From IMG/VR virus record IMGVR_UViG_3300034082_000592, positions 1 to 22,284 of that record: a DNA stretch of 22,284 nt. One strand, given 5' to 3'. Position numbers and translations under genes: made by a program. This stretch comes from a virus. Shown here one piece after another: positions 1 to 22,284 of the stretch (its first letter is position 1; each line of letters opens with the position of its first letter). Under the pieces are notes generated by a model that worked only from the letters and a program-made list of their open reading frames with translations, did no database searches and was not told the DNA's origin.

Positions 1-2477
1 GGTATTGGAAGATCTGTAGGAAGAGTAGTTTCAAAATCTTTATTTTCTTGATTAATTTGTTCTTCTAAATCTTTGCCTTGAGTAAATACACTCATTGGAT
101 CAGATAAATCAGTTGTGTCTTCAATATCTTCACCATTAAGCATTTTAATACGATTAGCTAATTTATTACGTAATTCTGTTTTACGTTCTTGGCTAATCTC
201 TGCTTCTTCTATTTCTTGTTCAATAGCTTCTTGATCTTCTTCAGTTGCTTGAGTAATTTTATTACCTATCTCTCCTGTAATTAAATCAATCTTTTTTTGT
301 TTAGCAGCAGCAGCATTTTGGTTATTAATAACTTCTAATCTTTGTTTTGCTAAATTTTGAACAGTTTCATTTTCGGTTTGTGCGGCTAACTTTTCAATCT
401 CTGGAATAGAAGTTGCGGCAAGAATAGCATCTTTAATAGCGCTCACTTTTGCAGCCTCTTCTTTCTGAGCAACTACTTTTTCTTGATAGCCTGCACTTGT
501 AATTTCAGAAAACTCTTCCTGTAGACCATTTCTTAGTTTACTAACTTGATCGTATTGAGCTTTATAACCTTCGTGAACTTTATAAGCTTGAGTATTCTTA
601 ACTTCTTTTAAAAATTGTTTATAGATTTTTTTATTTTCTTCAGTTTCTCCTGGATTATTTTCAATGTCTGAAAGGCTGTAAGGAATGCTGCTTTCTCTTG
701 TAAACTCTGTTCTATCTACTTCTTTACCTTCTTCTTTAATAATTCCCTCATGAGTGTGCTTAAATTTATATTTATCAGCAATCTCACGAACTTGTAGGCC
801 GTAATCTATTTGAGAATTCTTAACTAAAGAATCTAAATTTTTTTCTTGGATAGCAACTCTATCAGCAGTAGCACGATTATAAAAGATCTCATCTACATTA
901 GCGTAGCCTTCGTAGTTATTATAGATATCCTCTAATGCTGTTAATCTTTTAAGCGCTTCGTTAGCTTTAGCAATATATTCAGGACCTACTTCTGCAGGAT
1001 CTCTTTGTGCTTCAGCTTTGTATAATTCTTCTAAAGTTTCTGTACTACCAGAACTAAAAGCTTTAAGTGCCTGATTTTCAAACATTTGTTCTTGCAAACG
1101 ATTTACTTCTTCTACATCTCCTCTTCTATTTGCATCAAATAATTTTGCTTCGAAATCTTGTTGTTCTTTGATATTCATTAAAGCATCGGTAACTCTAACA
1201 CCGCTTGCTTTCATATCTTGAATAACTTCTTGTTGCTTAGTATATCTTTCTCTTTCTTGAGTAAGCGCACTTGTTCTAGTACCATCTTCATTTTTGATAC
1301 TACCTGGGCCATATTTAGAAGCACGCATTGCGCTTGTAATACCTGTTTGCCCCATACCTCCAATAGCACCAAGAAAAGCTGCTTCTGCACCTTCCATTGC
1401 ATCGATGTCTTTGTAGCCTTGAGCCATGTAATCTTTTACACCTCTACCTCTTGCCTCACCTGCTTTTTGTGCATATAGGTTAATAAGTTCTTCTCCTGCT
1501 TCTTGAGTACCTTCTTTAATAATTTCTCCTCCTACTTTTCTTAAGCTTGGAGCTTTTAATAATTGTCTAGTAAATTTCTGAGGAGACAAGAAAGCACCTG
1601 CCGATGTAAGATTTAATAAAATGTTTGCTTTATTAATGTTCATCGTAGTAGCAGCTGCTTGTGATGCTTTCTTACGAGAGTCTTCGTAATTTATTCCTTT
1701 AGCTAAAGAATTTTCTAAAGTAGTATTGTATACTTGAGTAGCTTCTAATACAGCTTCTGATTGATTAAGCATTGTAGCGGTTGCTAATCTTGCTGTAGCT
1801 CCTTCAGCTATCTTAGCATTTTTAGCGCTTAGTATAGTTTTAGCTAATCCTCTAGCTAATCCTTTAGCTCCCATAGAAGCTAGTTTACCTGCTCCTGCAC
1901 CCGTAGCAGCAAAAGAAGCTATTGATTCTACTAATCCTGAACCTCTTGCCATCCACCAAGCCCAATCGCCCATCTGCATAAACTTATCAGGACTATTTTC
2001 ATAGATAGGTAACCATTCGTTATCTACTTTAGATTTAACGCTGTCTGCCCAATTTACAACATCATTAGTCGCTGCTGCTTCCGCATCAAAGTAACCTGGA
2101 ATATTTATCATTGCCGAAGCACTGCTTAAAATTTGAGGCACTATATTTACTGCTACTCTACCAATAGCATTACCTGTTTGTTCCCAATTAGATTGGTTAT
2201 TAGCGCGAATGTTGTTTAGATCTTCTGTACTAAATTGTCCACCACGAAGAGTTCCGTCTGCAACGTAATCTTTATATGGATCAAAATAATCTAAAGGTTT
2301 AATGTCGTAATCAGCTTCTTGCCCTTTATAAGCAGTATCGCTAGAGGTAGCAGCTTCTTGAATTTTCTGAGGATCATAAGCAGCACCAGATTCTACAGCC
2401 TTTTTAGATAAGCCTGATAGTATTTCGTTGTTTTTGATTTCCCCAGGACTTAATCCTTGTTTAGTATCGTTTGGCAT
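1..2477 (-). CDS. Giant virion (cargo/ejection) protein, N-terminal 825 residues, runs off the window
   Basis: An open frame begins at the ATG at 2475-2477 (first residues MPNDTKQGLSPGEIKNNE) and stays open to base 1, so the 3' end is missing. I recognise the N-terminal region (around residues 60-160: YFDPYKDYVADGTLRGGQF, then SNWEQTGNAIGR) as the type of start found on very large structural proteins of crAss-like phages. Residues about 95-240 hold hydrophobic or Gly/Ala-rich stretches such as VAVNIVPQILSSASAM and SIASFAATGAGAG that could contact a membrane. From about residue 400 on it is charged and strongly helical, rich in Glu, Lys and Gln, and likely coiled coil (for example ATEEDQEAIEQEIEEAEISQ). 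In crAss-like phages the genes after the cargo proteins encode giant proteins that include virion RNA polymerase; this may be the start of such a protein, but no catalytic motif lies in the visible part. It starts 27 bases after the stop of the 875-aa gene. Confidence 0.88.
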   Translation of the reverse strand, partial: MPNDTKQGLSPGEIKNNEILSGLSKKAVESGAAYDPQKIQEAATSSDTAYKGQEADYDIKPLDYFDPYKDYVADGTLRGGQFSTEDLNNIRANNQSNWEQTGNAIGRVAVNIVPQILSSASAMINIPGYFDAEAAATNDVVNWADSVKSKVDNEWLPIYENSPDKFMQMGDWAWWMARGSGLVESIASFAATGAGAGKLASMGAKGLARGLAKTILSAKNAKIAEGATARLATATMLNQSEAVLEATQVYNTTLENSLAKGINYEDSRKKASQAAATTMNINKANILLNLTSAGAFLSPQKFTRQLLKAPSLRKVGGEIIKEGTQEAGEELINLYAQKAGEARGRGVKDYMAQGYKDIDAMEGAEAAFLGAIGGMGQTGITSAMRASKYGPGSIKNEDGTRTSALTQERERYTKQQEVIQDMKASGVRVTDALMNIKEQQDFEAKLFDANRRGDVEEVNRLQEQMFENQALKAFSSGSTETLEELYKAEAQRDPAEVGPEYIAKANEALKRLTALEDIYNNYEGYANVDEIFYNRATADRVAIQEKNLDSLVKNSQIDYGLQVREIADKYKFKHTHEGIIKEEGKEVDRTEFTRESSIPYSLSDIENNPGETEENKKIYKQFLKEVKNTQAYKVHEGYKAQYDQVSKLRNGLQEEFSEITSAGYQEKVVAQKEEAAKVSAIKDAILAATSIPEIEKLAAQTENETVQNLAKQRLEVINNQNAAAAKQKKIDLITGEIGNKITQATEEDQEAIEQEIEEAEISQERKTELRNKLANRIKMLNGEDIEDTTDLSDPMSVFTQGKDLEEQINQENKDFETTLPTDLPI

Positions 2478-2504
2478 TGTAGATCTTTTATGTAAAAGTA
2501 TTAA

Positions 2505-5132
2505 TTACTTTCCATTTATTTGCTGTGATATTAACACTTTTGCAGCGTTTACATCAGTCGAAGTAAATTCTTTACCATTTTCAGCAGCTAAGAATTGTGA
2601 TCCTGTTGGACTATTAGCTCTTACTTTATAAACGTTAGTCCCTGTAGCACGGTCATATGCTTTTACAATTTCTAAACTAGTTCCTGCATAACCTGAAGGT
2701 ACAGTTTCTAATACTATAGGAGGCTCACCTGCATTCACTCTAAAAGAATTTGCTTTAATAGGAGTTAATGTACTTCTAGTAGTTAAGTCATATAAAGCTC
2801 TTTGAGACATGTCATATGTCTCAGCAGATAATGAATTATCAAATCGAGTTGCTGCACTTTTATTTTTAATAAAAGTTAATAATTGCTCTTGGAATTCTTC
2901 TGTTCCTACTTTAGGTTTTACTAAAATAGTACTCTTAGTCATATCTCCATCAGCATTTTTATACTTAATAGGAACTTCGTAAAATACTTGATTACCGTTT
3001 ACAACTAATTTAACAGATTGCTTACCTTCAAAATCAAATGAAGTACCTGCAGCTAAATTTCCTTTTTCGTCAAATCCTGGAGTATTTCCCCATGCTTTGC
3101 CGTTAGCTGGCATAAATGAAGTTAAATCTCCTACAGAGTTAAATCTAGCAGTTAATCCTTCGTCTACAGCTTTATCTCCTGCATAACGGTGAGACATTAC
3201 TTGTCCTCCTTGATTAATTGCTTTTTGTTTTTGTGTAGCAATAATACCATCAAGCTCTTTGTTAATTCCTGCTACATCCATTTTATGCTCAAGACCATCT
3301 TGTAAAGATTTAAATCCATAAGCTTTTGCTAAGTTATTAGCAGACATTACATAGTCTGAGCCTTGTACTGCAACTCCTTGTTCATATTTAGTAGGACCTC
3401 CTGAACGTACTTGTACTACTCCAGATTTTACTAATTTATCTACAGTTGTATTCCAACGTTGTGCTAATTTTTCTACGTCGCTAGTAGTAACATTTACTTT
3501 TTGTGCAGCTACTACTTCAACGCTTTTCTTAAATTCTGGAGATGAATTTATATTATTATCAATAACTTCTAATTGATTCTTAGCATCACTGTATTTATTA
3601 AAATCATTTCCAGAGTTAGTAAAGATTTTATTTACGTATTGTTGAGCATCTGGAACTTTTAAAGCATTAAATACAGTAGTTGCATTTGCCATTGTAACTC
3701 CACTATTAAATCCTGCAGCTTTTGCTTTAGTGTAAAAATCTTTAGCATCCTTAGCAGCAACAGCAATATTAAATAATTTCATTTGACGTTCTCTTTGCTC
3801 TCCTGGGCTAGCTTCTAATCGTTTTCTGTCAGCTGAACCTTGTTCTCCTAATACAAATGTTCTTGCTGCACCTCCTGCTATATTATTAAATAATTTTAAA
3901 CTAGGGTAAAGAGCTTGTCCTGCTTTAACTTTTTGTTGCGTTAAGTTACCTATTACTGGTAATGCACCATTTGGATCAAATGATCCTACTGCGTTTTTAC
4001 CAAATGGGTCTCCTGCACCTCCGCCACCATCTTCTTTAGGAATATCACGGAACGTATAACTTGTTGAAGAATTGTTTATTGCAAAAATATCTCCTAATGC
4101 AGCAGCATCATATTGTTTGTTTAAGGCATCTCTTGTAAACAAATCTTTAATGACTTTGTCATCTGGATTATCCATCTGCTCACGTAAAAACTCTTTGTTC
4201 TTAATAGCATTTTTATAATCGTCAGTATCAGTTTTTTTAGCTTTTTCTAATGATTTAATATAAGCCTCGTTTGCATTATAATTTTTGGTTATTAATTCTG
4301 AAGCTAATTTTTGATAAGAAGCTCCCTCATCATTTGCATACCTGTAGTCTTTTAGATTATAATCTGCAACTTCATTTAACCAAGGTTTAAATCTATCTAA
4401 TCCTCTAATATATTGTTCAACTTTTTGATCAATTTCTTGAGGACTTAATTTTTCAAATTCACTCTGAACGTACTTAGCATCTTGAGACGTAGGATCAATA
4501 CCCATACTACTTAAAGCACCACTCCATTTTTTAGCTTTAATATCTCCAGCAACTTTGTATTTAAGATCGTCAAATTCTTTTTGTCTATCTGTTTCTCTAC
4601 CTACTTTAGTTGTTACAGGATTATAAGTACCAGTAGGATTTACAGCATCTTGTCTAAAATTAGTTCCACCAACTTCTTCAGATTCAAACTTTCTTTTTTC
4701 ATCTGCAACCCATTGTAAATATTGTTGCTTAGTTATTCCACCTTGTGATTCAGGCTTACCAACTCTTTCTATCTCTGCTTTATTTCTTTCTTCCCAAAGT
4801 TTATAGTTAGATTCTAAAGCTAATCGTTCAGGATCTTCGTTCCACAATCTTTGTAACTTTTTAATCTGTGTACCTGCTTGAGTATAGTTTTTACTCTCAG
4901 CAAGATTTTGTGCTATCTCATCTCTCTTATTACGATAGATTTCTTCTAATGCTTTAGCTTTTTCAGGGTCTTGTGCCCACTGTAAAGCAGTAGCTTTAAC
5001 ATCTGAATCCTCAATAACAGCTTTAGTTAAATCATATTTCTCTTGCATTTTTGCCAAAGGCTCTGCAAAAGCCATTAAGTTTAATGGCTTATATTGATAT
5101 TGTAAGGGAGTATCCGATGGTGAAATTGGCAT
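2505..5132 (-). CDS. Large virion cargo protein, 875 aa
   Basis: The frame has an ATG start and TAA stop, with 19 bases between it and the 1598-aa gene upstream. The N-terminus (PLQYQYKPLNLMAFAEPLAK, then MQEKYD) resembles, as I remember it, the start of a conserved structural protein that follows the muzzle gene in many Bacteroidota phages. The first roughly 330 residues are highly charged and helical with many aromatic-basic pairs. A Gly-rich break (KEDGGGGAGDPFG) near residue 365 separates them from a mixed second half, including a lower-charge, probably beta-containing region (SFDFEGKQSVKLVVNGNQVF) near residue 700. No enzymatic motif, signal peptide or clear transmembrane helix is visible. 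By position it should be one of the proteins stored in the capsid or tail barrel and ejected with the genome. That role is inferred from synteny with crAss-like virions, not from a motif. Confidence 0.9.
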   Translation of the reverse strand: MPISPSDTPLQYQYKPLNLMAFAEPLAKMQEKYDLTKAVIEDSDVKATALQWAQDPEKAKALEEIYRNKRDEIAQNLAESKNYTQAGTQIKKLQRLWNEDPERLALESNYKLWEERNKAEIERVGKPESQGGITKQQYLQWVADEKRKFESEEVGGTNFRQDAVNPTGTYNPVTTKVGRETDRQKEFDDLKYKVAGDIKAKKWSGALSSMGIDPTSQDAKYVQSEFEKLSPQEIDQKVEQYIRGLDRFKPWLNEVADYNLKDYRYANDEGASYQKLASELITKNYNANEAYIKSLEKAKKTDTDDYKNAIKNKEFLREQMDNPDDKVIKDLFTRDALNKQYDAAALGDIFAINNSSTSYTFRDIPKEDGGGGAGDPFGKNAVGSFDPNGALPVIGNLTQQKVKAGQALYPSLKLFNNIAGGAARTFVLGEQGSADRKRLEASPGEQRERQMKLFNIAVAAKDAKDFYTKAKAAGFNSGVTMANATTVFNALKVPDAQQYVNKIFTNSGNDFNKYSDAKNQLEVIDNNINSSPEFKKSVEVVAAQKVNVTTSDVEKLAQRWNTTVDKLVKSGVVQVRSGGPTKYEQGVAVQGSDYVMSANNLAKAYGFKSLQDGLEHKMDVAGINKELDGIIATQKQKAINQGGQVMSHRYAGDKAVDEGLTARFNSVGDLTSFMPANGKAWGNTPGFDEKGNLAAGTSFDFEGKQSVKLVVNGNQVFYEVPIKYKNADGDMTKSTILVKPKVGTEEFQEQLLTFIKNKSAATRFDNSLSAETYDMSQRALYDLTTRSTLTPIKANSFRVNAGEPPIVLETVPSGYAGTSLEIVKAYDRATGTNVYKVRANSPTGSQFLAAENGKEFTSTDVNAAKVLISQQINGK

Positions 5133-5151
5133 GATCTAGTTTTTTAAAATA

Positions 5152-8100
5152 TTATTTCCCTGCTTTAGTACCTTTCTTAGCTTTTGCAGCTTTTTGCGCT
5201 TGCTCGAATAAACTAGAGTAATTAAATTTCTCTGCGTAATCAGGAGAAGTTAATTTAAGTAAAGCTTCCTGTAAAGATATTCCTTGCTCATTCTTAGCAA
5301 TGTCTGCTAACTGACCTAAACCTTCTTGTAAAGATTTAGCTTTAGCAGCTTTAGCAGCATCGTTGTAAGTTTGTAATTTCATCTCAAGATCAAGATTACT
5401 TTTATCAATATCTCTGTTTGCTAAATCTGCTTTATATGCAGCATCTTTATCAAACATTTCTTTTTTAGTATATAAAGCATTAGTAGCTTCTTGTTTACTT
5501 GCTGCAACATTTGCCATGTTAGTTAAATAAGCTCCGCTACCTGGCGATGCATTTTTAATTGCTTGATTAGCTCCTGCGTATGCTCTACGAACCTCAGCTA
5601 ACTGTGGATCAATATTCATTGTATATGGATCAATATTAGCTTTTTGAGCGTAGTCTTCATAGTTTAATAAGTTAGGTTTTCCAAAGATACCTCTTCCTAT
5701 ATTATAAGCAGCAGGTAATGCCATCATAGCACCTTCTAAAGGAGTTTGTTTAATTTCTCCAACACCTGGTTTAGCGCCTTGCTGAGCACTCATAGCTTGC
5801 ATAGGATTTACTCTTTGTTGATAAGCTGCGTCAGTTTCTCCTGGAAGTCTATCCATACTTGATCCAGCAGCATCTTCACTTAAAGCAGCGTCGTATTCTT
5901 GTTGCGCTAAAAATGCGGCTTTTCTATTAGCAGGGGACTCTTCTATAAATTTTTGTTCAATAGCTAATTTAGCAGCTTCTACATCTTCAGGACTAAATTG
6001 TCCTTTTTCATCAGCAGATGCTCCAAAAGCTTCTAATACTAATGGATCATTAATAGCTTGTTCTAAAGTATAGTTAGCAACTATTCCATTAAGATTAAAT
6101 GCTAAAGTAGGATTAATAGGATCTTCTCCTTCCATACCTCCACCCATTGCTAAAAAGTTTGCATATGGATTATCATTAGTAGGCATATTAAGTGGGCCTC
6201 CGTATTGAGTAATGTGATCAAGAGGTTGGTACATTGAGTAATTCATACGACCTCCATTAGCAAATGCATTAGCCGCAAAATTAGTTGCTTGGTTAATAAA
6301 AGGATTTTGTTTTGCAGTCATTAATTTATTAACTGCTTCGTTACCTTTAAATACTCCTGCTGCTTGTGTTGCTCCTTGAGGGCCCATAAAGCCTGCAATT
6401 GTTGATGCACCTTGGCCAATACCTCCAGCAATTTTATCAAACTGTTCTCCTGTACCTTTAATATTAGTAACACCAGAAGTTAATCCTTCTATACCTTCGT
6501 TAACTGCAGAAGATGTAGCTGCACCACCTGTAAGACCTGCACCTAATACTGCACCTCCTACATTACCAAAACCACGAATCATTTTGTCTTTCTCAACTTC
6601 TGATTCAGATCTTCCTCCCATACCTGCTAATTTATCAAAACCTTTATCGGTAAGAGTATCAGTAAGTCCGAAAGTAAGTGTGTCAAGTAATCCTTCTCCT
6701 ACACCGTAAGCACCTGCACCAATACCGCGCATTACATTACCTCCTACAGCATACATATGTCCTCCTGCATCGTACATATAACCTCCGTTATTGTACATCT
6801 TACCTCCGCAATTAAATAAAGAGCCTCCGTAAGACATAGGCATTTGACCCATTTGTTGCATTTGTGCCATCATCGCAGGATCAATTTCTTGTTGAGGCAT
6901 TCCAGCTGGCGGATTCATTTGCTCCTGCATCATACCTTGTTGCATTGCATTAGGATCCATCATAGGAGCTTGACCCATTTGTGGTTGAGCCATTTGTTGT
7001 TCTTGTCCAGGTACAGGCATATTTTGTGCTAACTCTGGATACTTAGAAGCAAACTCTGCGATGTCTTTATCTTTCTGCATCTCTTTTTGTTTTTCTTGAG
7101 CTTGCATTAGACTTTCTAAGTCACGTTGAATAGCTACTTGTTCAATAGTATCATTATCTCTACGTGAATTAGGACGATTAACTTTCTTAGAAACATCAGC
7201 AAATGTTTTGCCTACGTCACCTTTAGATAAACCAAACAAAGTTGCAGTCTCTTTATCAATTTTAATTTGATCAGAAAAGATGTAGTCGGCAGTGTTTAAT
7301 TTAGTCTCACCTTCCTCTACTAAATTCATTTTACCATCAGGCGCCATTCCTTGTGGAATACCTCCTAAAGGACTTTCTTCGTGAGTACCTCCTTCATTAA
7401 ACTCTGTCAACTGTCCTCCATCAGCAAAGCTGTTAGATCGAATCTTAGCTTGTACTTGTGGGGGTAAAGATCGGAAACCTTTATTATTAAAGCTTCCTCC
7501 GTTTGCGAAATTAATGTGGACTTGTCCACCTTTAGAATAGTTGTTCATTTCTTCAGTATTATTTTCAAATTCACCTATAGAAGGGTCGTAAGTCATTGGT
7601 GACATTCCAGGAGTAGGTCCTGCTGGTGGTAGATAAATATCATTAGCATCTGGCTGCCATTGTTTGTGTATAGGACTTGCATTTACTGGTTGACGCTCTC
7701 CCCATGCAGCACTATTACCCTCTTCATTAGGGATATATTCATGCTCTTCTGTTTCTTCAAAGTCTCCTCCTTCTCTAGGTTCTCTGTCAAGTGGGGGAAG
7801 ATTTAATTTTCCAATATCAATTCCTCGCATTTTTTGTTGGAGATCCTTTAAAGGTACTCTAACACCTGCTTCTACACTTGCAGAAGGTCTAAATGTCATC
7901 GTATCAGTATTGACAGGGTTTATTTGTGTAGAGGTATTATTAGCCCAAGATTGTGTCCCTGATGATTCATTTGCGGATTTACCTTCTCCTGCTGCTCCTT
8001 GAAATTGAGCTTTTCCGTAAAGACTTAAAGGAGTTTTTTTTAAAAACTTTGGCTTCCATTCTCCTTCAGCTTGTACTCCGTAAATAAATCCTGTATTATT

Positions 8101-9948
8101 TTTATTACCAAAACCTACTCCTCCATAAGGAGTAATACTACCTGCTGCTGTTCCTGGGCGTAAAGCATCATTACGTCTTCTAGGATTTGAACCAAATTTT
8201 AAACCTCCTATAGCACCTACTCCTAATCCAGTTTTATTATTGTAATCTGCTGCTAATTCTACATAACCTTTGCCCTTATTAGAATTAGTTATGCCATCGT
8301 ATTTTGCATGAAATCCTAGAGCTAATGGATTATCCGATAATCCAATGGCTGTAGGTACTACATTATTTTCAGGATCTATTGTAAAATTTGAAGCTAAATC
8401 AGAACCTTGTTCAAAATTTCCTATTTGCTGATTTCCATAAGGAAGTCCTACATCTCCTCCAATAGTCCATCTAGATTTTTTAGGACCGAAAGATTTTTCA
8501 AATCCTAAATTAGCAGTAGGCATTAAGTCGCCTGTTATAGTATTAGTACGGAAAGCATTAGAGTACAAACTAGCTCCTCTTAACATTTTATCTGGCGGCC
8601 ATCCTCCCATTGATCCTCCTACTGCAAATGATTCTGTTCCTTCCTCTTCTTGAGGAGGATATTGTATTATCTCATTTCCTCCTTGTGTAGGTGGAATGAA
8701 AATATCATTAGCATCGGGTTGCCATCTTTTATGAATAGGGCTAGCGTTTACTTCACCACGTTTACCCCATGCTGCGCTATTACCTTCCTCATTTGGTATA
8801 TAAGGTTGTTGTTCTAATGGATTATTTTCTTCATTTTCTTCAGCCTGCTCAATTAAATCAGACATATTATTTCTGCTAAATTTTGGAAGATCAATTTCAT
8901 CCATTTTTTGCAAGGGCATTCTGTACCCTCCCTCAATAGAAAAATTAGGTCTCCACTTTATTCCAGGATTAGATGTACTACCAGTAGATACATTACTTTG
9001 AGTGCCGTCTGGATTTAGATTATTACCTTGATCAGGGGCTCCTATTGGAGATGCAAAATTAGCAGATAAATACCCATTGCCAGGTATTCCTAATTTATCT
9101 AAAAATCTAGGACGATATTCAGCGTCAGCTTTTAAACCCCAACCAAAACCACTTCCTTTAGTACTATTAAAAGTACCTCCTGTATAAGGTTCTAGCATTA
9201 ATGAAGCATTATGTATTCCTCCTTTAACCTGTCCTTGACGATAATTTCCTTTTTGTATAGGAAATACACTACCTACTTTAGCTCCAAAACCTATACCTGT
9301 AGAAGGTGCGTATTCTGCCAATGCTTCTAATCTTGGCATAGCGCTAGGAAAAATACCTGCAGGTCCGTCTCCTCCTTTAACAGCTTTACCTTGCCATCCT
9401 ATATTTCCTCCAAACATTATGTTAGGTCCTTCGGGATTTCCAGCAGCATTTAGTTTACCAAAATTTAAATGATCTAATTGAGAAGTTGGACTTAAAAAAG
9501 TATTACTAGGAGTATGTGGATCATACTGTTGTCCTACATATAATCCTCCAAAACCTCCTACAGGTTTTGCATATTGTCCTGCTCCTGTTGCTGTACTAAA
9601 TCCTGCACGATATCCTGGAATTCTATTACCTACTAATGAATTAGTATAATAAGGGCTAGCATATAGATTTGCTGTAGGATTTGTTCTTTCTATCCATTTT
9701 TTAAAAGGGTGTCCTGGTCCTCCTGAAGCAGCTTCCATTTCTCCGCCTTCAGCGTAAGTTTGTATATTAGAAGCTTTAAAGGTACTCATCTGGCCGCCGT
9801 TAGCCATTTCATTATTAATTTTTTTCTCTTGTGCTAACATTTCTTTACTAGGTTTCTTTCCAGAACCTGCGTTAGCACGAATATTATCCCATAATCCTCT
9901 TTGACTATATGATCCGTCAGCACGTTTAATTAAATCTTTTTTAGACAT
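5152..9948 (-). CDS. Giant virion cargo protein, 1598 aa, with duplicated beta-barrel-like domain and Gly-Gly motifs
   Basis: ATG start, TAA stop; 51 bases separate it from the 928-aa gene. Layout by residue: 1-95 basic, with MANGGQM and YAEGGEM motifs; 96-420 first copy and 460-775 second copy of a large repeat. Each copy is a Gly-rich region with alternating hydrophobic residues like an outer-membrane beta-barrel, followed by a near-identical 38-residue linker. Residues 800-895 hold more GG motifs and a block (GGTHEESPLGGI, then NLVEEGET, then DYIFSD) that I remember from many Bacteroidota phage virion proteins. Residues 930-975 are charged helix, 976-1040 a Met/Gln/Pro-rich linker, 1039-1073 five tandem heptads, 1070-1200 Gly/Ala-rich and possibly membrane-active, and 1430-1598 a helical C-terminus. 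No catalytic motif is seen. Position after the muzzle and 928-aa genes suggests an ejected protein; the envelope-spanning role is inference. Confidence 0.92.
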   Translation of the reverse strand: MSKKDLIKRADGSYSQRGLWDNIRANAGSGKKPSKEMLAQEKKINNEMANGGQMSTFKASNIQTYAEGGEMEAASGGPGHPFKKWIERTNPTANLYASPYYTNSLVGNRIPGYRAGFSTATGAGQYAKPVGGFGGLYVGQQYDPHTPSNTFLSPTSQLDHLNFGKLNAAGNPEGPNIMFGGNIGWQGKAVKGGDGPAGIFPSAMPRLEALAEYAPSTGIGFGAKVGSVFPIQKGNYRQGQVKGGIHNASLMLEPYTGGTFNSTKGSGFGWGLKADAEYRPRFLDKLGIPGNGYLSANFASPIGAPDQGNNLNPDGTQSNVSTGSTSNPGIKWRPNFSIEGGYRMPLQKMDEIDLPKFSRNNMSDLIEQAEENEENNPLEQQPYIPNEEGNSAAWGKRGEVNASPIHKRWQPDANDIFIPPTQGGNEIIQYPPQEEEGTESFAVGGSMGGWPPDKMLRGASLYSNAFRTNTITGDLMPTANLGFEKSFGPKKSRWTIGGDVGLPYGNQQIGNFEQGSDLASNFTIDPENNVVPTAIGLSDNPLALGFHAKYDGITNSNKGKGYVELAADYNNKTGLGVGAIGGLKFGSNPRRRNDALRPGTAAGSITPYGGVGFGNKNNTGFIYGVQAEGEWKPKFLKKTPLSLYGKAQFQGAAGEGKSANESSGTQSWANNTSTQINPVNTDTMTFRPSASVEAGVRVPLKDLQQKMRGIDIGKLNLPPLDREPREGGDFEETEEHEYIPNEEGNSAAWGERQPVNASPIHKQWQPDANDIYLPPAGPTPGMSPMTYDPSIGEFENNTEEMNNYSKGGQVHINFANGGSFNNKGFRSLPPQVQAKIRSNSFADGGQLTEFNEGGTHEESPLGGIPQGMAPDGKMNLVEEGETKLNTADYIFSDQIKIDKETATLFGLSKGDVGKTFADVSKKVNRPNSRRDNDTIEQVAIQRDLESLMQAQEKQKEMQKDKDIAEFASKYPELAQNMPVPGQEQQMAQPQMGQAPMMDPNAMQQGMMQEQMNPPAGMPQQEIDPAMMAQMQQMGQMPMSYGGSLFNCGGKMYNNGGYMYDAGGHMYAVGGNVMRGIGAGAYGVGEGLLDTLTFGLTDTLTDKGFDKLAGMGGRSESEVEKDKMIRGFGNVGGAVLGAGLTGGAATSSAVNEGIEGLTSGVTNIKGTGEQFDKIAGGIGQGASTIAGFMGPQGATQAAGVFKGNEAVNKLMTAKQNPFINQATNFAANAFANGGRMNYSMYQPLDHITQYGGPLNMPTNDNPYANFLAMGGGMEGEDPINPTLAFNLNGIVANYTLEQAINDPLVLEAFGASADEKGQFSPEDVEAAKLAIEQKFIEESPANRKAAFLAQQEYDAALSEDAAGSSMDRLPGETDAAYQQRVNPMQAMSAQQGAKPGVGEIKQTPLEGAMMALPAAYNIGRGIFGKPNLLNYEDYAQKANIDPYTMNIDPQLAEVRRAYAGANQAIKNASPGSGAYLTNMANVAASKQEATNALYTKKEMFDKDAAYKADLANRDIDKSNLDLEMKLQTYNDAAKAAKAKSLQEGLGQLADIAKNEQGISLQEALLKLTSPDYAEKFNYSSLFEQAQKAAKAKKGTKAGK
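6730..6834 (-). repeat. Five tandem heptads, consensus x-x-G-G-x-[ML]-[YF]
   Basis: Residues 1039-1073 of the 1598-aa protein read SYGGSLF, NCGGKMY, NNGGYMY, DAGGHMY, AVGGNVM: five units of exactly seven residues (21 bases each) with an invariant Gly-Gly at positions 3 and 4. This is the densest cluster of the GG motif that is scattered through this protein and the neighbouring 928-aa protein. The DNA units differ at third bases, so this is not a fresh slippage product. Confidence 0.85.
7624..8571 (-). repeat. Second copy (B) of duplicated barrel-like domain plus linker
   Basis: Residues 460-775 of the 1598-aa protein. It begins SLYSNAFRTNTITGDLMP, matching the start of copy A. It contains the hairpin-like YVELAADYNNKTGLGVGA and GFIYGVQAEGEWKPKF, matching YRPRF in A, and the closing strand RPSASVEAGVRVPL. 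The linker YIPNEEGNSAAWG...WQPDANDIYLPP at residues 738-775 is identical to the copy A linker at 32 of 38 positions by hand count, offset by 355 residues. Confidence 0.8.
8689..9663 (-). repeat. First copy (A) of duplicated barrel-like domain plus linker
   Basis: Residues 96-420 of the 1598-aa protein. The region begins YASPYYTNSLVGNRIPG. It contains strand-like segments with every second residue hydrophobic (GFGWGLKADAEY, residues 267-278), then YRPRFLDKLGI, then the closing strand RPNFSIEGGYRMPL. It ends with the linker YIPNEEGNSAAWG...WQPDANDIFIPP at residues 383-420. The pattern matches copy B in order and spacing. DNA identity is clearly lower than protein identity in the linker, with many third-base changes, so the duplication is old and the linker is under protein-level constraint. 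Confidence 0.8.
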
Positions 9949-9999
9949 GGTACTAATTTAGAGTTTAAAAGTAATAATTTTTATTGAGTTTTTGTAAGC

Positions 10000-12786
10000 T
10001 TAAACAAAATTACCTCCGTAAGTAGGAAACATATTCATATTGTTTGACTTAGGAGTATTATCAGAAGCAATATAGTTAAATAAGTTTTTCATTGAACTAT
10101 TGTCTTTAGATACTTTAAATAGATTATATAAAGCACCATTAAAATTAGGGCTGTTTCTATCTAACTCTCCGCTCTTTTCTCCTTCTAGTCTCCAATTTTC
10201 AATATCTTCATCAGTGATAGTTTGATTAGGTTGCAAATTTTTCTGTTGACGTATCTCAAATAACATTGATTGAATATTATCTTCTTGAGGACTAGTTAAA
10301 TAATCATAATAATCTCCAGCAGCGTCTCGCTCTTCGGAATCTTTTATGTCTTTTCCTATTTCATCAAAACTTTTAATACTAGGCCCAATAATCTTTTGCT
10401 CTGCTGAATATACCTCATCAGCATAAGGAGCCATAATTCTAGTACGCCCCTCATGCATCATAGTAGCATTAAGTTCTCTAGGGTTATTCATTATTGATTC
10501 ACTTAATTGTATTTTTTCTGGCAATCCTTTTTTATTATATACTATAGCTCCTTGAGCACTTCCGCCATCTAAAGTCGGTACTATTTCATAAGGTACTTTA
10601 TTTGCGTTTATTTCGTTTAGCAATGTAGACTCTGGATTATAAGCAGGAAGTATAGACTTCATTGTTTTTTCATATTGCTTATTGCCTATTTCATCAAATG
10701 GTAAAGTACGTTTAGAATACCAATTAGTGTAAAAATCTCTAATATCTTGTTCTCCTGGTATTACTGGTCCTTCTGGTACAGGCGTTGTAGGAACTAGATC
10801 ACTAGCAGTTTCTAATACACCTCCGTTTGGATACTGGTAATTAAGTTGTCCACCAAATGCGTAAGGTTTATCAATAATATTACCATCTAAATCATAATAC
10901 ACTTTAGGTTCTAAACTTGCTTTAGATACTCTAGTAGGTAATGGTTTACTTAAAGCTCTTGCCATAATATCTTCTTGAGTATTATGACTAGCAGGAATTT
11001 CATAAGGACGTTCAGCAATCTTATTATTTGATTTAAAACTTTCCATAATCATATCATCTTTACCTTGGTACAACCAAGGTTTTCTTATCATTACTTCAGA
11101 TTGTGGTAATAAGTAAGGAACTTGGTCTTCAGGTAATCCCTCTGCACTTTTAAAATTAGGAATATCTACTTCTTTAATTTTTACAGGCAACGGTGTGCTT
11201 AATAACGTAGTATTATTTATTTGCATTAAACCTGTTCTTGGATTTATTTGTGGGATCTCAGGATTTGATAAACCATTAAAAAATCCTGTTTCTATATTAT
11301 TATTCATTTTTACTGGAACTTCTTGATAACCATTTAACCAATTAGGTTTATTTTGAAAAACCTTTACTTCATCTGCAGGAAATGAAGTCATGTATGCTCC
11401 TGTTTCATCTATTGGAAACATAGTTGAGCCTTTTCCATGTCTTCCTAAATTAGAAGCTTTCATGCTCCTATTTGTTGATATTATAAAGGGAGTTTTATCT
11501 TGCTGCATTGTTTGATCAATATATGCTTGTCTGGGATTTCCTTTACCAAATGACGGGTAAGGCGTTGTCCTTTTTCCTAAATTTGTACTAACTCCTCCAA
11601 GATCTCCTGATCTAACTAAACCAGAATTTTGTAAATCAGCAATAGCATCGTCTCCTACTACTCTATTATATGTATTTAACTTAGTTGCCCAAGGATTTAA
11701 TTTATAAGTATTTGATAGTAAACCTTCTTCGGTTCCAAGTAATTTACCAAATTCATTAACTGTTGCTTTAGCGCCTTTATATAAAGGGGATACAACTCCA
11801 GCAGTTCCTACATCGAAAGCACCTGTTAAAGTATTTTCTAAAGCATCTGCGTATTCTCCTTGCTGTATTTGTTCAGGTACTTTTGATAATTTTTTCCCTC
11901 CTTGTACAATACTATATGCTCCTAATGCATTACCTACAGTAGCCCCTGGTACCGCAGACATACCTGGTATCGATGTTCCTAGTGCTTCTGTAATATATGG
12001 CATTGCTTTTGCGCCTAACATTCCTGCACCTTTAATTGCTGCTGGAAGTATACTAGGAGCTAATGCACCAGCTTGCCATGCATAATCCATCATATCAACA
12101 GGTTGTTCATGTTGAGGTAATTGGTCTTTAGTAGCAGCGGCATAATCTTGTTCCATGTTTTGAGCAAACTGTTGGCCAGCAATAGCATCTTGTACAGGTT
12201 GTCTTTCTGCTTCTGTTCTTCCTGCTACACTTTGTATCATTGGTGACTTACCATAAGAAGGCGTAACATTATCATATTTACTTGCAGTAGGATTTGCCAT
12301 GGTTACTACTGCTCCTTTATTTAGTGCAGCAGTACGTTGCCCACTTGGATCTTCTACAGGTACGTATTGACCGCCTGTTCCTTTATTACTAATAAGCCAA
12401 TTGCCTTCACTATCTTTTTGATAATAAGAACCTGGACGTTTAGCATAAGTATATATACTACCTCCATCAGGATACTGATTCATTGCTCCTCCCATAGCAT
12501 AAGGAGCAGGGTATTGTCCCATGCTTGATGCATAGACACTATTTTTTAATCCTCTACCTCCTTGTTGAAAGCTATCTTCTGGTAAAGAGTAATCAGGTTT
12601 CATTTGTCCTCCATTGCCGTAGTACCTTCCTAATGCTGAAGCATAAACACTTGGTAATAAGTCTCCGTGAATATTTCTATCGTTTAGGGGCCCACCATCT
12701 GCAAAAGGTAAAGCAGTTGTATCTCTAAAAATCTTTGTACCTAAAGATTTATAATAAGTGTCAATAATACTAGGAGTCTTTTTCAT
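10000..12786 (-). CDS. Large virion cargo protein, 928 aa, with Gly-Gly motifs and degenerate HExxH region
   Basis: The ATG overlaps the stop of the muzzle gene by one base (TAATG). Residues 1-110 carry five GG motifs (FADGGPL, YGNGGQM, FQQGGRG, YAMGGAM, YPDGGSI) and a local repeat (SVYASALG at 46, SVYASSMG at 83). Residues 236-300 are hydrophobic and Gly/Ala-rich and may insert into a membrane. Residues 371-490 form a compact-looking domain with NRVVG, TPFIISTNRSM and PADEVKVF; the spacing of R375, S437/T438 and E473 recalls ADP-ribosyltransferases, but this is weak. After two more GG motifs (YAFGGQL, YPNGGVL, near 642-657), residues 725-870 resemble a zincin-like domain, with MMHEGRTR at 776-783 where a protease would have HExxH. 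The protein ends PTYGGNFV. It is probably packed in the virion and ejected, as a companion of the 1598-aa protein with which it shares the motif. Confidence 0.9.
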   Translation of the reverse strand: MKKTPSIIDTYYKSLGTKIFRDTTALPFADGGPLNDRNIHGDLLPSVYASALGRYYGNGGQMKPDYSLPEDSFQQGGRGLKNSVYASSMGQYPAPYAMGGAMNQYPDGGSIYTYAKRPGSYYQKDSEGNWLISNKGTGGQYVPVEDPSGQRTAALNKGAVVTMANPTASKYDNVTPSYGKSPMIQSVAGRTEAERQPVQDAIAGQQFAQNMEQDYAAATKDQLPQHEQPVDMMDYAWQAGALAPSILPAAIKGAGMLGAKAMPYITEALGTSIPGMSAVPGATVGNALGAYSIVQGGKKLSKVPEQIQQGEYADALENTLTGAFDVGTAGVVSPLYKGAKATVNEFGKLLGTEEGLLSNTYKLNPWATKLNTYNRVVGDDAIADLQNSGLVRSGDLGGVSTNLGKRTTPYPSFGKGNPRQAYIDQTMQQDKTPFIISTNRSMKASNLGRHGKGSTMFPIDETGAYMTSFPADEVKVFQNKPNWLNGYQEVPVKMNNNIETGFFNGLSNPEIPQINPRTGLMQINNTTLLSTPLPVKIKEVDIPNFKSAEGLPEDQVPYLLPQSEVMIRKPWLYQGKDDMIMESFKSNNKIAERPYEIPASHNTQEDIMARALSKPLPTRVSKASLEPKVYYDLDGNIIDKPYAFGGQLNYQYPNGGVLETASDLVPTTPVPEGPVIPGEQDIRDFYTNWYSKRTLPFDEIGNKQYEKTMKSILPAYNPESTLLNEINANKVPYEIVPTLDGGSAQGAIVYNKKGLPEKIQLSESIMNNPRELNATMMHEGRTRIMAPYADEVYSAEQKIIGPSIKSFDEIGKDIKDSEERDAAGDYYDYLTSPQEDNIQSMLFEIRQQKNLQPNQTITDEDIENWRLEGEKSGELDRNSPNFNGALYNLFKVSKDNSSMKNLFNYIASDNTPKSNNMNMFPTYGGNFV
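12478..12651 (-). repeat. Local duplication SVYAS-x-x-G ... GG in the 928-aa protein
   Basis: Residues 46-63 (SVYASALGRYYGNGGQMK) and 83-103 (SVYASSMGQYPAPYAMGGAM and one more residue) share the same beginning and the same closing GG-x-Met, 37 residues apart. It looks like a small module duplicated together with its GG motif. Confidence 0.7.
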
Positions 12787-15700
12787 TAGAATACTTGATA
12801 ATCAAAGTAAGACATTAAACGATTCATGATTAACTCTTTGTTCTGAGAGTTATCAAAGTATAAAGTTACTACAAAATATGTACTACGTAAACGTCCTTGT
12901 TGGTTACCACTGTTTTGATCTCTTGGAATTTTAAGTCTCCACTTGTCAAATTTACGTTTAAATCTTGCAGGTGAAAACGGCACTACGTTTGTATCTTGAT
13001 ATTGAGTAGAAATTCTAAACGCAGTAATAGTTTGCCCTCTATCTATAATTTTATTGTTATCTCTTACAATAGAATTAAATTCCATTGTGCGTAGTATCTT
13101 GTTAACATCTGCTTGTGGATTAACTACTAATGTTAACTCACAAGGTTCTTGTATACCATAGAATACTCCCCAATCACCTATACCATTAGTATAAAGTTTG
13201 TCTTGTGATAATGCATGAGGGCTTAAAATAATATCTCCATTTTGAATCCAAATTGTAGGAGCCATTGAATACCTAGAAGAAAACTGTTGAGCTAATTCGT
13301 CAAATACTAATGTATCAGAATTATATACTTGTTTTGCTGTTGCAGGTAAACTATTTGCCAAAAGATCAATTACTGCTTGAGGTCTTGTACTACCAGAAGT
13401 AAACGTATTAGTTACGTAATAATAAATATTAGTATTTGAGTCGTATACAATTGTACCTACGGCATATAAAATGTTTGTAAGTAAAAGAGCAGAAGAAGCT
13501 TTACTTAAAAAAGTAAATAATACTTCGTCGTTTATAATATCTTTTCCAATGTGAACCCCTTTACCTAAAATAGGATTATCCCCTCCATTTGCTTTACGAG
13601 TAAATACATCATTAGGTAATGACTGTAAAAAGCTGTGCATTCCTTTAATCTCTGAGATAGCGCTATTTGCAGTTTGTCCTGATTGCGCTTGCATCATAAA
13701 TATTTTTCTATGGAAAGCATCAAAGAAATATATACCAGCTTCCGTAGTTTCTACTGCCCATTGATGAATAGCACCATGTACTTTAGAATAATAGATGTGC
13801 TTACCAAAGCCTAATCCTGTACCTAATTGTGTAGGCACTCCATCAGCAGTAGTAGTGACAGCTGCGCGATTGATAGCGTATGCCCCTACTCCTTTATCTT
13901 GAACAAAGTATACAGTATCTTTCCAGTTTATTACTTTATTAATAGGTCCATAATCATCTACGTCATAGTAGTTATTTAAACCAAACTTAGTCCAAGCATC
14001 TACTGTTTCTTCATTAATTTTTACATTAGATAAATAAGCTCTAATATCATTAGCTCCACTAGTTTGTATATTAGCAGGTTGTACATAAAAAGCTAAATCA
14101 TCATTTTGCCTAGAATAAATTAAATTATAGCTATACATATCTAATACTTTAGCATACGGAGCTTCAGCGTTATTAGTTTCTTGTCTAAAAGCTGGTATTA
14201 TTGTACTACCAAATTCATACTTAACTCCTGTACGAAGAGTAGCACCATTTGCTAAATCAAGATTTAATTCACTTTCTAGTGCAATAATTTCTGTGCGAGT
14301 ACTGTCTCTGCGATATTTATTATCTGAGTAAAATGCTGTATTAAATTCTACTAACCCAGATTGTACAATAAACATATTTACAAAAATATCTCCACCAAAT
14401 ACTTTAGGATTTGTATTTGCAGGATTTATAATAGGAGAAGCAGGAATAAATTGATTAGCCTCTAAACTATCTGTAGTATATCCTCCGTATACTTCTAATT
14501 TAGGTAGTATGCATTCAGTAATTGGAAAGTATCCATTATAACTTCCTGTAGGAGCAAAAGTAGTTCTATTTACAGGAAATACATTATTAGGTGCTTTAAA
14601 AAAATCATCAGTTGACCCTGTTATAGGAGCATTAGTAAAAAAGTCATTAGTAATTTTTTGTACTTTACCTATAACACTTGTTCCTGCTTTAAAAAATTCG
14701 GGAACTTCACTAGTTCCAGCACCTTGTTGAGGTCTATTTGGATTAACTTGCGGATCGCTTGCATCAAAATAATTATCCATGCACCAATAATTTCGCATGT
14801 AATACCCATCAAATAATCCAGTTATTTTTACCTCGTAATCACAATCGTCTTCCATTTTAAACTTAGCATTAAATTGCCAACGTTTAATATTTTCAATACT
14901 ATTAAAATTTACAGGATAAGTATCGTAATACTGATTTCTTATATCTTGTGATCGATTTCCTAAACCTTCTGCTTCAAAAGTTAAAGTAGGAGTTGCGTAT
15001 TGCAATCTATTTGTATAAGCTCCAGTAATTAATAAACAAGGATTGCTTCCTAAATTTAACATTAAATCGGCAACATTATTCTTATCAAAAGAAATTTCTG
15101 GAGAATAAAATCCTAAATAAGATCCTAATCTTAAATAATCTAAGTATTGCGGAACGTAACTAGTTGCAGAACTATTTTCTAAAGTACCAAATGATGCATT
15201 AGGTTCGGAAGCAGCAGGATAATAAGGATATAAATGTAATACATTACTGCTTCCATTTACTTGTAAATCAAATCCTCCTGAGCCTGTAAAATGTGGTGCG
15301 TCTACAGGATTATGATAAAATCCTCTCAATAATCCTTGAGAAAGTCTTCGTTTATCTACATTTTCTCTTTTTACTCTAACTATCTGGTAACCAGTAATAT
15401 TATTTAATAATCCTGGACAAGTGCTAAAATCTATATTAAATTCTATGCCCATAGAATATCCCATAGTGTGTTCACTAGCAGGTTTCTGTTTGCTAATAGG
15501 CCAAAATTTATATCCTGAATTATTAACTACAGAATCTATTTCTGAAATATCAGGAAATTTAATATCTCCTATATATTCTACAAATGTAGCTTCTCCTTTA
15601 ATAGTGTAAAATACAATACCAAAACGATAAGTCTCTCCTCTTTTGTAACCTCTTAATAATCCTGAAATAAACGGAGAGGCATTGTTAGAGAAAGTTGTAT

Positions 15701-17102
15701 TAGCATATGGTCCATATCCATCATTTAAATTATGAGGAGTTGCATCAGGAGAATCAGTTACAAAAACTGTTCCTACGGTATTTCCTATAAAAGGAGCAGT
15801 TTTATCTAAAGTAAATTCTTCTAAATGAAAATTATAAGTAATATTTGGACCTTGACCTCCTAAACGTAATCCATCACTTTGGTATCTGTACTGTGAATTA
15901 GTTTGCCAAGTTTGATTCCAATGTGCATCAGAATTATATTCTGTATTAAATGCATTTTTTAAATTATTAATGGCAGTGCCTGGAGTAAATGGAGGAATTG
16001 GTGATCCCCCATTAAATTTATATCTCCTAGTTTTTGCATCAAATGTTTGTCCAGCAGGAAGTAAATCCTTAAGACTTACTAATGATTCTTTAATATTAGC
16101 AATTAATAAAGAACTATCTTTTTGAGTTATAGTCTTAGGCGTCTTAAAAGCATAGTTTCTAGATAAAAAATCTAATAACTCTAAATCAAAAATACTATTT
16201 TCTCCTCCTGTATATGTAAAAGTAATACTTGTTTGACTAGCAATAACAATCTCTTCTATAGAAGTAACTTCTGTTGTTGCAGTATTAGAAGATTTATAAA
16301 TAGAAATAAACTCTACTTTATAAAAATTCAAATAGTTAGAAGTGTTTAAGGTAATAGTAAGAGATTTACCGCTATTAACTACAGTGCTATTTCCATTATA
16401 TGTATTAGAGTTTCCTGCAGATTCACTGTCAGAAACAACGTGTATTAAATTACTTGGAGGAGATATTAAAGTTTGTTTTCCATCAGCAGTAGTTAATCGA
16501 TAAGCAATTTGATAGACTCCAGTATTTAAACTACCTCCACCTGCTATAGTAGTAAATAAAGGCTGAGTAAATTTAACATCAGGAAAAATATCTATTAATC
16601 CCACAGGTAAAGTAGCTAAACTAGGATCTACTACATTAATAGATCTAAAAAAGTTATTATAATCTGTCCAATAAACTCTTTGAATACTTTCGGATTCAAA
16701 ACGACCTAATGCTTCAATTGGCCACTGTTTCTTAAAATTTAACGCTGCATTATAGTAGACTAAATTAAAAGTAGTAATAGCTTTTGTTGCGGGATTATAT
16801 TCTAAATTATATATCCAACCTTTAGTACCACTATCATCAGCAACAAACAAAATAATTTTTGTTCTAATTGTAGCATAACCTATAACAACAGGATTTAATG
16901 CTGTCCATGCTCCTGGAGGGGTACTTACTACAGGTAAAGTAACAGCTAAAACATTTCCTTTAATATTAGTAAAACCTCCTAATGAATCCCCCGTAGTTGT
17001 AGTAATTCTTACATCTAAAGCATCAATATAAAAAGTAGCTGCCAAACTATCGTAGGCAGTATCTTTATTCATTCCTTGGTAGGTATTTATATGTTGCTCC
17101 AT
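12786..17102 (-). CDS. Muzzle / tail tubular protein (P22 gp10-like), 1438 aa
   Basis: This is expected to form the distal tube of the short tail, where DNA and cargo leave the particle. The N-terminus (NTYQGMNKDTAYDSL, then FYIDALDVRITTTTGDSLGG, FTNIKGN) has the form I recognise at the start of P22 gp10-like tail proteins of crAss-like phages, with a variant of 'NVR...G...N..GN'. The body is rich in Thr, Asn, Ser and aromatics with little helix, fitting a beta-propeller and beta-sandwich protein. The conserved C-terminal region includes KWRLKIPRDQNSG, RLRSTYFVVTLYFDN and a terminal SYFDYQVF. Its size is in the range of crAss muzzle proteins. The gene lies 9 bases after the gp4-like gene and overlaps the 928-aa gene by one base. 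No enzymatic motif is visible. The assignment rests on the N-terminal pattern, size and gene order. Confidence 0.9.
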   Translation of the reverse strand: MEQHINTYQGMNKDTAYDSLAATFYIDALDVRITTTTGDSLGGFTNIKGNVLAVTLPVVSTPPGAWTALNPVVIGYATIRTKIILFVADDSGTKGWIYNLEYNPATKAITTFNLVYYNAALNFKKQWPIEALGRFESESIQRVYWTDYNNFFRSINVVDPSLATLPVGLIDIFPDVKFTQPLFTTIAGGGSLNTGVYQIAYRLTTADGKQTLISPPSNLIHVVSDSESAGNSNTYNGNSTVVNSGKSLTITLNTSNYLNFYKVEFISIYKSSNTATTEVTSIEEIVIASQTSITFTYTGGENSIFDLELLDFLSRNYAFKTPKTITQKDSSLLIANIKESLVSLKDLLPAGQTFDAKTRRYKFNGGSPIPPFTPGTAINNLKNAFNTEYNSDAHWNQTWQTNSQYRYQSDGLRLGGQGPNITYNFHLEEFTLDKTAPFIGNTVGTVFVTDSPDATPHNLNDGYGPYANTTFSNNASPFISGLLRGYKRGETYRFGIVFYTIKGEATFVEYIGDIKFPDISEIDSVVNNSGYKFWPISKQKPASEHTMGYSMGIEFNIDFSTCPGLLNNITGYQIVRVKRENVDKRRLSQGLLRGFYHNPVDAPHFTGSGGFDLQVNGSSNVLHLYPYYPAASEPNASFGTLENSSATSYVPQYLDYLRLGSYLGFYSPEISFDKNNVADLMLNLGSNPCLLITGAYTNRLQYATPTLTFEAEGLGNRSQDIRNQYYDTYPVNFNSIENIKRWQFNAKFKMEDDCDYEVKITGLFDGYYMRNYWCMDNYFDASDPQVNPNRPQQGAGTSEVPEFFKAGTSVIGKVQKITNDFFTNAPITGSTDDFFKAPNNVFPVNRTTFAPTGSYNGYFPITECILPKLEVYGGYTTDSLEANQFIPASPIINPANTNPKVFGGDIFVNMFIVQSGLVEFNTAFYSDNKYRRDSTRTEIIALESELNLDLANGATLRTGVKYEFGSTIIPAFRQETNNAEAPYAKVLDMYSYNLIYSRQNDDLAFYVQPANIQTSGANDIRAYLSNVKINEETVDAWTKFGLNNYYDVDDYGPINKVINWKDTVYFVQDKGVGAYAINRAAVTTTADGVPTQLGTGLGFGKHIYYSKVHGAIHQWAVETTEAGIYFFDAFHRKIFMMQAQSGQTANSAISEIKGMHSFLQSLPNDVFTRKANGGDNPILGKGVHIGKDIINDEVLFTFLSKASSALLLTNILYAVGTIVYDSNTNIYYYVTNTFTSGSTRPQAVIDLLANSLPATAKQVYNSDTLVFDELAQQFSSRYSMAPTIWIQNGDIILSPHALSQDKLYTNGIGDWGVFYGIQEPCELTLVVNPQADVNKILRTMEFNSIVRDNNKIIDRGQTITAFRISTQYQDTNVVPFSPARFKRKFDKWRLKIPRDQNSGNQQGRLRSTYFVVTLYFDNSQNKELIMNRLMSYFDYQVF

Positions 17103-17111
17103 GTTAAACTA

Positions 17112-17936
17112 TTAGGATGTTGCTGGGTTAGGCCCATTGACACTTGGTGATACAGCATTGATAGTAGATACTAATGCTACACCAGATTTAGGTCTAAATT
17201 TACGTTGTTCAGGTAACTGCATATTTGCAAAGAAAGATGCATGATCCTGTAATTGAGGAATAGTACGAACTACAGAGTTTTTCACTGTCTCCGCTTCGTC
17301 TACACCATTCCATTGTTTTGCATGGTTTACTGCTTGTGCAAAGTACCATTCTTTATCTTGCTCGATCATTTGATAAACCTGTGGGTTGATTTCTCCACGA
17401 ATTAATAACTTACGAGCAATACGTTGTGCAATGTAATGCGCACCTGCTTCTAACCATTGTTGTTCTGCAGGAATAGTAGGGTATCCACATTCGTCAGTCG
17501 GTATAGCACTGTATGACATTGCTAAGATACCTTCGTTCATGGAACCAAAGATGTATCCTTGTCCTACTGTATAAGTCTCGCGACCCTCGGTAGTATAATC
17601 TCTATCATCTAAATGATATCTGTTGTGGAAGTAATCTGTCTTCCAACGCATTGGATACATTCTTCCTTTACCACATTCAGCCTCTTCAATAGTACTAACT
17701 CCTACAATATGAGCAGTTTGTCCTATCTTATATAAGTCGTAAGGTAAATCACCTCTCCCGTCGCAAATTTGAATATAAGCGATTTTCTCTTCCATAGTCA
17801 CTGGCACATTAGTATGCGCCATAAACTCTGCAAGCCACTCAACGCCTTCTTCTTCTTTGACGTCGTAGTTAAAACCAAAATCCCTGATAGTTTTATCAAG
17901 GATTGTTTTGTAGGAGACTGTTTTACCTGAGTACAT
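17112..17936 (-). CDS. Head-tail ring / tail stabilization protein (P22 gp4-like), 274 aa
   Basis: This is a probable ring protein joining the portal to the tail tube. The N-terminal part (VSYKTILDKTIRDFGFNYDV, then WLAEFMAH, then EEKIAYIQICDGRGDLPYDL) is helical, with the pattern I recall for the crAss-like protein annotated as P22 gp4-like tail stabilization protein. The middle is beta-rich and aromatic. The stretch EQQWLEAGAHYIAQRIARKLLIRGEI is a helix that would suit ring packing. The start overlaps the stop of the 91-aa gene by one base (TAATG), and the stop lies 9 bases before the muzzle ATG, so the three are probably translated in series. By order it corresponds to the ring protein immediately before the muzzle gene in phi-crAss001. 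That equivalence is from memory and synteny. Confidence 0.85.
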   Translation of the reverse strand: MYSGKTVSYKTILDKTIRDFGFNYDVKEEEGVEWLAEFMAHTNVPVTMEEKIAYIQICDGRGDLPYDLYKIGQTAHIVGVSTIEEAECGKGRMYPMRWKTDYFHNRYHLDDRDYTTEGRETYTVGQGYIFGSMNEGILAMSYSAIPTDECGYPTIPAEQQWLEAGAHYIAQRIARKLLIRGEINPQVYQMIEQDKEWYFAQAVNHAKQWNGVDEAETVKNSVVRTIPQLQDHASFFANMQLPEQRKFRPKSGVALVSTINAVSPSVNGPNPATS

Positions 17937-18211
17937 TACATTAAGTTTTTAAGTACTGATTCTAAGCGGCTAGCGATGCCCTCAGAAGTTTTATCTAAAG
18001 AAGGATCTTCTGTACTTACAGATTTCTCTGTTTTCCATTCCCACTCGCCTTTGTCATTTTTACAACGACATTCTTTTGTAATAATGTATCCACCATCTAC
18101 TTGCTCAATGCGAGTTTCTTCTGAACCACCATCTTCAAATTCTTTGCGAGTAATTTTAACAGTAGATTCTACTGCCTTACCGCCTGACGTCATTTCCATT
18201 GCTTCATCCAT
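17936..18211 (-). CDS. Small acidic conserved protein of the connector block, 91 aa
   Basis: The ATG lies inside the 3' end of the 179-aa gene (8-base overlap); the stop overlaps the next start by one base. The sequence (KAVESTVKITRKEFEDGGSE, then VDGGYIITKECRCKNDKGEW) suggests a beta-hairpin-rich first half, and the end (GIASRLESVLKNLM) is an amphipathic helix. I remember very similar short proteins, with the same KITR-EFE-GG, GGY and C-terminal helix pattern, at this position in other Bacteroidota phages. The function is unknown; it could be a minor virion component or an assembly factor for the ring proteins. No signal peptide or membrane segment is present. Confidence 0.85.
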   Translation of the reverse strand: MDEAMEMTSGGKAVESTVKITRKEFEDGGSEETRIEQVDGGYIITKECRCKNDKGEWEWKTEKSVSTEDPSLDKTSEGIASRLESVLKNLM

Positions 18212-18743
18212 AATAAAATGTTTTACGGTTAGGGTCTTTAACTATTTGAGCAATTAACCTAGAATATTGTCTAGATGCTTTAAAAGTATAAAAACTCTTG
18301 TATTTTAAATTAGTTGTAAAGTTATCCCAAAAATGCTCATAGTATTCTTGATTTGTATGATCATTCTCGTGATAAATTAATGTCTTATTATTTATCTGTG
18401 TAATCTCATCTCTTGTTAATCCTGGATACTTAGTTTCCCAGTATTCCCAAGTAGCTGACCAATTTACTCTTAAACTCTTGGAGCGTTCTCCATTCTTTTT
18501 AAAAAAATGCATTTGCTTGCTTCTGATCCTAAGTTTACCTACTCGGTTTATCTTTAGTTCTAAGCCTGTCTCTACAATTTCTGTACTAAAAGTACTTAGC
18601 AAATCTCGTAAAAATTTATTATAAACACTGCGCTCAACTACTTTTTCTTTTGCATTCTCTGAGTAGTATTTATAAAACTGGTCCTTCTTGATATCACCAG
18701 CTATTTTACCTTTGCCTCTTTTTAAAAAATTATTGTCCTCCAC
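18204..18743 (-). CDS. HU/IHF-like connector-block protein, 179 aa
   Basis: Crassvirales structural blocks contain conserved genes annotated as integration host factor (IHF) subunits; this one fits. The segment YNKFLRDLLSTFSTEIVETG (about residues 42-61) followed by LELKINRVGKLRIRSKQ matches the helix-then-'G...L..vG.l.i' core of HU/IHF proteins. It is preceded by a basic tail (LKRGKGKIAGDIKKDQFYKY) and followed by a long aromatic, basic C-terminus. It may act as a structural ring protein rather than a DNA-bending factor, given its place between virion genes. The start is GTG, 14 bases inside the preceding gene. No ATG occurs before MHFF at residue 98, and the N-terminal KKDQFYKYY motif looks conserved, so GTG is preferred. 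The stop is TGA, the only non-TAA stop in the window. Confidence 0.82.
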   Translation of the reverse strand: MEDNNFLKRGKGKIAGDIKKDQFYKYYSENAKEKVVERSVYNKFLRDLLSTFSTEIVETGLELKINRVGKLRIRSKQMHFFKKNGERSKSLRVNWSATWEYWETKYPGLTRDEITQINNKTLIYHENDHTNQEYYEHFWDNFTTNLKYKSFYTFKASRQYSRLIAQIVKDPNRKTFYYG

Positions 18744-19449
18744 TTGGTTGTCCTCCTATGCCTAAGCTACCTTTTTGATCTTGTGCATTATTAGCCTCAT
18801 CTTTTTGACCTATTCCTTTTTGCATCAATTGTTGAAGTACTAATGGTTTAATATATGCCCACATCCACATATTTAATGGATATGCATCAGAAGCTGTCCA
18901 ACAAGGAGTCTCTCCTGCGCAATTATAATAACCTTGTAACTCAGTAGGATCTTCAAAGATTCCACGTACACTAAGATACTTCATCATTAAATGTGCAGAA
19001 GCTTTACTAGTAATGTATAAATGCTTGCCGTAAAAGAAAGTGTAAATGCTTTTTTGAGTAGTTCTACCGTGGCCTATGTAAGGTACGCGCGAGTAATCAA
19101 TAAGTATAAACCTAGGTTTCATTATGTCAGCAGGGCCAACACTTGCAATACCTTTTGTAAAGAAAAACTCAACTGTATTAGGTATCTCTTTAACAGTACG
19201 TAATACTTGACAGCCTGTAGGAACATCTATACAACAATCAATAGGATTAACTAATTCTAATTCTAAACATGTTATCTCTTGTAATATATATGGATCTATA
19301 CTACGATTCTTGTTATACTCATTTCTAATCCATAGTGATCTCTGCTCGTTAATTAAATCTGTATAGAGCTCATAGGAATTTGAGGACTCTATTGAGTTTA
19401 TTTCTAACGACTCATCAATCTGAGCATGTAAATCATTTAGTGATAACAT
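18730..19449 (-). CDS. Connector/ring adaptor-like structural protein, 239 aa
   Basis: The sequence NEQRSLWIRNEYNKNRSIDP, then QEITCLELELVNPIDCCIDV, then GCQVLRTVKEIP resembles, as I recall, a protein conserved at the head-tail connector locus of crAss-like phages, with the same paired Cys pattern. The central part is beta-rich (FILIDYSRVPYIGHG, IYTFFYGKHLYI), then GIFEDPTELQGYYNCAGETP and CW. The last 30 residues (about 210-239) are a polar, Gly/Gln-rich tail that looks disordered. Six Cys are visible; in a virion exposed to air they could form disulphides, or the clusters could bind metal, but neither is shown. It is the first gene of the connector block, with a 24-base gap to the small basic gene upstream. 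Confidence 0.82.
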   Translation of the reverse strand: MLSLNDLHAQIDESLEINSIESSNSYELYTDLINEQRSLWIRNEYNKNRSIDPYILQEITCLELELVNPIDCCIDVPTGCQVLRTVKEIPNTVEFFFTKGIASVGPADIMKPRFILIDYSRVPYIGHGRTTQKSIYTFFYGKHLYITSKASAHLMMKYLSVRGIFEDPTELQGYYNCAGETPCWTASDAYPLNMWMWAYIKPLVLQQLMQKGIGQKDEANNAQDQKGSLGIGGQPSGGQ

Positions 19450-19473
19450 AATTACAAATATACGATTAATTAA

Positions 19474-19614
19474 TTAGCGCCCTTGACCTCCGTAAGCTTT
19501 TTTATAGTTCTTAGAACTTTTAATCTTAGAAGTTTGGGTTTTAGCATGTACTCCTGGACGTGAGACTTTTACTTTAGCTTTAGCGCCTCCCGTACTTTCT
19601 TTAATCTTAGCCAT
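19474..19614 (-). CDS. Small very basic protein, 46 aa
   Basis: The translation begins MAKIKESTGGAKAKVKVSRP, continues GVHAKTQTSKIKSSKNYKKA, and ends YGGQGR. There are 13 Lys and 2 Arg against one Glu, so it is strongly basic. The pattern 'RPGVHAKTxTSKxKSSKNYKKxYxGQG' is one I remember from many Bacteroidota phages, where it is usually overlooked because of its length. The ATG overlaps the stop of the preceding 52-aa frame by one base (TAATG). The lack of any hydrophobic core argues for a disordered nucleic-acid-binding peptide. A role with packaged DNA or RNA is inference only. Confidence 0.78.
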   Translation of the reverse strand: MAKIKESTGGAKAKVKVSRPGVHAKTQTSKIKSSKNYKKAYGGQGR

Positions 19615-19772
19615 TATCTATTCTTTAAAGTAAAGTTACAAATAGTAATAAGATAGAAGTTTCTAGACTTGTCTATCTCAATGTTAATTAAATCTACAGC
19701 AGAGATTCTCAATCGAATCATGATTTTATCCCACTGCTTATTAGTTGTTTTCCAATTGTTTCTTAGTTTCAT
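19614..19772 (-). CDS. Hypothetical small protein, 52 aa
   Basis: The frame has an ATG start (first residues MKLRNNWKTTNKQWDKIMIR) and a TAA stop that shares one base with the ATG of the 46-aa gene. It fills the otherwise empty space between the metallophosphoesterase gene and the basic peptide gene, and uses the same tight TAATG junction as real gene pairs nearby. The sequence is basic at the N-terminus and mixed hydrophobic at the C-terminus (FYLITICNFTLKNR). I do not recognise it. The support is positional only. Confidence 0.5.
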   Translation of the reverse strand: MKLRNNWKTTNKQWDKIMIRLRISAVDLINIEIDKSRNFYLITICNFTLKNR

Positions 19773-19792
19773 AATGTAAATATAAAAAAATA

Positions 19793-20671
19793 TTAAATAG
19801 GGAATTTGATACTATCAATTGATTTTAACGTAAGGTCTCTATTATTAGATGTATCTCTACGTGTATTAATTATTAATATTCTACTTCCCACAGGTTTTGG
19901 TGGAGCTCCGCGTTCTACGTGCCATCCTTTAGATCCTTCTCCGAACTCTTCTTTGTAAGTACCTGTAATCATCATATGAATTTGTCTGTGTTTCTGAGAG
20001 TATCCTGTAGATGCATGTTGCTCAATTATATCACGAGCTATGTTAGTGCATTTGTTTTCATGGATATGTCCCATTGCAAATACATCAAAATCTTCAGCCA
20101 TTTCAAGAGCTCTTGTAAGGTTAATCTCTCCACGAGTTACTATTCCTCCACCTCCACTACCGTGGAAGTATTTAATTTTAGTAACTATATTAAATTTAGG
20201 TCTAGACTCTTGACGTACAATTAGCCATCCACCATATCCTCCTGTCTGAACGTTGCTCCCATTTTTGTAATTAAGTAGGTCCACAAATCGTTGTAAGATG
20301 TCAGTCTCCTGGCGTTTAATTACAGAAGTCTCATGATTGCCGTAACCAATCACAGTAATCAGATGCGCATACGGTGAAAAGAAATCTACCGCTGTTTCTA
20401 CAATAGAATCAAGGTACTTAATATTATTGTGCTCAGGTCGGATATCAGACTTAGTACCCCTTGGGTCCCATTTTCCTTGCATTAAACAAAACGTATCCCC
20501 ATTAAACATCATAGGAATAGAATTTTTTAAACAATAATTTAAATCTCTTTTTAGTAGATCCCAATCGCATTTCGGATTATCCCAGTGTATATCTGAGAAC
20601 ATTGCTATCTTAACTTTTGATCCGCTAATTTTTAATTCATGGATATTCTTTGAATGTCTGATTAATTCCAT
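19793..20671 (-). CDS. Calcineurin-like metallophosphoesterase, 292 aa
   Basis: This is a two-metal phosphoesterase; the substrate is unknown. All five family motifs are present in order: SDIHWD (D27, H29), FNGDTF (D59), GYGNHET (N112, H113), FHG (H170) and MGHIHE (H202, H204). The length is typical of a single catalytic domain with no signal peptide or membrane segment, so it should act in the cytoplasm. It sits between the cell-wall hydrolase (one-base TAATG overlap with the stop of that gene) and the two small genes, so it is co-transcribed with lysis genes. A nuclease or nucleotide phosphatase role is possible. A link to lysis timing is not supported by anything except position. Confidence 0.9.
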   Translation of the reverse strand: MELIRHSKNIHELKISGSKVKIAMFSDIHWDNPKCDWDLLKRDLNYCLKNSIPMMFNGDTFCLMQGKWDPRGTKSDIRPEHNNIKYLDSIVETAVDFFSPYAHLITVIGYGNHETSVIKRQETDILQRFVDLLNYKNGSNVQTGGYGGWLIVRQESRPKFNIVTKIKYFHGSGGGGIVTRGEINLTRALEMAEDFDVFAMGHIHENKCTNIARDIIEQHASTGYSQKHRQIHMMITGTYKEEFGEGSKGWHVERGAPPKPVGSRILIINTRRDTSNNRDLTLKSIDSIKFPI

Positions 20672-21189
20672 TATGCTTCGTTTTGGCTGATAGCACCTTT
20701 AGCACTTAAAATTACTTTACGAACATTTGCAGGTTGTGCAACTTTCCATTTAGTTCTCCTTGCTTGGTACAATCTTGATTTCACAATTCTACTTACACTC
20801 ATTGCATTTCCTTGATTTCCACCAAGCACATGATAACAATCTTTATCTTCGCCAACATATATTCCTACATGTCCTCCTCCGTCTCGTTTAAATGTTAAGA
20901 TATCTCCTAGCATTGGCTCACTTACTTTTGTTCCGTAATTGGCCCAGGATAATGCCCATAACGGCTTGTCTACTACTTCTACTCCTGCTTTATGGCAAGC
21001 ATAAGCAATTGCTAATCCGCACCACGGAATCTCATCTGCTGTATATACTTTCTGTAGTCCCACTTCTTTTGCCCATCCTAAGATTACTGGGTTATGTTGT
21101 TTACCTACTACTTCTTTGGTTCCTAATAGCTTCACTGCTTCAACAAGGAGTTTCGGAGAAGTTTCCGATTTTAAAAAGTCATAACTCAT
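20671..21189 (-). CDS. Cys/His endolysin (NlpC/P60- or CHAP-like, TIGR02594-type), 172 aa
   Basis: This is a probable peptidoglycan amidase or endopeptidase for host lysis. The sequence NPVILGWAKEVG, then TADEIPWCGLAIAYACHKAG gives the catalytic Cys (C57) in the typical 'D-x-x-PWC' setting. GDILTF and GGGHVGIYVGED supply the catalytic His (H107), and LGGNQGN provides the third polar residue (N125). This layout is that of the short TIGR02594 proteins common in phages. There is no signal peptide, so export depends on the holin gene located 3 bases upstream. No separate cell-wall binding domain is present; the last 25 residues are basic and may be a tail. The ATG start is clear. Confidence 0.9.
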   Translation of the reverse strand: MSYDFLKSETSPKLLVEAVKLLGTKEVVGKQHNPVILGWAKEVGLQKVYTADEIPWCGLAIAYACHKAGVEVVDKPLWALSWANYGTKVSEPMLGDILTFKRDGGGHVGIYVGEDKDCYHVLGGNQGNAMSVSRIVKSRLYQARRTKWKVAQPANVRKVILSAKGAISQNEA

Positions 21190-21192
21190 AAA

Positions 21193-21690
21193 TTAATTTT
21201 TTATGTTTTTGTATGTATCCGAGATTTTCTCGATAGTTCCTCTGATTTTTTTTACTATATCAAACACAGATTTAAGCATGTTATTACCTGTGATATCAAA
21301 CCAATTTTCGTTTATAGATGCTAATTCTATTAATGCAAATATGCAAAGCAATAAATTAGTATACACAGCTTGGGTAGGAAGAGTTACATTGTAACCTAAA
21401 AATTTTATTAGACCATTAGAGAATGGAGTAAAAGCATAGTAATCTAATGGAAATAAAGCTCCAGCAAAAATATAATATCCGCTAGCCTTAAATATATAAC
21501 CTCTTCTTAAAATTTTTGATTTAAATACATCTCTGTATTTTCTTTTTTCTGCGCATGCAATCTTTTTTAGAGAAATTAATTTGACTACTGTGTCAATTAA
21601 AATTACAAACATTAATAACAACGCACACATCTCAACTGGAGCAAATATTGCTCCTACTCCCATAATAAATATTGTAATTTTTTCTTTCAT
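21193..21690 (-). CDS. Holin (phage_holin_4-like), 165 aa
   Basis: This is a probable pore-forming holin that releases the endolysin. Hydrophobic segments are visible at about residues 5-37 (FIMGVGAIFAPVEMCALLLM, then FVILIDTVVKLI), 68-90 (GYYIFAGALFPLDYYAF) and 95-127 (GYNVTLPTQAVYTNLLLCIF, then ALIELASI). The pairing of 'LIDT' after the first segment, a charged 'KYRDVFKSK...RRG' block, and 'IELASINEN' before a C-terminal amphipathic helix fits the holin family found in Bacteroidota phages (pattern 'iE..Si.EN'). It lies 3 bases before the endolysin gene and 20 bases after the spanin gene, an orthodox lysis cassette. The length is within the family's usual range. Confidence 0.85.
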   Translation of the reverse strand: MKEKITIFIMGVGAIFAPVEMCALLLMFVILIDTVVKLISLKKIACAEKRKYRDVFKSKILRRGYIFKASGYYIFAGALFPLDYYAFTPFSNGLIKFLGYNVTLPTQAVYTNLLLCIFALIELASINENWFDITGNNMLKSVFDIVKKIRGTIEKISDTYKNIKN

Positions 21691-21710
21691 GATTTCTTAA
21701 TAAATTTTAT

Positions 21711-22163
21711 TTACAAGCGCATTAACTTAAAATATTTGGTGATTAATATATAGATTAAATATAGAATTCCAAAAATAAGTAAAAATGCTAGTGCATTATT
21801 AAGAAACTTTTTCCACCAGGGATAGTGTTCGTAGTATTTTACGGGGATTTTTTTAGTAATCACTTTAGTGATATACACAGGAGCGCATGCTCCTTGAATA
21901 TATACCTTTTTCTCTGTAGGTACATACCAAGCTTTTACAGTAACTCTATCTTTTGTTAGAGTTACTGTATCAACTAATTCTTTTAATGTTACTACTGTAT
22001 CAGTATGTACTTCTGGTACATACAAAGTAATAGTGTCGTGTATAACAACACTATCAATAGTAAGCAACTCAGGGTGCTTAGTAATTAAGCGGTTAAACCT
22101 CTTCGCTGGACTGCATGCTAGCAGCAACGATAGGATCAATAAACTCCACAGAATTTTTTTCAT
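21711..22163 (-). CDS. Unimolecular spanin (lipoprotein with C-terminal transmembrane segment), 150 aa
   Basis: This protein would disrupt the outer membrane in the last step of lysis. It has a lipoprotein signal peptide (MKKILWSLLILSLLLAC; lipobox LLAC, Cys17), a periplasmic part of about 100 residues with alternating hydrophobic residues (IDSVVIHDTITLYVPEVHTD, VDTVTLTKDRVTVKAWYVP), and a single transmembrane helix near residues 122-142 followed by the basic end KYFKLMRL. N-terminal lipid anchor plus C-terminal inner-membrane anchor is the defining layout of a u-spanin such as T1 gp11. The ATG at 22161-22163 is chosen over an upstream TTG (22181) because it gives the classic signal peptide. 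The first 71 bases overlap the 3' end of the upstream gene in another frame. It is followed by the holin gene. Confidence 0.83.
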   Translation of the reverse strand: MKKILWSLLILSLLLACSPAKRFNRLITKHPELLTIDSVVIHDTITLYVPEVHTDTVVTLKELVDTVTLTKDRVTVKAWYVPTEKKVYIQGACAPVYITKVITKKIPVKYYEHYPWWKKFLNNALAFLLIFGILYLIYILITKYFKLMRL

Positions 22164-22284
22164 TTCCTTGTTCTTGAGCAAGCCCGTTTAAGAAATTAAT
22201 TAAGGGAAGTCCTAATCTAGTGGGCATTTCGCTAATGTAAGCCTCTAAATTTTTAATGTGTTCTTCATTTAAAACAATCTGTCT
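22093..22284 (-). CDS. C-terminal 63 residues of a small conserved phage protein (5' end off the window)
   Basis: The frame is open from the window edge to a TAA at 22093-22095. The visible sequence (RQIVLNEEHIKNLEAYISEM, then PTRLGLPLINFLNGLAQEQ) resembles, as I remember, a short protein of Bacteroidota phages with the pattern 'i-l-x-EEHI-x-N-L-x-x-(F/Y)I-x-E-(M/L)P', encoded upstream of lysis or structural genes. Its function is unknown. The last 20 or so residues are encoded by the same DNA as the spanin signal peptide in another frame and look unconstrained (IVAASMQSSEEV), so the overlap may have arisen by the spanin start moving into this gene or this gene extending into the spanin. Confidence 0.72.
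   Translation of the reverse strand, partial: RQIVLNEEHIKNLEAYISEMPTRLGLPLINFLNGLAQEQGNEKNSVEFIDPIVAASMQSSEEV

Follow-up and report, generated by a model that had tools for sequence, protein, structure and literature searches.

A repeated, predicted outer-membrane-type beta-barrel in cargo protein 1 of a crAss-like phage: an exchangeable cassette that may anchor the ejection apparatus

Cargo protein 1 of a crAss-like phage carries two copies of a domain that is very probably a ten-stranded, up-and-down beta-barrel of the outer-membrane type, as judged from structure prediction. It is carried in the protein's N-terminal arm and behaves as an exchangeable cassette. Overall, we lean slightly towards reading it as an outer-membrane-type barrel cassette by which the ejected, envelope-crossing apparatus would be inserted or anchored. 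The gene lies in the window, i.e. the whole stretch of 22,284 nucleotides that was analysed (positions 1 to 22,284 of IMG/VR virus record IMGVR_UViG_3300034082_000592). Outer-membrane crossing by short-tailed phages is known in detail for few systems.

The cargo gene and its repeat

The minus-strand open reading frame at 5152–9948 encodes 1598 amino acids, including both barrel-like domains; all other features located below are on the same strand. It contains the stretch 7624–9663 (residues 775–96), which the preliminary description had assigned to an ejection protein of a crAss-like phage. The assignment is borne out by the Pfam family PF25725 (crAss_CARG1), which matches residues 841–962 (7063–7428; E 7.1e-28, 97.8 bits against a curated cut-off of 27) and by which the product is crAss-phage cargo protein 1 (CARG1). 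It is the only Pfam family found in the protein. The gene is located downstream of the tail muzzle protein gene (12786–17102; PF25731, E 2.1e-143, and PF25729, E 7.3e-11). Between the two lies one extra, cargo-like gene of 928 amino acids (10000–12786), for which no Pfam family scored above cut-off. This extra gene is absent from the corresponding regions of seven named phages, where CARG1 directly follows the gene at the muzzle's place.

One unit is present twice, at residues 93–420 and 459–775; by BLASTP, the copies align over 342 columns with 35% identity (E 1e-40), in agreement with the repeat first placed at 96–420 and 460–775. The elements YRPRFL/WKPKFL and RP..S.E.G.R.PL described at that stage are likewise present in the alignment of both copies. 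The domain bodies alone reach an alignment score of 216, whereas 500 shuffles average 44 and never exceed 77; the repeat is thus real and beyond chance. Each unit consists of a body of about 250 residues followed by a linker ending in VNASPIxKxWxxxAxDIxxP. Barrel-like domain 1 (residues 93–346; 8911–9672) is defined from sequence, namely by the repeat alignment, by 46–48% identity to the single copy of the relative L017 and by a tree (see below). Barrel-like domain 2 (residues 460–697; 7858–8571), with ten predicted strands and a short helix (700–707) after them, is defined by AlphaFold2, fold comparisons and strand faces.

The linkers are far more alike than the bodies. Linker 1 (residues 383–420; 8689–8802), ending in VNASPIHKRWQPDANDIFIPP, and linker 2 (residues 738–775; 7624–7737) are both 38 residues long, offset by 355, and differ at six positions. 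The 32 identities claimed earlier for them are thus recovered. The identity of the bodies, in turn, is only 28–33% between barrel copies, with the linkers staying alike. At the DNA level, the linkers show 78% identity across 103 bases, and the bodies share only short scattered matches.

Several smaller elements surround the repeat. Residues 1–50 (9799–9948) hold an N-terminal mobile motif (RADGSYS.RGLWDNIRA...), read from the sequence, which is found at varying places in the cargo genes of relatives. A Gly-Gly linker motif, YAEGGEM (residues 65–71; 9736–9756), forms the left border of the barrel cassette in the comparison with the relative L004, and a second one recognized in the motif count, FAVGGSM (residues 441–447; 8608–8628), is situated between linker 1 and domain 2. 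Hydrophobicity in the protein peaks in a Gly-rich stretch (residues 1123–1150; 6499–6582), which makes a weak case for an alpha-helical membrane segment, its best 19-mer having a Kyte-Doolittle mean of only 1.03. By eye, no signal peptide precedes either copy, and in L020 the protein begins with the barrel domain itself; none would be expected if delivery is by the phage, from outside. The C-terminal beta-signal was rejected as a proof of the barrel: EGGYRMPL and EAGVRVPL agree with its usual pattern, yet this pattern is found 11 times in cargo protein 1 and 10 times in the muzzle.

Predicted fold and strand faces

Copy 2 and its relative from L020 were modelled with AlphaFold2, both from one shared eight-row alignment. 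Each model shows ten strands of 9–16 residues (copy 2: pLDDT 55.4, pTM 0.54; L020: pLDDT 67.3, pTM 0.62), and save for short helices the domain is predicted to be all-beta. From the structural matches, the strands would be antiparallel and arranged in up-and-down order. The two low-to-medium-confidence models agree, and for a prediction of such depth the barrel fold is well supported.

Membrane barrels lead the structural matches, in line with one of the two readings considered in the preliminary description. For copy 2, 13 of the 50 Foldseek rows listed are membrane barrels and the other 37, at a probability of 0.16 or less, antibody chains; OmpG and OmpC occupy rows 1–5 and a designed membrane barrel row 7. 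When 1000 chains were realigned with a second-look aligner, all 50 rows listed by Z were membrane barrels, the best being OmpG (Z 10.7). For L020, the top Foldseek matches are OmpC (E 1.2e-3), the designed TMB10, OpcA and NspA, and 49 of the 50 listed rows are membrane barrels by title, the remaining one being an unnamed chain of a type 9 secretion complex. Neither model has a Foldseek match reaching E 0.001. In the second-look alignment, L020 superposes on the designed ten-strand transmembrane barrel TMB10 with Z 13.7 and 2.6 Å over 138 of 142 residues, followed by OpcA (Z 11.1) and by OmpT and Pla (about Z 10). OpcA, OmpT, Pla and TMB10 all have ten strands, and in predicted fold L020 resembles them. 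In BFVD no match was found at E 0.001 or below; its first rows include phage proteins that are named outer-membrane proteins.

Compared with known outer-membrane barrels, the domain of the window differs in that it lies inside a virion cargo protein and has neither a signal peptide nor a match to an outer-membrane protein family above cut-off. Among the outer-membrane protein families of Pfam, NCBIfam and PHROGs, the best score was that of OprB in L020 (E 0.0091, 15.9 bits against 22.9). The NCBIfam match CD3324 (E 0.11) and a baseplate PHROG match in L013 (E 0.063) were set aside as weak. In the PDB, the only sequences matched by the profile are 19 designed Pizza beta-propellers, over about 62 positions and at E 5.9e-5 for the best. 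Given the ten long strands of both models, these were put aside as repeat and composition matches.

In small membrane barrels, a Gly-rich polar face is combined with a hydrophobic face that is rich in aromatic residues. The same can be observed in the modelled strands. The hydrophobic face holds 2% (copy 2) or 0% (L020) DEKR, 42% or 48% VILMF and 24% or 28% YWF, while the opposite face holds 26% or 21% DEKR, 24% or 21% Gly and 27–36% NQSTH. With 20 modelled strands, the difference between the faces was matched by none of 2000 shuffles per model, in which the face was likewise picked per strand. The alternating segments pointed out initially fall in line with the models: 562–569 and 621–631 are found inside predicted strands of copy 2, and 267–278 is the copy 1 equivalent of 621–631.

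Over whole modules, alternation lies above shuffles in nine of nine cases (z 2.1–4.9), whereas three controls from the window give z −1.5 to 0.8. As a detector of further barrels, however, it was rejected, as its best-window variant fails to separate barrel modules from other proteins. In a scan of 229 open reading frames, the six top scores (0.395–0.426) belong to genes that are muzzle-like by place and length, compared with 0.34–0.37 for the barrel modules. Among the 40 rows listed, the barrel modules stand out only in Gly content (0.11–0.18 versus 0.02–0.10). Alternation backs the models and proves nothing alone.

The domains could alternatively be soluble beta-barrels (labelled here calycin- or lipocalin-like) or soluble beta domains of another kind, hydrophobic inside and polar outside, which would bind carbohydrate or lipid as parts of the cargo or act as spacers. 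Five of the 50 listed aligner rows for L020 are indeed soluble barrels (7sfp, 7sfn, 2fwv, 4tq2 and 5yvf; Z 9.3–10.9), tied with OpcA, OmpT and most of the top membrane rows. Moreover, a soluble domain is easier to store in a capsid, and strong alternation is also seen in other cargo and muzzle-like proteins. Nevertheless, we consider this explanation unlikely. No soluble barrel appears among the 50 listed aligner rows for copy 2, and for L020 the match to TMB10 lies 2.8 Z units above that to the best soluble barrel. A polar face with 21–24% Gly and 27–36% NQSTH also better fits the interior of a small barrel. A soluble, adhesin-like domain, originally given as an equal alternative, is less favoured since the homologous cargo protein C1 of ΦcrAss001, gp45, lies within the virion (PMC10172136, in part).

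Relatives, copy number and cassette exchange

The barrel-like domain is patchily distributed among relatives. A whole-protein scan of viral contigs yielded three loci, two of the phage type of the window and L004; a scan with the conserved part yielded 21 loci (three on contigs already found), and one with the CARG1 region 53 loci, many on the same contigs. The DNA of L004 is 84% identical from inside the cargo 1 gene onward downstream, and this near relative seems to do without the barrel domain: no copy was found in its 949-residue protein, which lacks the stretch from about 65–71 to about 785, nor in its 32.6-kb record. A single copy at the same place, about 46% identical to copy 1, is present in L010, L017 and L022, whose contigs are near-identical in this protein. 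In L019, L020 and L041 the domain stands N-terminally in the product of the neighbouring cargo gene (1673 residues long in L020) instead of being part of the CARG1 protein, and L043 is a fourth such case, cut by the contig end. Two, one and no copies thus all occur among the cargo proteins of Crassvirales, the census that had been proposed at the outset.

A profile search of 21 whole records gave matches in seven, two of them of the window's type. With an eight-row HMM, a search of the open reading frames above 100 residues from 72 loci brought up no new kind of member at an E-value of 1 or less. Seven named phages (ΦcrAss001, bajarodcaudo virus 1, phi14:2, Dulem virus 41, cr111_1, DAC15 and cr126_1) showed no clear barrel copy, at 8.2 bits or less. 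The barrel-profile matches in the CARG1 proteins of cr126_1 (8.2 bits, E 5.3e-4) and bajarodcaudo virus 1 (6.1 bits, E 0.0023) were taken as noise; they lie above the inclusion line with all HMMER filters off and a database of seven sequences, and their best single stretches reach about E 0.005. Neither copy had a match at E 1 in the phages collection, and PF13568 was found in none of four phage records.

A host-porin origin, raised as a possibility in the preliminary description, was not supported. Pattern scans of genome_contigs, which need short exact peptides and are therefore of limited sensitivity, returned 41 pattern matches for the barrel alignment and 45 for the CARG1 alignment, none of them a relative. 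Distant host porins may escape such scans. The sole family hint is the sub-threshold OprB match in L020.

In a seven-row tree, copy 1 pairs with the L017 copy (support 100/100), and copy 2 and the group of L019, L020, L041 and L043 stand apart. The end branches of copy 2, L017 and copy 1 are long, which calls for caution, but the split is strongly supported. Because copy 1 pairs with L017 and copy 2 lies outside this pair, the two copies are, by this tree, not sisters and do not stem from a fresh duplication. "Tandem duplicated" thus holds as a description of the anatomy but not of a recent event. The duplication must then predate the divergence from the L017 type unless copy 2 was acquired from outside. 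The near-identity of the linkers would in turn call for recent copying, gene conversion or strong constraint.

Exchange is seen between L011 and L017. Their DNA is 97.3% identical in the 2195 bases leading up to the module and 99.0% identical in the 9368 bases that follow, while bases 7764–8652 of L011 have no match in L017. The module of L011 has about the same length, shows beta-like hairpins by eye and is followed by the same linker motif. Another such module is shared by L012 and L070 (34% identity), and a fourth is present in L013. Profile comparison of the L011, L012 and L013 modules with the barrel family gave no remote homology (probabilities 2%, 0.1% and 11%). Read from their sequences and whole-module alternation, these three modules appear barrel-like.

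The left borders of the exchanged parts coincide with a Gly-Gly motif in all four differences inspected (window and L004 in cargo 1, L011 and L017, and two inserts in the neighbouring gene of L004). The motif [FYMW]-x(1,2)-GG-x-[LIMVFY] occurs 15 times in cargo protein 1 of the window, three of these within the barrel-like domains, compared with a mean of 1.5 and a maximum of 9 in 1000 shuffles. The extra gene has six (shuffle mean 0.5, maximum 5), and in the muzzle and the two genes downstream there are none. Among the relatives, six of nine proteins tested exceed all 300 shuffles. The cassette pattern offers a handle for finding more envelope-crossing modules.

The absence of the domain from L004 and from seven of seven named crAss-like phages examined, together with the fast divergence of the barrels (28–33% between copies) beside linkers that stay alike, would also suit a passive, fast-evolving, beta-rich filler in a permissive N-terminal arm, without a membrane role. 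We regard such a filler as very improbable. Copy 2 and L020, about 31% identical, both have ten strands and two faces, which points to selection on the fold, although the two models share an alignment. The other occupants of the same slot, moreover, are domains. These were surveyed in 51 CARG1 proteins from the 53 loci (L046 and L047, being of the window's type, were left out), 32 of which have at least 100 residues ahead of CARG1. The 32 slot regions form 27 groups once near-duplicates are merged. At E 0.01, Pfam families found in them are Glucosaminidase (7 of 32), Glyco_hydro_19 (2 of 32) and PG_binding_1 (1 of 32), with two DUFs once each and weakly. In bajarodcaudo virus 1, Phage_lysozyme2 occupies this slot.

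The neighbouring cargo gene carries further modules. ADPrib_exo_Tox was found above cut-off in L017 and L011 (E about 1e-6) and ART-PolyVal in L041 (E 3.9e-12), with ART-PolyVal just below cut-off in L019; Glucosaminidase is present in L019, L020 and L041. Because ADP-ribosyltransferase modules sit in this gene of relatives, the cargo set probably includes effectors. The barrels could accordingly be placed in the host outer membrane for a job other than entry, such as blocking or masking receptors against superinfecting phages or changing the envelope, with swapping as a race with host surface diversity. The ADP-ribosyltransferase modules speak for this, as does the exchange of unrelated modules between flanks of 97–99% identity in L011 and L017, which is typical of diversifying traits. 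On the other hand, wall hydrolases in the same slot fit entry, and up to 12 copies per virion, the figure for gp45, are few for masking a cell surface (PMC10172136, in part). Delivery for a non-entry purpose is thus quite unlikely in our judgement, and a role in entry is preferred.

Proposed role in envelope crossing

Among the closest known systems is ΦcrAss001 gp45 (cargo protein C1). It is found inside the virion, with residues 425–552 bound to the portal and 214–245 in the tail barrel, in up to about 12 copies per virion (PMC10172136, in part). Its arm has a predicted transmembrane helix (136–158), and the authors expect that this protein exits first and contributes to a channel, with partial unfolding proposed for the passage (PMC10172136, in part). 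The two proteins share the CARG1 domain (424–555 in gp45, which covers the portal-bound part), the place of the gene after the muzzle and before cargo 2, and a long N-terminal arm, which in gp45 is partly in the tail. The barrels of the window lie on the same N-terminal side of CARG1 as the arm of gp45. Unlike gp45, which has the predicted arm helix and no barrel, the window has two barrel-like domains and the extra gene separating the muzzle from C1, and its stretch of highest hydrophobicity follows CARG1. The most hydrophobic 19-mer likewise lies after CARG1 in the six relatives examined, and before it in gp45.

By analogy, the N-terminal arm of cargo protein 1 would be kept unfolded or partly folded in the virion and would exit first through the tail, as is thought for the N-terminal part of gp45. 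The barrels would then fold into the host outer membrane, where they would anchor or seal an envelope-crossing tube of up to about 12 protein copies. The other modules of the same slot in relatives (glucosaminidase, GH19 and phage lysozyme) would next open the wall. Outer-membrane insertion during infection is, in our estimate, a little better than an even chance. That the barrel serves there as an anchor rather than in another membrane role is a tentative proposal that falls somewhat short of even. As a ten-strand barrel is too narrow for the passage of dsDNA, a collar or anchor is proposed instead of a DNA pore. The barrel would suit the ejection route, because outer-membrane proteins of the host likewise traverse the periplasm in an unfolded state and acquire their fold in the membrane.

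The proposed job, that of an ejected virion protein entering the host outer membrane, is shared with DEV gp73 and T7 gp14. In the cryo-EM structure of DEV gp73, which is likened to T7 gp14, the membrane pore is formed by alpha-helices (PMC10925440, in part), in contrast to the beta-barrel predicted here. An alpha-helical insertion of this type does not fit the predicted all-beta domain, and the Gly-rich stretch 1123–1150 is weakly hydrophobic. A phage-borne beta-barrel would thus be a second solution beside the helices of gp73, and one that suits unfolded passage through a tail channel. A literature search that covered few subscription papers found no beta-barrel in an ejected or crAss-like virion protein; the beta-barrel named for SU10 is part of the capsid and not of an ejection protein (PMC9509320, in part).

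A broader reading, which we hold possible but rather less than even, is that some crAss-like phages pack outer-membrane barrels into the virion, thread them out unfolded and install them on entry as swappable cassettes, perhaps via the barrel-assembly machinery of the host. If true, the exchange of unrelated modules in a single place would identify the outer membrane as a post-adsorption front of the arms race. At least in L070, the order of modules would follow the layers of the envelope, from barrel through wall hydrolase and portal-bound domain to hydrophobic helix: the barrel-like module is followed by a glucosaminidase (516–617), CARG1 (726–844) and a Gly-rich hydrophobic stretch (from 1103). 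In L012, the glucosaminidase comes first.

Polyvalent proteins of phages and conjugative elements are large injected proteins in which many domains are combined, lysozymes and ADP-ribosyltransferases among them (PMC5512222, in part). The cargo genes of the relatives look like such proteins because Glucosaminidase and ADP-ribosyltransferase modules are combined there, lytic and ADP-ribosyltransferase functions being mixed in both. A membrane barrel would extend their range of modules; in a term search, "barrel" and "porin" were absent from the main text of PMC5512222. In L060, a Gly-zipper_Omp match is found after CARG1.

Gly-Gly motifs and module borders

Both cargo genes of the window, cargo 1 (5152-9948, minus strand) and the extra cargo gene (10000-12786, minus strand), contain a repeated Gly-Gly motif, [FYMW]-x(1,2)-GG-x-[LIMVFY], which was counted more often than chance would give. 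At all four inspected sites where cargo genes differ by a module, the left border coincides with this motif. The motif may act as a linker, as a recombination-friendly seam or as a processing site.

A mobile motif and a small module of the N-terminal arm

Comparison with relatives revealed that the position of the RADGSYS.RGLWDNIRA motif varies. In the window (9799-9948, minus strand; residues 1-50) and in the related loci L004, L011 and L017, cargo 1 begins with this motif. In L019, L020 and L041 it lies close to the end of the neighboring cargo gene, and in further relatives it is found within other genes. Several crAss-like phages also carry a small module, KGKFTA...VQEFA or RGKFTxYCGGxVTxxCIxRG, within the cargo N-terminal arm. 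It is located at about 6300-6480 in L004 and occurs in tandem in phage DAC15 (L105, 2966-5464).

Genes beside cargo 1 and at the window end

An ADP-ribosyltransferase domain (ADPrib_exo_Tox or ART-PolyVal) was found in the cargo gene adjoining cargo 1 in L017 (4597-7524), L011 (4765-7527), L041 (7692-12671) and L019 (3050-8101), the last match being slightly below the cut-off. Judged from these domains, such phages may inject ADP-ribosylating effectors. For the extra cargo gene of the window, no Pfam match above a cut-off was obtained. Its C-terminal part (residues about 640-928) aligns poorly to the L004 counterpart and contains the stretch MMHEGRTR, which resembles a zinc-metallopeptidase motif. 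Reading by eye suggests that a metallophosphoesterase-like gene, a possible endolysin, a possible holin and a small lipoprotein, which could be a spanin, are grouped at 19793-22181 (minus strand).
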